Origin: Anaerococcus degeneri
GTDB taxonomy: Bacteria > Bacillota > Clostridia > Tissierellales > Peptoniphilaceae
Reading direction: 5' to 3'
Length of the DNA stretch: 64,000 bases
NCBI RefSeq assembly: GCF_017874475.1
Contig: NZ_JAGGLO010000001.1
Coordinates: 248,001 to 312,000 of the forward strand
Of this stretch, positions 1 through 64,000 are shown one piece after another. The translations under genes were made by a program, and so were the position numbers. The notes under the pieces are model-generated. The model was not told where the DNA came from and searched no databases. It saw only the letters and a program-made list of their open reading frames with translations. Positions within the stretch are counted from its first letter, which is position 1. Each line of letters opens with the position of its first letter.

Positions 1-1
1 T

Positions 2-967
2 GGCAATGTAATTGAAATTATTTTTGAAGAATGGATTTCAAATATTTTTGCCATGTTAAGTTCTGATAAGGCCTATGATTTAAAAGACCTAATGGCAGGA
101 GAATATAAGGATGAGGTGATAGGAATTATCCTTGAAACCCTGGCAAAATTTAGGTCGGTTGGTCTTTCTTATGAACTAGGCCAGGCCATTTCAACCTATT
201 ATGAAGGTTTTATCACCAATAACAGGATCCTAAAGCTTAAGGCCATGAGGTGGATAAGGGGAGATATTACCACAAAGACAGAGGCTAAAAAAGACTTGGG
301 CATAAATGAAATAATAAATGACGATAATTATTTTGAGGCTATAAAAAATCTTGCCGAGCTTTTCCAAGAAATTGGCTATGCTGGCTTTGTGATAAATTTT
401 GATGAGGCGGTAAATCTCTATAAACTCCCACACGCCACAACCAGGGAAAGAAATTATGAAAAGATTTTAAATATTTACAACGAATGTAAATCAAACCAAG
501 CCAAGGGTTTGTTTATTAATTTCGGGGCGACAAGAAAGACTGTTTTTGACGAATCGAGGGGTCTAGCTTCCTATGGTGCCCTAAAGGGCAGGCTTGGAAG
601 CGAAGCTTCTATGGATAGTGATTTTGTAAATACCAACAAAACCGTCCTCGGCCTTAAAGTACTAACAGACGAAGAAATTTACACCCTCCTTGAAAATCTG
701 GTAAATATTTACAACACTCATTATAAAACACAAATATCCATAACAAGTGGTGAAATTATTTCCTACATGGAAGGCCAGCTAAATAGGCCAGGAGCAGATG
801 AGTTTTTGACCCCAAGGGCAGTGATAAAGGATTTTATAGAAATCCTTGACATAAAAAGGCAAAATCCTAATACAGAAATTGCTGATCTTTTAGCTGATAA
901 ATTTGGAAACCTACTTCCAGTTTCAAAAGACCCTGACAACCTAGATGACGAAATAGAAGTGATATGA
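2..967 (+). CDS. BrxD-like (DUF2791) ATP-binding protein, 3' part of gene
   Basis: The reading frame is open from the second base, so the gene starts before the window and at least 321 residues are visible. An internal ATG at 53 is probably not the real start. The visible part matches the C-terminal portion of DUF2791/BrxD-type P-loop ATPases: a segment with RGDI and a following LGI, then a hydrophobic strand ending in NFDEAVNL (Walker B-like, equivalent to the family's GY-G-l-DE motif), an RNYEKILN stretch, and a FGATRKTVFDE...LASYGALKGRLG block like the family's G-TP-F-D-RG-SY-AL-RL signature. The Walker A would lie upstream. The stop overlaps the helicase start by 4 nt (ATGA), so the two are co-translated. 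In BREX and in TerB-linked cassettes such ATPases are paired with Lhr-like helicases. Family assignment is from remembered motifs; the defence role is inference. Confidence 0.7.
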   Translation, partial: GNVIEIIFEEWISNIFAMLSSDKAYDLKDLMAGEYKDEVIGIILETLAKFRSVGLSYELGQAISTYYEGFITNNRILKLKAMRWIRGDITTKTEAKKDLGINEIINDDNYFEAIKNLAELFQEIGYAGFVINFDEAVNLYKLPHATTRERNYEKILNIYNECKSNQAKGLFINFGATRKTVFDESRGLASYGALKGRLGSEASMDSDFVNTNKTVLGLKVLTDEEIYTLLENLVNIYNTHYKTQISITSGEIISYMEGQLNRPGADEFLTPRAVIKDFIEILDIKRQNPNTEIADLLADKFGNLLPVSKDPDNLDDEIEVI

Positions 968-3054
968 CAAAGACTTATGACCTATTATCTAGGGATATGA
1001 GGAAATATATCTACGAAAAAGGCTGGCCATCACTTACAAAGATTCAAGATGCAGCAATCAAGCACGTATATAGTTCGGAAAATAATTTAATCCTTGCAGC
1101 TCCAACAGCATCTGGGAAAACTGAGGCAGCCTTTTTGCCAGCTATTTCTCAGTCACAAGATATTAAAAATAAGCTGAAAATTTTATACATTTCACCTTTG
1201 ATTGCCCTTATTAATGACCAATTTAAAAGAATCACTGAAATGTGCGAAGACCTTGATATAGGGGTTACTAGCTGGCACTCAGAGGCATCAGCCAGCCAAA
1301 AGGAAAAGCTTGTGGAAAGTCCTTCTGGCATCTTACTTATAACTCCAGAATCCCTGGAAGCTATGCTAATTTCAGATAAGGGAAGGGCAGAAGTTCTATT
1401 TAAGGACCTAGATTTTATTATAGTTGATGAAATCCACGGATTTTTGGATTCAAATAGGGGCCTTCAATTGAAGTCTCTCCTTGTGAGAATACAAAATTAT
1501 ACAGAAAAAATTCCTAGAATGTTGGGCCTTTCTGCAACTATAGGTGATAAAAACTACGACCTAGCCAAAAGTTTTATCCTAAATGGGAGAGATACTAATA
1601 TCCTTCTAGATAGGTCAAAAAATGACTTAGTGACTAGTCTTGATTATATAGAATGCCAAGATGTAAACGAAGAAATCGCCAAGAAAATTTTGGCATATAG
1701 TCTTGGAAAATCTACCCTTGTTTTTCCAAATTCCAGGGCCAAGGTTGAAAAGCTATCCTATTTGCTAAAAAAACTTGTGGCAGAAAATCCCTATGACATT
1801 AAGGTTTTTTCTCACCATTCTTCAATTTCAAAGATAAAGCGAACAGAAATTGAAAATTTTGCCAAAACTAGCAGGCAAGATTTTATAATTGTAGCAACAT
1901 CTACCTTAGAACTTGGAATTGACATAGGGGCGGTTGACCAAGTTATCCAAGTAGGATCTCCAGCATCAGTTTTATCTTTATCCCAAAGGCTCGGTAGGTC
2001 AGGAAGAAGAACTCGTAAATCAGTCATCCATCAAATCTCCACTGATAAGTGGGATCTAGCCCAAGCCTTGACTTCCTTGATGCTTTTTGAGGAAGGAAAG
2101 CTTGATAAGATAGACGTCCCAAAAAAATCCTACGATATTTTTGCCCACCAAGTTCTAGCGACCCTACTTGAAAAAAACGGCTTACATATAGAAGAATATT
2201 ATAAATTAAACCAAGATTTAAAATCTTTTATAGATATTTCTGACGAAGAATTTATGACCCTAACTAAATATCTTTTAGAAAAAGATTTTGTAGAAGAAAT
2301 TGACGGTCAATATATAGTCGGTATGGAAGCTGAAAAATTAATGACAATGGGTTCTTTTTATAACCAATTTGTGGCGAAAAAAACTTACAGAGTCCAAACT
2401 GACAAGGCAACCTTGGGAGAAATTGAACTTGGAGAAAATCTAAGGGTGGCAGATAGGATTTATCTTTCTGGTCAAGTATGGAAAATCGAAGCTATAAACC
2501 ACAAGACTCGAAAAATCAGGGTAAGCCTTTCTGAAAAGGCAAACGCTAGGAGCTTTGCAGGAACGGGCGGATTTGAAATTAGCGGAGAAGTAAGGGAAAA
2601 GATGGAAGAAATTTTATTAAATCCGTCGAAGATTGACCTTGATGAAAAAATAAAAGAAATAATTCATAAATTGGGCGAAGAAATCTCTGATGAAACCTAT
2701 CACTTTGTAGACCTTGATGGCAAGACTGGCCTTAGGACTTTTAGGTCAACGAAAGTCAATAAGACCCTAGCCCTTATGTTAAATATAAAAACAAAGTCCT
2801 TTGATTATTATGTCGAAGATAAGTCATCAACCATATTGGGACCGAAAATCAAAAAAGATTTTGAAGATCTAAGGCAAAATCCCCTTGAAGACTCTGATAT
2901 ACAAGCTTTTCTAAGCGAAAATCCAAGACTTATAGAAGGCTATATCTCCTTGAATAAGTTTATGGTCCTTGTGCCTGATTCATTGAAAGTTATTTATATT
3001 ATAGAAAATATCCTAGACCTAAGTGGAGCAAAAGAATACTTACAAAACTTGTAA
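964..3054 (+). CDS. Lhr/BrxHI-like DEAD/DEAH-box superfamily 2 helicase
   Basis: A 696-residue SF2 helicase. Motif I is APTASGKTE (residues 46-54), motif II is DEIH (155-158), motif III is SAT (190-192). The second RecA domain has a TSTLELGIDIG stretch followed by QRLGRSGRR (motif VI). The DEIH box and the GIDIG/QRLGRSGRR combination are typical of Lhr-like helicases. The C-terminal 280 residues are a separate accessory region. The start ATG overlaps the stop of the BrxD-like gene by 4 nt. BrxHI helicases occur next to BrxD in BREX-like loci and similar pairs occur in TerB-associated cassettes, so a role in anti-phage or genome-conflict response is plausible. Unwinding polarity and substrate cannot be read from sequence. 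A general repair helicase is the alternative. Confidence 0.75.
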   Translation: MTKTYDLLSRDMRKYIYEKGWPSLTKIQDAAIKHVYSSENNLILAAPTASGKTEAAFLPAISQSQDIKNKLKILYISPLIALINDQFKRITEMCEDLDIGVTSWHSEASASQKEKLVESPSGILLITPESLEAMLISDKGRAEVLFKDLDFIIVDEIHGFLDSNRGLQLKSLLVRIQNYTEKIPRMLGLSATIGDKNYDLAKSFILNGRDTNILLDRSKNDLVTSLDYIECQDVNEEIAKKILAYSLGKSTLVFPNSRAKVEKLSYLLKKLVAENPYDIKVFSHHSSISKIKRTEIENFAKTSRQDFIIVATSTLELGIDIGAVDQVIQVGSPASVLSLSQRLGRSGRRTRKSVIHQISTDKWDLAQALTSLMLFEEGKLDKIDVPKKSYDIFAHQVLATLLEKNGLHIEEYYKLNQDLKSFIDISDEEFMTLTKYLLEKDFVEEIDGQYIVGMEAEKLMTMGSFYNQFVAKKTYRVQTDKATLGEIELGENLRVADRIYLSGQVWKIEAINHKTRKIRVSLSEKANARSFAGTGGFEISGEVREKMEEILLNPSKIDLDEKIKEIIHKLGEEISDETYHFVDLDGKTGLRTFRSTKVNKTLALMLNIKTKSFDYYVEDKSSTILGPKIKKDFEDLRQNPLEDSDIQAFLSENPRLIEGYISLNKFMVLVPDSLKVIYIIENILDLSGAKEYLQNL

Positions 3055-3112
3055 TTAAATTTTTCCTTATTTCGTGTTATTATTAAATTAACATAAAGAT
3101 AAGGAGGATATT

Positions 3113-3838
3113 ATGAAACATATAAAAGAAATGTTACTTATAGGCCTAATAGTTTTTGGAGGTATTTTTCTAAAGGCATCTGGTTCTATAGGACAAAAAG
3201 ATTATGAAAACGAACTAAGGGACAAGAAGGCCAAGGTGGAAGAATACTTGGGTCAAGTAGAAGGAGTGGAGAAAGAATTTGTAGAAAAAATTCTAAACCA
3301 CCAGGACAAAAATCCAAGCGTGGCTGTATTCGAAATTACAAATGTAGACACAGGTGAGTCTTACAAAAGAATACAGGCTAGTGATAAGGAAAATAAAATT
3401 GAAATTGGCGGTAGACTTGATGATACAATCTTTTTTAGAAAAGGCAATGAAAGATTTTGGATAGATCCAAGTAAAAAAATTTATTACACAGATACTTTTG
3501 ATTACAGCAAAAATCCAAAAGAGCCTTCTATTATTTCTAGTAATGAACATTGGATTTACGAAAAATTCCTAAGTGGCTATGACAAAGGTATCGAAAAAAT
3601 TGGCGACACCTATAAGGTGACTTGCCTTGATGATTTAAACAAGGGCTCTTATGATATTTACGACCTAGAGGGAAATTGGCTAGAATCTTTCACCGACAAT
3701 AGCCAAGGAAGATGGAAGGAAGTTCTTGTTTCAGAAACTACAGATGTTAATGAAATATACGAAAAACTCCTAGACCTAAAAGATACCTATACAAGGGTTG
3801 ATGATTTAGGTCAAATAAAAAACAAAGGTAAGCAATGA
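3113..3838 (+). CDS. Membrane-anchored extracytoplasmic protein heading the Bce-type operon
   Basis: A 241-residue protein preceded by a strong AAGGAGG site. It opens with a short basic segment and one hydrophobic stretch (about residues 7-24), consistent with an uncleaved signal anchor; I see no lipobox Cys. The rest is hydrophilic, rich in Lys/Asp/Glu/Tyr, and would lie outside the membrane. I do not recognise the family. Its stop codon overlaps the start of the downstream ABC ATPase gene (ATGA), so it is translationally coupled to a Bce-type transporter. An accessory role such as binding the peptide antibiotic or helping sense it is inference from position only. Confidence 0.65.
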   Translation: MKHIKEMLLIGLIVFGGIFLKASGSIGQKDYENELRDKKAKVEEYLGQVEGVEKEFVEKILNHQDKNPSVAVFEITNVDTGESYKRIQASDKENKIEIGGRLDDTIFFRKGNERFWIDPSKKIYYTDTFDYSKNPKEPSIISSNEHWIYEKFLSGYDKGIEKIGDTYKVTCLDDLNKGSYDIYDLEGNWLESFTDNSQGRWKEVLVSETTDVNEIYEKLLDLKDTYTRVDDLGQIKNKGKQ

Positions 3839-4581
3839 AATTTGAGAGAATTTTAAAAGTAGAAAATCTTGAAAAATATTATAGTAAGGAAGACAAAAGG
3901 GTCTTATCCCAGCTAAACTTTGACCTTCTTGAAGGAGAGTTTTTAGGCCTAATGGGCAAGTCTGGCTCAGGTAAGACTACTATCCTTAATTGTATAGCAA
4001 GCATAGGGTCCTTTAACAAGGGCTCTATTTCCTATTATGATAGGGATATTTCACTCTTTAAGAGGAGGGCGATTTCTTCCTATAGGAAAAATGTGATTTC
4101 TTATATTTACCAAGATTTTAAACTGATTGATATTCTCACAGCTTATGAAAATATAATTTTGCCTTTAAATATTGCTAATAAGCCAATTGATAAGGCAAGG
4201 GTCTTAGAAATTGCAAAGATTTTAGAAATTGAGGACATACTTGATTCTTATCCGGAAAGTCTTTCTGGAGGGGAAAAGCAAAGGGTAGGTATAGCAAGGG
4301 CATTGATAAAAGATTCAAAGATTATCCTTGCCGATGAGCCAACAAGTTCTCTGGATAGCAAGCTTAGCGCAAATGTCCTAAGACTTTTAAAAACTTTTAA
4401 TAAGGTTCACAAAAGATCAATAATAATGGCAAGTCACGACACAAGAGCGATTTCTTTTACAGATAGGGTTTTATTTTTAGATGACGGCAAGATTTATAAC
4501 GAGCTAAGGCGCAAGGAAAATGAGTCTAGGGAAGAATTCTTACATAGAATTGAAAACGCAGATAGGAAGTTTTTCAGATGA
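3835..4581 (+). CDS. BceA-type ABC transporter ATP-binding protein
   Basis: A 248-residue ATPase of the MacB/LolD/BceA class. It has Walker A GKSGSGKTT, Q-loop region IYQDFKLID, signature LSGGEKQRVGIARAL, Walker B ILADEPTSSLD and an H-loop ASHD. Length and the LSGGEKQR form match ATPases that work with FtsX-type permeases, which couple ATP hydrolysis to movement in an extracytoplasmic domain rather than bulk transport. It overlaps both neighbours by 4 nt, so stoichiometric expression with the permease is likely. With the following response regulator and short-loop kinase it forms a complete Bce-like detoxification module, known in Firmicutes for bacitracin, nisin and similar lipid II-directed peptides. 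The actual peptide is unknown. Confidence 0.9.
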   Translation: MKFERILKVENLEKYYSKEDKRVLSQLNFDLLEGEFLGLMGKSGSGKTTILNCIASIGSFNKGSISYYDRDISLFKRRAISSYRKNVISYIYQDFKLIDILTAYENIILPLNIANKPIDKARVLEIAKILEIEDILDSYPESLSGGEKQRVGIARALIKDSKIILADEPTSSLDSKLSANVLRLLKTFNKVHKRSIIMASHDTRAISFTDRVLFLDDGKIYNELRRKENESREEFLHRIENADRKFFR

Positions 4582-6476
4582 AAAGAAATGAATCTAGCAC
4601 AAAACTTTATCTTTTAATCTTAATAATTTCTTCCATAACATCCTACATAATTTTATCCATCGATAAGTCGGAAGTTTTTTCCTATATCTACGAGGAAAAT
4701 AGGTATTATCTTTTAGATACAGTTAGGCTGATTTACATAATTTCCCTAATTTTTATTTTTATTTTGATTTATTATGCGAGTTTTTACTTGATAAGCGAGA
4801 GGAAAAACGACATTGGACTTTTGATGGCAGAAGGGCTAGGACAAAAGAAGTTATTTAAGCTTCTTTTTAAGGATTCCCTAAAAGACCTTATGAGGGCAAA
4901 TATTTTGGGCCTATCCATATCTATTTTCATCAATGAATTTATAAACCTTTTGACTGTAAAGGTCCTAAGTCTGGGTCTGACTTTCCATAATTTCAGCCTA
5001 TCATTTAAGGCCATTATTTTGACTCTGGTTATAAGTTTGTTTTTAAACAGCCTATCAATTCACACAATTGTGAGAGATTTTTATAAGAAGAATCCAGATG
5101 AGATTTTTAGGGGCGAGATAAGGTCAAGGTCTGATTCCTTTCTATTTTTGGCCCTAGTTTTATTTTTACTAGGAACAATTTTAAATTATGATTATTTTTG
5201 GGAAGATTTACTCTTCCTACTAAGTCTTATAAGTATATTTTTGCTTATACTTTTTTTTATATTATCAAAAATTCTCCAAAAGACCAGCGAGAGGGATTTG
5301 ATTGTAAGGAAAAGTTTGAGCCTAACCTTCAAAAAAGACAAGGCTTCCCTCTTATTTACAAGTTTTATGCTAATTGTAGGGACCTATATCCTTGCGTACA
5401 CAATTTTAACAAGTATGGCATCCAGAAATGCCTTAGAAAGACCAGCAGACTTTACACTCTATGAATCTCAGGAAAAGATAGATAATTTATCGAAAGACCA
5501 AGACATGGGCCAAATGATAGGGGAAATTTATCCGGTTTATGGTTATGAGTATTGGGATATTGACACGAGTGAAATTTACAATTTGGTTAGGGCAAATATT
5601 AGTCTTGATAGGTCTACTAAAAATGATTTTTTCTTTGAGCCACGATTTTTACTTAAGGAATCCTCTTTCGAAAATATTTATAAGAGCGTGTTTAGCCTGG
5701 GGGATAAGGAAGCCATCCTTTTAGCAAGTAACGAAAATGAAAAATACGCCTTAGAAGATACCATTTCCAAAGAAAGCTTATTTATAAAGCTAGGAGGCGA
5801 GGAATTTAAGGTAATACCCCTTCTTATGTCAAATAAAATTTTTTCCAATGATGTGATTAGCCTTTCAAGCATGGTTGTTGTAAATGATAAAGTATATCAA
5901 AATCTCATAGGAGATAAGGCTCCCTTTGCCTACAATGTGAATTTGAGAAAAGATTTTGTAAACTCCTTTGGTTTCTCTAAGGGGTCAGATATGTTAAGAC
6001 AGGCTTTCATAGACAGGGGATATAAGTACGAATCCTACATCTGGCAGGCGAAAAATGCTATATCTAAGATTACAGAAAACCTATATACCTATTTTTATTT
6101 GAGTTTGATTTTTATCCTGGCAGGTCTAAGCTTTTTTACAATTAGGATTTTCATGCTCTTTGAAAAGTCTAAGGAAAAATTAAGAATCCTAAGCCTCATG
6201 GGCCAAGATATGGAAGAAATTAGGTCTATAATTAAAAAGGAATATACAACGCTTTTTCTCACTGTGGGCCTTGTTTCAATTATTGTGTCAATATTTTTAT
6301 TTACCAACATACCATATACAATGGATATATTTTCAAAATTAAAGCTTAGTAAAATTATAGGGACCTTGTCCCTAATTAGTCTTGGGATTTTGGTCTTAAT
6401 AGGCCTATTTTTGAGGTTTATTCTAAGGATGAGCTACGAAAGGATACTTAATTATGAAGAAGATTTTAATAATTGA
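4578..6476 (+). CDS. BceB-type FtsX-family ABC permease
   Basis: A 632-residue integral membrane protein. Hydrophobic segments cluster at about residues 10-30, 50-75, 105-125, 140-160 and 190-270, then a hydrophilic domain of roughly 200 residues is followed by further membrane segments near the C-terminus. One large extracellular domain inside a many-helix permease is the hallmark of BceB-type transporters, which act as both resistance pump and sensor partner for a BceS-like kinase. The gene overlaps the ATPase gene by 4 nt and the response regulator gene by 23 nt. The extracellular domain is what diverges with substrate, so specificity cannot be given. Confidence 0.85.
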   Translation: MKRNESSTKLYLLILIISSITSYIILSIDKSEVFSYIYEENRYYLLDTVRLIYIISLIFIFILIYYASFYLISERKNDIGLLMAEGLGQKKLFKLLFKDSLKDLMRANILGLSISIFINEFINLLTVKVLSLGLTFHNFSLSFKAIILTLVISLFLNSLSIHTIVRDFYKKNPDEIFRGEIRSRSDSFLFLALVLFLLGTILNYDYFWEDLLFLLSLISIFLLILFFILSKILQKTSERDLIVRKSLSLTFKKDKASLLFTSFMLIVGTYILAYTILTSMASRNALERPADFTLYESQEKIDNLSKDQDMGQMIGEIYPVYGYEYWDIDTSEIYNLVRANISLDRSTKNDFFFEPRFLLKESSFENIYKSVFSLGDKEAILLASNENEKYALEDTISKESLFIKLGGEEFKVIPLLMSNKIFSNDVISLSSMVVVNDKVYQNLIGDKAPFAYNVNLRKDFVNSFGFSKGSDMLRQAFIDRGYKYESYIWQAKNAISKITENLYTYFYLSLIFILAGLSFFTIRIFMLFEKSKEKLRILSLMGQDMEEIRSIIKKEYTTLFLTVGLVSIIVSIFLFTNIPYTMDIFSKLKLSKIIGTLSLISLGILVLIGLFLRFILRMSYERILNYEEDFNN

Positions 6477-7122
6477 AGATGACAGAAACCTCTTAAAAGA
6501 ACTAAGGGAATTTTTAGAAAGAAATGGCTATCAAGTAGAAAGTGTGGATAATTTCTTGATAGCAAGTCAGATTGCCCTTGAAATGAGGCCTGACCTTGTA
6601 ATTTTGGATATAAACCTACCTGGGATTTCTGGTTTCGATATTTGTAAGGAAATAAAGGAAAAGTCAAATATCCCAGTTTTGATGCTTACATCGAGGGTTG
6701 GGATTGAAGATGAAATCAAAGGCCTTGAAATCGGAGCTGATGAATATTTGGCAAAGCCAGTTGATACAAGGAGATTAATTTTGAGGATGGAAAAGCTTTT
6801 AGATCTTTTTGACCATTTCCAAGATATTATAAGTGTCGGGGACTTAAGCCTTGAATTATCAACATGTAAATTATCTTACAAAGAAGCTTACTTAATTTTG
6901 CCCCAAACTGAAGCCGACATAATAAAAAAACTAATGGAATCCTACCCTCAAATTGTCACAAAGGATGAACTTTTGATGGCGGTTTGGTCTACAATTTATA
7001 TTGACGAAAACATCCTTCAAGTAAATATAACAAGGTTAAGAAAAAAACTTAAAAACCTGGGCCCTTATAATATCTACAACAAGAGGGGCCAGGGTTACGG
7101 CCTAGGAGAGATAGATGACTAG
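6454..7122 (+). CDS. BceR-like OmpR-family response regulator
   Basis: A 222-residue two-domain regulator. The receiver has acidic residues E8-D9-D10, phospho-acceptor D52 (within ILDINLPG), and the conserved Thr and Lys of MLTSR and AKP. The C-terminal winged helix is of the OmpR/PhoB type, with an ITRLRKKL recognition-helix region and a final RGQGYGL turn. It starts inside the end of the permease gene and overlaps the kinase gene by 8 nt. By analogy with BceR it should activate its own transporter operon when the permease signals peptide load. No operator repeat could be identified with confidence upstream of the operon. Confidence 0.9.
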   Translation: MKKILIIEDDRNLLKELREFLERNGYQVESVDNFLIASQIALEMRPDLVILDINLPGISGFDICKEIKEKSNIPVLMLTSRVGIEDEIKGLEIGADEYLAKPVDTRRLILRMEKLLDLFDHFQDIISVGDLSLELSTCKLSYKEAYLILPQTEADIIKKLMESYPQIVTKDELLMAVWSTIYIDENILQVNITRLRKKLKNLGPYNIYNKRGQGYGLGEIDD

Positions 7123-8083
7123 CACATTAAAAGACGGACTTCTTTGGATAATTGCCTTCCTAGCCTTGGATGCCTTATTTATTTTTTTAATCTACCTAAT
7201 AAGTCCGGGCCTAATAAGAAATTTCATAATATTTATCCTCTTATTTACAATTTTGGCCCTTGCCTTTATTCTAAGATCAATTAAAAAGAAAAATGAAAAG
7301 AAAAAGGCCCTCCTTGAGGAATTTTTGCTAAATAATTCCTTTATGGCCAAGGATATGCTTGTGGCAGAATTCGGCCATGACTATGGACAAATCTTTGAAG
7401 ACTTTCAAAGGACTATAAAGATTAAGGATAAGAGACTTGAAGAGTCTAGGGCCAAGCTTATTTCTTATAGGGATTTTATAGAAATGTGGGCCCACGAGAT
7501 AAAAACTCCACTTGCCTTTGCAAATTTATTTCTTGAAAACCACAAAAATGATTTTGACAGGGAAAGCCTCGATAAACTTAGTCTTGCCAACACAAATATA
7601 GAAAATTATATCAACCAAATCCTTTACTACGCAAGAGTCGATGCCAACAAAAAAGATTACAAGATGGAAGATGTCCTCATTAGAGAATGTCTAGATGAAG
7701 CCATCAAGGCCTATTATCCATTGATTGCAGAAGAGGGGATTATAATTAAGGAAGATGTGGGAGAAGTAAAAGTATTTACAGATAAAAATACCCTGGTATT
7801 TATCATTTCCCAGATTATTTCAAATGCTATTAAATATTGTGATGGCGTTATAAACATCACTAATAAGGGTAAAAATCTTTATATAGGAAATAACGGACCA
7901 AAGGTTGCAGACCAGGATATAGCTTTTATCTTTGAAAAGGCCTTCACAGGCGAAGTTGACAAGATTCATAAATCAACAGGCATGGGTCTATATCTCGCAA
8001 AACTCTACGCTAAGGACATAGCAATAGACATAGAGGTGGTCGAAAATAGGGACGGAAACTTTGTAATAGCCTTAAAACAATAA
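7115..8083 (+). CDS. BceS-like intramembrane-sensing histidine kinase
   Basis: A 322-residue kinase with two N-terminal membrane helices (about residues 8-29 and 34-53) joined by a turn of only a few residues, so it has no real extracellular sensor. This is the intramembrane-sensing architecture of BceS. The phosphorylated His is H127 in MWAHEIKTPLAF, the Bce-subfamily form of the H box. ATP-binding motifs follow: an N box near SNAIKY, GNNGP, and STGMGLYLAK. It overlaps the regulator gene by 8 nt. The signal most likely comes from the neighbouring permease (established for Bce systems; inferred here). Confidence 0.9.
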   Translation: MTSTLKDGLLWIIAFLALDALFIFLIYLISPGLIRNFIIFILLFTILALAFILRSIKKKNEKKKALLEEFLLNNSFMAKDMLVAEFGHDYGQIFEDFQRTIKIKDKRLEESRAKLISYRDFIEMWAHEIKTPLAFANLFLENHKNDFDRESLDKLSLANTNIENYINQILYYARVDANKKDYKMEDVLIRECLDEAIKAYYPLIAEEGIIIKEDVGEVKVFTDKNTLVFIISQIISNAIKYCDGVINITNKGKNLYIGNNGPKVADQDIAFIFEKAFTGEVDKIHKSTGMGLYLAKLYAKDIAIDIEVVENRDGNFVIALKQ

Positions 8084-8092
8084 GGAGAATAT

Positions 8093-8524
8093 ATGATTTT
8101 AAAACCCTACAGGGCAGTATTTAGCCTCCATGATTCGAAAATTTTCGATATCAAGAGGAGGGAAAAGGACCTTGAAATAAGCCTAGCAAGTATGGTTATT
8201 TTTGAAAATGACAAGAATTTGGCCATAGATAATCCAAAAATCATCTGCCATGACCTCATAGATATAGAAACTAATATGGATTGTCCTGTGAGGATAGTAG
8301 GTTTTGAGAAAGAGGCTAAAAAATTAACTTTAGATGAATTTAAGGACTACACCTTTGATATTATAGAAGAAGCCTATGGGGAAGGTATCATTCACTTTTA
8401 TGGGATAGGAAATATTTATAAAGATGAGAAACCATCCGCCTTTGATATGACCATAGATATTTTCTATAGGGGAGAGATAGAGGCTATTTGGAAGAAGAAA
8501 AAACAGATTGAAATTAAGGGATAG
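8093..8524 (+). CDS. Hypothetical protein between the Bce-like kinase and the HEPN-nuclease gene
   Basis: A 143-residue soluble protein, rich in Ile/Asp/Glu/Lys, with no signal peptide or membrane segment. It has its own AAGGAG site and starts 9 bp after the kinase stop, so it probably shares the transcript. The next gene starts 1 bp after its stop. I do not recognise the family. Its tight placement between a Bce-like sensor module and a HEPN-nuclease-like gene makes it a candidate partner of the latter, such as an antitoxin-like or adaptor protein; that is inference from position only. Confidence 0.6.
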   Translation: MILKPYRAVFSLHDSKIFDIKRREKDLEISLASMVIFENDKNLAIDNPKIICHDLIDIETNMDCPVRIVGFEKEAKKLTLDEFKDYTFDIIEEAYGEGIIHFYGIGNIYKDEKPSAFDMTIDIFYRGEIEAIWKKKKQIEIKG

Positions 8525-8525
8525 T

Positions 8526-9437
8526 ATGGAATTAACAAAGAAGTTTGAACTTCAAAGATGTAAAAATAAAATAAAATACCAGATAAAACATGAAGATGTG
8601 CCTATTAAGCTTGATCCCAACCTTGATGAGGCCATTAAATACCTCTTGTGGTATGTGCCAAATATAAATTCTGAGCAGGCTAAAAAAGAGGACCTCCTTA
8701 CCAATATGGAATACGATGATTACGTATTTGTTGAATTGATGGCTGCTATGAAGCTAAGGGATGAGGATGTACTTTTCACAGATGCTATAAAAAAGTCAAT
8801 AGTAGATGATTTTAGGGAAGGAATTTGCCCAAATGATCAAAAAATCGCCATGACCTTGGCAGATGGGGAGACAAAAACAATGAGCCTTCTACGACACGTT
8901 AGAAATGCTATTGCCCATGGGAATTTTAACGTGGTTGAGGGTCTGCTTGTGGGCTTTGACATAAAAAGGCAAGCTGATGAAAAGATTCAATACAAGGGGA
9001 TTTTTAAAATAAATCCTGAAGGTCTATTAAGAGCCCTAAGGAAAATCCACTTTGACCTATCAAGCCAGGAATTTATTTCAGAGGCCTTTAGAAGGGCAGG
9101 TTATAGGGTTGAGCCTTACCAAGAACAATACCAAAGAAGTCATCGTTTTGACCTCTATGCCAAAAAGAATGACAAGCGTTTTGCCCTAGAAATAAGAAAT
9201 TACGAGTATGGTCACAAGGTATCAAAAAAAGAAATTTCTAAAATGCTAAAGGATTTTAGGGGCGGGGCTGATGATTTAATCCCAGTTTTAATTATAAATT
9301 CAAACTACCTTACAGATGCGGCCCGCAATAAGCTATTGAGGGAAAAAGTTATAATACTTGATATAAAAAATATTAAAAAGATGCACAAAGGTAGGGATAT
9401 GGTTTCAGAGATACTTAGAGATAATTTGGTTTTTTAA
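8526..9437 (+). CDS. HEPN-like RX4H protein with restriction-endonuclease-like C-terminal domain
   Basis: I chose ATG 8526 (303 residues), which has AGGG 5 bp upstream, over a TTG at 8508 inside the previous gene. Residues about 30-140 look helical and end in LLRHVRNAIAHGNF, containing R126-x4-H131, the RX4-6H motif of HEPN RNases. Residues about 180-280 resemble the Mrr/PD-(D/E)XK fold: a helix (EAFRRAGYRVE), then HRFDLYA with D209, a strand with LEIR (E222, R224, so ExR rather than ExK), and a later strand VLIINS. A HEPN RNase joined to a nuclease-like domain is typical of defence effectors. If the ExR variant is inactive, the second domain may only bind nucleic acid. The activity is inferred from motifs only. 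Confidence 0.6.
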   Translation: MELTKKFELQRCKNKIKYQIKHEDVPIKLDPNLDEAIKYLLWYVPNINSEQAKKEDLLTNMEYDDYVFVELMAAMKLRDEDVLFTDAIKKSIVDDFREGICPNDQKIAMTLADGETKTMSLLRHVRNAIAHGNFNVVEGLLVGFDIKRQADEKIQYKGIFKINPEGLLRALRKIHFDLSSQEFISEAFRRAGYRVEPYQEQYQRSHRFDLYAKKNDKRFALEIRNYEYGHKVSKKEISKMLKDFRGGADDLIPVLIINSNYLTDAARNKLLREKVIILDIKNIKKMHKGRDMVSEILRDNLVF

Positions 9438-9465
9438 TAAGATATTAAAGAAATTTGCAAAAAAC

Positions 9466-9493
9466 TTTAAATTATTTTAAGGTCTGGTATAAT
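9466..9493 (+). promoter_or_regulatory. Promoter with extended -10 for the Ala-rich membrane protein gene
   Basis: TTTAAA (9466-9471), a 16-bp spacer, then TATAAT (9488-9493) preceded by TGG, giving an extended -10. The transcript start would be near 9500, about 37 nt before the ATG at 9537, with an AGGAGG site between. Confidence 0.6.
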
Positions 9494-9536
9494 GTGCCTA
9501 CATCGTAATTTTGTAAATATGTAATTAGGAGGAATT

Positions 9537-10649
9537 ATGACAGATATAAATAATCAAAACCAAGGCGAAAATCTTAGAAGAAATCGCCAAGAAAGAAGAA
9601 GAGATATTGCCATCGAAAGAGAAGGCAAACTAGAAGCGGGTAGAAACCTTTCATGGGGATCTATCATAGCAGGAGCAGTTTCAGGCGCTGCAGTATTTAC
9701 TGTACTAAGCCTTTTAACAGCAGCCCTAGGCTTTGGAATCTTTTCTGCAACATCAGCTAACCCATTTGCAGGAATCGGATTTTTCACTGGCCTTTGGACA
9801 GCAATTACCCTTATAGTTTCATTTTGCGCAGGTGGTTTTGTAGCAGGTTATGCAGCAAGATCGACAGGTCTACTTCACGGAGCAATTACTTGGGCAGTAA
9901 CAGTTTTACTACTATTCACCCTAGTATTTAACGCAGTAGCAACAACTCTTGGCATTGCAGGCCAAGCAGCAGGAGCTATAGCAGGAGGCGCTTCAAATGT
10001 AGCAGGATCTGCTCTAAGCGGTGCAGGAGATGCTGCAAGCTCAGCAATTGGGACAGCTGTTGATAAGGTTGGTGAAGGCATCAAAGATGTAGATACAGAA
10101 AAACTTCAAGCAAACCTTGAAAAATACCTAGCTGACACAGATGTTAAGGAACTTCAACCTGACTACCTTGAAGGTCAAGTAAAGGAAAGTAAGGATGAAA
10201 TCGCTGCAGCTGTTAAGTCAATAGCTTTAAATCCAGAAAGCGCCGGATCAGAAATTGATAAGCTAACAAAATCACTTTCTAAGAAAGCTGAAACAATTGC
10301 AAATGCAGCAGATGAAGATGCTATAGCAAGTGCAGTAGCAGAAAATTCACAACTAAGCGAAGCAGAAGCTAAAGAAATCGGCAAGAACATCTATGATGAA
10401 CTTGATAAGGCATCTGTTGAAACAAGCAAGGCAATCAACCAAGCAAGCGATGAGATTAACAAACTTGCTAAGGAAGCAAAAATTACTGCAGACGAGACAG
10501 TAGAAAAAGCTAAAAAAGGTGCTGACAAGGCATCAAATGCAGTATCTATTGGTTCAGTTCTAACCTTCCTAGGCCTAATCGCAGCCCTAGCAATATCAGC
10601 AATAGCTGGTAGAAAAGGTGAAGAATTCGCTTTAAAAAACTTTAGATAA
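9537..10649 (+). CDS. Ala-rich membrane protein with long periplasm-like helical insert
   Basis: A 370-residue protein. After a basic/Gln-rich N-terminus come three hydrophobic segments (about residues 40-62, 72-97 and 110-140) that look like the small-residue-rich YrzE/PhnA-like membrane modules. A roughly 180-residue hydrophilic, Ala/Lys/Glu-rich stretch with heptad-like spacing (likely coiled coil) follows, and a last hydrophobic segment at about 338-358. Codon choice is more regular (GCA, AAA, CTT/CTA) than in its neighbours, which often marks high expression. An AGGAGG site and an extended -10 promoter lie upstream and a perfect terminator downstream, so it is monocistronic. Function not recognised; an envelope or stress role is only a guess. 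Confidence 0.65.
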   Translation: MTDINNQNQGENLRRNRQERRRDIAIEREGKLEAGRNLSWGSIIAGAVSGAAVFTVLSLLTAALGFGIFSATSANPFAGIGFFTGLWTAITLIVSFCAGGFVAGYAARSTGLLHGAITWAVTVLLLFTLVFNAVATTLGIAGQAAGAIAGGASNVAGSALSGAGDAASSAIGTAVDKVGEGIKDVDTEKLQANLEKYLADTDVKELQPDYLEGQVKESKDEIAAAVKSIALNPESAGSEIDKLTKSLSKKAETIANAADEDAIASAVAENSQLSEAEAKEIGKNIYDELDKASVETSKAINQASDEINKLAKEAKITADETVEKAKKGADKASNAVSIGSVLTFLGLIAALAISAIAGRKGEEFALKNFR

Positions 10650-10656
10650 GCATAAA

Positions 10657-10680
10657 AAATAGACCCAAGAGGGTCTATTT
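10657..10680. terminator. Bidirectional rho-independent terminator
   Basis: A perfect 10-bp stem (AAATAGACCC/GGGTCTATTT) with an AAGA loop. The arms begin and end in A/T runs, so it can stop transcription from both sides, between the convergent genes ending at 10649 and 10691. Confidence 0.85.
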
Positions 10681-10690
10681 CTTTGTCCAT

Positions 10691-12088
10691 TTATCTAATG
10701 ATTGAAAGCATTGATAAGATTGGGTATTTTGAATTTATTCTTTGGTTGTATTCTAGATACCTATTTGGTTTTTCGGCCCTGGCTGTATTTAAGGAAATAA
10801 TGAGCCCTGAATGGTCAAGGACGAAAAGAGATGGTGGAAACTCATAAATCCTATCTTCCGCAGTAGGATTTGGATCGAGTGCGTTTTTCACTACATAGGC
10901 ATTTGATGATTCCTTAAAGATTGAAGCAAGCTTGATTGCTTCATTAGCTGTATTTGAATTTGTCAAAATATAAATATTTCTCGATGCAAATGTCTGGTCT
11001 TTTTTTATTTTTAAGGAAACCTGGTCGTAGTACATATAAGGGTTAAGGTCGTAATGCTCTATTTTTTCCTTATATTTACTAGAAAGATTTTTTACAAATG
11101 CAGTTTGGTAGGCTGAATTTTCGTCAGCCTTTATATCTTTTAGATTGTTTTCAATCAAGGTTCCCCTGTAGAAAATCAAGTCTTCTTTGGTATAGTCTTG
11201 GTTGATGAAATACTTGGCAAATTCGTTTACAAATAAATTATTAAGCGAATTGTTATCAGATAAGTCAATTATCATAGTTGAAATACCAGGAGCTGCTGTT
11301 ACATTTTTTATTACTTCATCGATAATTTTTTTAAGGTCATTTACCCTAAAATTTGGTAGGGAAATTCTTAAAACATAGCCGCTTTCAATACCTACAGAAG
11401 CCTCGCTTACATTTTTATCGTTTATTATTCTTTTGTAGCGGTTGACAACCTGAGGATTTTCCAAAATTTCCTTCATAGAAGATCCGGTTTTGTTTTTATA
11501 GTAGTTAAATAAGTCGGTGTAGCTATCCTTATCCAAAATCTTGGTGTAGGAGTCATTTATTAGGCTCAAATATTCACCCAAAAGCATAAAGAAATCTTGG
11601 TCGGTCTTTGAGCTAGTAATTTTTTTTCTGTACTCATCGCTTTTTTTACTAAATTCTCCAAAAGATTCTGCATTTGACTTATCAACGGCAAAATTTTTAA
11701 CGATGGTTTCATAGAGTACATCAAAGTCAGCGTTTTTCTCAGCGCTAGTTAAGCTTCTGCCTTCGGTAGAGGAGATGAAGGCTGTTTTGGATAGGTCATC
11801 AAGGACCTCATCTCTGAAGGCTGGATAGCCAGTTTTAGCATAGGTATTTAGCCTTCTTATTATAAAAAAGCTAGGGATTACAATAATTAAAATTGCAAGG
11901 GCAGAGAGGATTATCCTACGCCTTTTGTAGACTCTTTCTCTCTCACGCCTGGCTCTTTTTCTCCTAGATATTTCTCTAGGAGTGAGATTGTCATCATCTT
12001 TTACAATCCTGATTTGACTAGGCCTTTTCTCTTTCCTTCTTGTATTTTCTGTTTTTCTTCTAGAGTAATTTCTCTTTCTTCTTGTCAT
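10691..12088 (-). CDS. Membrane-anchored S41-like protein lacking the catalytic dyad
   Basis: A 465-residue protein with a very basic cytoplasmic N-terminus (about residues 1-55), one membrane segment (about 58-77) and an extracytoplasmic domain. The C-terminal half recalls S41 (C-terminal processing) peptidases: a strand MIIDLSDN with following helix, then YILTNSNTANEAIKLASIF, the place of the S41 motif S-A-S-E. Here the nucleophile position reads T380-A-N-E383, and no GK motif is seen about 25 residues later. I therefore see a likely non-catalytic relative. It overlaps the upstream histidine kinase gene by 29 nt, so it is the third gene of a two-component operon and may sense or carry out the envelope response. 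The fold assignment is tentative. Confidence 0.5.
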   Translation of the reverse strand: MTRRKRNYSRRKTENTRRKEKRPSQIRIVKDDDNLTPREISRRKRARRERERVYKRRRIILSALAILIIVIPSFFIIRRLNTYAKTGYPAFRDEVLDDLSKTAFISSTEGRSLTSAEKNADFDVLYETIVKNFAVDKSNAESFGEFSKKSDEYRKKITSSKTDQDFFMLLGEYLSLINDSYTKILDKDSYTDLFNYYKNKTGSSMKEILENPQVVNRYKRIINDKNVSEASVGIESGYVLRISLPNFRVNDLKKIIDEVIKNVTAAPGISTMIIDLSDNNSLNNLFVNEFAKYFINQDYTKEDLIFYRGTLIENNLKDIKADENSAYQTAFVKNLSSKYKEKIEHYDLNPYMYYDQVSLKIKKDQTFASRNIYILTNSNTANEAIKLASIFKESSNAYVVKNALDPNPTAEDRIYEFPPSLFVLDHSGLIISLNTARAEKPNRYLEYNQRINSKYPILSMLSIIR

Positions 12089-13424
12089 TGGTCATCCTGT
12101 TGTTTTTTTCAAAAATTATAGCAAAGTCGCTGCCTTCGCCAAGCTTTGATTTTACTTTAATCTTGCCGGATAGGGCTTCGACGAAATTTTTTGTAATGGC
12201 AAGGCCGAGGCCAACACCATTTTCCTTTGTATTTCTAGAATCTTCAACCCTGTAAAATCTTTCGAAAATTCTTTGTATATTATCTTCTTCGATACCTATA
12301 CCAGTATCAATTACATTTATAATAATTTCCTTGTCAGTTTCTCTAAGGTGGATATCAATGGTGCCGTCCTTACCAATTGCCTTGATAGCGTTTGAGACAA
12401 GGTTTTGGATAATCTGTGTTAGCTTATCTCTGTCAGTTGAAAATATAACATCCCTGTCAAGGTGGGTTTCTATAGTTATATTATTTAATCTCGTCTTGGC
12501 AAGAAAGGTAGATGCAATATTTTCGATTAATTCAGTAATATTAACATTAGATTTTGATAAAATAGCGTAGGACACATTTTCGTCAAAGGTGTTTTTAAGA
12601 CCTACTACAAGGCCCTCAAGTCTTATAATTTCATTCGATAAAAGATCTAAAGTCGCTGGATCAGCATCCACAACACCGTCTTTCATAGCCTCAATGTAGA
12701 GTTTGAGGTTGGTGAGGGGAGTCCTAAGCTCGTGGGAAATGTCTTGGGCATATTGCTTTCTTATCGATTCCTGTTTTTTTAGGTTGTTTGATAGGTAATT
12801 TATATTATCCCTTAAGCTTTCTATTTCCTGAATGTCAGAATCTTCTACTATTACATCATAGTTACCTTCTTTGATCGCAACTGTTGATTCGTCAATAGAG
12901 ATAATTGGTTTTGAAATATTTGTCGAAAGAATTATAGCAATTACAAGACCAATGGCCAGAGAAATTGTAATCGCATATAAAACTGCCTGGGTAAAATTGC
13001 CTTTCATTTCATTTACGCCAGTGTAGTCTCTATTGTAGTAAATTTCAATCTTTCCTGCCTTGGAATTGTTATTTTCATCGATAAAACTATATTCCTTGGT
13101 CAAAATTTTCGAGTGGTCTGACTCGTCACGGCCCTTCAATTCCTTGATTAAATTATTATTTTCATCGTAATATCTTATATCAACCATTTGGTCTAAGGCC
13201 ATATTCGATAGATAAGCCCACATAGACTGGCCGCTTATATTTGGATCGTTGTTTAACCTTGTGAATTGCTCTACAACTTCCTTGGGCCTCTTATCATCGA
13301 TAGCCTTAAAAAGGTCATTATAGTTGATCGTAACAAGGAGGGTAATAAGGATAGAAAAAACTAGGATACAGGATAAGATTCCTGCTATAAAGTTTTTTAT
13401 TATCTTATTCTTGAGGGTAGTCAT
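12060..13424 (-). CDS. HAMP-containing sensor histidine kinase
   Basis: A 454-residue transmembrane kinase: membrane helix 1 (about residues 10-33), an extracytoplasmic sensor of about 110 residues, helix 2 (about 146-168), a HAMP linker beginning STNISKPI, then the H box QDISHELRTPLTN with phospho-acceptor H231. ATP-binding motifs are NLVSNAIKA (N box), DTGIGI (G1), ERFYRVE (F box) and GVGLGLAI (G2). It overlaps the regulator gene by 20 nt and the S41-like gene by 29 nt. The layout resembles PhoR/ResE/WalK-type envelope sensors, but the sensor domain gives no ligand, so I assign no specific name. Confidence 0.92.
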   Translation of the reverse strand: MTTLKNKIIKNFIAGILSCILVFSILITLLVTINYNDLFKAIDDKRPKEVVEQFTRLNNDPNISGQSMWAYLSNMALDQMVDIRYYDENNNLIKELKGRDESDHSKILTKEYSFIDENNNSKAGKIEIYYNRDYTGVNEMKGNFTQAVLYAITISLAIGLVIAIILSTNISKPIISIDESTVAIKEGNYDVIVEDSDIQEIESLRDNINYLSNNLKKQESIRKQYAQDISHELRTPLTNLKLYIEAMKDGVVDADPATLDLLSNEIIRLEGLVVGLKNTFDENVSYAILSKSNVNITELIENIASTFLAKTRLNNITIETHLDRDVIFSTDRDKLTQIIQNLVSNAIKAIGKDGTIDIHLRETDKEIIINVIDTGIGIEEDNIQRIFERFYRVEDSRNTKENGVGLGLAITKNFVEALSGKIKVKSKLGEGSDFAIIFEKNNRMTNDKKKEKLL

Positions 13425-14118
13425 CTATACCGCCAGACTTATAACCCATACCGTAGATGGTTTTAATATACATTGGCTTTTTTGGATTGTCTTCGATTTT
13501 TTGCCTGATGTTTTTGATGTGGGTATCAATGGCCCTGTCATAGGCATCGTAGTCATAACCGAAGGTAATTTCTATAATCTCATCCCTGGTATAAATCTTG
13601 TTAGGATTTGAAAATAGGGTTTTAAGGATAGAAAATTCATTTTTAGTAAGGTAAATTTCCACACCATCCTTAAAAAACCTGTTGTATTCAAGATCCATTT
13701 CAAGCCTACCGTCAAGGGTTTTAATAATGTCAGCCCTAGGGATATTGTATTTTTCAATACGTCTAAGGACTGCTTTGATTCTTTCTATAAGCTCTCTTGC
13801 TGAAAATGGTTTGGTTACATAATCATCAGCCCCAAGCCTTAGGCCGGTGACCTTATCGTCCTCTTCAACCTTGGCAGATAGCATGATTACTGGTACTGAT
13901 GACCTATTTCTAATTTCTTTCATCACATCTTCGCCAAGCATTTTTGGTAGCATTAGATCAAGGATAACAAGGTCAATATCTTCTGATAAAAACTTCTTAA
14001 GTCCCTCTTCACCGTCAAAGGCCTGGTAAACTTCATAACCTTCTTTGACGAGGTAGGACTTAACTATATTATTTATACTTTCTTCGTCTTCTATTATTAA
14101 AATTTTAATCTTTTCCAT
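13405..14118 (-). CDS. OmpR/PhoB-family response regulator
   Basis: A 237-residue regulator, first gene of the RR-kinase-S41-like operon. The receiver has the acidic pair E10-D11 (IIEDEE), phospho-acceptor D54 (VILDLMLP), Ser in MLSAK and Lys in TKPF. The C-terminal winged helix includes DRAIDTHIKNIRQKI (recognition helix region) and IKTIYGMGYK. Upstream on this strand lies an extended -10 promoter. With its kinase it probably controls envelope genes, possibly including the divergently placed GlsB-like gene, but no regulator repeat could be defined. Confidence 0.92.
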   Translation of the reverse strand: MEKIKILIIEDEESINNIVKSYLVKEGYEVYQAFDGEEGLKKFLSEDIDLVILDLMLPKMLGEDVMKEIRNRSSVPVIMLSAKVEEDDKVTGLRLGADDYVTKPFSARELIERIKAVLRRIEKYNIPRADIIKTLDGRLEMDLEYNRFFKDGVEIYLTKNEFSILKTLFSNPNKIYTRDEIIEITFGYDYDAYDRAIDTHIKNIRQKIEDNPKKPMYIKTIYGMGYKSGGIDDYPQE

Positions 14119-14136
14119 AGTTCACCTTCCACAATT

Positions 14137-14145
14137 ATTATACCA
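14137..14145 (-). promoter_or_regulatory. Extended -10 promoter element of the two-component operon
   Basis: Read on the minus strand the sequence is TGGTATAAT, an extended -10, lying 19-27 nt before the regulator start codon at 14118. No good -35 is visible, which fits an activator-dependent or extended -10 promoter. Confidence 0.55.
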
Positions 14146-14244
14146 TATTCAGGCCGATTTTTCGTCTATCTTTAGCTAATGTTTAAAATATTTAAAATTG
14201 GATATAAATATAAAGAGAAAAGAATAAAACCCAAAGGAGGAAAT

Positions 14245-14496
14245 ATGGGAAATTTAGGATTTATTTGGACATTAATTATAGGAGCCCTTGCTGGATGGAT
14301 AGCAAGTAGGATAATGAAAAGAGACGCCGAAATGGGAGGTATTGCAAATATATTTACAGGTGTGCTTGGTGGTTACCTAGGTAACTGGCTACTTGGAAAC
14401 TATATGGGAGGCAAATTCTCTCAAATAATTTCAGCTGTAATAGGTGCAGTAATTTTATTATTCATCCTAGGATTAATCCAAAACCGTAAAAAATAA
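14245..14496 (+). CDS. GlsB/YeaQ/YmgE-family stress membrane protein
   Basis: An 83-residue protein with three hydrophobic segments and the Gly-rich pattern of the GlsB/YeaQ/YmgE (transglycosylase-associated) family: GALAGWIASRIMKRD near the N-terminus, GGIANIFTGVLGGYLGNWL in the middle, and a last helix ending in QNRKK. I start it at ATG 14245, which has AAAGGAGG just upstream; an earlier in-frame ATG at 14179 would add 22 basic residues without a ribosome site. In Firmicutes such proteins are small envelope-stress proteins, often linked to Asp23/GlsB. It is monocistronic, with a terminator right behind it. Confidence 0.85.
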   Translation: MGNLGFIWTLIIGALAGWIASRIMKRDAEMGGIANIFTGVLGGYLGNWLLGNYMGGKFSQIISAVIGAVILLFILGLIQNRKK

Positions 14497-14504
14497 GAAT
14501 TCAT

Positions 14505-14528
14505 GCCAGGCTTGAGCCTGGCTTTTTT
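14505..14528 (+). terminator. Rho-independent terminator after the GlsB-like gene
   Basis: A 7-bp perfect GC-rich stem (GCCAGGC/GCCTGGC) with a TTGA loop followed by six T residues. Confidence 0.88.
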
Positions 14529-14654
14529 AATGCAATTTTATATGATTTTCTAGGAAAAAACTATTAAAATCTACATAATAAATTCACCGTAGTTTAATAT
14601 AAAGAATATAGTTTTATTGAGTTAAATACTTTATATGAAATAATTTTTGCACAT

Positions 14655-14686
14655 AAAAAAGGGCCTGCTTTTGCAGTCCCTTTTTT
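14655..14686 (-). terminator. Terminator after the PBP1A gene
   Basis: On the minus strand an A-rich/GGG stem with one C/T mismatch and a four-base loop is followed by a T run, 5 nt after the PBP stop codon at 14691. The left arm is AT-rich enough to act in both directions. The region from 14529 to 14654 is AT-rich and I see nothing else in it. Confidence 0.75.
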
Positions 14687-14690
14687 ATAT

Positions 14691-17585
14691 TTACGGTTCT
14701 GGGTTTTCTTCTGGAGGACTTTCTTTTTCTTCTCCTTCAGGTTTTTCACCTTTTTCACCTTTTTTATTTTTATCTTTGTCCTTATCCTTATCCTTTTCTT
14801 CGTCCTCGTCTTCATCTTTCTCTTCGCCTAGGTCTGAATAGGTTTTTGGCATCCTGTTTGCCCAGTCTCTAGGGTAGATGTTGCCGAAGTTTGCAGGATT
14901 ATAGTTAGACTTTGGATTTATAAAGGACCTTGTTGTTACGAATTCTTCAGGAGTCTGTTCACTTACTAAGAGGTTGTTCCTAGAATCGACAGTAGCCCAT
15001 TCGTGTACATCATCTTTTTGAGTTGGTTTGTTGTTTGGTCCAAATATTTCTGTTCTTACAGTTCCCCTAGGATCTGCATATGAAGCTTCTGTTGGAAGCA
15101 TACCGCTCATGGTATCAACTTCCATAGAGATAATTCCCTTCGGAACATCAAACTTAGCTGGTTCATATCCTTCGAGGATTTTATTATTTATCACATTCCA
15201 CATGAGGGCTGCACGGTCAGCAGAGTTACCTGTTAGGGAAATATTTTGGTTATCACAACCCATCCAGATTCCAACTGTGTAATAAGGGGTATAGCCCATA
15301 CACCAAAAGTCGTTATAATCATCTGTTGTACCAGTTTTTGTAGCAAATTCTGTTCCATTTAGGAAGATATTTCCATAAAACTTGCCCGCATCTTCTAGGG
15401 CAGAAGTGATTTGATAAGCTGTTTCTGGACTTGTAACCTCGTGAGAAATCTTATCCTTATCTTCAAATAAAACCTTGCCTGTTGAGTCAACTATTTTTGA
15501 AAATGTAAGTGGCTCAAGATATTTACCGCCATTTGCAAGGGCTGCGTAGGCACCAGTCATATCTAGGGCTGTAAGGCCGTTTGTCATGGCACCAAGTCCC
15601 ATAGCTGCGAGGTTTTCGTCGTTGGTTTCCCTGTTTTCATCACTTGTTACAAAGTTATCTTTGCCATTTTCTTTTATAATGCCAAAGTTTTTGAGATATT
15701 GTAGGGATGTGTCAATACCAACCTTGTCAAGGGTTGCTACTGCAGTTGTATTTATGGAAAGTTTGAGGGCTTCTCTTAGAGGCTTAACTCCCATAAAGTA
15801 TCCATAGACGTTGTTTGGCCAAGGCTTGCCATCTTCATCCATCATAAAAGGTACATCATCAAGGCCTGTTGCAAGGTTAAATCCATTGTCAAGGGCTGGG
15901 GTATAGGTTGCAAGAGGTTTCATTGATGAACCAGGTTGGCGGGGAACAGATGAGGCCCTGTCTAAGATCCTTTGGCCTTTTTGATCACGTCCACCCATGA
16001 TTGCCTTGATGTGGCCAGTCTTGTGGTCAATAATTACAGATGATGATTGAGGCTGGATAACCCCTTCTAGGTCCATAGCATAAAAGTCCTTGCTTACAGA
16101 AAATGTTCCGTCTTGGTAAGATTTTATGAAGTTTTCGTTTTCATCTAAATAATTTTTGGCAATAACAATATGTTCTTCATCGTCTAGGTAGATATTTTTA
16201 TTAGAAGAAAGATCAACCATACCAACCCTGTGGGTTCTTAGGTTTTTATTTTCCTCATCTAGGGAATAGTAGTCTCTAAAAACTAGCTTGGTTTGGTCTA
16301 GGTAGGCCTTATTTGTAGTTAAAACTAAATTTCCCTTATCATCAAGGTGGGCATCATCGGCTGAAAGCCTGATGTCGTTGTTTTCATTTAGGAAATTATT
16401 CCTTGCATAGTAAAGGAGCCTACCGCTTGAATTTACAATATTTCCCCACTTATCATATTTCATGTCAAGGAGGGGAGGAACATTCCAACCAGAAGTATCA
16501 CCCATGAGGTAGGATGAAAAGTTAGCATATATATCTTCAAGTTTTCTTTGCATTTCTTGGTCAAGGGTTGTTGTAATCTTAAGTCCGCCATAATAAAGCC
16601 TGTCCCAAGCTTGGTTTTCACTCATATCTTGAGTTTCCATTAGTTTTGCTACAACTTGCTTTTCAAGAAGGGTGTTGAAATATGATGTAATTTCTGTATT
16701 TGCCCTTTCGGCAGGTTCTATTGATTTGGCAATGTCAAAGCTTTTCGCTTCTTCCATTTCCTCTTCGCTAATATAACCAAGCTCTAGCATTTTATCTAGG
16801 ACATAATTTTCTCTTTTAAGTGGTGCATCATTAAAAACTGCAGAATATTTTGTCCCGTCAATGGTAAATTCTCCAAGAACTCTCTCATCAGTCACTTCAC
16901 TTGTCTTAATAGCCTTATAGAGAGAATATTCTGATGGAGATTGGACAATACCTGCAAGAGCCGCACATTGGGCAAGGTTTAAGTCCTTTACATCCTTGTT
17001 AAAATAAGTATTTGCAGCAGCTTGGACACCGTAGGAATTTTGCCCCATAAAGACCCTATTGAGGTAGGCGCCTAAGATTTCCTCTTTTGAAAGGTGGTCT
17101 TCTATCTCAAGGGCTAGGTATATTTCCTTAATCTTTCTTTGGTAGGTTTGGTCGTTTGTAAGGTAGGTATTTCTAGCAAGCTGTTGGGTAATAGTTGACC
17201 CACCTCTAACAATGCCGCCTGCCTTGATATTTTCAAACATTGAACCAATTATAGAAATAATATCTATACCCTTATGGTCCTTAAATCTTTCGTCTTCAAC
17301 AGCTATGAAGGCGTTTTTTAAATTATCTGGTATTTGGTCATAGGGAACTATTTCTCTAAATTGGCTTGTTGCAATTGCATCAACTTCGTTGCCATCTTCG
17401 TCAACTACAGTCGAGTTCTGACTCATTTCAAACTTGATTGCATCTGCATCTATTTCTGGTGCAGTCTTCATAACTTCAAGGATTGCTCCTCCGGTTATGC
17501 CTGCAAAAACTATCATAATCGACCCTAAAAATAGGATAACTATAAGTAGGAGTTTTAATATGATAGCGAATATTTTTTTAGTCAT
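14691..17585 (-). CDS. Bifunctional class A penicillin-binding protein (PBP1A family)
   Basis: A 964-residue peptidoglycan glycosyltransferase/transpeptidase. One N-terminal membrane anchor (about residues 5-30). GT51 domain: AVEDERFKDHKG with catalytic E97, then RGGSTITQQLARN and LNRVFMGQNSYGVQAAA. The transpeptidase has S553-S-M-K556 (SxxK), an SIN motif and KTGTT. It polymerises lipid II and cross-links strands outside the membrane. The last roughly 40 residues are a Glu/Asp/Lys tract with DKDK repeats ending Pro-rich, a low-complexity extracellular tail. An AGGAGG-like site precedes the start. It is transcribed divergently from hflX and ends in its own terminator. Confidence 0.95.
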   Translation of the reverse strand: MTKKIFAIILKLLLIVILFLGSIMIVFAGITGGAILEVMKTAPEIDADAIKFEMSQNSTVVDEDGNEVDAIATSQFREIVPYDQIPDNLKNAFIAVEDERFKDHKGIDIISIIGSMFENIKAGGIVRGGSTITQQLARNTYLTNDQTYQRKIKEIYLALEIEDHLSKEEILGAYLNRVFMGQNSYGVQAAANTYFNKDVKDLNLAQCAALAGIVQSPSEYSLYKAIKTSEVTDERVLGEFTIDGTKYSAVFNDAPLKRENYVLDKMLELGYISEEEMEEAKSFDIAKSIEPAERANTEITSYFNTLLEKQVVAKLMETQDMSENQAWDRLYYGGLKITTTLDQEMQRKLEDIYANFSSYLMGDTSGWNVPPLLDMKYDKWGNIVNSSGRLLYYARNNFLNENNDIRLSADDAHLDDKGNLVLTTNKAYLDQTKLVFRDYYSLDEENKNLRTHRVGMVDLSSNKNIYLDDEEHIVIAKNYLDENENFIKSYQDGTFSVSKDFYAMDLEGVIQPQSSSVIIDHKTGHIKAIMGGRDQKGQRILDRASSVPRQPGSSMKPLATYTPALDNGFNLATGLDDVPFMMDEDGKPWPNNVYGYFMGVKPLREALKLSINTTAVATLDKVGIDTSLQYLKNFGIIKENGKDNFVTSDENRETNDENLAAMGLGAMTNGLTALDMTGAYAALANGGKYLEPLTFSKIVDSTGKVLFEDKDKISHEVTSPETAYQITSALEDAGKFYGNIFLNGTEFATKTGTTDDYNDFWCMGYTPYYTVGIWMGCDNQNISLTGNSADRAALMWNVINNKILEGYEPAKFDVPKGIISMEVDTMSGMLPTEASYADPRGTVRTEIFGPNNKPTQKDDVHEWATVDSRNNLLVSEQTPEEFVTTRSFINPKSNYNPANFGNIYPRDWANRMPKTYSDLGEEKDEDEDEEKDKDKDKDKNKKGEKGEKPEGEEKESPPEENPEP

Positions 17586-17655
17586 ATGGCCTCCGTTTAA
17601 TCTTTAAATTTATACTTACTTCTATTTTATCATTTTTTGCGGTTAAGTTCCATCC

Positions 17656-17683
17656 TTTATTAAATTTTAGATAAAAGTATAAT
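17656..17683 (+). promoter_or_regulatory. hflX promoter
   Basis: TTTATT (17656-17661), 16-bp spacer, TATAAT (17678-17683). The transcript would start near 17690, leaving a leader of about 12 nt that holds the AAAGGA ribosome site. Confidence 0.55.
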
Positions 17684-17701
17684 GAAACGGAAAGGATTTT
17701 T

Positions 17702-18937
17702 ATGCAAGAAGTTATACAAGTCAACGTCCTAGGAAAGGATGACGACGAAGAAATAAAAATATATGAATTAGAATCCCTGATTAACACTGCAGGTGGAAAG
17801 TCTGTTGCCTTTGTAAGCCAAGTGGTAACTAAGGTTAACCCTAGGTTTTATATTGGCAAGGGCAAGCTTGAAGAGATTAGGGATTTGGCAAATAAATTAG
17901 AAGTAAAGACCATAATATTTGATGTGGAGCTATCAGCCAGTCAATTATATAACCTAGAAGAAGAGTTAAAACTCAAGGTTGTTGACTGGACATCTTTAAT
18001 TTTAGATATTTTCGCCCAAAGAGCCCACACCAAGGAAGCAAGGCTTAAGATAAAACTAGCCCAACTTAAATACCAACTACCAAGGATAAATAAGTGGTTT
18101 GCATATCTTTCACGTCAGGCAGGGGGCATTGGTACCAGAGGTCCAGGTGAAACCATGCTTGAGACCGATAGGAGGGCTATTGAAAGGGATATCAGGTCCC
18201 TAGAAAAAGCCCTTAAGGATGTAGAAAAAACCAAGCGTTTAAATCGTAAATCCAGGGATGGCACTTATAATATTTCCCTAGTTGGTTATACAAATGCCGG
18301 CAAGTCTACGATTTTAAATGGAATGATGAAATTATTTGGGTTAGAAAAATATGTTTATTCTGACGATCTTCTTTTCGCAACCTTAGATACGTCAACAAGA
18401 CGCCTTGATTTTTCAAATACCAAGGTCACCCTTACAGATACAGTTGGTTTTATTGATAACCTATCAAAGGAATTAAATGATTCCTTTCTTACAACTCTAG
18501 AAGAAATCAAGTTTGCTGATATGCTCTTAATTGTAATTGATTCTTCAAATAATATAGAAGGGCAAATTTCAACTATAGATAAGTCCCTATCCGAAATTGA
18601 GATGGACGATAAGGAAATTATCTACGTTTTCAATAAGATGGATAGGGTCAAGGATGATACGGCGGTTTCTTTGTATAAAAGAGACTATGAGAGGATTTTC
18701 ATCTCGGCTAAGGATGACAATGACCTTGAGAGTTTAAAAGAGGAGATTGTAAAGGTCATCAAGGAAGATTACAAACAAGTGAGAATGCATATTCCTTTTT
18801 CTAAGGGATCAGTCCTTGATTATTTTATGACCAATTACGACATCCTAAAGACAGATTATGATAACGAGGGGACTATTATTGACCTTGAGATAAGTAAGGG
18901 AGACTATGGTAAGTATGAATCCTACATCAACAAATGA
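17702..18937 (+). CDS. hflX: Ribosome-associated GTPase HflX
   Basis: A 411-residue GTPase of the Obg/HflX superfamily. The N-terminal HflX domain has FYIGKGKLEEI and IFDVELSASQLYNLEE; the central segment has GGIGTRGPGETMLETDRR, the family signature. The G domain has G1 GYTNAGKST, G3 DTVGFI and G4 NKMD. HflX binds the large ribosomal subunit and helps split stalled or stress-arrested ribosomes. It is divergent from the PBP gene and its 3' end overlaps the IMPACT-family gene by about 30 nt. Confidence 0.95.
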   Translation: MQEVIQVNVLGKDDDEEIKIYELESLINTAGGKSVAFVSQVVTKVNPRFYIGKGKLEEIRDLANKLEVKTIIFDVELSASQLYNLEEELKLKVVDWTSLILDIFAQRAHTKEARLKIKLAQLKYQLPRINKWFAYLSRQAGGIGTRGPGETMLETDRRAIERDIRSLEKALKDVEKTKRLNRKSRDGTYNISLVGYTNAGKSTILNGMMKLFGLEKYVYSDDLLFATLDTSTRRLDFSNTKVTLTDTVGFIDNLSKELNDSFLTTLEEIKFADMLLIVIDSSNNIEGQISTIDKSLSEIEMDDKEIIYVFNKMDRVKDDTAVSLYKRDYERIFISAKDDNDLESLKEEIVKVIKEDYKQVRMHIPFSKGSVLDYFMTNYDILKTDYDNEGTIIDLEISKGDYGKYESYINK

Positions 18938-19559
18938 CTACAAGACAATAAAGGGTACTGTGGTTTCAGAGTTTGAGGTTGAAAAATCAGTCTTCATCAC
19001 AACAGCTAAGTACGTTGAAAGTGAAGAAGAGGCCATAGAATTTATAGAAGAAATTAGGGGAAAATATAAGGATGCAACCCACAATTGCACAGCCTATATA
19101 ATTAACAAAACCCCAGTAATCAAAAGGTATAACGACGACGGCGAACCCCAAGGTTCTGCAGGACTCCCAATGTTATCAGTCCTTGAAAAAGAGGAAGTCA
19201 CCAATGTCGCTGTAGTTGTAACAAGGTATTTTGGAGGCAAACTTCTTGGCAAGGGCGGACTTATCCGTGCCTACACCAAGGGAGTGGCAGATACAGTCGG
19301 CCCCAATGCCCTTTACAAAAGAGACTATTTGAGAGTAGAATTAATTTTGTCTTATACTATCCTAGGTCAAATCGAAAATTATTTGAACGAAGAAAAGTAC
19401 CAAGTTATAGACAAGTCTTATACAGATGAAGTTAAAATTGAACTTTACGTAAGAAGTGACAGGTACGAAAAATTTTCCGAAGACCTAATTAATATGACAA
19501 GTGCAAATATTATAATAAATAAAAAAGAAGAGCTGATGCTCTATGAAGTAAGGAGTTAA
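18906..19559 (+). CDS. yigZ: YigZ/IMPACT-family protein
   Basis: A 217-residue protein of the IMPACT/YigZ family. Residues about 30-120 contain the core: HNCTAYI, RYNDDGEPQGSAGLPML, VVVTRYFGGKLLGKGGLIRAY, all near-invariant. The C-terminal DUF1949-like domain follows. Eukaryotic IMPACT regulates GCN2; the bacterial role is unknown but translation-related genes often surround it. ATG 18906 is 3 nt after an AGGGAG site and ATG 18915 is 12 nt after it, so the start is uncertain by three residues. It begins inside the end of hflX. Confidence 0.9.
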   Translation: MVSMNPTSTNDYKTIKGTVVSEFEVEKSVFITTAKYVESEEEAIEFIEEIRGKYKDATHNCTAYIINKTPVIKRYNDDGEPQGSAGLPMLSVLEKEEVTNVAVVVTRYFGGKLLGKGGLIRAYTKGVADTVGPNALYKRDYLRVELILSYTILGQIENYLNEEKYQVIDKSYTDEVKIELYVRSDRYEKFSEDLINMTSANIIINKKEELMLYEVRS

Positions 19560-19561
19560 AA

Positions 19562-20293
19562 ATGTCTGGACATAATAAGTGGAGTAAAATCAAAAACAAA
19601 AAAGGCAGCGAAGATGCAAAAAAAGGTAAAATATTCACCAAGCACGCTAGAAATATCACTGTAGCAGCTAGGGAAGGTGGACTAGATCCTGAATATAATG
19701 CCAGCCTTAAGACTGCAATTGAAATGGCAAAAGCTGATAATATGCCAAATGACAACATAGATAGGGCCATTAAAAAGGCAAGCGGCGAAGCAGGTGGGGA
19801 TAATTATGAGAGAGTTATCTACGAAGGCTACGGTCCAGGCGGGGTTGCCTTTATAGTTGACTGCCTAACAGATAATAAAAATAGGACTGCCCCTGATATT
19901 AGACATATTTTTGATAAGAATGGCGGTAACCTCGGAACAGACGGATCTGTAATGTTCCTTTTTGAAAAAAAGGGAGAAATTATTGTAAACGGCGAAAGTA
20001 AGGACCTCGATGATTTTATGATGGATGCCTTAGAAGCAGGAGCAAGCGACATAAAAGAACTTGAAGAAGGTTATTACGAAGCTCTTACAGAAGTGGCAGA
20101 TTTTAATGATACTCTTGATAAACTAAGGGATATGGGTTATAAGATTGAAAGCGCTAATATTTCTTATCTCGCAAATGAAATTGAAGTAGACCCAAGCCAC
20201 CACGAAAAACTATTTAAATTAGTGGACGCTCTTGAAGATAATGACGACGTTCAAGAAGTCTACAACAACTGGGCTAGCCCAAGCGAGGACTAG
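19562..20293 (+). CDS. yebC: YebC/PmpR/TACO1-family protein
   Basis: A 243-residue protein beginning MSGHNKWSKIKNKKG, the family hallmark, followed by AREGGLDPEYN, NMPNDNIDRAIKKA and YEGYGPGG. The family was named as transcription factors, but TACO1/YebC2-type members act in translation of difficult (proline-rich) sequences; which subtype this is cannot be told by eye. A TAAGGAG site lies 8 nt upstream. It starts 2 bp after yigZ and ends 1 bp before lgt, so the four genes hflX-yigZ-yebC-lgt are probably one transcript. Confidence 0.95.
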   Translation: MSGHNKWSKIKNKKGSEDAKKGKIFTKHARNITVAAREGGLDPEYNASLKTAIEMAKADNMPNDNIDRAIKKASGEAGGDNYERVIYEGYGPGGVAFIVDCLTDNKNRTAPDIRHIFDKNGGNLGTDGSVMFLFEKKGEIIVNGESKDLDDFMMDALEAGASDIKELEEGYYEALTEVADFNDTLDKLRDMGYKIESANISYLANEIEVDPSHHEKLFKLVDALEDNDDVQEVYNNWASPSED

Positions 20294-20294
20294 G

Positions 20295-21095
20295 ATGGAA
20301 TTTGACATAAATAGGGTTGCCTTTACAATATTTGGCTTAGATGTCTATTGGTATGGGATAATAATTGTCACAGGCATCCTTGTTTCAGCGATTTTCGCAA
20401 AAAAAGAATTCGAAAGAAGGGGCTATAAGGCAGATATTGTTGACGATATCCTCTTTGCCATCCTTCCTGTAGGAGTAATTGGTGCAAGGATTTGGTATGT
20501 GATTTTTGAATGGGACTACTATGGTGCCCACCCAAATGAAATTATTGACATTAGGGGGGGAGGTCTTGCCATCCAAGGAGGGATTATCTTTGGCTTAATC
20601 GCCCTATATATATTTAGTAAAAGGCGTGAAATACCAATGATTGACCTTACAGATATACTTTCTCCATCTCTTGCCTTTGCACAGGCGGTTGGACGTTGGG
20701 GGAACTTTGCCAACGCCGAAGCCCACGGCTATCCAACAGATCTCCCATGGGGAATTATCATAGATGGGGTCAAGGTCCATCCAACATTTTTTTATGAATC
20801 CTTTGGGGACTTTTTGATATTTTTATTCTTGGTTATCTATAGAAAGAAGAATCCGTCTAAGGGTTTTATTTCAGGAATATACTTCCTAGCTTATGGCATT
20901 GTGAGATTTTTTGTAGAGGGTTTAAGGACTGATTCCCTATATGTATTTGGCCTAAGAACAGCTCAGCTTGTATCAATTGTATTTATGATTGTAGGAGTTT
21001 GTTTATTAATTTATGCCAAGAGGGAAAATCTCCCACCACATTTTTATAAAGAAAAGAAAATGGTTAAAGAAGATAAGATTATCAAATTTAAATAA
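20295..21095 (+). CDS. lgt: Prolipoprotein diacylglyceryl transferase
   Basis: A 266-residue membrane enzyme that moves diacylglycerol from phosphatidylglycerol to the lipobox Cys of prolipoproteins. Start ATG 20295 follows GCGAGGA in the end of yebC. The signature GRWGNFANAEAHG is present, as are GARIWYV and GGGLAIQGGIIFG, with seven hydrophobic segments. Length is normal for the family. The last gene of the hflX operon, followed by a terminator. The TRAP lipoprotein at the right end of this window would be a substrate. Confidence 0.95.
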   Translation: MEFDINRVAFTIFGLDVYWYGIIIVTGILVSAIFAKKEFERRGYKADIVDDILFAILPVGVIGARIWYVIFEWDYYGAHPNEIIDIRGGGLAIQGGIIFGLIALYIFSKRREIPMIDLTDILSPSLAFAQAVGRWGNFANAEAHGYPTDLPWGIIIDGVKVHPTFFYESFGDFLIFLFLVIYRKKNPSKGFISGIYFLAYGIVRFFVEGLRTDSLYVFGLRTAQLVSIVFMIVGVCLLIYAKRENLPPHFYKEKKMVKEDKIIKFK

Positions 21096-21107
21096 TATAA
21101 AGATATC

Positions 21108-21133
21108 GACCGGTTATAAAAACCGGTCTTTTT
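21108..21133 (+). terminator. Terminator after lgt
   Basis: A perfect 8-bp stem (GACCGGTT/AACCGGTC), ATAAA loop, then five T residues overlapping the last stem pairs. Confidence 0.88.
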
Positions 21134-21135
21134 GT

Positions 21136-21164
21136 TTGCTTTTTTCTGCTAAATAGGATAAAAT
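21136..21164 (+). promoter_or_regulatory. mraZ operon promoter
   Basis: TTGCTT (21136-21141), 17-bp spacer, TAAAAT (21159-21164); an alternative -10 TATAAT lies at 21164-21169. Transcription would start near 21171-21176, exactly where the GTGG repeats begin. Confidence 0.55.
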
Positions 21165-21173
21165 ATAATTGAA

Positions 21174-21197
21174 GTGGAAGATAGTGGTAAAAGGTGG
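21174..21197 (+). promoter_or_regulatory. MraZ operator: three GTGG direct repeats at 10-bp period
   Basis: GTGG occurs at 21174-21177, 21184-21187 and 21194-21197, an exact 10-bp period placing all repeats on one DNA face. The last overlaps the mraZ ribosome site. Known MraZ sites (TGGGN5 in E. coli, AAAGTG-type in mycoplasmas) are also short GTG/TGG repeats at 10-bp spacing in front of mraZ. Autoregulation of the division operon is therefore likely. Confidence 0.75.
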
Positions 21198-21203
21198 TAC
21201 GAA

Positions 21204-21617
21204 ATGTTCCTAGGTGAATACATCCATAAATTGGATAACAAGAACAGAATAATGATGCCTAGTGACTTTAGGGAAGGTCTTGACGGATATTTCTACCTAA
21301 CTAAGGGACCAGAAAAGTCTCTTATTGTTTATACAGAGGAAGAATTTCAGAAAAGATCAGCCGCCCTTGACCAACTAGCTTACGAAAATAAGAAAAATCG
21401 TGCTATAAAAAGGCTATTTTTCTCATCCACTGTCAAAGTCAACCTTGATAAGCAAGGGAGGATTTTGATCAACAAATCTTTGAAGGATTATGCCGGAATC
21501 TCAGATGAGGCCATGATTATTGGCAATAACACAACCATAGAAATATGGGATAAGGATATCTGGGATGAATATATAAATGAAGTCGAGGTGAATTTGTCCG
21601 ATATTATGGATGAATAA
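21204..21617 (+). CDS. mraZ: Division/cell-wall cluster regulator MraZ
   Basis: A 137-residue MraZ with two SpoVT/AbrB-like halves: MFLGEYIHKLDNKNRIMMPSDFRE at the start and KVNLDKQGRILINKSLKDYAG in the second half, including the DxxGR pattern. Start ATG 21204 sits 6 nt after AAGGTGG and gives the usual MFLGEY opening; a GTG at 21174 lies in the operator repeats and is rejected. It is a DNA-binding autoregulator of the division/cell-wall operon and is first in the cluster here as elsewhere. Its stop region runs into rsmH. Confidence 0.95.
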   Translation: MFLGEYIHKLDNKNRIMMPSDFREGLDGYFYLTKGPEKSLIVYTEEEFQKRSAALDQLAYENKKNRAIKRLFFSSTVKVNLDKQGRILINKSLKDYAGISDEAMIIGNNTTIEIWDKDIWDEYINEVEVNLSDIMDE

Positions 21618-21618
21618 T

Positions 21619-22539
21619 ATGAAATTTGAACATACACCAGTTCTCTATAGGGAATGTATAGAAAATTTAAATATAAAACCTGACGGCATTTATGCAGATT
21701 TGACCCTAGGCAAGGGAGGTCATTCTAAATTAATTTTAGAAAATCTTTCCCCAAAGGGACTATTAATAGGCATAGACCAAGACAAAGCTGCCATTGAAGC
21801 GGCTTCAGAAAACCTAAAGGACTATGATAACAAGGTATTTTTTAATACTAATTTTGAAAACATAGGCAAGGTTTTAACTGAGGCAGGTTTTAATAAAATT
21901 GATGGTGCTCTAATGGACATTGGCGTCAGCTCTTATCAAATAGACAATCCAGAGCGTGGATTTTCCTATATGCACGATGGACCTCTTGATATGAGAATGA
22001 ATAGGCAAAATGAGTTAACAGCAGAAATAATTGTCAATGAATACTCCCAGGATGAGCTTTCTAGAATATTTTTTGACTACGGCGAGGAAAGATTTTCTAA
22101 AGCCATAGCTAGAAATATTGTAAAAGCTCGCGCAAACGAAAGAATTAATACCACTTTCAAACTCCGAAATATTGTTATGAAATCTGCGAGATTTTCAGAA
22201 GCCCATCCTGAGAAAAGAGTATTTCAAGCCCTACGAATCGAAGTTAATAGGGAGCTTGATGTCCTAACAAAGGCAATCGACACAATAATAGATTTTATTG
22301 ATAAAGATGGCAGACTAGCGATAATTACTTTCCATTCTTTAGAAGATAGGATAGTTAAAAATAAATTTAAGGATCTGGCAACAGGGTGTACTTGCCCGCC
22401 AGAAATTCCAGTCTGTGTATGTAACCACGAAGCTAAGGTAAAAATTATTACCAAAAAGCCAATTACAGCTAAGGCTGATGAGCTAAAAGCAAATTCTAGG
22501 TCAAAACCTGCAAAATTAAGAGTATGTCAAAGGATATGA
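21619..22539 (+). CDS. rsmH: 16S rRNA (cytosine1402-N4)-methyltransferase RsmH
   Basis: A methyltransferase of about 306 residues (RsmH/MraW), which methylates C1402 of 16S rRNA. Motifs: MKFEHTPVLYRE at the start, DLTLGKGGHS (SAM binding), DIGVSSYQID, ERGFSYMHDGPLDMRM, and the C-terminal ITFHSLEDR followed by a Cys-rich TGCTCPP...CVC region. I prefer ATG 21619; ATG 21610 adds three residues and overlaps mraZ by 8 nt. No clear ribosome site is seen, so translation is probably coupled to mraZ. Confidence 0.95.
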   Translation: MKFEHTPVLYRECIENLNIKPDGIYADLTLGKGGHSKLILENLSPKGLLIGIDQDKAAIEAASENLKDYDNKVFFNTNFENIGKVLTEAGFNKIDGALMDIGVSSYQIDNPERGFSYMHDGPLDMRMNRQNELTAEIIVNEYSQDELSRIFFDYGEERFSKAIARNIVKARANERINTTFKLRNIVMKSARFSEAHPEKRVFQALRIEVNRELDVLTKAIDTIIDFIDKDGRLAIITFHSLEDRIVKNKFKDLATGCTCPPEIPVCVCNHEAKVKIITKKPITAKADELKANSRSKPAKLRVCQRI

Positions 22540-22540
22540 T

Positions 22541-22918
22541 ATGGCTGAACGTTTTGAAAAAAGATTAGTAAAAAATAATAACAAAAATCGTGTCAGACTT
22601 AGGGTTAAGGAAAAACCAAAAGTTATGAGGTCATATCAGGTAGATAAGCTTAGAAAAAGAGATAGGAGAGTAAAATACGCCGTTTCTTTTTTGGTATTTG
22701 CCTTTATAACTACTTTGGCAACTCTTTTAATTATTAAGAGAAGAAACTTGTCAAATGACAGATTTGAGTATAATAGACTACAGGCAGAAATTGTAAGCTA
22801 TGAGCTCCAAAGAAATAGACTTCAAGATAATCTTGATGAGGCAATTGACCTAAACAGGATTCAAAGATATGCTATTGAAGAAATGGGCATGGTTTATAAA
22901 AATGATAAAAATAATTAA
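22541..22918 (+). CDS. ftsL: Cell division protein FtsL
   Basis: A 125-residue bitopic protein: a very basic cytoplasmic N-terminus (about residues 1-45), one membrane helix (about 46-65), then a leucine-zipper-like coiled coil and the ending YAIEEMGMVY typical of FtsL. It lies directly after rsmH, the conserved position. FtsL forms the divisome subcomplex with FtsQ/DivIB and FtsB/DivIC. Normally pbpB (ftsI) follows; here mraY does, so the transpeptidase partner is encoded elsewhere. Confidence 0.82.
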   Translation: MAERFEKRLVKNNNKNRVRLRVKEKPKVMRSYQVDKLRKRDRRVKYAVSFLVFAFITTLATLLIIKRRNLSNDRFEYNRLQAEIVSYELQRNRLQDNLDEAIDLNRIQRYAIEEMGMVYKNDKNN

Positions 22919-22936
22919 CTGCCGTTAGGAATTATT

Positions 22937-23887
22937 ATGGACAATATATATTTAATAACTATTATTGGCATTTTTTTGAGTATGGGACTTGGAAAAGTCA
23001 TAATTCCCATGCTTAAAAGAAAGAAAATTGGACAAAACATTAGAGAAGTAGGGCCTCAAAGCCATATGGCTAAGGCAGGCACACCTACCATGGGCGGGAT
23101 TATATTTATAATAGTCGCCTTTGTTTTGAGTCTAATTATCTTACCAAAAAATCTAGAAACTTTGATCTTAGTTATTTCTATGCTGGGATTTGGAGCTATT
23201 GGTTTTATTGATGATTTTAGAAAACTTGTTCTCCACCAATCTGAAGGCCTTAAACCTAAACAAAAATTGGTTTTACAATTTGTTTTAGCAGCCTTAATAG
23301 CAGTCCTTGCATATTTTAACGACAAAGAATCTATAACAAAACTTTTAATACCATTTACAACTACCTACCTACCAGTGTCAGTCCTTGGATTTCCTATAAT
23401 GATTTTCATAATTGTAGGAACTTCAAACGCCACAAACCTAACTGACGGTCTTGATGGACTCTTGGTAAGTGTGTCTATTCCGGTTTTTATAAGTCTTGCA
23501 ATTCTTGCGGGATCTGGGACAAATAAATTGTTTGCTATAATTATGCTAGGTGCGATTCTAGGATTTTTGATCTACAATTCAAACCCAGCTAGCGTTTTTA
23601 TGGGAGACACTGGATCGATGGCTATTGGTGGAGCTGTAGTGGCCCTTGCCATTAACCTAAAAATTCCAATATATCTTGTGATATTTGGAGGAGTATATGT
23701 GATGGAGACCTTATCTGTAATTATCCAGGTAATTTCTTATAGGTATAGGAATAAGAAAAGAGTATTTCTTATGACACCTATCCACCATCATTTTGAATTA
23801 AAGGGTTATAAGGAGCAAAAAATTGTAGTAGGATTTATGATTTTGTCTACAATCCTATGTCTAATTACTTTGGTGGCAATACTATGA
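22937..23887 (+). CDS. mraY: Phospho-N-acetylmuramoyl-pentapeptide transferase MraY
   Basis: A 316-residue polytopic enzyme making lipid I from UDP-MurNAc-pentapeptide and undecaprenyl phosphate. Diagnostic segments: KAGTPTMGG, the Asp pair GFIDDFRKL, NATNLTDGLDGL, FMGDTGSMAIGG and the His-rich MTPIHHHFELKG. About ten membrane segments. The gene starts 19 bp after ftsL, and its stop overlaps murD by 4 nt. The position immediately after ftsL shows that pbpB, murE and murF, usually between them, are absent. Confidence 0.96.
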   Translation: MDNIYLITIIGIFLSMGLGKVIIPMLKRKKIGQNIREVGPQSHMAKAGTPTMGGIIFIIVAFVLSLIILPKNLETLILVISMLGFGAIGFIDDFRKLVLHQSEGLKPKQKLVLQFVLAALIAVLAYFNDKESITKLLIPFTTTYLPVSVLGFPIMIFIIVGTSNATNLTDGLDGLLVSVSIPVFISLAILAGSGTNKLFAIIMLGAILGFLIYNSNPASVFMGDTGSMAIGGAVVALAINLKIPIYLVIFGGVYVMETLSVIIQVISYRYRNKKRVFLMTPIHHHFELKGYKEQKIVVGFMILSTILCLITLVAIL

Positions 23888-25200
23888 AAAAAGTTTTAGT
23901 TTACGGACTTGGTGTAACAGGAATTTCTTCAGTTAAGGCTTTAGATAAACTGGGTTTCGAAGTTTACACCTATGATAAAAATAAAAAAAATATAAATGAA
24001 CTTGAGGGCTATAATTATAGCCCTATTTCTGATTCGAATTTTAGCAAATACGATTTTGTTTTAAAATCACCTGGGATCAAGCCCAGTGATGATATCGTGA
24101 AAATTTTAGAAAAAGATAATGAAATTATTTCTGACATAGAAGCTAGTCAAAGACTTTTCTCGGAAAAGGAAAAAATTGCAATTACGGGCACAAATGGAAA
24201 GACTTCTACAACTTCTATGGTCACTCATATTTTAAATGAGTGTGGCCATCCTGCTTACGCCGTAGGAAATATCGGCGAGGGAATTTTGTGGCAGATGTAT
24301 GATAAGAAAGGGGTCTTTGTAGAAGAACTCTCTTCCTTCCAGCTTCATGATACACAGACTTATAAACCACACATTGGAGCAATTTTAAACATCAAGGAAG
24401 ATCACATAGATTGGCATGGATCTTTTGAAGATTATATAAATAGCAAATTAAAACTTGCGGCAAATCAAGATGAAAGAGATTATCTTGTAATAAATCACGA
24501 AGATGAAATAAGCCAGAGCCACTTGGAAGATTTTAAGGCTCAAGTTTATGAGTTTTCAAGCCAAAATATTGTAGATAGGGGTCTTTTCCTCGATAACAAT
24601 AAAATCTGCTTTAGAAATGGCGGTTGCAATATAGGGGAAATCCTTGATGTTAGAGACTTATCTGTAATTGGAAAACACAATTACGAAAATGTTATGGCTG
24701 CGATTTTGCTAACTTATTTATATGGCCTAGATTTAGTTGATATTGTCAAGGCAATTAAAACTTTCAAGTCAATTTCTCATAGACTTGAATATGTCAGAAC
24801 TCTCTCAGGGATTGATTTTTACAATGATTCTAAGGGAACAAATGTGGATAGCTCTGTAAAAGCAATTGAAAGCTTTGATAGACCGATACTTATAATTGCA
24901 GGCGGCTATGATAAACATATTGACTACACTGATTTTGTTAAAGCCTTTAAGAAAAATGGCAAGGTCATGGTCTTAATGGGAGCAACTAAGGAAAAATTAA
25001 GGACCTTGTGCGAAAAATACCAGATTAAATATATATTAGTAGAAGACATGAAGGAAGCCATTGTTACAGCCTATGAAAACGGCGAGAAGGGCGATGTGGT
25101 CTTACTTTCTCCAGCTAGTGCTTCTTGGGATATGTATAAGTCCTACGAGGTAAGGGGAGATGAGTTTAAGGCTCTTGTAAATAGATTGGAAGAAAAATGA
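23884..25200 (+). CDS. murD: UDP-N-acetylmuramoyl-L-alanine--D-glutamate ligase
   Basis: A 438-residue Mur ligase adding D-Glu to UDP-MurNAc-L-Ala. Start ATG 23884 overlaps the mraY stop (ATGA) and gives MKKVLVYGLGVTGIS, the N-terminal nucleotide fold. P-loop ITGTNGKTSTTSM, then EELSSFQL, NIKEDHIDWHG and in the C-terminal domain FYNDSKGTN. Length is normal. It overlaps murG by 4 nt. Confidence 0.96.
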   Translation: MKKVLVYGLGVTGISSVKALDKLGFEVYTYDKNKKNINELEGYNYSPISDSNFSKYDFVLKSPGIKPSDDIVKILEKDNEIISDIEASQRLFSEKEKIAITGTNGKTSTTSMVTHILNECGHPAYAVGNIGEGILWQMYDKKGVFVEELSSFQLHDTQTYKPHIGAILNIKEDHIDWHGSFEDYINSKLKLAANQDERDYLVINHEDEISQSHLEDFKAQVYEFSSQNIVDRGLFLDNNKICFRNGGCNIGEILDVRDLSVIGKHNYENVMAAILLTYLYGLDLVDIVKAIKTFKSISHRLEYVRTLSGIDFYNDSKGTNVDSSVKAIESFDRPILIIAGGYDKHIDYTDFVKAFKKNGKVMVLMGATKEKLRTLCEKYQIKYILVEDMKEAIVTAYENGEKGDVVLLSPASASWDMYKSYEVRGDEFKALVNRLEEK

Positions 25201-26276
25201 GAGTAATACTATCAGGTGGTGGTACGGGTGGACATATTTATCCTGCCATTGCCATTGGACAAAAAATAAGAGAAGAAAATCCAGATAGCCAAATAATTTA
25301 TGTTGGAATTAAAGGTGGTCCAGAAGAGAAGATTGCCGCAAAAAATGGTTATGAATTTAAGGCAATCGAGGCTATGGGCATTCCTAGAAAAATAAATAAA
25401 AGACTTTTTAAAGCCCTAGCTACAAACCTTAAGGGTTTTAAGGAAGCGAAAAAAATCATCAAAGATTTTAAGCCAGACCTTGTTATTGGAACAGGCGGTT
25501 ATGTTTGCGCACCGATATTATACCAGGCATCTAAGGCGAAAATCGCTTCAATAGTTCATGAATCAAATTCTTACCCAGGTATGGCTTCTAAGTTTTTATC
25601 AAAAAAAGTCGACAGGGTTTTAATTTCATATAAGGAAGCTGCCAAACATTTTAAAAACAAGGACAATATAGTAGTTACAGGAAATCCAGTTAGAAATAAT
25701 TTTGATTTATCATTTACAGATGAAGACCTAAATGAACTAGGCATTGACAAATCTATTCCAGTTGTATTTTCCTTTGGCGGATCAAATGGGTCCTTTGCTT
25801 TAAATAAGGCAGTTATTGAAATGAGTGAGGACTTAAATGGAGAATTTTACCTCCTCCACCAAACAGGAAATAGGTTTTACGATGATTTTATAGAAAAAGC
25901 TCATAAATCAAAATACCTAAAAGCCTTTGCTTATATTGATAATATTGACCTATTTTACGGGGTTTCGGATTTGGTAATCGCATCGAGCGGAGCTATGAGC
26001 CTTGCTGAAATATCATCAGTAGGAAGACCTTCGATTTTAATTCCAAAAGCCTACACAACTGAAAACCACCAGGAATATAATGCCCGTACCTATGTCGACC
26101 ATGGAGCAAGTTTAATGATTTTAGAAAAAGATTTATCGGGTGCCCTCCTAAAAAAAGAGATTATGAGTATAATAAAAGATAGGGAAAAAATTAAACAAAT
26201 GGGGGAGAAAGCTTGCGACCTTGCTGATGAAGATGCCTTAGATAAAATTTATCAGCAAATCAAAGAGCTAATATAA
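25197..26276 (+). CDS. murG: Lipid II synthase MurG
   Basis: A 359-residue GT28 glycosyltransferase adding GlcNAc to lipid I on the inner membrane face. N-terminal GGGTGGHIYPAIAI, then GTGGYVCAP, HESNSYPGMASK, GNPVRNNF and the UDP-GlcNAc region ASSGAMSLAEISSVGRPS with the following TTENHQ. It overlaps murD by 4 nt and abuts ftsQ. Usually ftsW precedes it; none is present here. Confidence 0.96.
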   Translation: MRVILSGGGTGGHIYPAIAIGQKIREENPDSQIIYVGIKGGPEEKIAAKNGYEFKAIEAMGIPRKINKRLFKALATNLKGFKEAKKIIKDFKPDLVIGTGGYVCAPILYQASKAKIASIVHESNSYPGMASKFLSKKVDRVLISYKEAAKHFKNKDNIVVTGNPVRNNFDLSFTDEDLNELGIDKSIPVVFSFGGSNGSFALNKAVIEMSEDLNGEFYLLHQTGNRFYDDFIEKAHKSKYLKAFAYIDNIDLFYGVSDLVIASSGAMSLAEISSVGRPSILIPKAYTTENHQEYNARTYVDHGASLMILEKDLSGALLKKEIMSIIKDREKIKQMGEKACDLADEDALDKIYQQIKELI

Positions 26277-27071
26277 ATGACAAATAATAACGACGATAGG
26301 TTAATAAAAAAAGGATCTAGGGTATTTAATAAAAAGTATATAGCAAAAAAACGTAGCAAGGAAGAAGAAAGAGGAAATTCAAAAATTTTTATTTTTTCCT
26401 TGGTTTTAGCTTTTTTACTAGGAGTTTTTTACAATCTCTACACCCACCCTTTTATGAAAATCCAGGATATATACATAAATGGAAATAGGGTCACCGAGGA
26501 TACTGAGATTATAAAAAAACTCAAGTCGCCTCTAGGTAAAAATATTTTATTATATAATCCAACTAAGTACGAAGATGATATAGAAAATCTAGAATATATA
26601 AAAACAGCTAAGGTGAGGAAGGTTTTTCCAAAGATTTTATCAGTTAAGGTAGAAGAAGATTTTCCTATGTTTGTGATTAAAAAATACGGCAAGGAAATCA
26701 CAGTTACAAACAATGGCTTAGTGACTGATAAAAAACCTTACAGCAAAGAGGCAAGGCTTATAGAAATAAAGACTAAGGGAATTGAAACTACACTTGGACA
26801 AAGCTTTACTTCATCTAAGGCAAGTCAAGATTTTATAAAAGAAGTACAAGCTTCCTCTTTGATAGGCAGCATAAGCCAATTAAATTTGGAAAATAAGCTT
26901 GATATTGGTATAATGATACAAGATATTGAGGTTAAATTTGGCGATTTAAATAATAGTTCTTATAAAATTAAATTGCTAGAGAAAATTTTACAAGACATTA
27001 AAAGCAAGGGACTAGAAGCTGCAAGTATCAACTTAAACAATGGAGATAATCCTCTTGTGGTTGTAAAATAG
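26277..27071 (+). CDS. ftsQ: Cell division protein FtsQ/DivIB
   Basis: A 264-residue bitopic protein: basic cytoplasmic tail, one membrane helix (about residues 40-57), then a POTRA domain (IQDIYINGNRVTEDTEIIKKL) and the FtsQ beta domain, with the VRKVFPKILSVKVEE strand typical of the family. It scaffolds the FtsL-FtsB pair in the divisome. The start codon directly follows the murG stop. Position between murG and ftsZ supports the call. Confidence 0.9.
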   Translation: MTNNNDDRLIKKGSRVFNKKYIAKKRSKEEERGNSKIFIFSLVLAFLLGVFYNLYTHPFMKIQDIYINGNRVTEDTEIIKKLKSPLGKNILLYNPTKYEDDIENLEYIKTAKVRKVFPKILSVKVEEDFPMFVIKKYGKEITVTNNGLVTDKKPYSKEARLIEIKTKGIETTLGQSFTSSKASQDFIKEVQASSLIGSISQLNLENKLDIGIMIQDIEVKFGDLNNSSYKIKLLEKILQDIKSKGLEAASINLNNGDNPLVVVK

Positions 27072-27122
27072 AAGTCTTTTAGTAATAATCTTAATAAGTA
27101 GAAAAAAACAATGGGGGATTTT

Positions 27123-28217
27123 ATGGCAAATATTAACATTGATATGGACAACAACTCTTTAGCTAAGATTAAAGTTATAGGAGTTGGTGGTGGTGGCAAC
27201 AATGCTATCAGCAGAATGAGAGATAACGGACTATCAGGAGTAGAGTTTTTAGCTCTAAATACAGACCTACAAACTCTTCAAGAATCAAACGCAGATTTAA
27301 GACTACAAATTGGTGAAAAACTAACTAGAGGTCTTGGTGCTGGTGCAAATCCAAGTGTTGGAGAAAAAGCAGCAGAAGAATCTAAGGGTGAAATTGAAGA
27401 AGCAATCAAGGGCGCTGACATGGTATTTATCACAGCTGGTATGGGCGGTGGAACAGGTACAGGTGCAGCTCCAATTGTAGCTCAAGTTGCTAAGGAAATG
27501 GACATCCTAACTGTAGGTGTAGTTACAAAACCATTTACTTTCGAAGGTAGAAAAAGAGCAACTCAAGCAGAAGCAGGTATTGAAAAACTTAAAGAAAATG
27601 TAGATACACTAATCACTATTCCAAATGATAGACTTTTACAAATAGTTGAAAAAAGAACATCAATGGTAGAGGCCTTCCAAATGGCTGACCAAGTACTTAT
27701 GGATGCAGTTAGCGGTATTTCAGAGCTAATCGCAGTACCAAACGTAATCAACCTTGACTTTGCAGACGTTGAATCAATCATGAGCGATCAAGGTATTGCT
27801 CACATGGGAATCGGCAGGGCAAGTGGAGAAAATAGAGCTGTTGACGCTGCTAAGGCTGCAGTTAATTCTCCACTTCTTGAAACAAGCATTGACGGAGCAA
27901 ACGCAGTATTACTTAACGTTACAGCTGCTGAAGTTGGATTAATGGAAGCAAATGAAGCTGCAGAATTAATTAGAGAATCAATTGACTCTGATGCAAACAT
28001 CATCTTTGGTGTTGGACAAGATGAATCTCTAGGAGATGAAATCAAGATTACTGTTATAGCAACAGGTTTTGACAATAGTTCTAGATCTCGTAGGAATGAT
28101 AGAAACACTAATAGAGCTGATGAACTAAGAGCTCCACAAAGAAATTCCCAACCTAGCCAACAAAGAAAATCATCAAATCCTTTTGATGATATAGATCTTC
28201 CAGACTTCTTAAAATAA
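27123..28217 (+). CDS. ftsZ: Cell division GTPase FtsZ
   Basis: A 364-residue tubulin homologue that forms the Z ring. ATG 27123 has GGGGGAT at good distance; an in-frame ATG at 27111 overlaps that site. Motifs: [12 protein letters not shown], the tubulin loop [17 protein letters not shown], and the T7 loop with NLDFADV. The C-terminal linker is short and Arg/Asn/Ser-rich and ends with the conserved peptide DIDLPDFLK. No ftsA lies upstream, unlike in Bacilli. nrdR starts 1 bp after its stop. Confidence 0.97.
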
Positions 28218-28218
28218 G

Positions 28219-28686
28219 ATGAGATGTCCCTATTGCAACTCAACCAATACTAGGGTAGTTGACTCAAGGTCGACTGACGATGACAGGGCCATCCGTAGGA
28301 GAAGGCTTTGCGAAGATTGTGACAAGAGATTTTCAACCTACGAAAGGTACGAAGATTCTACAGTCATGATTATAAAAAAGGATAATACTAGAGAAGCCTT
28401 TGACCCAAGAAAGGTCATATCAGGGATAGTGAAATCCTGCCAAAAACGTCCAGTATCTATGGATCAAATAGAAGAAGTAGCAAAAAATATCGAAACCAAA
28501 GTCAACCACACTGGTAATAAAGAAGTGACCTCAACATATATAGGCGAGCTTGTTATGGATGAGCTAAAAGACCTTGATTCTGTAGCCTATGTCAGATTTG
28601 CTTCTGTATATAGGGAATTTAAGGATTTGGAGTCCTTCTATGAGGAGATTATAAATTTAAAAGATGATAAAGGTGCTAATTCTTAG
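28219..28686 (+). CDS. nrdR: Transcriptional repressor NrdR
   Basis: A 155-residue repressor of ribonucleotide reductase genes. It starts MRCPYC and has the four-Cys zinc ribbon CPYC...CEDC followed by KRFSTYER, then the ATP-cone domain (IIKKDNTREAFDPRKV). The family binds NrdR boxes in a nucleotide-dependent manner. The last codons and the stop form part of a terminator hairpin, so the operon from mraZ appears to end here. Confidence 0.95.
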   Translation: MRCPYCNSTNTRVVDSRSTDDDRAIRRRRLCEDCDKRFSTYERYEDSTVMIIKKDNTREAFDPRKVISGIVKSCQKRPVSMDQIEEVAKNIETKVNHTGNKEVTSTYIGELVMDELKDLDSVAYVRFASVYREFKDLESFYEEIINLKDDKGANS

Positions 28687-28696
28687 CATCTTTTTT
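28672..28696 (+). terminator. Terminator embedded in the 3' end of nrdR
   Basis: GGTGCTAA (28672-28679) pairs with TTAGCATC (28683-28690) around a three-base loop, followed by six T residues. The nrdR stop codon TAG is inside the right arm. It would close the mraZ-nrdR operon with no spacer. Confidence 0.78.
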
Positions 28697-28711
28697 CTTT
28701 AAGGAAGAAAA

Positions 28712-30031
28712 ATGGATTTATTTGAACTAAATAGGAAAATTGAAATGGAAAAATCTGCACCTCTTGCAGATAGGCTTAGGCCAAAAAGTCTAGATGCCTA
28801 CATAGGCCAAGACCACTTGGTAGGAGAGGGCAAAATCATAAGAAGGATGATTAAGGCTGATAGGATTTACTCGATGATTTTTTATGGGCCACCTGGCGTT
28901 GGCAAGACAACTCTAGCAAAGATTATCTCAAATTCAACCAACATGGCCTTTGAAGAAGTCTCAGCTGTGGCAAGTGGTATTGCAGACTTAAAGGAAAAAA
29001 TTCAAATCGCCAAGGATAACCTAGCCTACGAAAATAAAAAAACTATTTTATTTGTTGATGAAATCCATAGGTTTAACAAGAGCCAGCAAGATTATCTGCT
29101 TCCATTTGTGGAGGATGCTACAATTATATTAATTGGTGCAACAACGGAAAATCCTTATTTTGAAGTAAACAAGGCCTTGATTTCAAGAATGTATGTCTTT
29201 GAATTAAAAGAACTTACAGAAAAAAACCTTAGTGATTTGATTGACCTTGCCCTAAATACTGATGAGGTTTTAAAAAATAAAAATATAAACCTAAGCCAAT
29301 CTGCGAGGGATAAATTAATAAAATATTCAAATGGTGATTCGAGAGCCCTTTTAAATGCCTTAGAAATCGCCATATTTTCAGAAAATGAAAAAGATGGTAG
29401 AATAGAAATAGACTCTGAAACTATAGAGAATTCTACAAGTAAAAAAATTGCTGTATATGATAAAAATGGTGATAGGCACTATGATACCATATCGGCCTTT
29501 ATCAAGTCGATGAGAGGTTCTGATATAGATGCGAGTTTGTATTATTTGGCAAAGATGCTAGTTTCTGGAGAAGATATAAAATTTATAGCAAGAAGGATGA
29601 TAATTTTTGCGGCAGAGGATATATCAAACGCTGATCCCTATGCCTTAGTTTTGGCTAATTCGACTTTTGAGGCTGTAAATAAGATAGGCATGCCTGAAGC
29701 AAGGATAATTCTTGCCCAAACCGTGACCTACCTAGCGGCAGCGGTCAAGTCAAATTCTACCTATCTTGCAATAGATAAGGCCCTCGATTTTGTAAGGACA
29801 AATCTGGATAAGACCGTACCAAACAAATTAAAGGATAGCCATTACGCTGGAAGCAAAAATCTGATTACAGAAGAATACTTATACCCTCATGATCACGGTG
29901 GTTATGTAGATACAAATTATTTGCCAGATGATTTCGCTGGTGAAAAATTTTACCAGGCAAAATATTTAGGCTATGAAAAAGAAATGATTGAAAGATTAGA
30001 AAAAATAAAGGAAGGCAAAAATGAAGATTAG
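28712..30031 (+). CDS. rarA: Replication-associated recombination protein RarA (MgsA)
   Basis: A 439-residue AAA+ ATPase of the RarA/MgsA/WRNIP1 family. [20 protein letters not shown] leads into Walker [15 protein letters not shown], Walker [16 protein letters not shown], sensor 1 [11 protein letters not shown] and an arginine finger segment. The C-terminal part has the [17 protein letters not shown] and helical tetramerisation regions. It acts at stalled replication forks with SSB. AAGGAAG precedes the start; the 3' end overlaps asnS by 11 nt. Confidence 0.95.
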
Positions 30032-31409
30032 AGAATTAATGAGACAAGCTGATAAGTTTGTTGATAAGGAAGTAAAAATCGAAGGTTGGATAAGAAACTC
30101 AAGATTTAGCAAAAACGTAGGTTTTATCGATCTAAATGATGGTTCTACTTTTAAGAACCTACAAGTTGTAGTTGGAAAAGAAATCGAAAACTATGACGAA
30201 CTTGATAAACAACACCTATCTGCATCTTTATGTGTAGAAGGAAAATTTGTTGGGACAGGTAATAACAAAAATCCTTACGAAATCCAAGCAAGTAAGGTCA
30301 CCGTTTTAGGCGAATCATCAGAAAAATTCCCAATTCAAAAACAAAGACAAACCTTTGAATTTATGAGAACTATCCCACACCTTAGACCAAGAACAAATAC
30401 CTACAGGGCTGTTTTTAGACTTCGTTCAATCCTAGCTTTTGGTCTTCATAAGTTCTTCCAAGAAAGAGACTTTGTTTATGTAAACCCACCAATCATCACA
30501 GCAAGCGATGCTGAAGGTGCAGGCGAGATGTTTAACGTAACAACAATCGACCCTAACGACCCACCAAGAAGAGATGACGGAAAAGTCGATTACACCAAAG
30601 ATTTCTTTAGCAAAAAATCATATATGACCGTATCTGGCCAACTTGAAGCAGAAGACTATGCCCTTGCATTTGGTAATGTATATACTTTCGGTCCTACCTT
30701 TAGGGCAGAAGTTTCAAACACACCAAGACATGCTGCAGAATTCTGGATGCTAGAGCCTGAAATGGCATTTGCAGACTACAATGTTTGCATGGATACAGCT
30801 GAAGATATGATAAAATATGCCATTGACTTTATCCTAGAAAATGCCAAAGACGAAATTGAATTTTTCAACCAATGGATAGACAAGGGCTTAATTGAAAGAC
30901 TAACAAAGCTTCGTGATTCTGAATTTGCAAGAATTACCTATACAAAGGCAATCGAATTACTAAAAGAATCTGGCGAAAAATTTGAATTCCCAGTTGAATG
31001 GGGCATGGATCTACAAACCGAACACGAAAGATACCTTTCAGAAAAAATCGTAGGTGGTCCAGTATTTGTAACAGATTATCCAAAAGACATCAAGGCTTTC
31101 TATATGAAGAGAAACGACGACGGCAAAACTGTTGCAGCCTTTGATATGCTTGTGCCAGGTGTTGGAGAATTAATCGGTGGTTCTCAAAGGGAAGAAAGAT
31201 ACGACGAGCTTGTAAAATCTATGATTGATAACGGCTTAAAGCCAGAAGAATACCAAAACTACCTTGACCTAAGAAGATTTGGTACAGTTGTCCACTCAGG
31301 ATACGGCCTAGGTTTTGAAAGAGCCATGATGTATGTGACAGGCATGAAAAACATCAGAGACGTAATAGCCTACCCTAGGTATGTAAACGCCTTTGCAAGG
31401 GAAAATTAG
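30021..31409 (+). CDS. asnS: Asparaginyl-tRNA synthetase
   Basis: A 462-residue class IIb synthetase. N-terminal OB-fold anticodon-binding domain ([20 protein letters not shown]), motif 2 region [23 protein letters not shown], and motif 3 [12 protein letters not shown]. The stretch FYMKRND and the absence of the GAD domain distinguish it from AspRS. It overlaps the end of rarA and uses a ribosome site inside that gene. No T-box leader precedes it. Confidence 0.95.
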
Positions 31410-31417
31410 GAGGAAAG

Positions 31418-33820
31418 ATGAGGGAATATAATCCAAATGCCATTGAGAAAAAATGGCAAAAAATATGGAAAGAAGAAAAAACTTTTAAGTCTGAAATAGA
31501 CCCTAATAAAAAGAAATTTTACCCACTTGTAGAATTTCCATATCCATCAGGCCAAGGCCTTCACGTTGGCCACCCACGTCCATACACAGCTATAGACGTA
31601 GTTGCCCGTAAGAGAAGACTTGAGGGTGAAAATGTAATCTATACCATGGGTTGGGATGCCTTTGGTCTACCTGCTGAAAACTATGCTATAGCAAATAAAA
31701 TCCACCCTGCTATCATTACAGAAAAAAACATCGACCACTTTAGGGGACAAATGGAATCTATTGGTTTCTCATTCGATTGGGATAGGGAAATCAATACAAC
31801 AGATCCAGAATATTATAAGTGGACCCAATGGATTTTCCTACAAATGTATAAGATGGGTCTTGCCTATAAGTCTGAAACATCAGTAAACTGGTGTCCATCT
31901 TGTCTTGTTGGTCTTGCAAACGAAGAAGTCGTTGACGGCAAGTGTGAAAGATGTGGGGCAGATGTTGAGCATAAGCTTAAAAACCAATGGATGCTAAAGA
32001 TAACTGCCTATGCCGATAGGCTAATCGATGACCTTGAAGGAGTTGATTTTGAAGACAGGATAAAGACTAGCCAAATCAACTGGATTGGTAGAAGCCACGG
32101 TGCAGATGTTAATTTCAAAATCAAGGGCAAGGAAGAAAAGCTAACAGTTTACACAACCAGACCTGACACAATTTTTGGTGTATCTTACATGGTTGTATCT
32201 CCTGAACACCCAATCCTTGAAAAATATAAAGATGAAATTAAAAACTACGATGCAATTGTAGAATATCAACACCAAGCAAGTCTTAAATCTGACTTTGAAA
32301 GATCAGAATTAAATAAGGATAAGACAGGTGTAATGATTGATGGTCTATCCGCAATTAATCCCCTAAATGAAAAAGAAATTCCAATTTGGGTTTCTGACTA
32401 TGTTTTAATGGGTTATGGTACAGGTGCTATCATGGCAGTTCCTGCTCACGATGAACGTGACTTTGAATTTGCTAAGAAATTTGATATGCCAATCGTCCGT
32501 GTATATGACTCAGAAGAAGACCTTCCTGTGACTGACATTGAAAAAGGAATTTCAATTAATTCTGATTTCCTAAATGGACTTACTGCAAGCGAGGCAAAGA
32601 AAAAAGCCATTGAATATATAGAAGAAAAGGGTCTTGGCAAAGCAAAAACAAACTTCAAACTCCGTGACTGGGTATTTTCTAGACAAAGATATTGGGGTGA
32701 GCCAATTCCAATGGTTTACTGTGATGACTGCGGTTGGGTGCCAGTAGATGAAAAAGACCTACCAGTAAAATTACCTGAAATTGAGTCTTACACACCAACA
32801 GCCACAGGTGAATCTCCACTTGCAAAGATTGACGAATTTGTAAATACAACCTGTCCTCACTGCGGAAAACCTGCAAAAAGAGAGACAGATACCATGCCAC
32901 AATGGGCAGGATCTTCTTGGTACTACCTAAGATATGTAGACCCACATAATAAAGAAGCTCTTGCAAGCAAGGAAGCCCTTGATTATTACACACCTGTTGA
33001 TTGGTACAATGGGGGAATGGAACATACTACTCTCCACTTACTCTATTCAAGATTTTGGCACAAGGTCCTATACGACATTGGAGTAGTTCCAACAAAAGAG
33101 CCTTATATGAAGAGGACAAGCCACGGTATGATTCTAGGTCCTGATGGCCAAAAGATGAGTAAATCTCGTGGTAATGTAATTAATCCAGATGATATCATCA
33201 GAGATTTTGGTGCAGATACACTTAGGACTTATGAAATGTTCATGGGAGACTTCTCGTCAGTTGCAAAATGGTCAGATGAGGGAGTCAAGGGCTGTAGAAA
33301 ATATCTTGAAAGAGTTTATAACCTTCTAGACCTAGTGGAAGATGGGGATGATTATTCTAAAGAATTAGAAATCCTAACAAACCAAACAATTAAAAAGGTA
33401 AGCGAAGATTACGAAAACCTTAAGTTTAACACAGCCATAGCTCAACTTATGACCCTTTCAAATGAGATGAGAGCTCTTGGAAAAATTACTAAAAAAGATT
33501 TCAAGACCTACATTACTTTATTAAATCCAGTAGCTCCTCACCTAACAGAAGAGCTTTGGGAAATGGCAGGCTTTGAAGGAAGGCTAACAGACACAAGCTG
33601 GCCAAGCTTTGATGAAAACAAGCTAAGTCTTGATACAGTAGACCTACCAGTTCAAGTTAATGGTAAGATGCGTGGAAAGATTACAATATCAAAAACAGCT
33701 ACACAAATCGAAGCCCTAGCCCTTGCCAACCTTGATAAGAATGTAAATACCTACATCAAAGACAAAGAACTTAGGAAGGTAATCTACGTTCCAGGCAAAA
33801 TTTTAAATATAGTTGTATAA
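31418..33820 (+). CDS. leuS: Leucyl-tRNA synthetase
   Basis: An 800-residue class Ia synthetase of normal bacterial length. HIGH-type motif: [33 protein letters not shown]. The editing domain has the [14 protein letters not shown] stretch and DERD. Two zinc-knuckle-like CxxC sets are visible ([15 protein letters not shown] with CERCGA, and CPHCGKPA). AGGAGG lies 5 nt before the start, 8 bp after asnS. Terminator downstream. Confidence 0.97.
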
Positions 33821-33825
33821 AAAAA

Positions 33826-33863
33826 TAAAATCCATTGACCGAGTCTGGTCTTTGGATTTTTTT
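33826..33863 (+). terminator. Terminator after leuS
   Basis: AAATCCA pairs with TGGATTT, continued inward by GACC/GGTC after a T-T mismatch, with a T run on the right. It closes the rarA-asnS-leuS transcript. Confidence 0.75.
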
Positions 33864-33979
33864 GTAGAATTTCTATTTTTATCAAATATTCACAAAAGTA
33901 TGGTATTATAATCTAGTAATTGACAGATAGTAAAGATAAGTGTATGATAGCACTACATACATCATACAGTGGAGTAAAT

Positions 33980-34573
33980 ATGGAAAAGTTCGTAAAAGAT
34001 CAAATTTTTAATATAATAGGGGCAATCCTCTTAATATTAGGTATTGTCCTGGGCTTTGTAGGCTTCCACAAGGGATATTTTAATTCACTTGATACTTTTA
34101 GGGAATTAATTTTGGCCAAGGGAGCTTGGGCACCCCTTGTTTTTATGGGCCTGCAAATTGTTCAAATAATTGTGCCGGTTATACCAGGCGGTCTTACCTG
34201 TGTTGCAGGAGTGGTGATTTTTGGTGCATTTTGGGGATTTATTTATAACTACATATCAATATGCCTAGGATCTATACTTGTGTTTTTCATTTCTAGGACC
34301 TTTGGTAGGTCTATTGTAATTAGGATTTTTGGCGAAGAACTTTATGATAAATACAAGGGAAAACTAAATGAAGATAGGTACGACAAGTTTTTTGCCCTTG
34401 CGATTTTCTTGCCAGTTGCACCAGATGACTTTCTTTGCTACCTAACAGGTCTTACTGAAATGTCGGTAAGGAAATTTGTTGCAATCATTCTTCTTTGCAA
34501 GCCACTTAGTATTTTTGCCTATTCAATGGCCTGGGCCCTTGGTCTTGACTTTTTAATTAAAAAATATTTATAG
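33980..34573 (+). CDS. TVP38/TMEM64 (VTT-domain) family membrane protein
   Basis: A 197-residue polytopic protein. Start ATG 33980 follows GGAG at 5 nt; an earlier in-frame ATG adds an unlikely hydrophilic tail. The VTT/SNARE-associated domain is recognisable from a helix with QIIVPVIPGGLTCVAGVVIFGAFWGF and the later AIFLPVAPDDFLCYLTGLT re-entrant loop. In bacteria DedA/TVP38 proteins act in lipid (undecaprenyl phosphate or PE) flipping and membrane homeostasis; which one applies here is unknown. TATAAT at 33907-33912 may be its -10. Confidence 0.85.
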   Translation: MEKFVKDQIFNIIGAILLILGIVLGFVGFHKGYFNSLDTFRELILAKGAWAPLVFMGLQIVQIIVPVIPGGLTCVAGVVIFGAFWGFIYNYISICLGSILVFFISRTFGRSIVIRIFGEELYDKYKGKLNEDRYDKFFALAIFLPVAPDDFLCYLTGLTEMSVRKFVAIILLCKPLSIFAYSMAWALGLDFLIKKYL

Positions 34574-34581
34574 GAGGAATA

Positions 34582-34920
34582 ATGAAATTTGAAGACTATA
34601 TAATATTTTCATTTCCAGCCTATTTTGTAATTGTTGGTTTTATTTCAAACATGATTAAGGATAAGCCCATTGATAAAAAATACGGCTATAGGACTGAACT
34701 TTCAATGAAGTCCAAGCAAAACTGGTATTTTGCAAATGATTTTATGGCCAAAGGCTCCTTCGCCCTTGCTTTTATCTTTATGGTTTTGGGTTTGGTCTTG
34801 AATAATTTTGTCGATATGACCAGGTATAGAAGAATTTTATTTATTATAATAGAATTTATGTCCTATGTAATTTTAGGAATTACGCTTGAAAATAGGCTTA
34901 AGACAGCCCACAAAAAATAG
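34582..34920 (+). CDS. SdpI-family membrane protein
   Basis: A 112-residue protein with three hydrophobic segments. The stretch KKYGYRTELSMKSKQNWYFAN matches the SdpI/YhfL family motif (G-YRT-S-KS---W--AN). SdpI proper confers immunity to the SdpC toxin in Bacillus, but most relatives have no known toxin. It starts 8 bp after the VTT-family gene with an AGGAGG site, and is followed by a tiny membrane protein gene. Confidence 0.8.
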   Translation: MKFEDYIIFSFPAYFVIVGFISNMIKDKPIDKKYGYRTELSMKSKQNWYFANDFMAKGSFALAFIFMVLGLVLNNFVDMTRYRRILFIIIEFMSYVILGITLENRLKTAHKK

Positions 34921-34929
34921 GAGGAAAAT

Positions 34930-35100
34930 ATGTTAAGATTAATTGCCTACATCTTATTAGCACTTGGGATTATACTACTAATTCCAAGTTATTATCGAAA
35001 ATATAAAGAAAGTAGAGATAGGTCAGACTTGTTAGAATTAATAGGTCTAGGAATTATGATTCCATCTCTAATTATCTTAGTAATAGGTCAATTTATATAA
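34930..35100 (+). CDS. Small (56 aa) two-helix membrane protein
   Basis: An ATG at 34930 preceded by AGGAGGAAAA opens a 56-codon frame ending at TAA 35098-35100. The peptide has a hydrophobic N-terminal helix, a short charged segment with KYKESRDRSD, and a second hydrophobic helix. It lies 9 bp after the SdpI-like gene and directly before a strong terminator, so it is the last gene of that operon. No family recognised. The strong ribosome site and codon pattern are the evidence that it is real. Confidence 0.7.
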   Translation: MLRLIAYILLALGIILLIPSYYRKYKESRDRSDLLELIGLGIMIPSLIILVIGQFI

Positions 35101-35101
35101 T

Positions 35102-35144
35102 AAAAAGCTCTCTAGCTCGGAAATTCCAAGCTGGAGAGCTTTTT
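35102..35144. terminator. Strong terminator between convergent operons
   Basis: AAAGCTCTC pairs with GAGAGCTTT, extended inward by TAGCT/AGCTG, with A-runs left and T-runs right. Two bases follow the small membrane protein stop. It could also serve the opposing DUF2871 gene ending at 35168. Confidence 0.85.
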
Positions 35145-35167
35145 AAGAGAGTAATATCCTCAACTTT

Positions 35168-35584
35168 CTAAGGCTTTTCTATATAAGTTTTTAGATAAGC
35201 GTATAAAAAGTAAAAGGCAAATGAAATTCCTATGTGGCCTATGCCAGCAATGCCGGATATGGCTGCACTTATGCCACTATTATCTAAGCCATAGATTTGA
35301 TAAAAACCCCTTGCGATTAGGGTGCTAATTACTAAAATTAGCGAAAAATTATAGGTATTGAAAAATCTTTTTTCTTTTTTATCTTCTTTTAAATCAAAAC
35401 TTTTTGCAAAAATACTTAAGATTAAAAATAAGAAAAAACCTAAAACAAGGGTGTGGGTGTGGGCAAGGCTTAAATTTGTATGGCTAGTAAAACCAATAAT
35501 CCTTGTATATTCTCTGTAAAAAGCTCCGATAAATAAGCCAAAAAGTGAGTAGATGAACGATGTTTTAAAGTATTTTTTTGTCAT
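35168..35584 (-). CDS. DUF2871-family membrane protein
   Basis: A 138-residue protein with four hydrophobic segments and an early FYREYTRIIGFT...LAHTHTLVLGFF region. The paired His in SLAHTHTLVLG, inside a helix, is a family feature and could bind metal or heme. The function is unknown. It overlaps the upstream membrane-protein gene by 20 nt and so lies in the TetR-controlled operon, whose first gene carries the palindromic operator. Confidence 0.75.
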   Translation of the reverse strand: MTKKYFKTSFIYSLFGLFIGAFYREYTRIIGFTSHTNLSLAHTHTLVLGFFLFLILSIFAKSFDLKEDKKEKRFFNTYNFSLILVISTLIARGFYQIYGLDNSGISAAISGIAGIGHIGISFAFYFLYAYLKTYIEKP

Positions 35585-36245
35585 GTTTGTCTCCTTTCAT
35601 AGCCTTATATCCGATCAAAATTGTCCAGATATAGGCACAAGTTTTTGGTACCATAAGGGCACCGATAGCTGGTAGACTTTGTTCAAAAAGCACAACTGGC
35701 AAATAAAAACCAAAGCTTAAAACAATGGTAAGCCAGAGGTTTTTAAAGGCAGTGTCTTTTCTTTCCCTTGATTTTTGGTAAAATATAACAATTATAATTA
35801 AACCCATTATTGTAAAGGGAATATTTCTATAAATCCCCCAGGTAAGTGGGGAAGAAGTGGTTAAAAATTTATTTTCTGGGCAGAGAACTAGCAAAATCCT
35901 CAAAACTGCTAGGGTCCAGATTGTAAGAGTAAGTCCCTTTTTATCCCCAATTTTATAACGTTCTCTCCAAACATAGTAGAGAATGAGGTAAAAAATCGTC
36001 ATGGTAATGGATGTGATTAGCTTGCCAAGGCCAAGAGATCTTGTATAAGATTTTAGACCTGTGGTATTAAGGGCGATGGCACGAGGTACTAGATGAAAGG
36101 CATCACCAAAGCCTAGGACCAGGGCCATTATGCCGAATAAATAGTAGGCTTTATTAAATTTTCCTTCTTTAAGCATTTTTGTGCCGAGAAATATAACTGT
36201 TCCTAGGTAAAAAATATCAAAAATTGTTTCAAATACTCTTTGCAT
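35565..36245 (-). CDS. Seven-helix membrane protein under TetR operator
   Basis: A 226-residue protein with about seven hydrophobic segments, no signal peptide and few loops. A conserved-looking GFGDAFHLVPRAIAL segment lies near residue 50. I do not recognise a named family. The start ATG at 36245 has TAAGGAG 6 nt upstream, and a perfect TGAACA/TGTTCA palindrome lies 14 nt upstream of the start codon, so the neighbouring TetR protein should repress it. It is coupled to the DUF2871 gene. Confidence 0.65.
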   Translation of the reverse strand: MQRVFETIFDIFYLGTVIFLGTKMLKEGKFNKAYYLFGIMALVLGFGDAFHLVPRAIALNTTGLKSYTRSLGLGKLITSITMTIFYLILYYVWRERYKIGDKKGLTLTIWTLAVLRILLVLCPENKFLTTSSPLTWGIYRNIPFTIMGLIIIVIFYQKSRERKDTAFKNLWLTIVLSFGFYLPVVLFEQSLPAIGALMVPKTCAYIWTILIGYKAMKGDKHDKKIL

Positions 36246-36258
36246 ATAAACTCCTTAC

Positions 36259-36271
36259 TGAACATTGTTCA
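36259..36271. promoter_or_regulatory. TetR-type operator copy 1 (13-bp palindrome)
   Basis: TGAACA-T-TGTTCA, a perfect palindrome with a single central base, between tetR and the membrane-protein gene, 14 nt from the start codon at 36245. It is identical to the copy at 36871-36883. Confidence 0.8.
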
Positions 36272-36307
36272 TTTAGAGGCCTTATAAATCCCGCTTAGGA
36301 TAGCGGG

Positions 36308-36856
36308 TTAATATAAGGTCTTTTTTACAATTTTTAATAGCAAGTCTTTGTTATAATTTTTATCAACTATAAAACAAAGGCTGGTCGAAATAATAAATTC
36401 AACTAAATCATCCTTAGTAAAGTCATCGTCGAAGGCATCTTTTTTGATATTAGGATCTCTATCCAGTATATAAATCAAATTTTCCCTGAGTTTTTCGATG
36501 TAGGTTGCCATTGAGTCCTTGGCCTTGCCGATGCTCTGAGATTTAAAACTTAGGGAGTGGATGGTAAAAAAGTTTGGGTACTTTTCTATACCAAGACTTA
36601 GGTGGGTAAAAATATCCGATAGGTATTTCAAAAAGTCATCGGCTCCCTGGTCGTGCTCTTCTATTCGGAATATATCTTCCCAAACACTTTCTATAGTTGA
36701 AATCATAAGGTCATCCTTGGATGAAAAGTAGTTATAGATTGTACCTACTGCAAGGTCACATTTTTTTGCTAACTTCCTTATGCTTAGGGCATCTAAGCCT
36801 TCGCTTGCAACCAAGTCTCTAGACTCTTTAAGGATTTTTTCTTTGGATATAATCAT
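36308..36856 (-). CDS. TetR/AcrR-family repressor
   Basis: A 182-residue regulator. N-terminal HTH: ILKESRDLVASEGLDALSIRKLAKKCDLAVGTIYNYFSSKDDLM, a textbook TetR recognition helix (GTIYNYFSSKDDL). The C-terminal ligand domain is all helical and gives no ligand clue. It has a consensus promoter and an operator palindrome 15 nt before its start, so it represses itself and, through the second identical palindrome, the downstream membrane-protein operon. Confidence 0.93.
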   Translation of the reverse strand: MIISKEKILKESRDLVASEGLDALSIRKLAKKCDLAVGTIYNYFSSKDDLMISTIESVWEDIFRIEEHDQGADDFLKYLSDIFTHLSLGIEKYPNFFTIHSLSFKSQSIGKAKDSMATYIEKLRENLIYILDRDPNIKKDAFDDDFTKDDLVEFIISTSLCFIVDKNYNKDLLLKIVKKTLY

Positions 36857-36870
36857 ATATGACTCCTATA

Positions 36871-36883
36871 TGAACATTGTTCA
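36871..36883. promoter_or_regulatory. TetR-type operator copy 2 (13-bp palindrome)
   Basis: TGAACA-T-TGTTCA again, lying between the -10 box and the ribosome site of tetR on the minus strand. Its position just after -10 would block initiation or early elongation. Confidence 0.82.
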
Positions 36884-36888
36884 TTATC

Positions 36889-36916
36889 ATTATAAGCTGA
36901 AATTTTTACTTGTCAA
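36889..36916 (-). promoter_or_regulatory. Consensus promoter of tetR
   Basis: On the minus strand TTGACA (36911-36916), 16-bp spacer, TATAAT (36889-36894). The -35 lies inside the last codons of the DUF4491 gene. The operator starts 5 bp after the -10. Confidence 0.85.
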
Positions 36917-37226
36917 GATTTTTTTTATTTCTCAATTCATCATAGTGTGCTTTTCTCTTAGGATTTTCCTTAAACCAACCCTTAAGAACTCTTTGTTCTT
37001 GCTCAATAACTTCACCAATTGACCAAAAACAACAACAGGCAATTACACCAGCAAAGATGCTAGGGATAAGGGATTTGATGTAGAGGGAAAGGAGAACAAA
37101 AATTATACCAAATAAAATAAAAAACTTGTTAACCTTCCTCCCAAAATAATATTCGCCCTTGATCACAAGGGGATGAAAAATTCCAATAAGAAAAAATGTT
37201 ACTACTCCAATAATAATTCCTTCCAT
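36906..37226 (-). CDS. DUF4491-family membrane protein
   Basis: A 106-residue protein with three hydrophobic segments. Residues 16-30 read IGIFHPLVIKGEYYF and the C-terminus has WSIGEVIEQEQRVLKGWFKENPKRK, both characteristic of DUF4491. The function is unknown. It sits upstream of tetR on the same strand, and the tetR promoter overlaps its 3' end, so the two are transcribed independently. Confidence 0.8.
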   Translation of the reverse strand: MEGIIIGVVTFFLIGIFHPLVIKGEYYFGRKVNKFFILFGIIFVLLSLYIKSLIPSIFAGVIACCCFWSIGEVIEQEQRVLKGWFKENPKRKAHYDELRNKKNLDK

Positions 37227-37395
37227 ATCTCCTCCTTATATAATTATCATATATATTGAAAAATTGGTTAAATATTTAAGAAGACTCATAAAATCAATGG
37301 ATGTAAAAGGGTTTTTACATAAAAAAACTTGAGTGTAAAGTGATATAGATAGACTAAATACATAAAATTTCTTAATATAGACCTAGGAGGTAAAA

Positions 37396-37800
37396 ATGAA
37401 GATTGGAGATAAATTAAAAAATGCCAGGTTAAAAAAATCCATGACCCAGGAAGAGGTTGCAGAAAAACTTTTTGTTTCAAGGCAATCAATATCAAACTGG
37501 GAAAATAATAAAACTTATCCTGACATAGGAAATGTAATTGCCTTATCAGACTTATACCAAATAAGTCTTGATGAGCTCTTAAAAGGGAGTGATAATTTTA
37601 TGAAACATTTGGAAGAATCAACAGATATAGTAAAATCAAATAAAAAACTCATATTTTTTATAGGTCTTGCCTTGACAGCAATGATTGTAATGGCGCTTTT
37701 TACAGAATTTTTGCCAGAAAAAGTATTCTTAATTTCTATATTTAGCCTAGCAGTAATAGCAACAGGCTTAGTATATAGTGAGATAATTAAAAGATTTTAG
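37396..37800 (+). CDS. XRE-family regulator with C-terminal membrane helices
   Basis: A 134-residue protein. The N-terminal HTH-XRE domain (KIGDKLKNARLKKSMTQEEVAEKLFVSRQSISNWENNKTYP) is followed by a linker and two hydrophobic helices (about residues 82-103 and 108-128). Such membrane-tethered XRE regulators in Firmicutes usually control the gene next to them. It has an AGGAGG site. In the 169 bp upstream I see a possible TTTACA...TGTAAA inverted repeat but no certain promoter. Confidence 0.85.
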   Translation: MKIGDKLKNARLKKSMTQEEVAEKLFVSRQSISNWENNKTYPDIGNVIALSDLYQISLDELLKGSDNFMKHLEESTDIVKSNKKLIFFIGLALTAMIVMALFTEFLPEKVFLISIFSLAVIATGLVYSEIIKRF

Positions 37801-37809
37801 GAGAAGGAA

Positions 37810-38157
37810 ATGGATATTAAATTAATAATAATGATAATTAGCGGAGCAGTATTCGTGGTAGGTGGTTTTATCCTCCAATACAATATCTATCAAATGACCC
37901 AAATTGATGCCAAGGCTAGAGGACTTAAGCATCCTAGATTACTGGGTGTTTTAAATATTTCTGGAAACAACGGCAATGCCTTTTTGTTAGCATATTTAAT
38001 AGGGAGAAAAAAATATCCTATACAAAATATTTCTAGTAAGGATTTGGCAGAGCTTGAATCCTATAAGAAAAAATCTCTCATTGCCTTATCAATGAACCTT
38101 ATAGCATCCTTGGTTTTTGTAATAGCCTTTATATACTATAAGGGGATGACATTATAA
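37810..38157 (+). CDS. Small membrane protein partner of the XRE regulator
   Basis: A 115-residue protein with two membrane helices (about residues 5-22 and 88-108) and a cytoplasmic middle with Lys/Arg-rich segments. It begins 9 bp after the XRE gene with AGGAGAAGG. Family not recognised. The tight coupling to a membrane-bound XRE regulator suggests a joint function, perhaps as a sensor or inhibitor; this is inference. Confidence 0.6.
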   Translation: MDIKLIIMIISGAVFVVGGFILQYNIYQMTQIDAKARGLKHPRLLGVLNISGNNGNAFLLAYLIGRKKYPIQNISSKDLAELESYKKKSLIALSMNLIASLVFVIAFIYYKGMTL

Positions 38158-38163
38158 AGACCT

Positions 38164-38198
38164 AAAAAGCTTAGGCAATTTCTCGCCTAAGCTTTTTT
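38164..38198. terminator. Bidirectional terminator
   Basis: A perfect 13-bp stem (AAAAAGCTTAGGC/GCCTAAGCTTTTT) with an eight-base loop. A/T ends make it work from both sides, between the convergent XRE-operon and ABC-exporter genes. Confidence 0.88.
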
Positions 38199-39959
38199 CT
38201 ATACATATAATTCTGCCTGGGTGGTGAACATTTCTTTATAAAGTCCATCCTCTTTCATGAGTTGATCGTGGGTACCGTTTTCTGTGATTTTTCCATCGTC
38301 ACAAACAATTATCCTGTCAGCATACTTGGTAGATGATAGTCTGTGGGAGATGAAAAGGGATGTTTGACCTTTGGAAATTTTTAGCATATTTTCAAAGATT
38401 TCCTGTTCGCTCCTTGGGTCTAGGGCACTGGTTGGCTCATCCATTATGAAAAATTTCCCCTCATGGAAGATTGAGCGGGCAAGGGCAAGTTTCTGGCCTA
38501 TTCCTCCTGATGGTTCGACTGACTTATCTGAGAATAGATAAGTTAGGAAAGTATCTTCTTTTTCTACTTGCTTTCCTATCCAAGATGATAAATTGAGAAG
38601 GTCAAAGGCCTTATCCATTTTTTTGTATTCACCATCATCGATATTTTCCTTCAATTTACTTGTAATATTTTCACTAATCCTAAATGGAAATAGCCTAAAG
38701 TCTTGGAAGGTAGGGGATAGGATCTCATAGTATTTCTTAGTTGAAATCTTAGAAATATCTATATCGTTTAGGTAGATAGCCCCTTCGGTCGGTTCGTAAA
38801 ATTTACACAAAAGTTTTACAATAGTAGATTTACCAGCCCCGTTTTTGCCTACAAGGGCCAGGGTCTCTCCATTTTTTATTTCAAAAGAAGCATCTTTTAG
38901 GACATAGTCCTTACTTGCTGGATACTTAAAGGATACATTATCAAATCTAATCCTAATTTCACTTGTGTCAATATCGGTGATTTCTCCCTTATCAAGTAGG
39001 CCTTCTTCCATATCTAGGAAGTTGAAAAATACTTCTAATTGAGCATTTACTGAAATAACCTTGGCGTAGTTTTGCTGGATGAGGTTAGTTGCGTTTATGA
39101 CTTGTATTAGGGAGTTAAAGTACATGGTAAAATTTGCAAGGCTAATGGTCTTATCGATTAATTTATAGGTTAGGTAAATTAAAGTTAAGATTATTGAGCC
39201 ATTTGCACTTACATTCATAATACCAGAGTAAATTCCATTTTTGTTGAAGTAATCAGTTGATGATTTTATCATTTCTTGTTGGTAGAAGTCTGCTTTTTCT
39301 AGGACCAAATCTTGTCCTTCATAGATTTCTATATCCTTAAAATACCTAAGATCTGCTGCAAATTTTGCAAAAAACCTATATGATCTGAGATCTGAAATAT
39401 TATTTTCTTGGTATTTTAGTTCATTTTCCTTAATTAGCCTTACGAGTTTTTTATTTATTAAAACTAGCAAAATCAATAGAATAATTATTGCTGGATTTAA
39501 TTTTACAAGAATACCTAGTGATAAAATCCCCGTTATAACAGCGGATATTACTAAAACTATGATGTCATAGAGGGTGTACATTTCCCAAACAGCATAGTGG
39601 GCCTGTTCCATCATATCTTGAACATCCTTGGAGTCAGATTTTTCTATAGGAAGCCTTAAAGATTTTTTTGCTATCCTAAAAGTGAGTTTATCTGACATAT
39701 CTTCAAAGACTAGGGTCAGGTAATTATTTAAGCCCCTGTAAGTTACTTCTTTGATGAAACCTAGGACTATAACCAAAAGGCCAAGGCCTAGACAAAATGA
39801 AATTCTTTTTTGTCCCATAAGCTCATCTATAATTAGCTTTGGAGCGAAGATATTTATAAGAGGCAAGAACCCAAGGACTAGGTTTGTTATAATGACCTTG
39901 AAGGTAAAACCTGGGTGGTAGGTGTCTATTAATGTAAAAAGTTTTCTTATATTTTTCAT
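38199..39959 (-). CDS. ABC exporter half-transporter B (variant signature motif)
   Basis: A 586-residue exporter subunit: about six membrane helices in the first 310 residues, then an NBD with Walker A GKNGAGKST, Walker B FIMDEPTSALD and H-loop ISHR. The signature reads PSGGIGQKLALAR instead of LSGGQ, so one of the two composite ATP sites is altered, as in many heterodimeric exporters. It overlaps the partner gene by 4 nt. Drug, peptide or lipid export cannot be told apart from sequence. Confidence 0.9.
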   Translation of the reverse strand: MKNIRKLFTLIDTYHPGFTFKVIITNLVLGFLPLINIFAPKLIIDELMGQKRISFCLGLGLLVIVLGFIKEVTYRGLNNYLTLVFEDMSDKLTFRIAKKSLRLPIEKSDSKDVQDMMEQAHYAVWEMYTLYDIIVLVISAVITGILSLGILVKLNPAIIILLILLVLINKKLVRLIKENELKYQENNISDLRSYRFFAKFAADLRYFKDIEIYEGQDLVLEKADFYQQEMIKSSTDYFNKNGIYSGIMNVSANGSIILTLIYLTYKLIDKTISLANFTMYFNSLIQVINATNLIQQNYAKVISVNAQLEVFFNFLDMEEGLLDKGEITDIDTSEIRIRFDNVSFKYPASKDYVLKDASFEIKNGETLALVGKNGAGKSTIVKLLCKFYEPTEGAIYLNDIDISKISTKKYYEILSPTFQDFRLFPFRISENITSKLKENIDDGEYKKMDKAFDLLNLSSWIGKQVEKEDTFLTYLFSDKSVEPSGGIGQKLALARSIFHEGKFFIMDEPTSALDPRSEQEIFENMLKISKGQTSLFISHRLSSTKYADRIIVCDDGKITENGTHDQLMKEDGLYKEMFTTQAELYV

Positions 39960-41695
39960 AGGACCTCCTTATAATTGTCTGCTTGTAGATTGTAGAGGTC
40001 TTTATAATCCTCGCAAGTATTCATCAGCTCATTATGAGTCCCATTTGCGAGAATCTGGCCGTCTTTAAGATGAATTATCCTGTCACAAAACTTGGTAGAC
40101 GCCAGCCTGTGAGAGATAAAAATCGAAGATTTATCGCGGGTCAAATCGTCATAGAGCATATAAAGCTCTCTTTCATTTAGAGCATCCAACTGAGCTGTTG
40201 GCTCATCTAGGATTAAAAGCTTAGCCTTGGATTTTGCAATGGCGCGGGCCAAAAATAGCCTTTGCTTTTGGCCACCTGATAGGTCGACTCCGTCATTATC
40301 GAGAATCCTCAAAAGAGTTTGGTCTTCTTTTTTATCATAGGTATTTATGATTTCATCTAGGTGGGTCATTTTGTAAATATCATCCAAATTCCTATCGTCA
40401 GTTGACATTAGGATATTTTCCTTAAAGGAAAATGGCAATAGATTTGAATCTTGAAAGACAGCTGAGATTAGCTTTTTATAGTCTATATGAGATTTATTAA
40501 TATCTTCTCCATTTATTAAAATCCTACCTTCTGTCGGCTCATATAGACCTGCGAGGATAAGGGCGAGTGTAGACTTACCTGCACCATTTTCCCCTACAAG
40601 GGCGATTGTTTCTGAGTCTTTTATCCTAAGGTTAATATTTTCTAATACATATGCATCTGTTCCCGGATATTTAAAGGAAACATTATCAAGAATAATTTCC
40701 ATCTGGTCTGGATAAATTTCTTGATTTTCGTCTTTGTAAACTTCAGTTATCTTAAAAAATGGCTTAAACATGGTAAAGTTTCTCCTAATATCAGAAAAAA
40801 CCCACATGGTCTGATGGTTAAAGGCAATAAAGGTAAAGATTGCTGTAAAATATACATAGAAATTCGCTATAGAAATCCTCCCTGCAATAAGACCTGTCAT
40901 TAGCCAGTATATGATAAGTCCGTCCCTGATTAGGTTAAATACATTTGCTAGGGTAAAAATCCTAAGGGTCTTTGTATTAACTTCTCCTAGGCGGTTTATC
41001 CTATCCTTGTTGGTTTTTCCGTAATAGGATTTAAAAATCCTTATGATATCAAAAATTAAAATATCTTGCTTTGATAGGGGAGATTTCATCTCATTATTAA
41101 GCTTAGAAAACTTATCCCAGTTTGGACTCATTTCATCCCAGTACTTGTCATAAGACTTAGGAACTTGGTTTAAAAGTAACCAGGAAATTATGGTTAGAAT
41201 TATTGTTGTAGCAAGAACCCAAAGGTCCATAGAAGCAAAAATCCATAAAAATCCACCAATCGAAATAAGAAGGGCAAAGACTTCTGGTAAATCCATCATT
41301 ATGCCACCAACACCGCCCCAAGGCGATTCTACAGCCTTCATGGCATCACTTATTTTTTCGGATTCTGCTTTTTCTTTTTTCTTGGCATAAGGGAGATAGA
41401 GTGAGTACTCTGTGATCATATTCATCAGCTTATAGCGGACGTGGTTCATCCTCATCCTATAATTGCCCATAACAAAGGCATCAAAAAAGCTAATTAGTGA
41501 AGAAATAAAAAATAAGCCTATAAAAAACATTGGGAAAACTTTAGGATTTTCCTGGTAGTTTTCTAAAATATAGGCAGGTGAAATAATCCATAAGAAGGGT
41601 TTGATCCCTACAAATAGACCGTAAAGTGCGATTAGTAAAAACATGATTGGCTCCATATGAGCCATCTTTTTAATCAAAAATTTAAATTCTTTCAT
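39956..41695 (-). CDS. ABC exporter half-transporter A (canonical NBD)
   Basis: A 579-residue exporter subunit with six membrane helices and an NBD with Walker A GENGAGKST, signature LSGGQKQRLFLARAI, Walker B LILDEPTAQLD and H-loop ISHR. It pairs with the following subunit, whose signature is degenerate. The ribosome site AAGGAGG is 19 nt from the ATG, which is too far, but a TGCCGA/TCGGCA hairpin fills the gap and would bring them together. Upstream is a 12-codon leader peptide with switching hairpins, so expression is probably controlled at translation by something affecting ribosomes. Confidence 0.9.
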   Translation of the reverse strand: MKEFKFLIKKMAHMEPIMFLLIALYGLFVGIKPFLWIISPAYILENYQENPKVFPMFFIGLFFISSLISFFDAFVMGNYRMRMNHVRYKLMNMITEYSLYLPYAKKKEKAESEKISDAMKAVESPWGGVGGIMMDLPEVFALLISIGGFLWIFASMDLWVLATTIILTIISWLLLNQVPKSYDKYWDEMSPNWDKFSKLNNEMKSPLSKQDILIFDIIRIFKSYYGKTNKDRINRLGEVNTKTLRIFTLANVFNLIRDGLIIYWLMTGLIAGRISIANFYVYFTAIFTFIAFNHQTMWVFSDIRRNFTMFKPFFKITEVYKDENQEIYPDQMEIILDNVSFKYPGTDAYVLENINLRIKDSETIALVGENGAGKSTLALILAGLYEPTEGRILINGEDINKSHIDYKKLISAVFQDSNLLPFSFKENILMSTDDRNLDDIYKMTHLDEIINTYDKKEDQTLLRILDNDGVDLSGGQKQRLFLARAIAKSKAKLLILDEPTAQLDALNERELYMLYDDLTRDKSSIFISHRLASTKFCDRIIHLKDGQILANGTHNELMNTCEDYKDLYNLQADNYKEVL

Positions 41696-41697
41696 AG

Positions 41698-41713
41698 TGC
41701 CGAAATCTCGGCA
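41698..41713 (-). promoter_or_regulatory. Hairpin between the Shine-Dalgarno and start codon of the ABC exporter
   Basis: TGCCGA/TCGGCA stem with a four-base loop occupies all but two or three bases between AAGGAGG (41715-41721) and the ATG (41693-41695). Folding shortens the effective spacing to a functional length. Confidence 0.7.
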
Positions 41714-41715
41714 TC

Positions 41716-41759
41716 CTCCTTGGTTTTCATATGTAAGTCAAGGAGCTATCCTTACTTAC
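41716..41759 (-). promoter_or_regulatory. Switching hairpins of a translational attenuator
   Basis: In the mRNA, GTAAGT-AAGGA (41749-41759) pairs with TCCTT-G-ACTTAC (41733-41744): 11 bp with one bulged G and a TAGC loop. The segment CTCCTTG (41739-41745) in the right arm is also a perfect 7-base complement of CAAGGAG (41716-41722), the exporter's ribosome site. The two pairings exclude each other. The left arm begins in the stop codon of the leader peptide. Confidence 0.7.
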
Positions 41760-41797
41760 TAGTTACGGGTTTTCTTTCCTATTTTTATTATTGTCAT
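41759..41797 (-). CDS. 12-residue leader peptide upstream of ABC exporter
   Basis: ATG at 41797 follows AAAGGAG at a good distance and opens MTIIKIGKKTRN, then TAG. A strong ribosome site for such a short frame, placed between a consensus promoter and the switching hairpins, is the pattern of regulatory leader peptides of antibiotic-resistance genes. The hairpin starts at its stop codon, so a ribosome at the end of the peptide would decide which structure forms. Confidence 0.65.
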   Translation of the reverse strand: MTIIKIGKKTRN

Positions 41798-41828
41798 TTT
41801 TCTTTTCTCCTTTCTTTAAACTTTTAAT

Positions 41829-41857
41829 AATTTACCGCAACAAGGTAAAAGTGTCAA
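41829..41857 (-). promoter_or_regulatory. Promoter of the leader peptide-ABC exporter operon
   Basis: On the minus strand TTGACA (41852-41857), 17-bp spacer, TAAATT (41829-41834). It lies just after the stop codon of the gene at 41862, so the exporter has its own promoter. Confidence 0.7.
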
Positions 41858-41861
41858 ATTC

Positions 41862-42473
41862 TTATCTACCAGCGGCAAAAGAAATAATTGTATTTTTTCC
41901 TTCTTTTCTAGTATCTAAAACCTTAAATCTTCTTATTTTGTAGGTATTATCAAAATTAATATAAGAATTAATCACAGTACCAAGACCAGCCACTTCTGTT
42001 ATTCCAGCCTTCGTAGTGATAGGTAGGTTGGAATCGATGGCGTAGTTTATCATCTCATCAAAAAGCTCAGGATCAATGTCTGATGTGTATTTAAGCAGGG
42101 TAATATAGGCCTTGTCTTCGCTTAGAAATAAGTTTGTTTTAACATTACCATAAAATCCCTCTAGGAAAATTTGAAAGAGGATGTAGGCGGTATTGTAGGA
42201 TAGGTTTCTGTATCTTAAAGCCTTATCAACAACTAATTCGATTGTATCGTCTGTGTATTTGCCCTTTACAGAAATAAGGTCCTTGCCTTTATTTTCCTTT
42301 ACTTCAACAACTTCAAGGCCTCCTGCAGTCTTGTAATCGTTTATCAAAAAATCATCACTAGGCATAAAGATTGTTTTTTCTACTAGAAGCTGGCTGATAT
42401 TATTTTTAAATCTCTTATCTTTCACTTCTGCGGTGAAAGTTAAAATCTCTGGATATTTTTCGTAAATTTTCAT
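41862..42473 (-). CDS. Possible AlaX-like (tRNA editing fold) protein without metal ligands
   Basis: A 203-residue soluble protein. I cannot place it firmly. Its order of segments recalls AlaX/AlaRS editing domains: TIFMPSDDFLINDY...GGLEVVEV near the start (compare D-T-FYP-GGGQ-D-G), NLSYNTAYILFQIF in the middle (compare HTA-HLL), and GLGTVINSYINFDNTYKIRRFKVL with a final IISFAAG (compare CxGTHV...I...F-AG). The zinc ligands HxxxH and CxxxH would be replaced by N and V, so if related it is not a standard editing hydrolase. GAGGAGA precedes the start. Treat as hypothetical. Confidence 0.5.
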   Translation of the reverse strand: MKIYEKYPEILTFTAEVKDKRFKNNISQLLVEKTIFMPSDDFLINDYKTAGGLEVVEVKENKGKDLISVKGKYTDDTIELVVDKALRYRNLSYNTAYILFQIFLEGFYGNVKTNLFLSEDKAYITLLKYTSDIDPELFDEMINYAIDSNLPITTKAGITEVAGLGTVINSYINFDNTYKIRRFKVLDTRKEGKNTIISFAAGR

Positions 42474-42502
42474 GATTTTCTCCTCTAATCTATTATATCA
42501 TA

Positions 42503-42511
42503 TGATATAAT
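42503..42511 (+). promoter_or_regulatory. Possible extended -10 of the comEC-holA operon
   Basis: TGATATAAT at 42503-42511, about 16 nt before the comEC start codon. A transcript starting near 42518 would have almost no leader, so the true start may be further upstream. Confidence 0.35.
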
Positions 42512-42526
42512 GAAATAGAGGTTTTT

Positions 42527-44716
42527 ATGAAAAAAAGAATCATCCCTTTTCTTTTGGGTTTAATCCTTGGAATTCTGGGCTTTATTAATTTTGAAAACGC
42601 AAATATCCTTTATTTTGGATTTATTTTTGGAAGCCTTTCCATATTTTTTTATAGGAAAAGCAAAGAATATGCCATATTTTTTCTCGTAATCCTAGTGGGA
42701 TTTTCTTTAGCGAGTTTTAAATTTTCTAGGATTAATCCAAAGGAAAGTAAAAATGTAAATATAAATTTTACTATAATTGATAAAAAAATGAGCAAAAACT
42801 CATTAAGATATACAATTAAAATTATTGAAAATGGGAAAAAAGCCTTCATGTTTGATGAAAATGACTTTGATATTGGAGATCAAATCTCATGTGCCGGAGA
42901 TCTTAACCTTGTGAGGAGAAATACTAATCCAAACCTCTTTTCCTATAGGTCTTATGCTATTTCAAAGGGGATAGGACTTGAATTTAAGCCTAGAAACTTA
43001 AATCAAGAAGTAACAAGAACAAGGTCTTCCAATATTTTCCTAAGTCTTAGAAGATCCTTTACATCTTATGTAAATAGGATTTTTAGGGGAAATTTATCCA
43101 AAGATTCTGCTGACTTTGTAATCTCAGTGGTTTTAGCGGACAATTTTTTCGAAAAAGGAGATATAAATAAGCTGGGCCTTGCCCATATTCTCGCCATTTC
43201 AGGTTTTCATCTTAATCTATTGATGAGTTTTATGGTTTTAATTTTATCGAAAATTGGTCTTTCCTATAAGAAATCCATGGCTCTTTCACTAATATTAGCC
43301 TGTCTTTATGGTTATATAATTGGTTTTGCCTATTCTGTTCTTAGGGTAATAATAGTTAGCTCAATTGTTTTTCTAGGGTTTTTATTAAGGCGAGGGGTAG
43401 ACAGAGTTAAAGCCTTGATGGTTGCAGCGGTTGTGATTTTATTTATTAATCCTTTCGCCATCTTAAATACAGGTTTTATCCTTACCTTTGTGACAATGCT
43501 TGCAATTTACAAGATTTATCCAAGACTTAGTACTTATTTTAAAGAGGGTTTTATCAGGAAAAATCTAGCCTTTACAACCAGTATCCAAATTGCAGCCTTG
43601 CCTTTTACTGTCTATTATTTTAGGTATTTTAATTTTCTTAGTATCATTGCAAACTTTTTGGTAGTGCCTGTTTTTGAACTTGCCATGTATATTATTTTTA
43701 GCCTGATATTTTTATATCCGATTTTAAAAGGATTACTACAGCCAGTTTTTATAGTCCTTGATATAATGATTAGGTCAATATTTAATATGACTGAAATACT
43801 TGCGAAAATTAGGTTTTTATCTTTTAATTTTATAGCAGAAAGCATTTTTATTAGCCTTTACCTTTTTGCCCTTATATTTATACTTACAAATATAAAAAAC
43901 AAAAAAGGCTTAGATAAATTTTTCAAGTCTTCTCTTGCCATTGTACTTTTATCAATGGCTGTCAGAGGCCTCGATAGACCGATTGAATACCAAATGATAG
44001 ACATAGGTCAAGGGGACGCATTTTTGCTTAATGATAGGGGAAAATATTATATGGTAGATGTGGGTGGGCCAAAGTATAAGGATTATGATTCGGGAGAAAG
44101 GATTCTTGTACCTTACTTACAAAGTCTTGGAATTAAGGAGCTTGAGGCGGTGTTCATAAGTCACGAAGACTCTGATCACGCTGGTAACCTTGATATATTA
44201 AGGGAAAATATTAGAATTAAGAAAATTGTAACTGATAATAAGGTTTCAAAAGAATTTATAGAAAAATACCAGCCAAGTTTTATGGGCATAGGTGATGAGC
44301 TTAAGTTAACATCTGGTAAAATCACCTGTATCTATGATGGGGCAGAGGGGGACCTTGATAAAAATGACCAATCCCTAGGTCTTTTACTTGAGATTAGGGG
44401 CAATAAAATCTTAAGTATGGGAGATTTATCGTCACCTTATGAAGATAAACTTAAAGTAGAGGCTGATATATTAAAATTATCCCACCACGGTTCAGCGTCT
44501 TCTAGCTCTAAAGAATTTATAGGCCAAGTTAATCCAAAGATGGTTTTAATTTCTGCGGGAAGGGATAATACTTATGGCCATCCAAATAAAAAAGTTCTTG
44601 AAAATGTAAGGGATATTAAAAAATACAGCACTCAAACTGATGGCCTTGTAAAAATCAACTTTTATAAGGATAGGGTCAAGGTAGAAAAATATTTGAAGGG
44701 AGGATTTTTTAGGTGA
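42527..44716 (+). CDS. comEC: DNA uptake channel protein ComEC/Rec2
   Basis: A 729-residue protein with the three ComEC parts: an N-terminal OB-like DUF4131 region (about 60-150), the Competence membrane domain (LAHILAISGFHLNLLMS, GFAYSVLRV), and a C-terminal metallo-beta-lactamase domain (MIDIGQGDAFLL, FISHEDSDHAGN, LSHHGSASSSS). It forms the membrane channel and probable single-strand nuclease for DNA uptake. It overlaps holA by 4 nt with a GTG start there. Whether the strain is competent is not shown here. Confidence 0.95.
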   Translation: MKKRIIPFLLGLILGILGFINFENANILYFGFIFGSLSIFFYRKSKEYAIFFLVILVGFSLASFKFSRINPKESKNVNINFTIIDKKMSKNSLRYTIKIIENGKKAFMFDENDFDIGDQISCAGDLNLVRRNTNPNLFSYRSYAISKGIGLEFKPRNLNQEVTRTRSSNIFLSLRRSFTSYVNRIFRGNLSKDSADFVISVVLADNFFEKGDINKLGLAHILAISGFHLNLLMSFMVLILSKIGLSYKKSMALSLILACLYGYIIGFAYSVLRVIIVSSIVFLGFLLRRGVDRVKALMVAAVVILFINPFAILNTGFILTFVTMLAIYKIYPRLSTYFKEGFIRKNLAFTTSIQIAALPFTVYYFRYFNFLSIIANFLVVPVFELAMYIIFSLIFLYPILKGLLQPVFIVLDIMIRSIFNMTEILAKIRFLSFNFIAESIFISLYLFALIFILTNIKNKKGLDKFFKSSLAIVLLSMAVRGLDRPIEYQMIDIGQGDAFLLNDRGKYYMVDVGGPKYKDYDSGERILVPYLQSLGIKELEAVFISHEDSDHAGNLDILRENIRIKKIVTDNKVSKEFIEKYQPSFMGIGDELKLTSGKITCIYDGAEGDLDKNDQSLGLLLEIRGNKILSMGDLSSPYEDKLKVEADILKLSHHGSASSSSKEFIGQVNPKMVLISAGRDNTYGHPNKKVLENVRDIKKYSTQTDGLVKINFYKDRVKVEKYLKGGFFR

Positions 44717-45726
44717 AATATATTGATTTTTTTAAAAACTTTTCTGGCTTAAAAACATCTGGCATATATTTATTTGATTCAAAAGAAGAATATTTAAATA
44801 CAACTATAATCGAAGAAGCAGAAAGACTTATAAGAATAAAAGACTTCAACCTAATTAAAATAAAGGGAGAGACCGATTTTGACACAATAAAAAATTCCTA
44901 CGAAACCTATCCAGTCATGGAAGATAGGAAGATTATTATCTGGCAAAATATAGATTTATCCAAGGATGGGGTCAAAAATTATAAGGAAATTTTAGATAAG
45001 CTTGGAAAAGATGCCAAAGATTTCCCTCCATATGCAACATTTTTGATTTTTTCAGACACAAAACCATTTAAGGGGAAATTTTATAAGGAAATTTCTAAAA
45101 ATGGGACAGTAGTTGAAATTGATAGGTTAAATAATAATGAATTAAGGTCTTTTATTGGCAGAAGATTTATAAAAAATAATAAAAAGATTTCAAATGCTCA
45201 TATAGATGAGATTATCAATAGGTTTTCTTATCTGTCTTATAATAGCGAAATTGATTTATTTGAGATTGTAAATTCAGTTGATAAGATAATTTCAAATTCA
45301 TCTGACGAGATCATCAAAAAAGAAGATATAGACGACCAGCTTGACCAGGTCTTAAATTTAAATATCTTTAACCTTACAGATGCCATAGCTAGTAAAAATA
45401 CAAAAGAAGCATTAAAAACTCTTCTTTTAATGGTAAAATCTGGGGAAGACCTCTTTATGATTTACCATATGTTAATAAGGCAGTTTAGGATTTTGACAGC
45501 TGTAAAAAGTTTGACTAAGGCTAATTTCAATGATTCTTTTATAATGAAAGCTGCCCAAATTGGTCCTTTTGAATTAAGAAAAGCTAAGGCTAATATAAGA
45601 AATTATTCCTTGGACGAATTGACAGATATAAATGAAAGGCTTATGGATATGGAAATAAGATCAAAATCCGAGGCCTTTGAAATGAAGGATGAATTGATGA
45701 AATTAATTGGTTTTGTAGGAATATAA
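44713..45726 (+). CDS. holA: DNA polymerase III subunit delta
   Basis: A 337-residue clamp-loader delta subunit. The start is GTG 44713, whose bases overlap the comEC stop. Features: FDSKEEYLNTTIIEEAERLI, then IWQNIDL and FLIFSDTKPFKGKFYKEISKNGTVVEIDRL, FNLTDAIASKN and a C-terminal helical domain starting RQFRIL. comEC-holA-rpsT is the conserved Firmicute order. It ends directly in a terminator. Confidence 0.93.
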   Translation: MKYIDFFKNFSGLKTSGIYLFDSKEEYLNTTIIEEAERLIRIKDFNLIKIKGETDFDTIKNSYETYPVMEDRKIIIWQNIDLSKDGVKNYKEILDKLGKDAKDFPPYATFLIFSDTKPFKGKFYKEISKNGTVVEIDRLNNNELRSFIGRRFIKNNKKISNAHIDEIINRFSYLSYNSEIDLFEIVNSVDKIISNSSDEIIKKEDIDDQLDQVLNLNIFNLTDAIASKNTKEALKTLLLMVKSGEDLFMIYHMLIRQFRILTAVKSLTKANFNDSFIMKAAQIGPFELRKAKANIRNYSLDELTDINERLMDMEIRSKSEAFEMKDELMKLIGFVGI

Positions 45727-45751
45727 AAAGAGTGGGCGTCCACTCTTTTTT
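45726..45751 (+). terminator. Terminator after holA
   Basis: A perfect 10-bp stem (AAAAGAGTGG/CCACTCTTTT) with a GCGT loop followed by T residues. It begins at the last base of the stop codon. Confidence 0.88.
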
Positions 45752-45794
45752 GATACTTATATTTAAATAATTTCTTGACCTCGCTCGGGATAAA

Positions 45795-45909
45795 ATTCGT
45801 CGCTCTGAGCTTTTTTCCCTGCATAAGGTTTTTCTATTATTTTCCTGCGTGCTTTGCACTTGTAAAATAATGAAAAACGCACAAATTTTGCTCGCACTAC
45901 ACGTGCAAT
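45795..45909. repeat. Intergenic repeat, copy A (115 bp)
   Basis: Shares with copy B the blocks ATTCGTCGC, CTGCATAA, GTTTTTCTATT, CTGCG, CTTTG, GAAAAACG and TTGCTC in the same order and spacing. Its centre is an inverted repeat of a TTTTTCTATTATTTT arm and an AAAATAATGAAAAA arm. CG dinucleotides are much more common than in neighbouring DNA. No credible gene is present. Confidence 0.75.
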
Positions 45910-45936
45910 TTTCGACTACGAAAAAAGAACGCTCCT

Positions 45937-46051
45937 ATTCGTCGCGTCGCTTCTTCTTCGCTGCATAAAGTTTTTCTATTGTTTTTTCTGCGCAACTTTG
46001 TTGCTTGAAAAACAACGAAAAACGAGCAGATATTGCTCTCAATATCTGCTC
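45937..46051. repeat. Intergenic repeat, copy B (115 bp)
   Basis: Same block order as copy A, shifted by 142 bp. The inverted repeat arms are changed on both sides in step (TATTGTTTTT and AAAAACAACG), which keeps the pairing. The right end forms the rpsT terminator. The holA-rpsT gap is thus a diverged tandem duplication of a hairpin element. Confidence 0.75.
46024..46051 (-). terminator. rpsT terminator
   Basis: On the minus strand a perfect 12-bp stem (GAGCAGATATTG/CAATATCTGCTC) with an AGAG loop is followed by GTTTTTCG. It lies in the right end of repeat copy B. Confidence 0.82.
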
Positions 46052-46058
46052 TACTTTT

Positions 46059-46115
46059 AAATGAGTGATTATCAGTAGTCATATGTTAGGATCCATTACT
46101 GATTATCACTCATTT
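46059..46115. repeat. Long inverted repeat abutting rpsT
   Basis: Two 19-bp arms (46059-46077 and 46097-46115) starting with AAATGAGTGAT are complementary at 18 of 19 positions and separated by 19 bp. The right arm ends 2 bp from the rpsT stop codon. There is no T run after it, so it is probably an RNA-stabilising hairpin or element end rather than a terminator. Confidence 0.75.
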
Positions 46116-46117
46116 TA

Positions 46118-46375
46118 TTATGCGTTTAGTTTTTTAGCTAATTTTGATGTAGTTGCTGCTACTCTGTTTTTGTGGATAACATTTTTGCTTTCAGCTTGTT
46201 TTAGCTTTTTGTCAACTACTTTAAAGATTTCTCTAGCTTCTTCAAGATTACCTGCTTCTACTGCAGCTTCAAACTTTTTGATGTATGTCTTGATTTCTGA
46301 TTTTCTAGATTTGTTTCTAAGGTTATTTCTCTTAGCAACTTCTATTCTTTTTTGACTTGATTTAATATTTGCCAT
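46118..46375 (-). CDS. rpsT: 30S ribosomal protein S20
   Basis: An 85-residue protein beginning MANIKSSQKRIEVAKRN, then LRNKSRKSEIKTYIKKF and ending with VIHKNRVAATTSKLAKKL, all standard S20. It lies at the usual place between holA and the lepA region but on the opposite strand, with its own promoter, ribosome site (GAGGTG) and two hairpins behind it. Confidence 0.96.
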   Translation of the reverse strand: MANIKSSQKRIEVAKRNNLRNKSRKSEIKTYIKKFEAAVEAGNLEEAREIFKVVDKKLKQAESKNVIHKNRVAATTSKLAKKLNA

Positions 46376-46413
46376 CTATTTTTCACCTCTCTTCTGTTTT
46401 GCTTGACTTATGT

Positions 46414-46442
46414 ATTCTACCATAATTTATTAAAAAGCTCAA
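46414..46442 (-). promoter_or_regulatory. rpsT promoter
   Basis: On the minus strand TTGAGC (46437-46442), 17-bp spacer, TAGAAT (46414-46419), about 40 nt before the rpsT start. Confidence 0.6.
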
Positions 46443-46467
46443 GTTTTTATTTATCTTATGTAAATTT

Positions 46468-46496
46468 TTGAGAATTGACCCAAACTAGTATATAAT
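46468..46496 (+). promoter_or_regulatory. lepB promoter
   Basis: TTGAGA (46468-46473), 17-bp spacer, TATAAT (46491-46496). It drives lepB and probably lepA, and is back-to-back with the rpsT promoter. Confidence 0.7.
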
Positions 46497-46520
46497 TAAT
46501 AAGAATGAGAGGTTATAAGT

Positions 46521-47093
46521 ATGAACGAAGAAAAAAAACAAAATAAAAAAGAAAATTCACTATTAAATATCATTTGGGATTGGGTTAAAACCATCCTTAT
46601 CGCCCTTGCTATTACATTTTTTGTTAAGGCCTTTATTATTGATGCTACAAGGGTAGCGGGAAAGTCAATGCTAAATACACTCCACGACGGGGATATGCTT
46701 ATGGTTAATAAAATCGGCAAGCATTTTAGGGATTATAAAAGAGGAGAGATTGTTATTTTGAAAGCTCCTGATTATCCAAACAGACTTTATGTAAAAAGGG
46801 TAATCGGTACTCCTGGAGACCTTGTTGAATTAAAAGACGGTGATGTATATGTCAATGGTGAAAAACTTGATGAAAAATATGTTTCAGTTGACGAGACCCT
46901 TGCCAAGACAGAGCAAACAGGCTGGGTCCTAGGAGATAAGCAATATTTAGTTTTTGGTGATAATAGGGCCAATTCTAATGATTCAAGAGATTTTGGACAG
47001 ATTTATAAAGAAGAGATTGTAGGCCACGCATTCTTTAGGATTTATCCTTTTGAAGATGCAGGTTTGATTGACAACAATCCTTATGGAAATTAA
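46521..47093 (+). CDS. lepB: Signal peptidase I
   Basis: A 190-residue type I signal peptidase of the Gram-positive form. One N-terminal membrane anchor (about residues 20-38), box B with catalytic Ser in [10 protein letters not shown], box D with catalytic Lys in [13 protein letters not shown], and box [15 protein letters not shown]. It cleaves signal peptides on the outer face of the membrane. It starts 24 nt after its -10 box and lies 14 bp before lepA. Confidence 0.95.
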
Positions 47094-47107
47094 TTAGTAG
47101 GAGTTAT

Positions 47108-48919
47108 ATGACAAAGAAAAAAGAAAATATTAGGAATTTTTCTATCATTGCCCATATCGATCATGGAAAATCAACTTTAGCAGATAGGCTTATTGAAAGA
47201 AGCGAAAATATCAGCCAAAGGGATATAAAAGAGCAGATGCTTGATGATATGGAGCTTGAGCAGGAACGTGGGATTACGATTAAATTAAAATCAATTAAAA
47301 TTCACTACAAGGCTAATGATGGAAAAGTTTATGATCTAAACCTAATTGATACTCCTGGTCACGTTGACTTTAACTATGAGGTTTCAAGATCCCTTAAGGC
47401 CTGTGAAGGAGCTATTCTTGTTGTTGATGCAAGCCAAGGTGTAGAAGCTCAAACTTTGGCCAATACTTATTTAGCGCTTGAGCAAGACTTGGAAATCCTT
47501 CCTGTTTTAAATAAAATCGACCTACCAAGCGCAAGAGTTGATGAAGTAAAGCTTGAAATTGAAAATGAAATCGGTCTTGACACTGATAATGCACCTTTGG
47601 TTTCAGCAAAGACTGGCCTAAATATTGAAGACGTTCTAGAAGATATTGTTGAAAACATACCAGCACCAGAAGATCACGATGATAAACCGCTTAAGGCCCT
47701 TATTTTTGACTCTTATTACGATTCCTACGTGGGAGTAATTTGTTACATAAGAGTTTTTGAAGGGGTAGTCCGTCCTGGTGATGAAATTAAGATGATGAAT
47801 ACAGGCAAGGTTTTTGAAGTAAACCAAGTTGGCTATACATCAAGGGGCAGGATTGCTACTAAGGAACTAAGGAGTGGTGACGTTGGTTTTATTGAAGCGT
47901 CTATCAAGCAAGTTAAGGATGCTAGGGTAGGGGATACAATCACAACTGTTGAAAATCCAACTGATAAACCACTTACAGGTTATAAGGAAGTCCTACCTAT
48001 GGTTTATTCTGGTATTTATCCTGCAGAAGGTGAGTCCTTTGATAAATTAAGAGATTCATTGGAAAAACTCCAAGTAAATGATGCATCCTTAGTATTTGAG
48101 CAAGAAAATTCTCAAGCCTTAGGTGTTGGTCTAAGGGCAGGTTTCCTTGGGCTTTTGCATATGGATATCATTACACAAAGGCTTGAAAGAGAATATGACC
48201 TTGATATTATAGCTACAGCTCCATCTGTAATTTATAGGTTAAAGCTAAAGGGCCAGGATAATGAGAAGGAATTACAAAATCCTAATGATTTCCCAGACCC
48301 AACAGAAATCCAATATATAAAGGAGCCTGTAACAATATCTGAAATTATCACACCAAAAGATTATATAGGCCAAGTAATGGATCTTGCCCAATCTAGACGT
48401 GGTGAGTTAATAAATATGACCTATATAGATGAATCTAGGGTGTCAATTAAGTACAAAATTCCTCTAAGTGAGGTAATTTATAATTTCTTTGACTCTTTGA
48501 AATCAAGAACTAAGGGCTATGCTTCACTTGACTATGAAGTAACTGACTACCAAGTTTCAGACCTAGTTAAGCTTGATATATTGATTAATGAGCAAAGCGT
48601 CGATGCCCTTTCTCTTATTGTTCATAGGGATAACGCCTACTCAAGGGGCCGTGGTATTGTTGAAAAACTAAAGGATGAGATCCCAAGACAACAATTCGCA
48701 GTACCAATCCAGGCTGCTATTGGTGGTAAGATTATAGCTAGAGAAACCGTAAAAGCTCTTAGAAAAGACGTAATAGCTAAGTGCTACGGTGGTGATATTT
48801 CAAGGAAGAAAAAGCTTCTAGAAAAACAAAAAGAAGGTAAGAAGAAGATGCGTCAACTTGGTAACGTCGAAGTTCCACAAGATGCCTTCTTATCAGTATT
48901 GAAACTAGATGACGAATAA
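47108..48919 (+). CDS. lepA: Elongation factor 4 (LepA)
   Basis: A 603-residue translational GTPase. G1 AHIDHGKST, switch I QERGITI, G3 DTPGH, G4 NKID. EF-G-like domains follow, and the LepA-specific C-terminal domain is rich in Lys/Arg with [17 protein letters not shown]. It binds ribosomes and aids initiation or back-translocation. An AGGAG site precedes the start. Usually hemW and hrcA follow directly; here they are separated by other genes. Confidence 0.97.
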
Positions 48920-48932
48920 AAATAATTATTTT

Positions 48933-48961
48933 AAAAGGATGTGAAATTCACATCCTTTTTT
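48933..48961. terminator. lepA terminator shared with anti-sigma gene
   Basis: AAAAGGATGTG pairs with CACATCCTTTT, followed by T residues. The stop codon of the convergent anti-sigma gene (48948-48950) is inside the hairpin, so one element serves both. Confidence 0.85.
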
Positions 48962-49793
48962 GGTCTCTTGCTAGGCTTAAGAAGATAAAAAACAAATAGA
49001 TTCCTAAAGCTAGAAAGGCGATATATTTAAAATCGGTCACTGGATAGTAAGTCGATGTATTTAGTCCCTTAAGGCCAATAATTGCTAGGAAAAGTGCGAG
49101 GGGACCCCCAATTAGAAGGGTTTTTATTAGTAGACTTATGGATTTTTTTTTGATTTTTTCAATCAAAAATATTAATAGACCAAGGCCTACAAAGCCTATT
49201 ATAGAAAGTCTTGCATAAAATCCTAAAAACAATCTTGGAAGGAGGGTTTGGCGAACTTCTCCAGATCCAATAACCATATTTGGCATGGATTCATGGTTTT
49301 GGTATAGAACAGTTTTTAGTTTATCCTTGTGGAAGGTGAGAGATTTTCTTGGCCTTTCTTTATTAAAAATCTCGTCATATTTTGTAGTATAGGCATCAAG
49401 ATAGATGGCGTCTTCTGTATCAATATAATCTATTCCGCTGACCTTGTCAGAAAATTCCACGGTATAGATATCTTTACTCTTATAAACCTTATACAAGTCC
49501 TTTTCGTGCTCAAAGTGCCTTGGGGTATTGAGGTAGGAGATGATAAAAATAAGTATAGACCCGATTAGGGCAAGGACAGCCAGGGTAAAATATCTACTTT
49601 CTTTTTTTATCCTTTTTTCTACAAAATCAAGGGGTTTAGTCTCTTTGTTTTCGATTTGTATTTGATCTTTCAAAAGATTTTCGCATTCTGGACAAGTTTT
49701 TAAATGGTTTTCTACAAAAGTTTTTGATTCTTCACTTAAGAGTTCTTCCTTATATAGGGGAAGTAAATCTTTTATAATTTCACAATTATTCAT
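48948..49793 (-). CDS. Zinc-finger anti-sigma factor, membrane protein
   Basis: A 281-residue protein with an N-terminal zf-HC2 domain: CEIIKDLLPLYKEE, then HLKTCPECENLL, giving the H-x3-C-x2-C motif. Membrane helices lie at about residues 72-90 and in three further segments in the C-terminal half (about 190-210, 225-245, 255-275), with an extracytoplasmic stretch of about 90 residues between. It overlaps the ECF sigma gene by 8 nt and so should hold that sigma at the membrane. The signal is unknown. Confidence 0.88.
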   Translation of the reverse strand: MNNCEIIKDLLPLYKEELLSEESKTFVENHLKTCPECENLLKDQIQIENKETKPLDFVEKRIKKESRYFTLAVLALIGSILIFIISYLNTPRHFEHEKDLYKVYKSKDIYTVEFSDKVSGIDYIDTEDAIYLDAYTTKYDEIFNKERPRKSLTFHKDKLKTVLYQNHESMPNMVIGSGEVRQTLLPRLFLGFYARLSIIGFVGLGLLIFLIEKIKKKSISLLIKTLLIGGPLALFLAIIGLKGLNTSTYYPVTDFKYIAFLALGIYLFFIFLSLARDQKRM

Positions 49794-50268
49794 TATTTTC
49801 CTCCAATAGTATTTTTAATTTTTCTTTTGCCCTGTGGAAGACTACACAGGCCCAGTTTTGGTTTTTATGGTAAATTTCTCCAATTTCTTTAAAAGAAAGT
49901 TCGTTAAGCCTTAATTTTACAACGTCTTTGTAAGGATTGTCCAGATTATTTATTGCCATATCTAGTTTTGTTAAATTTTCTTTTTCTAAAAAATCTTTTT
50001 CAAAAGATTCCAAAGCCAAGTCAAAATCTTCGATACTTTCTGTCAATAAAATCTTCTTGTTTCTCTTGTAATAATTGTAATAGGTATTTTTGCCTACTTG
50101 AAATAAGTAGGATTTTACCTTTGAATCCTCTATCTTTTCAATACTTTTCATTGATTTTATGAAGACTTCCGAGCATATATCCTGGGCGACTTCTTTGTTT
50201 TTGCATAGATACAGCAAAAACCTATAAAGGTCGTCAAAATATATCCTATAAATTTTTTCTATATCCAT
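49786..50268 (-). CDS. ECF-family RNA polymerase sigma factor
   Basis: A 160-residue sigma factor with sigma-2 (FDDLYRFLLYLCKNKEVAQDICSEVF) and sigma-4 (LRLNELSFKEIGEIYHKNQNWACVVFHRAKEKL) domains and no sigma-3. It is co-transcribed with and overlaps its zinc-finger anti-sigma gene. A possible self-recognised promoter lies upstream. Its insertion splits the usual lepA-hemW order. Confidence 0.92.
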   Translation of the reverse strand: MDIEKIYRIYFDDLYRFLLYLCKNKEVAQDICSEVFIKSMKSIEKIEDSKVKSYLFQVGKNTYYNYYKRNKKILLTESIEDFDLALESFEKDFLEKENLTKLDMAINNLDNPYKDVVKLRLNELSFKEIGEIYHKNQNWACVVFHRAKEKLKILLEENNE

Positions 50269-50285
50269 GACCCCTCCTTCATATA

Positions 50286-50314
50286 GTAGACAAATAACTT
50301 AATCATATCTTACA
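50286..50314 (-). promoter_or_regulatory. Possible ECF-type autoregulated promoter
   Basis: On the minus strand TGTAAG (50309-50314), 17-bp spacer, GTCTAC (50286-50291). This resembles ECF promoters (TGTAAC-like -35, CGTC/GTCTA -10) more than the vegetative consensus. It lies 18-46 nt before the sigma start codon. Confidence 0.4.
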
Positions 50315-50372
50315 AAATTTTAAAAAAAATTCCATTATTGTATAGTATTCCTAACAGACCAAAGGAGAAATT

Positions 50373-51233
50373 ATGGATATTAAAGTTGATTTTACAGATT
50401 TGTTAATTAAAACTGACAGATTCGTTTTGAGACCCTTTAAAGATTGTGATTTGGAAGATTTTTATGAGTATGCAAAGACACCTGGACTTGGAGAAATGGC
50501 TGGTTGGCCACACCATGAAAGCATAGATGATACTAGGAAAGTTTTAGAGAGGTTTAAGAAAAACAAAGACGTCCTTGCCATAGAGAAGGATGGAAAGGTT
50601 ATTGGCTCCATCGGTCTTCATCCTGTGGATGATGAGTTTTATAAAGACTTTGAAGATGGGAAGGGCAAGGAAATCGGCTTTGTCTTAAGCGAAGATTTTC
50701 AAAGGCAAAAGATAATGACTGAGGCTGTTAAAGCTCTTATGAAATATGCCTTTGAAGACTTGGATCTAGATTTTATTTCAGCTGGTTATTTTAGGAATAA
50801 TTTTAAGTCAAGGGCATTTCAAAAAAAATTAGGCTTCACTTATTATGGCAGCCATATTGTAAAAATCCCTCTTGGAATTTTGGCACCCATCCATCAAACT
50901 ATTTTCACAAAAGAGGATTATCAAAACAATAAAATTGGTAGTGTGGAAGAGAAAAAGAATCCTAAAGCTAGTGAAGAATTGGTATTTAAATCCGATTGCG
51001 AAATAATTAAGAGATTAAACTTTGAGAAAGAAAATGAATTTGTTTCTAAAAATACAGAAAATTCATATTATCTTGTCGTAATTGAAGGCAGAGTCAGGGT
51101 TATTTCAGAAAATAAGGAATATACTTATTTTCCAGCTGATGCTTTAAGAATAAAAAAAGGCCAGGATTTTAAAATTATATCAAGGTCTATTGCTAAGGTT
51201 GTATTAATAGAAGTGACAGGTCATCATGAATAA
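50373..51233 (+). CDS. GNAT acetyltransferase fused to cupin-like C-terminal domain
   Basis: A 286-residue protein. Residues about 8-170 are a RimJ/RimL-type GNAT: TDRFVLRPFKDCDLEDFYEY, then VIGSIGLHPV, EIGFVLSEDFQRQKIMTEAVKAL (acetyl-CoA loop) and SRAFQKKLGF. Residues about 200-286 look like the C-terminal cupin of mannose-6-phosphate isomerase type proteins (LVVIEGRVRVISENKEYTY, a Gly/Pro-rich turn, then IKKGQDFKII). The fusion is unusual. It overlaps hemW by 8 nt, which may be positional only. Substrate unknown. Confidence 0.75.
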   Translation: MDIKVDFTDLLIKTDRFVLRPFKDCDLEDFYEYAKTPGLGEMAGWPHHESIDDTRKVLERFKKNKDVLAIEKDGKVIGSIGLHPVDDEFYKDFEDGKGKEIGFVLSEDFQRQKIMTEAVKALMKYAFEDLDLDFISAGYFRNNFKSRAFQKKLGFTYYGSHIVKIPLGILAPIHQTIFTKEDYQNNKIGSVEEKKNPKASEELVFKSDCEIIKRLNFEKENEFVSKNTENSYYLVVIEGRVRVISENKEYTYFPADALRIKKGQDFKIISRSIAKVVLIEVTGHHE

Positions 51234-52347
51234 GGTCGGAGCCTATATCCACATCCCTTTTTGCGAGAAAAAGTGCTATTATTGTGATTTTGCAGCTTTT
51301 CCAAATTTGGAAAATTGGATAGAGCCTTATGTAGATAATTTAATAAAGGAAATTAGACTCTATAGGGAGAGGATGGATGTTATTATAGATTCTATTTACA
51401 TCGGTGGAGGCACTCCTTCATATATTGATCCAAGCTTTATAGAAAAAATTGTAGGTGAAATTTATAAATTTAAAACTGAAATCAAGGAATTTACCATAGA
51501 AGTAAATCCCAAATCCCTCGACATGGAAAAATTACAAACCTATAAGGCTTTGGGAATTAATAGGATTTCCTTAGGGGTCCAGTCCTTTGATGATACGGTT
51601 TTAAAAAATATTGGTAGAAACCATACTAGCCAAATAGCCATCAGTGATATTGAAATGATTAAAAAAGTTGGCTTTGATAATATTTCCTTTGACCTCATGC
51701 TAAATTTGCCTGGCCAGGATTTTGAGAGTGTAAAAAGAGATTTGGAAATGGTAAAAATTTTAAAACCTAAGCACATTTCTTGGTATTCATTAATTTTGGA
51801 TAAGGGTTCGAGGTTTTATGCCCTTGATAAAGAGGGCAAGCTTGACCTTATGGATTCTGATCTTGAAGTTGATATTTTTTCTTATTTGATAGACCAACTT
51901 GATAATCTTGGCCTTCATAGATATGAGGTATCAAATTTTGCCCATAAAGGTTTTGAGTCTGTTCATAACAAAAAATATTGGAACCAGGAAGGTTATCTAG
52001 GATTTGGAATTGGAGCGGCAGGTTATCTTTCAAATCTTAGATATAATAATACTAGAAATCTTGCTATTTATGATAGGATGCTTAAGAGAAACGACTTACC
52101 TATAATTAATAAGGATTTTGTTGATAAGGATGAAAATGAGAAGGAATATATAATTTTCAAACTCAGGGAAACAGAGGGCATAAATCTAGAAGTCTTTAGA
52201 GCTAAATACGGTATAGACTTGCTGGAAAAATATAAAGACCAAATAAATAAATTTAAAGATGATGGATTTTTTGAAATTGATAAAGCTATAAAATTTACAA
52301 AAAAAGGTATGAGCTTATCTAATGAATTTTTTGTAGAAATAATCTAG
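51226..52347 (+). CDS. hemW: Radical SAM heme chaperone HemW
   Basis: A 373-residue radical SAM protein with C13-x3-C17-x2-C20 in IHIPFCEKKCYYCDF, the HemW/CPO-like form, then YIGGGTPSYI and GVQSFDD. The HemW C-terminal domain follows. It was once called oxygen-independent coproporphyrinogen oxidase, but the HemW subgroup lacks that activity and inserts heme. It is translated from inside the end of the GNAT gene. Confidence 0.92.
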   Translation: MNKVGAYIHIPFCEKKCYYCDFAAFPNLENWIEPYVDNLIKEIRLYRERMDVIIDSIYIGGGTPSYIDPSFIEKIVGEIYKFKTEIKEFTIEVNPKSLDMEKLQTYKALGINRISLGVQSFDDTVLKNIGRNHTSQIAISDIEMIKKVGFDNISFDLMLNLPGQDFESVKRDLEMVKILKPKHISWYSLILDKGSRFYALDKEGKLDLMDSDLEVDIFSYLIDQLDNLGLHRYEVSNFAHKGFESVHNKKYWNQEGYLGFGIGAAGYLSNLRYNNTRNLAIYDRMLKRNDLPIINKDFVDKDENEKEYIIFKLRETEGINLEVFRAKYGIDLLEKYKDQINKFKDDGFFEIDKAIKFTKKGMSLSNEFFVEII

Positions 52348-52406
52348 GCTTTTAATTTCTATATTTTTGGGTATATAGGAAATATAAGAATTAAGGAGAT
52401 GAAATT

Positions 52407-53360
52407 ATGACAATTAAAAAAGTAACAGTGGCTGGCGGAGGTGTATTGGGTGCACAAATCGCTTACGCAGCCGCATTTCATGGATATGATGTAACAATTT
52501 GGGGCAGACGTGATGATTCAATCGAAAGAATCAAACCAAGGATTGACCGTCTGCATCAAATATATAGCCAAGAATTAGAAGTGGCTCCTTCTTATATTGG
52601 TGAGAAAAACCCAAACTACCCAAGATCATTTTTTGCATCTAAAGAAGAAATTACTGAAGATAGAATAGCTGAACTAAAAGAAGTAAATGAAAAAGTCTAT
52701 AAGAGTTTTATATACACAACAGACTTAGAAGAAGGATTTGGTCATGCTGACCTTGTTATAGAAGCAATTGCTGAAGTAGTTGACCAAAAGAAAGACTTTT
52801 ACGAAAAAGTCGCTCCATTCTTAAAAGATGAAGCCATACTTGTAACTAATTCTTCAACCCTACTTCCATCTATGTTTAGGGAATATACTGGCAGGGAAGA
52901 AAAATTCTTAAGTCTTCACTTTGCAAATAATATACACAGACAAAACCTAGCCGAGGTTATGAGACACGATAAGACAGATGATGGTGTCTTTAAGGAAGTT
53001 ATCGAATTTGCAAGATCTATTGGTATGTATCCAGCTGTAATCAAAAAAGAACAACCGGGCTATATCTTAAATTCAATCCTTGTTCCTGTAATTAATGCAG
53101 GCCTTACCCTTTATGGAAATGATGTGGCAGACCCAGTAGATATAGACATGGATTGGAAAATCGGTACTGGTTCACCAAAGGGCCCATTTGAGATAATAGA
53201 TATTGTTGGAGTCACAACTGTAGTTAATATTTTAAGCAGAAATCCAGCAGCAAATGATCAAGAAACACCAATTGGTAAGGCTATGATTAAGTTAAAAGAA
53301 ATGTTAAATAAGGGACATATTGGTATAGAATCTGGTCAAGGCTTCTATAAATATAAATAA
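52407..53360 (+). CDS. 3-hydroxyacyl-CoA dehydrogenase family protein
   Basis: A 317-residue NAD-dependent dehydrogenase. N-terminal Rossmann fold VAGGGVLGAQIAYAAAFHGYDV, then DLVIEAIAEVVDQKKDFYEK, NSSTLLPS, LHFANNIHRQNLAEVM (catalytic His region) and the C-terminal helical domain with PGYILNSILVPVINAGLTL. Length matches single-domain HBD or related enzymes acting on L-3-hydroxybutyryl-CoA. No other butyrate-pathway genes flank it, so substrate is open. It has an AAGGAG site and a terminator behind it; codon use suggests good expression. Confidence 0.85.
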   Translation: MTIKKVTVAGGGVLGAQIAYAAAFHGYDVTIWGRRDDSIERIKPRIDRLHQIYSQELEVAPSYIGEKNPNYPRSFFASKEEITEDRIAELKEVNEKVYKSFIYTTDLEEGFGHADLVIEAIAEVVDQKKDFYEKVAPFLKDEAILVTNSSTLLPSMFREYTGREEKFLSLHFANNIHRQNLAEVMRHDKTDDGVFKEVIEFARSIGMYPAVIKKEQPGYILNSILVPVINAGLTLYGNDVADPVDIDMDWKIGTGSPKGPFEIIDIVGVTTVVNILSRNPAANDQETPIGKAMIKLKEMLNKGHIGIESGQGFYKYK

Positions 53361-53368
53361 AAACCTTT

Positions 53369-53396
53369 TAAAAGTGGCTTAATTGCCACTTTTTGC
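53369..53396 (+). terminator. Terminator after the 3-hydroxyacyl-CoA dehydrogenase gene
   Basis: AAAAGTGGC pairs with GCCACTTTT around a TTAATT loop, with a T run on the right. Confidence 0.82.
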
Positions 53397-53446
53397 TTGA
53401 AATAAAAAATAATTTTATAAAAATAAAAATTTGGATTTAATATTAC

Positions 53447-53474
53447 TTGACAATTATTCCTAACTTAGTATATT
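53447..53474 (+). promoter_or_regulatory. Promoter of the hrcA-grpE-dnaK operon
   Basis: TTGACA (53447-53452), 16-bp spacer, TATATT (53469-53474). CIRCE begins 4 bp after the -10. Confidence 0.75.
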
Positions 53475-53478
53475 AATA

Positions 53479-53505
53479 TTAGCAGTCGGAAGTAAAGAGT
53501 GCTAA
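53479..53505. promoter_or_regulatory. CIRCE element (HrcA operator)
   Basis: Left arm TTAGCAGTC (53479-53487), 9-bp spacer, right arm GAGTGCTAA (53497-53505). This matches the CIRCE consensus with one change (G for C at position 7 of the left arm). It sits at the transcription start, so HrcA represses its own operon. Confidence 0.93.
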
Positions 53506-53521
53506 AAAGGAGTGAAAGACT

Positions 53522-54535
53522 TTGAAAGATAGAAGAATGCAGATACTTTTCACTATCATAAATTCTTATATCTTGGGAGGAGAGCCAGTCGGTTCTAAGG
53601 CTTTGGCGGATGATTATTCTTTTGATGTATCAGCTGCCACAATTAGAAATGACATGAGCGACCTTGAGAAAAAAGGTCTCTTGAAAAAGGCCCACACTTC
53701 AAGCGGTAGACTCCCATCAGACAAGGGTTATAGGTTTTTTGTAGATTATTTACTTGAAAATGGTCTTATAAATGAAAGGCCTAGACCAGACTATACTAGT
53801 TTGAAAGATTCACTAGATAAGAGATACCACAATGCTACGGATATAGTAAGCTCTGCCACAAAGATTTTGGCAGGAATTACAAACCTAACAGCAGTATCAG
53901 TTACTTACAAAAATCAAATCAAATCTATTGCTAATATTGAAATGTTAAGGGTGAGCGAATCTTCCTTGCTTTTGATAGTGGTTTATGATAATGGTTTTAT
54001 AGTAAATGACTTGATTAGGTTAAATTATGGTCTAGAAGACGAAGACCTTGAATTTTTAAACAGGCTCTTACAAAGAGACTTAATCGGGTCAAATATTTTA
54101 GACTTGTCTGATAAGATTAGGAAAATTGAAGAAAAGTTAAACCTCAATTATAAGTATTTACTCGATATAATCCAAACTAAGATGAAAAACGAATCTGACA
54201 AAGATTCGAAAAAAGAAATCAAGATAGAGGGTTTGGGTAATATATTCAGATTCAAAGAATTTGATGATATAGTAAAGGCTAAGGAATTTATCAATCTCTT
54301 TGAAAGTCCAGATATTATTACAGATTTTCTAACTGATAACAATGATAAAAGCCTTGTCATCACTATCGGAGAAGAAAATGAGATCGACCAGTTAAAAGAA
54401 AATACAATCATAACTTCATATTTTAAGGTAGATGAAAACACCATTGGGACAATCGGTGTGGTAGGTCTAACTAGGATAAATTATAAGGAAGTAATTGAGA
54501 GTATAAAACTAGTTTCAGATTTATTAAATCAATAA
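53522..54535 (+). CDS. hrcA: Heat-shock repressor HrcA
   Basis: A 337-residue repressor. The start is most likely TTG 53522, with AAGGAG about 10 nt upstream; ATG 53537 is an alternative. N-terminal winged helix: INSYILGGEPVGSKALADDY and SAATIRNDMSDLEKKGLLKKAHTSSGRLPSDKGYRFFVDYL. The C-terminal GAF-like domain follows. GroEL keeps HrcA active; on heat shock it leaves CIRCE. First gene of hrcA-grpE-dnaK. Confidence 0.95.
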   Translation: MKDRRMQILFTIINSYILGGEPVGSKALADDYSFDVSAATIRNDMSDLEKKGLLKKAHTSSGRLPSDKGYRFFVDYLLENGLINERPRPDYTSLKDSLDKRYHNATDIVSSATKILAGITNLTAVSVTYKNQIKSIANIEMLRVSESSLLLIVVYDNGFIVNDLIRLNYGLEDEDLEFLNRLLQRDLIGSNILDLSDKIRKIEEKLNLNYKYLLDIIQTKMKNESDKDSKKEIKIEGLGNIFRFKEFDDIVKAKEFINLFESPDIITDFLTDNNDKSLVITIGEENEIDQLKENTIITSYFKVDENTIGTIGVVGLTRINYKEVIESIKLVSDLLNQ

Positions 54536-54551
54536 GAGGAAGGTGAATGAT

Positions 54552-55103
54552 TTGGCAGACGATATCAAAAAAGATGAAAATCTTGACGAAGAAGTTGAAG
54601 ATATAAAGGATATAGAAGACGAAATAGAAGAAGAACTTGAAGAAGAAATCATAGATGCTGAAATAGTTGATGATGAAAAAGATTCTTCAGGAAATAACGA
54701 ATATATAGAAAAATACCAAAGGCTAATGGCTGACTTTGCTAATTACAAACAAAGGGAAGAAAAGGCCAAAGCAGATTTTAAGAAGTTTGCATCAAGCTCT
54801 TTGATAGAAAAATTATTGCCAGTTCTTGATAATTTCGATAGGGCTCTTAAAGATAAGGACCCAGAAGACCCATTTGTTATGGGAGTTATAATGACAAGGG
54901 ATGAACTCTTAAAAACTCTTAAAAATGAAGGTCTAGAAGAAATTCCATCAGACGGCGAAAAATTTGATCACAATCTTCACCACGCAGTTATGACAGAAAG
55001 TAGTGATACTGTTAAAGAAGATTATATTATAGAAACATTCCAAAAAGGATATACATTAAACGGCAAAATCCTTAGACCAGCTATGGTTAAGGTAAGCAAG
55101 TAG
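54552..55103 (+). CDS. grpE: Nucleotide exchange factor GrpE
   Basis: About 183 residues from TTG 54552, which has AGGAAGG at a good distance; a GTG at 54543 is too close to that site. The long acidic N-terminus ([14 protein letters not shown]) precedes the coiled coil with [23 protein letters not shown], and the beta-domain motifs ending [18 protein letters not shown]. It releases ADP from DnaK. Two successive TTG-type starts (hrcA, grpE) may keep both at low level compared with ATG-started dnaK. Confidence 0.93.
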
Positions 55104-55114
55104 GAGGAAAAATT

Positions 55115-56929
55115 ATGGCAAAAATTATAGGAATTGACTTAGGAACAACAAACTCAGCAGTAGCTGTTATGGAAGGTGGTACACCAACCATTATCCCAAA
55201 TAGCGAAGGTAATAGAACTACTCCTTCAGTAGTAGCTTTCTCAAAAGATGGAGAAAGATTAGTTGGTGAAACAGCTAAAAGACAAGCAATCACCAATCCA
55301 CACAGGACAATAGCTTCAGTTAAAAGGGAGATGGGCCACGACTGGAAATCTCCAGAAATTGATGGTAAACAATATACACCAGAAGAAATTTCTGCAATGA
55401 TCCTTCAAAAATTAAAGGCAGACGCAGAGGCTTATCTAAATGATACAGTAACAAATGCGGTAATTACAGTACCCGCATACTTTACAGATGCTCAAAGACA
55501 AGCTACAAAAGATGCTGGACAAATCGCAGGTCTAAAAGTTGATAGAATTATCAACGAACCAACTGCTGCAGCCCTTGCATACGGTATGGATAAGGAAACT
55601 GACCAATCTAAGATTATGGTTTACGACCTTGGTGGTGGTACATTCGACGTTTCAATCCTAGAAGTAGGTGATGGAGTATTTGAAGTTTTATCTACAAGAG
55701 GTAACAACAAACTAGGTGGAGATGACTTTGATAATGCAGTTGTAGATTATCTTGCAACAGAATTCAAAAAAGAATCTGGAGTTGATTTAACAAAAGATTT
55801 AACAGCTATGCAAAGACTTAAAGATGCAGCTGAAAAGGCTAAAAAAGAACTATCATCAACCCTAACAACAAATGTTAACCTACCATTTATCACAGCAGTA
55901 GATGGCCAACCTGTCCACTTAGATATCAACCTATCAAGGGCAAAATTTGATGAATTGACCCACGATTTGGTAGAAAAGACTAGAAAACCAGTAGAAGATG
56001 CTCTTCACGATGCAGGTCTATCAGCATCTGACATTGACAAGGTTCTACTAGTAGGTGGTTCAACAAGGGTACCAGCAGTTCAAGAATTAGTTAAGAAAAT
56101 AATTGGCAAAGACCCACAAAAAGACATCAACCCAGATGAATCAGTTGCAATCGGTGCAGCAATCCAAGGTGGTGTATTAACTGGTGAAGTTAAAGACTTA
56201 TTGTTACTAGATGTAACACCTCTATCATTAGGTATTGAAACTCTTGGTGGCGTTGCTACAAAACTAATTGAAAGAAATACAACTATACCAACCAAGAAAT
56301 CACAAATATTCACAACTGCAGCAGATGGACAAACAGAAGTAGACATCCACGTAGTTCAAGGTGAACGTGAAATGGCAGCAGATAACACAACTCTAGGCAG
56401 GTTCCAACTTACAGGTATCCCTGCAGCAAGACGTGGAGTACCACAAATCGAAGTAACTTTCGACATAGATGCTAACGGTATTGTAAATGTAACAGCTAAG
56501 GATCAAGGTTCTGGCAAGGAGCAAAAGATTACAATCACATCTTCATCTAACTTATCAGAAGAAGAAATTGATAAGAAAATCAAAGAAGCAGAGAAATTTG
56601 CAGAAGAAGATAAGAAGAAAAAAGAAGATATAGACGCAAAAAACAACGCAGAAAACCTAGTTTACCAAGCAAGAAAAACTGTAGAAGATGCTAAACTTGA
56701 AGGTGCTGATAAGGAAAATATCGAAGCTAAGGCAAAAGAACTTGAAGAAGCAATCAAAGCTAACGATATTGACAAAATCAAGAGCCTATCAGAAGAGTTA
56801 ACAAACGAAATCTACAAGGTAAGCGAAAAAATGTATAAGGCAAATGAAGCAAGCCAAGGCCAAGCTAGCGGAAATGACGAAGACGTTGTTGATGCTGACT
56901 ATGAAGTAATCGATGAAGACGAAGAATAA
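55115..56929 (+). CDS. dnaK: Molecular chaperone DnaK (Hsp70)
   Basis: A 604-residue Hsp70. ATPase domain: [45 protein letters not shown] and [11 protein letters not shown]; then the linker [16 protein letters not shown] and the substrate-binding and lid domains, ending in an acidic tail. It lacks the insertion of Gram-negative DnaK, as in Firmicutes. AGGAGG precedes the ATG. Codon use is strongly biased, consistent with high expression. Confidence 0.98.
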
Positions 56930-56933
56930 TCTT

Positions 56934-56961
56934 TTGAAAGATTTACTATAGCTAGTATAAT
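56934..56961 (+). promoter_or_regulatory. Promoter between dnaK and dnaJ
   Basis: TTGAAA (56934-56939), 16-bp spacer, TATAAT (56956-56961), starting 4 bp after the dnaK stop. Transcripts from here would start near 56968 and reach the hairpin at 56981 at once. Confidence 0.55.
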
Positions 56962-56980
56962 AAAAACAATTGATAAAAGG

Positions 56981-57010
56981 AGCTATTTCCTAGTGAAATA
57001 GCTTTTTTTA
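56981..57010 (+). terminator. Intra-operon terminator before dnaJ
   Basis: A perfect 9-bp stem (AGCTATTTC/GAAATAGCT) with a CTAGT loop and a run of seven T, ending 7 nt before the dnaJ ribosome site GGAGG. It would reduce read-through from dnaK and also act on the promoter at 56934-56961. Confidence 0.82.
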
Positions 57011-57025
57011 GTGATTGGAGGAAAA

Positions 57026-58147
57026 ATGAGAGACCCATATGAAGTGCTGGGCGTTGGTAAAAACGCCTCAACTGATGAAATAAAAAGAGAATATAGGAAA
57101 CTTGCTAAAAAATTCCACCCAGACCTTAACCCAGATGATAAGGAAGCTGAACATAATTTTAAGGAAGCAACCCTAGCTTACGAAATTCTTTCAGATCCTG
57201 AGAAAAAACAAAAATACGACACCTACGGGGCGGCTGCTTTTGAAAACGGAGGGGCAGGCTTTAATGGCGGCTTTGGTGGAGGTTTTGGTGGCTTTGGTGA
57301 TATTTTTGGTGATTTATTTGGAGATATATTTAACCAAGGTTATCAGAACAATGCCAAAAGACCAGTGAAGGGAGCGGACATCCAGCAGGTTGTAAATCTT
57401 ACTTTCCAAGAAGCTGCCTTTGGTACAAGTAAGGAAGTCCAAGTAAGAAGAGAAGTAGAATGTCATGTTTGCCACGGATCTAAGGCTGAAGAAGGTTCAG
57501 AAAGTCATACCTGTCCAGATTGCCATGGCCAGGGTGTGGTTAATGAGGTATCAAGAACACCTTTTGGCACCATGTCAAGAACAGTAACTTGTAATAGATG
57601 TCATGGAACTGGTGAAATTATAGATAAACCATGCAAAAATTGCCATGGTTCAGGTAAGGAATATAAGTCAGAAAAAATCAAAATCGATATTCCATCAGGA
57701 GTTGAAGATAAGAATGTTATCAGACTTTCTGGTAAGGGTCATATTGGGGAAAATGGAGGTCCTTTCGGTGATTTATATGTCATCCTAAGGGTAGCAGACC
57801 ACGAGATCTTTAAGCGAGATGGTCTTGATATTTATTATGAAATGCCAATTAGCTTCCCAACAGCAGCCCTCGGTGGAAAAATTAATGTAGCAACGCTTAG
57901 AAAGCCAGTAGAATTTGATATCCCAGCAGGCACTCAAACTGGCCAAAGATTTACCCTCAAGAATGAAGGAATCGAAGACAAGAGAAGGGGTATCACAGGT
58001 AATCTTTATTTCTACGTCAAGGTTATTACCCCAACTAAGCTTTCCAAAGAACAAAAAGAAGCCTTGAAGGCCTATGCTGAGGCAAGTGGGGATGATGTCA
58101 AGGAAGACAAGTCATTTTTTGATAAGGTAAAGGACTTTTTTGAATGA
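57026..58147 (+). CDS. dnaJ: Co-chaperone DnaJ (Hsp40)
   Basis: A 373-residue type I J-protein starting at ATG 57026 after TGGAGG. J domain with HPD at 31-33, a Gly/Phe-rich linker (about 70-110), then four zinc-binding CxxCxGxG units (CHVCHGSK, CPDCHGQG, CNRCHGTG, CKNCHGSG) and the C-terminal substrate-binding domains. It stimulates DnaK ATPase. It overlaps mtaB by 4 nt. Confidence 0.97.
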   Translation: MRDPYEVLGVGKNASTDEIKREYRKLAKKFHPDLNPDDKEAEHNFKEATLAYEILSDPEKKQKYDTYGAAAFENGGAGFNGGFGGGFGGFGDIFGDLFGDIFNQGYQNNAKRPVKGADIQQVVNLTFQEAAFGTSKEVQVRREVECHVCHGSKAEEGSESHTCPDCHGQGVVNEVSRTPFGTMSRTVTCNRCHGTGEIIDKPCKNCHGSGKEYKSEKIKIDIPSGVEDKNVIRLSGKGHIGENGGPFGDLYVILRVADHEIFKRDGLDIYYEMPISFPTAALGGKINVATLRKPVEFDIPAGTQTGQRFTLKNEGIEDKRRGITGNLYFYVKVITPTKLSKEQKEALKAYAEASGDDVKEDKSFFDKVKDFFE

Positions 58148-59442
58148 AAAAAACATTTAACATACTAACCCTAGGCTGCAAGGTAAACCAGTACGAGTCA
58201 GAGGCCGTCGAGGAAATATTTGAGTCAAGGGGCTTTGAAAGACAAGAAAAAAACGCAGATGTCTATGTTATAAATACCTGCACAGTTACAAATATGTCTG
58301 ATAGAAAGAGCCGTCAGATGATTTCAAGGGCAAGAAAGGATAATCCAGATGCGATTATAGCTGTAATGGGTTGTTATTCTCAAGTTAAACCTGAAGACGT
58401 GGCGAAAATTGAAGGCGTGGATATAATTTTAGGTTCAAGAAATAAGGAAGAAGTAGTAGATCTATGTGAGGATATGCTACAAAACAAGGAAGCTATTGAC
58501 CAAATCATTTCAGTTTCAGAGGAAAAAACTTTCGAAGACCTACAAATTTCAAACCAAACAGAAATGACCAGGGCCTATATGAAAATTCAAGACGGCTGCA
58601 ATATGTACTGCTCATACTGCCTCATACCTTACGCAAGGGGAAATGTTGTAAGCCGTCCAATGGATTCCATAGTTAAAGAAGCAGAAAGACTTGCTGAAAA
58701 TGGCTTTAAGGAAATAGTCCTAACAGGCATCCACGTTGCAAGCTACGGCAAGGACTTTAAGGACGGGACAAGCCTAATAGATGTAATTGAAAATGTGGCC
58801 AAGGTAGAAGGTATAGAAAGAATTCGACTTTCATCGATGGAACCTAGACATATAACAAGAGATTTCCTAGAAAGAATGAAGGCTACAGAAAAGGCCTGTG
58901 ACCACTTCCATCTTTCCCTCCAATCAGGATCAGATGATGTCCTAAAGGCCATGAATAGGAAATATGATACAACCATATTCAAAGAAAAAATAGACCTAAT
59001 TAGGGAAGTTTTCCCAAATGCTGGACTTACTACAGATATCATTGTAGGTTTCCCAGGAGAAACAGACGAAAATCACAAAGAAACCATGGACTTTGTAAAG
59101 AAAATTAAATTTGCTAAGACCCACTTATTCAAATATTCAAAAAGAGATGGGACAAAAGCGGCCACCATGAAGGGGCAAGTTAACGGAAATATCAAAAAAG
59201 AACGTTTAAAAGATTTGGAAGCAATTGAGAAAATTAATAGGGAAGAATTTTTAGAAAAGCAAATTGGAAAGACATTATCAGTTTTATTTGAAGAAAAATC
59301 TGATATGGCTGGTTTCAAATCAGGATATTCTACAAATTATCTTAGGGTAAATGTGGAAGATGAAACACTTCCAAGCAATGAAATCTATGACGTAATCATC
59401 ACTGGTATAGAAAATGATGAATTAATTGGAGAAATAAGGTAA
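58144..59442 (+). CDS. mtaB: tRNA t6A37 methylthiotransferase MtaB
   Basis: A 432-residue methylthiotransferase that makes ms2t6A at position 37. N-terminal MTTase domain: TLGCKVNQYESEAVEE with three Cys (GCKVNQ, NTCTVTN, GCYSQ), then radical SAM CNMYCSYCLIPYARG (C-x3-C-x2-C) and a TRAM domain. The Cys-Lys-Val-Asn-Gln start marks MtaB rather than MiaB. It overlaps dnaJ by 4 nt, a common Firmicute pairing. Confidence 0.94.
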   Translation: MKKTFNILTLGCKVNQYESEAVEEIFESRGFERQEKNADVYVINTCTVTNMSDRKSRQMISRARKDNPDAIIAVMGCYSQVKPEDVAKIEGVDIILGSRNKEEVVDLCEDMLQNKEAIDQIISVSEEKTFEDLQISNQTEMTRAYMKIQDGCNMYCSYCLIPYARGNVVSRPMDSIVKEAERLAENGFKEIVLTGIHVASYGKDFKDGTSLIDVIENVAKVEGIERIRLSSMEPRHITRDFLERMKATEKACDHFHLSLQSGSDDVLKAMNRKYDTTIFKEKIDLIREVFPNAGLTTDIIVGFPGETDENHKETMDFVKKIKFAKTHLFKYSKRDGTKAATMKGQVNGNIKKERLKDLEAIEKINREEFLEKQIGKTLSVLFEEKSDMAGFKSGYSTNYLRVNVEDETLPSNEIYDVIITGIENDELIGEIR

Positions 59443-59498
59443 AAATACTTTACTCTTAAAAATAATTGTGGTAACATATATATTAATGGGGGTGAAGT

Positions 59499-59840
59499 AT
59501 GGATTGTGTATTTTGTAAGATTGTAGATGGACAAATCCCATCTAAGATAATCTACGAAGATGAAGAGTTAATTGCATTTGACGATTTAGATCCACAAGCA
59601 CCTATCCATTTTCTTGTTATACCAAAAAAGCACATCCAAAGTTTAGAGACTCTTGATGAGTCTGATAGTGAATTGATAGGCAAGATATTTTTGGCAATCA
59701 GAAAGATAGCCCACGATAAGGGCATAGCTGATTCTGGATATAGGATTGTCAATAACATAGGAGAAGACGGAGGACAAACTGTGCCTCACATGCATTTCCA
59801 TGTTCTTGGCGATAGAAGCCTACAATGGCCACCAGGCTGA
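59499..59840 (+). CDS. HIT-family (HINT-like) nucleotide hydrolase
   Basis: A 113-residue HIT protein. [20 protein letters not shown] at the start, [19 protein letters not shown] in the middle and the catalytic triad HMHFHVLG near the C-terminus. HINT enzymes hydrolyse nucleoside phosphoramidates such as AMP-lysine. GGGGGTGAAG precedes the ATG. The dnaJ-mtaB-hit-rpsU order is a conserved Firmicute group. Confidence 0.93.
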
Positions 59841-59880
59841 TTTACGTCTAGACCGTGCATATACGAGAGGGGGGATAGAG

Positions 59881-60063
59881 ATGACAGAAATCAGAGTTGG
59901 AGAAAACGAATCAATCGACAGTGCGATTAAGAGATTCAAAAGACAATGCGCAAGATCCGGTGTACTTTCTGAATATAGAAGAAGAGAACACTACGAAAAA
60001 CCAAGCGTTATAAAGAAAAAGAAAATCGACGCTGCTAAAAGAAAAAACAGAAAAAGAAAATAA
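59881..60063 (+). CDS. rpsU: 30S ribosomal protein S21
   Basis: A 60-residue protein beginning [21 protein letters not shown], ending in a Lys/Arg-rich tail, standard S21 length for Firmicutes. ATG 59881 is preceded by GAGGGGGG. It lies 40 bp after the HIT gene and ends before a terminator. Confidence 0.96.
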
Positions 60064-60069
60064 TAATTT

Positions 60070-60097
60070 AACCATCCACAATGTGGGTGGTTTTTTT
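60070..60097 (+). terminator. rpsU terminator
   Basis: AACCATCC pairs with GGGTGGTT (one T-G pair), extended inward by ACA/TGT, followed by seven T residues. Confidence 0.85.
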
Positions 60098-60319
60098 ATG
60101 AAATTTGAACAAACAATAAATAATCATTATTTAAATTAGGGATAATTTAAAGCATTTGTGTCTGAATAAAGTCCCAATACTATAAATTTATGTAAATAAA
60201 TTATTTTTTCTGTTTTTCATTATCTTATAATTCTATTTAAATATAGTTTTTTTATCTTGTTTTATAGTAATTCCAAAAATAATTTAAGAAAGTAAATTGA
60301 GTTATAAATTTAACAATCA

Positions 60320-60348
60320 TTGACTATATTGAATATATATTATATAAT
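60320..60348 (+). promoter_or_regulatory. Promoter 1 of the uxuB-uxuA operon
   Basis: TTGACT (60320-60325), 17-bp spacer, TATAAT (60343-60348). Operator 1 begins 8 bp later, at the expected transcript start. Confidence 0.75.
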
Positions 60349-60355
60349 TCTAATG

Positions 60356-60369
60356 AGAAAACGTTAACG
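60356..60369. promoter_or_regulatory. LacI/CcpA-type operator 1
   Basis: AGAAAACGTTAACG fits the cre consensus TGWAANCGNTNWCA except at its first and last positions, and its core CGTTAACG is a perfect palindrome. Placed at the transcript start of promoter 1, it is a repression site. Confidence 0.6.
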
Positions 60370-60484
60370 AAGATATTTATCACTAACTTTCTAACTACTT
60401 TACTTGCAGTTTTTTTAAATTTTCAATAATTTATTTAGTGAGAAAATTTAGGGCAGATAGCCCTATAAAAAATTTTCAAAAAAA

Positions 60485-60498
60485 TGTAACCGCTTACA
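60485..60498. promoter_or_regulatory. LacI/CcpA-type operator 2 (full cre match)
   Basis: TGTAACCGCTTACA fits TGWAANCGNTNWCA at every position and is nearly palindromic around CG. It lies 129 bp from operator 1 and 170-180 bp before uxuB, just before a possible second promoter. A local LacI-family repressor or CcpA could bind. Confidence 0.75.
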
Positions 60499-60666
60499 AA
60501 AAGTTGAATTAATACGATGGATTCGCATATATTATTTTAAACTCATGGTTAAAATTGACTTATTAGGGGTAGTAAAGTTATGAAAATATTTTTAATAATG
60601 CATTCCATTTATTAAATATTTGATGAATTAACGGGATTCATGAAAAGGTAAAAGAAAGGATTTTGT

Positions 60667-62247
60667 ATGAAATTAAATTTAGAAAATTTAGCCAAAGCAA
60701 ATGAAAAGGTTGACAAAAAGGTATCCTATGATGTCAAACAATTAAGGGAAGATTCTATAAGAGACCCTAAGTGGTTGGCTTTTGGATCTGGAAATATTTT
60801 TAGAGCTTACATTGCTAGGATTGGTCAAGACTTGGTCAACGAAGGATATTTTGATAGGGGGATTTCTGTAGTTGAAACATTTGATACAGAAATTATTGAA
60901 AAGACCTACAAACCATTCGACAACCTTTGCTTATCTGTGACTCTTCACAAAGATGGTAACTTTGATACTAACTTAATTGCTAACTTGGCAGAAAGTTTAA
61001 CCTTAGAGGATCTTGATAGAATTACAGAAATATTTTTAAATGATAATCTTCAAATAGCATCCTTTACAATTACTGAAAAAGGTTACAACCTTTATGCTCC
61101 AAATGGCGAATTGATGGATGTTGTCAAGGATGATTTGGAAAATAATCCTGAAGATAGCAAACATCTTATGAGTATAGTTACCAATTTACTTTATAAGAGA
61201 TTTAATAAAAATGAAAAGCCACTTACACTTCTAAGCCTTGACAACTGCTCAGAAAACGGTGATAAGGTAAAAGCTTCTGTCATGCTTATTGCTAATAAAT
61301 GGAATGAAAATGGAAAGGTAAGCGATGAATTCATTAATTATCTTGAAGAAAAAGTTTCTTTCCCATTAACTATGATTGATAAAATTACTCCAAGACCAGC
61401 TGAAGAAGTTAAAAAATATGTAGAAGACCTTGGTTTTGAAGATATGGATATTGTAGTTACTCAAAAAAATACTTACACAGCTCCATTTGTAAATAGTGAA
61501 GAGTCTGAATATTTAGTAATGGAAGATGATTTCAAAAATGGCAGACCAGATTTCACTAAAGCGGGTGTTTTCCTAACTGATAGGGATACTGTAAATAAGG
61601 TTGAAACAATGAAGGTAACAACCTGTCTAAATCCTTTGCACACAGTTTTAGCAACTTATGGCTGCGTTTTAGGCCACACAACAATTGCAGAAGAAATGCA
61701 AGATGAAGATTTAGTTAAATTAATAAAGAAAATTGGTTATTACGAGGGATTAAAGGTAGTAGTAGATCCTGGTATTATAAATCCAAAAGATTTTATCGAT
61801 GAAGTTATCAATGTGAGATTCCCAAATAAATTTATGCCAGATACACCACAAAGAATTGCAACCGATACATCTCAGAAGATTTCTGTAAGATTTGGCCAAA
61901 CTATCAAGGGGTATATGAAAGATAAGGACCTCAAGGTAGAAGACCTTAAGTTCATACCATTGGCCCTAGCAGGTTACTTAAGATACCTATTAGGTGTGAA
62001 TGATGAAGGAAAAGCTTTTGAACTTTCAAGTGATCCAATGATGGATTATCTACAAGAAAGTCTTGAAGGTATCAGCCTTGGAAACTTCAAAGTAACAGAA
62101 GGTTTGAAAGATATCTTAAGAAATAAAGAAATATTTGGTATTGATTTAGAAGAAGTTGGCCTTGATAAAATTGTTATAGGATACTTCGAAGAATTGTCAG
62201 CTGGTCCAGGAAGTGTAAGAGCTACACTTAAAAAATATTTAGGATAG
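60667..62247 (+). CDS. uxuB: Fructuronate reductase (mannitol dehydrogenase family)
   Basis: A 526-residue long-chain polyol dehydrogenase that reduces D-fructuronate to D-mannonate with NADH. The N-terminal segment WLAFGSGNIFRAYIARIGQDL is the family nucleotide-binding start; later LLSLDNCSENGDKVK, IDKITPRP (family motif) and the C-terminal domain with MKVTTCLNPLHTVLATYG, holding catalytic Lys/Asn/His-type residues. AAAGGA precedes ATG 60667. It is paired with uxuA 18 bp downstream, which fixes the pathway. Confidence 0.9.
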   Translation: MKLNLENLAKANEKVDKKVSYDVKQLREDSIRDPKWLAFGSGNIFRAYIARIGQDLVNEGYFDRGISVVETFDTEIIEKTYKPFDNLCLSVTLHKDGNFDTNLIANLAESLTLEDLDRITEIFLNDNLQIASFTITEKGYNLYAPNGELMDVVKDDLENNPEDSKHLMSIVTNLLYKRFNKNEKPLTLLSLDNCSENGDKVKASVMLIANKWNENGKVSDEFINYLEEKVSFPLTMIDKITPRPAEEVKKYVEDLGFEDMDIVVTQKNTYTAPFVNSEESEYLVMEDDFKNGRPDFTKAGVFLTDRDTVNKVETMKVTTCLNPLHTVLATYGCVLGHTTIAEEMQDEDLVKLIKKIGYYEGLKVVVDPGIINPKDFIDEVINVRFPNKFMPDTPQRIATDTSQKISVRFGQTIKGYMKDKDLKVEDLKFIPLALAGYLRYLLGVNDEGKAFELSSDPMMDYLQESLEGISLGNFKVTEGLKDILRNKEIFGIDLEEVGLDKIVIGYFEELSAGPGSVRATLKKYLG

Positions 62248-62265
62248 AAAAGGAGAGATAAGCTT

Positions 62266-63336
62266 ATGAAAATGACTTTTAGACACTATGGTAATAATGA
62301 CCCAATTTCACTTGAGTACATTGCCCAAATTCCAGGTGTGACTGGTGTAATGGTAATGATGAATGAGTGGGAAGCAGGTGAAGTTTGGGAAAAAGATGTA
62401 TTCCAAGAATATGTTGATAAATGCCATGCTGTAGGCCTTGAATGTGAAATAATTGAGTCAATCAATGTTCACGAAGACATTAAAATGGGTCTTCCTACTA
62501 GGGATAAATACATTGAAAATTACAAACAATCTCTTAGAAATGTCGCTGCTTGTGGAGTAAAGACAGTAATTTATAACTTCATGCCAGTATTTGACTGGGT
62601 AAAAACCGAATTATATAAAGTTCTTCCAGATGGGTCAAACACCCTTGCTTTTGACCAAGCCAAGGTAGAAGGCCTTTCACCACGTGATATGGTAAACGAA
62701 ATCCTAGATGGAGCAGGAAACTTTGAACTTCCAGGCTGGGAACCAGAAAGACTAGCCCAACTTGAAGACGTACTAGATAAGTATAAAGACATTGACGAAG
62801 ATAAGTTAAGAGAAAATTATAAGTACTTTCTTGAAGCAATCATCCCAACTTGTGAAGAAGTAGGAATCAAAATGGCAGTACATCCAGATGATCCAGCTTG
62901 GCCAATTTTTGATATTCCAAGAATAACTTCTACACCAGAAGACTTAGAAAAAATAGTAAACCTAGTTGACTCTCCATCAAATACACTTTGTATTTGTACA
63001 GGATCTTTAGGATCAAGAGTTGAGAATAACGTGCCAGAAATAATTAAAGATTATGCTAAAAGAGGCAAAATTGGAGCAATGCACGTAAGAAACATTAAGT
63101 TTACTGGTGAAAAACAATTCTATGAATCAGCTCACTTATCAAAATGTGGTTCTTTAGATATGTATGAAATCATGAAGGCTCTTTATGAAGGTGGCTTTGA
63201 TGGGTATCTAAGACCAGACCACGGCAGAATGATTTGGGGTGAAGAAGGTAGGGCAGGATATGGCCTATACGATAGGGCCTTAGGAGTTGCCTACTTAAAC
63301 GGTCTTTGGGAAGCAATAGATAAGGCAAGTAAATAG
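62266..63336 (+). CDS. uxuA: Mannonate dehydratase
   Basis: A 356-residue enzyme that dehydrates D-mannonate to 2-keto-3-deoxy-D-gluconate. The family start MTFRHYGNNDPISLEYIAQIPGVTGVM is clear; metal/active-site segments include YNFMPVFDW, MAVHPDDPAWP, CICTGSLGSR, GAMHVRNI and DGYLRPDHGRMIWGE with conserved His/Cys/Asp. AAGGAG lies upstream. With uxuB and the TRAP binding protein it forms a hexuronate (glucuronate/galacturonate) utilisation block. Confidence 0.95.
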   Translation: MKMTFRHYGNNDPISLEYIAQIPGVTGVMVMMNEWEAGEVWEKDVFQEYVDKCHAVGLECEIIESINVHEDIKMGLPTRDKYIENYKQSLRNVAACGVKTVIYNFMPVFDWVKTELYKVLPDGSNTLAFDQAKVEGLSPRDMVNEILDGAGNFELPGWEPERLAQLEDVLDKYKDIDEDKLRENYKYFLEAIIPTCEEVGIKMAVHPDDPAWPIFDIPRITSTPEDLEKIVNLVDSPSNTLCICTGSLGSRVENNVPEIIKDYAKRGKIGAMHVRNIKFTGEKQFYESAHLSKCGSLDMYEIMKALYEGGFDGYLRPDHGRMIWGEEGRAGYGLYDRALGVAYLNGLWEAIDKASK

Positions 63337-63347
63337 ATTTAGAAAAA

Positions 63348-63392
63348 GCTTAAAGATTGGGGCTTGGTTTTAAAGCCAGCCCTGGTTTAAGC
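63348..63392 (+). promoter_or_regulatory. Two-part hairpin between uxuA and the TRAP gene
   Basis: Outer arms GCTTAAA (63348-63354) and TTTAAGC (63386-63392) enclose an inner GGGGCT/AGCCCT stem. No T run follows, so it is more likely a processing or stabilising hairpin (setting different levels of uxuA and transporter mRNA) than a terminator. The rest of the 180-bp gap is AT-rich. Confidence 0.5.
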
Positions 63393-63515
63393 AATAATTA
63401 AATTATAAGTTTGTATATAAAAATATTTAAAATGAGCTTTTGATTTTAATATTAAATTATAAAAAATAGGCCTATAAGTTAATAAAATTAGCTTATATGA
63501 CAGAATCGAGGAATT

Positions 63516-64000
63516 ATGATTAAAAAAATTATGAAAATTGCCTTGGGATTTATTGCTATATGCGTTTTTACAGCATGCGGTAATAAGGGACCTGATGCAG
63601 GCAAAACAATTATTAGGATTGGCCACAACCAATCTCAAAACCACCCTACCCACAAAGGATTATTGGCTTTTGAAAAATATATAGAGGATAATCTGGGGGA
63701 TAAGTATGATGTGCAAGTATTCCCATCAGAACTTCTAGGTTCGCAGACTGACATGGTTCAGCTTACACAAACTGGAGCTATAAACATGGTTGTTGCAAGT
63801 AACTCAATACTTGAAACCTTTGATGATTTCTATGAAATTTTCAACCTTCCATATCTTTTTGCTTCAAGCGATGCCTACCATGCAGTTATGGATGATAAGT
63901 TAATTACAGACCCTATATTTACATCTACTAGAGATGGTGGATTTGAGGCTGTAACCTGGCTTGATGCAGGAAGCCGTTCTTTCTATACAGTAAAAAAACC
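63516..64000 (+). CDS. TRAP transporter substrate-binding lipoprotein (DctP family), 5' part
   Basis: ATG 63516 after GAGG opens a frame that runs off the window (161 codons seen). The N-terminus is a lipoprotein signal: two Lys pairs, a hydrophobic core and FTAC as lipobox, so it should be lipidated by the Lgt in this window. The mature part, with IRIGHNQSQNHPTHKGL, ELLGSQTDMVQLTQTGAINM and FNLPYLF, fits DctP-type TRAP binding proteins. Downstream DctQ/DctM subunits are expected. Next to uxuA and uxuB it probably binds a hexuronate or related sugar acid. Confidence 0.88.
   Translation, partial: MIKKIMKIALGFIAICVFTACGNKGPDAGKTIIRIGHNQSQNHPTHKGLLAFEKYIEDNLGDKYDVQVFPSELLGSQTDMVQLTQTGAINMVVASNSILETFDDFYEIFNLPYLFASSDAYHAVMDDKLITDPIFTSTRDGGFEAVTWLDAGSRSFYTVKK

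Follow-up and report, generated by a model that had tools for sequence, protein, structure and literature searches.

A putative leader-frame switch at the ribosome site of an ABC exporter gene pair in Anaerococcus

Introduction

Does the short frame that lies ahead of two ABC exporter genes in Anaerococcus degeneri control their translation, and does a ribosome on this frame open or close the exporter's ribosome site? An earlier note on the window (the 64,000-nucleotide stretch of DNA analyzed here) had proposed a translational attenuator at this place and had left its sign uncertain. In attenuators of the erm and cat type the default state is off, and a stalled ribosome opens the Shine-Dalgarno sequence (SD). 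In those of the trp and his type a ribosome at the leader stop codon masks segment 1 and turns expression off, and an early stall turns it on.

Results

Two exclusive pairings ahead of the exporter genes

The features of the locus are collected in Table 1. The consensus promoter described in the earlier note is present with its 17-nt spacer, but such sites are not in excess (a promoter scan returned 22 sites against 23.2 expected from shuffles), so that its support is its position and not its score. Judged by its -10 box, transcription would begin near 41822. Directly upstream, at 41862-42473 on the minus strand, lies the gene of a 203-aa protein with a weak match to AlaXM (alanyl-tRNA editing) below the cut-off; four bases separate its stop codon from the -35 box.

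The 12-codon frame with its strong ribosome site was found where it had been described, as was the 11-bp hairpin beginning at its stop codon. This hairpin, H1, consists of 11 pairs and one bulged G, has a predicted energy of -9.8 kcal/mol (0 of 200 shuffles were that low) and begins with the last base of the leader stop codon. Its CTCCTTG segment is perfectly complementary to the CAAGGAG of the exporter SD, and because CTCCTTG is needed both by H1 and by the SD-closing hairpin H2 the two pairings are mutually exclusive, as had been claimed. When the whole leader is folded, H1 and the spacer hairpin H3 are formed, AAGGA of the SD is unpaired and the next two G are weakly paired below H3; the energy of this fold corresponds to a z score of -1.96 and 5 of 200 shuffles were as low.

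Of 50 genes picked mechanically from the window, 3 have a perfect 7-nt complement of their own SD upstream, namely the exporter and 2 of the 49 others, so the pairing by itself is not very rare. The two others, at 3113-3838 (+) and 17702-18937 (+), the second HflX-like by eye, are probably due to chance. A known Rfam riboswitch or leader family was rejected, since nothing in the 64-kb window reached the gathering score of an Rfam model. Another short frame, MPRFRHYERI, which overlaps the start of the exporter, was dropped because its ATG is absent in several of the related loci described below (L006-L009, L018-L020 and L024-L029).

The two subunits are adjacent TMD-NBD half transporters that both match MsbA-type models below the model cut-offs; in Pfam the ATPase domain of subunit 1 was matched and its membrane domain was not. 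Two neighbouring half-transporter genes thus lie downstream of the leader, consistent with the heterodimeric exporter proposed earlier, their pairing being putative. We infer drug export as the role of this pump. Genes for a TetR and an HTH regulator lie downstream of the exporter genes, less than 2 kb from their end.

Table 1 Features of the exporter locus in the window
Feature	Position	Strand	Remarks
Exporter subunit 2	38199..39959	(-)	586 aa; 4-base overlap with subunit 1
Exporter subunit 1	39956..41695	(-)	579 aa; MsbA/P-glycoprotein-like half transporter
Spacer hairpin H3, TGCCGA-GATT-TCGGCA	41698..41713	(-)	Between SD and AUG; -8.6 kcal/mol, 0/200 shuffles that low
Exporter ribosome site (SD) CAAGGAG	41716..41722	(-)	Complementary to CTCCTTG
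SD-closing hairpin H2 (CTCCTTG with CAAGGAG)	41716..41745	(-)	-7.6 kcal/mol, 0/200 shuffles that low
Hairpin H1 (anti-anti-SD)	41733..41759	(-)	Contains CTCCTTG; foot at leader stop codon
Anti-SD CTCCTTG	41739..41745	(-)	3' arm of H1; common to H1 and H2
Leader frame MTIIKIGKKTRN	41759..41797	(-)	12 codons; stop TAG 41759-41761
Leader-frame ribosome site AAAGGAG	41807..41813	(-)	Read from sequence
Promoter-like pair TTGACA-N17-TAAATT	41829..41857	(-)	10/12 consensus; -35 41852-41857, -10 41829-41834, spacer 17

Conservation of the leader across the genus

Subunit 1 was used as a query in 61 genomes, 31 of them from Anaerococcus. A close copy of the exporter (L001-L029) is present in 29 of these 31; G015 carries a broken copy and G013 none that is close. 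The relatives from named Anaerococcus species (4 loci) are 87-93% identical. The leader is kept at 27 of the 29 intact exporter loci and at the broken one (L089, G015), giving 28 leaders in all. L021 and L022 have an intact exporter without leader or switch, so that the case named in the earlier note as evidence against the proposal, an exporter that has lost both the short frame and the pairing, does occur, but at 2 of the 29 intact loci only. In the exporter tree both are placed inside leader-bearing groups, on long branches. With an outgroup the tree needs three changes, two of them forced by well-supported branches, and the leader was looked for and not seen at the outgroup locus L030. On this tree the history of the leader fits one gain followed by one or two losses. 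At the leader-less locus L022 a long AT-rich hairpin reaches the SD region in the predicted fold and is a possible replacement control.

All 28 leaders have A(A/G)GGAG ahead of the leader ATG, a count that is not independent because the script located the frames through this site. The frames are 12 (10 leaders), 13 (1), 14 (12), 15 (3), 16 (1) or 27 codons long (1, L026) and end in TAA (15), TAG (12) or TGA (1). By script, the first base of the stop codon lies between 8 nt before and 1 nt after the foot of H1 in 26 of the 28; this becomes 27 when L016 is counted by its core helix (at -1 as in its near-copies; the script had extended the helix to -10). L026 is a true exception, since its 27-codon frame reads through H1 and does not stop there. 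H1 is part of the best fold of the H1-to-AUG stretch at 26 of 27 loci; in the best fold of L026 the SD is closed.

The 31 Anaerococcus genomes contain the pattern CTCCTTG-N8..30-CAAGGAG at 28 places, of which 24 are at this exporter; the backward control pattern is found at none. It is this genus-wide conservation, and not the single sequence of the window, that places the leader arrangement beyond chance. The exact 7-nt pairing is found in 24 of the 28 leaders and is shorter or altered in L019, L020, L024 and L089; at the broken locus L089 the SD has also changed. The two exclusive pairings of the earlier note are retained in the relatives although the sequences differ. Within types H1 varies little (none of the 12 pairs in alignment A3 has changed on both sides, and two pairs are broken in one row, L024). 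As MAFFT misaligns H1 between types, covariation was counted on type D only and not genus-wide for H1. The type of H1 and the exporter tree are discordant at L006, whose exporter groups with that of the window (L001-L005) and whose H1 is of the other type (L007-L009, L018), as if leaders had been exchanged.

A spacer hairpin between the ribosome site and the start codon

The third hairpin, H3, was absent from the first description of the locus. It is found behind the SD in 21 of the 27 leaders with intact exporters, and none is clear in L006-L009 and L019-L020. In 14 leaders it has stems of 4-6 pairs that differ in sequence (TGCCGA/TCGGCA, GTGGGA/TCCCAC, GAGG/CCTC, GCGG/CCGC, GTAGGA/TCCTAC, AGCC/GGCT and GCCAG/TTGGC); the seven near-copies L011-L017 have GCC/GGC only. 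The H3 of L023 was taken from the H1-to-AUG fold and not from the scripted row. Changes on both sides affect 3 of the 5 H3 pairs in type D, a number reached by 34 of 500 shuffles (mean 1.4); the covariation score of type D was reached by 6 of 500.

GGAG and AUG are 16-23 nt apart in leaders with H3 and 4-11 nt apart in those without; in the scripted rows, subtraction of H3 leaves 4-8 nt. Where the SD lies far from the AUG, H3 would take 11-16 nt out of the gap and let the SD act at normal spacing. Phage T4 provides a known case of a hairpin bridging SD and AUG.

Predicted effect of a ribosome on the leader

To place the ribosome on the leader codon by codon, the RNA was masked to 15 nt from the first base of the P-site codon and the remainder was folded. 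The probability that the SD is open, P(open), was obtained per codon for 26 rows (L029 was left out), and the comparison of opening energies covers all 27 loci, the ribosome of L026 being positioned manually at the H1 foot. With the ribosome at the last codon, P(open) is 0.00 in all 25 short-frame rows, L026 being the odd row. Ribosomes on early codons leave the SD mostly about as open as in the free RNA; in L025, L027 and L028, however, they lower P(open) from 0.33-0.35 to 0.05-0.14. In the free state P(open) ranges from 0.02 to 0.79, and the SD is partly paired in L011-L017 (0.02-0.16), L010 (0.06) and L023 (0.08).

Opening the SD costs 0.1-2.8 kcal/mol with codon 5 in the P site and 4.0-10.3 kcal/mol with the stop codon in the A site, a rise of 3.3-9.9 kcal/mol that occurs at 27 of 27 loci (L026 hand-placed). 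When the spacer was shuffled the mean rise was about zero, and the observed rise was reached by 0 of 200 shuffles at 24 loci, by 1 at L009 and by 2 at L008 and L020. The footprint was varied at 12 chosen loci, and at all 12 the sign is unchanged from 13 to 19 nt, with L010 and L011 dropping to 1.2 and 1.9 at 19 nt. Shorter footprints turn L007 negative (at 11 and 9 nt) and bring L023 close to zero (at 9 nt).

In this model a finishing ribosome is predicted to close the exporter SD and an early-stopped one to leave it open, the reverse of erm, cat and toiL; a default-off SD opened by a stalled ribosome was not obtained. The scenario that the earlier note had considered, in which H1 forms by default, the SD is free and a ribosome on the leader shuts it, is what the folding gives for late positions.

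Variation of the leader peptide and alternative readings

The conservation expected for the MTIIKIGKKTRN frame applies to the frame but not to its residues, which vary across leaders, and a conserved leader peptide was rejected. In the three groups that vary, the variable columns at codon positions 1, 2 and 3 number 6, 6 and 3; 2, 1 and 1; and 1, 4 and 5. This count leaves out seven single leaders (L006, L010, L018, L023, L024, L026 and L029), and two further near-copy groups are invariant. Variation thus has no bias to third codon positions, which argues, with small numbers, that the position of the ribosome and not the peptide sequence is the signal. L089 was kept outside the peptide comparison and L026 outside the motif count. 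The motif +X+, which is a macrolide-arrest motif, was counted in 13 of the 21 different leader peptides, a weak excess over shuffles (mean 9.2, with 2.3% reaching 13).

A classical drug-induced attenuator, in which the SD is closed by default and opened by a drug-stalled leader ribosome as in erm, cat and toiL, is built from parts of the same kinds. The +X+ motif in 13 of the 21 peptides would suit it, and so would the 7 of 26 rows (L007-L010, L018-L020) in which middle-codon ribosomes open the SD about 2- to 10-fold beyond the free RNA. Yet the part of H1 that a leader ribosome can mask is the 5' arm, the competitor of SD closing, so that late positions close the SD, and the best fold of the free RNA has H1 and not H2 at 26 of 27 loci. 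Moreover the peptide is not conserved and 8 of the 21 lack +X+, and we consider this reading unlikely.

A second alternative is a peptide-specific arrest at the leader end, where a ligand would hold the ribosome at the stop codon and keep the pump off until the ligand is gone. Asn is the last or next-to-last residue in 23 of the 28 leaders (the exceptions are L006, L010, L018, L026 and L029), and such an arrest would solve the problem of release that is discussed below. However, the 28 leaders represent few lineages, Asn makes up 24% of the leader residues after Met and no other residue is conserved throughout, which makes a specific arrest distinctly unlikely. The frequent Asn before the stop could nevertheless matter for lasting repression. 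At or just before the leader end, (C/A/T)GT-AA(C/T) is found in 17 of the 28 leaders (41759-41770 in the window) and encodes Cys, Ser or Arg followed by Asn.

It is quite improbable that a protein or a small RNA binds the region as a conserved 5' UTR and that the short frame is incidental: H1 and H3 are conserved structures and the TetR and HTH regulator genes lie within 2 kb beyond the end of the exporter genes, but the start, the stop at the foot of H1 and the strong ribosome site of the frame are kept while its residues change. Transcription attenuation of the bmrBCD or patAB kind, which controls other heterodimeric exporters of Firmicutes according to the cited parts of two reports (PMC4191407, PMC4319486), was rejected as very improbable because H1 has no U run and the window scan found no intrinsic terminator between the promoter and the exporter start, the nearest same-strand site starting at 41664, inside the gene.

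Distribution of the leader beyond this locus

Two leader models were used for the searches. R1 was built from 13 leaders, its structure being a compromise between two types; types B and E lie outside the leader models. In 130 genomes of the family R1 gave at least 70 bits only at its 13 training leaders. It next matched the exporter leaders of G021 (24.0 bits) and G018 (23.1 bits), neither of them used for training, and below these came background. In 31 genomes R2 found its 7 training leaders, the leader of the broken locus in G015 (86.8 bits, not used for training) and that of G002 (39.3 bits). Neither these models nor the pattern searches found the leader before any other gene. In the genome of the window a DNA search returned no second copy, and none was seen before a second exporter pair (L085). 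The same leader was not seen by eye in the stretches upstream of the exporters of six relatives outside the genus (L080-L084, L087). Two of these, from other genera (L083 in G041 and L087 in G060), have an 11-codon frame that starts four bases before the exporter start and overlaps the exporter.

Outside the genus the CTCCTTG/CAAGGAG pattern occurs at 20 places in 99 genomes, and its backward control at 5. Six of the 20 (L058-L060, L062-L064) were inspected by eye and set aside as terminator- or operator-like hairpins or chance. Three of them (L058, L059 and L060), in 3 of 3 genomes of genus g31, contain a CTCCTTGA/TCAAGGAG inverted repeat ahead of a further ABC exporter half gene, which looks like an operator or a hairpin. 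Among the four remaining places within Anaerococcus, which are not at this exporter, there is a hairpin at the SD of another ABC gene: at L061 (G023:C12:15711-15745, minus) the SD of a different ABC ATPase gene is covered by the hairpin CTCCTTGC...GCAAGGAG. This stretch recurs at G022:C55:13662-13696, the identity of the gene having been read in L061 only. Within the searches made, the putative switch is seen only before this exporter and in Anaerococcus.

Discussion

We propose that the exporter is controlled by a translational attenuator with reversed logic, in which a ribosome at the end of the leader shuts the exporter SD, and we assign this reading a probability of roughly 60%. The attenuator of the earlier note is thus well supported as a leader-frame switch, by conservation, the stop codon at the hairpin foot and the exclusive pairings, but its direction in the model is the opposite of that of Erm and Cat. 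Three RNA segments are involved, namely the 5' arm of H1, CTCCTTG and the SD, of which the middle one can pair with either neighbour. H1 would form when the RNA is free or carries a ribosome on early codons, and the SD would then be relatively open. A ribosome at the last codons or the stop would cover the 5' arm of H1 with its footprint, thereby freeing CTCCTTG to pair with the SD and shutting exporter translation. Healthy cells would load the leader heavily and a ribosome would be near the stop much of the time, so that the pump would stay low. Early stalling or failed loading, as may be caused by ribosome-targeting drugs or starvation, would leave the stop region empty, so that H1 would form and the pump would be made. 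The leader residues would be free to vary since only the position of the ribosome would count. That a ribosome-targeting drug is the signal is our inference.

In its wider form this proposal makes the leader a peptide-independent gauge of ribosome traffic, in which completed leader rounds would repress the pump and an early block or lost initiation would derepress it; here we see the odds as about even. H1 (-9.8 kcal/mol) is stronger than H2 (-7.6 kcal/mol), and the SD should therefore reopen after release of the ribosome unless the next ribosomes arrive soon or the fold formed early is retained. Lasting repression would thus need ribosomes in close succession, their slow release, or a structure that folds early.

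Compared with trp- and his-type attenuators, the Anaerococcus leader would switch a Shine-Dalgarno sequence and not a terminator, and it has no run of codons for a single amino acid. Several other systems share parts of this design, as far as the cited portions of their reports describe them. The toiL-topAI leader of E. coli likewise has a short frame and an RNA pairing that controls the downstream ribosome site, and senses several drug classes without one fixed stall site, but the default there is a closed ribosome site that a stalled ribosome opens, whereas the Anaerococcus leader is modelled as the opposite (PMC12121999). In B. subtilis the bmrB frame also precedes a multidrug ABC exporter, bmrCD; faster leader translation lowers expression and slowed translation raises it (PMC4191407). 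The bmrB leader contains a transcription terminator, in contrast to the Anaerococcus leader, which would switch the SD and in which the scan found none, and its expression falls when bmrB translation is abolished, where we predict the opposite (PMC4191407). The vmlR leader of B. subtilis combines a frame with an SD-closing hairpin, but is terminator-based, has a tripeptide frame and serves an ABC-F factor, not an exporter (PMC9226507). The actinobacterial LEU element has a candidate leader frame and an RNA pairing with the SD of the gene; it differs in that the SD-pairing segment is the codon run of the leader itself, and its authors prefer a binding protein over leader translation (PMC1262725). 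In the patAB attenuator of S. pneumoniae a leader structure also controls a heterodimeric ABC exporter, but through a Rho-independent terminator, and no leader frame is found in the cited part of its description (PMC4319486). Among the matches listed in a search of open-licence full texts, nothing was found on an Anaerococcus exporter leader or on this SD topology before an exporter. Leader-frame attenuation as such is already known.

If the leader does act as a gauge of ribosome traffic, it would represent the logic of the trp attenuator moved from a terminator to a Shine-Dalgarno sequence throughout the genus, with a ruler hairpin that restores the spacing of the SD in most leaders. Its logic would be opposite to that of textbook resistance attenuators, and loss of leader translation should raise expression and not lower it. 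One peptide-independent RNA switch would then let many kinds of translation block induce an export pump in Anaerococcus.
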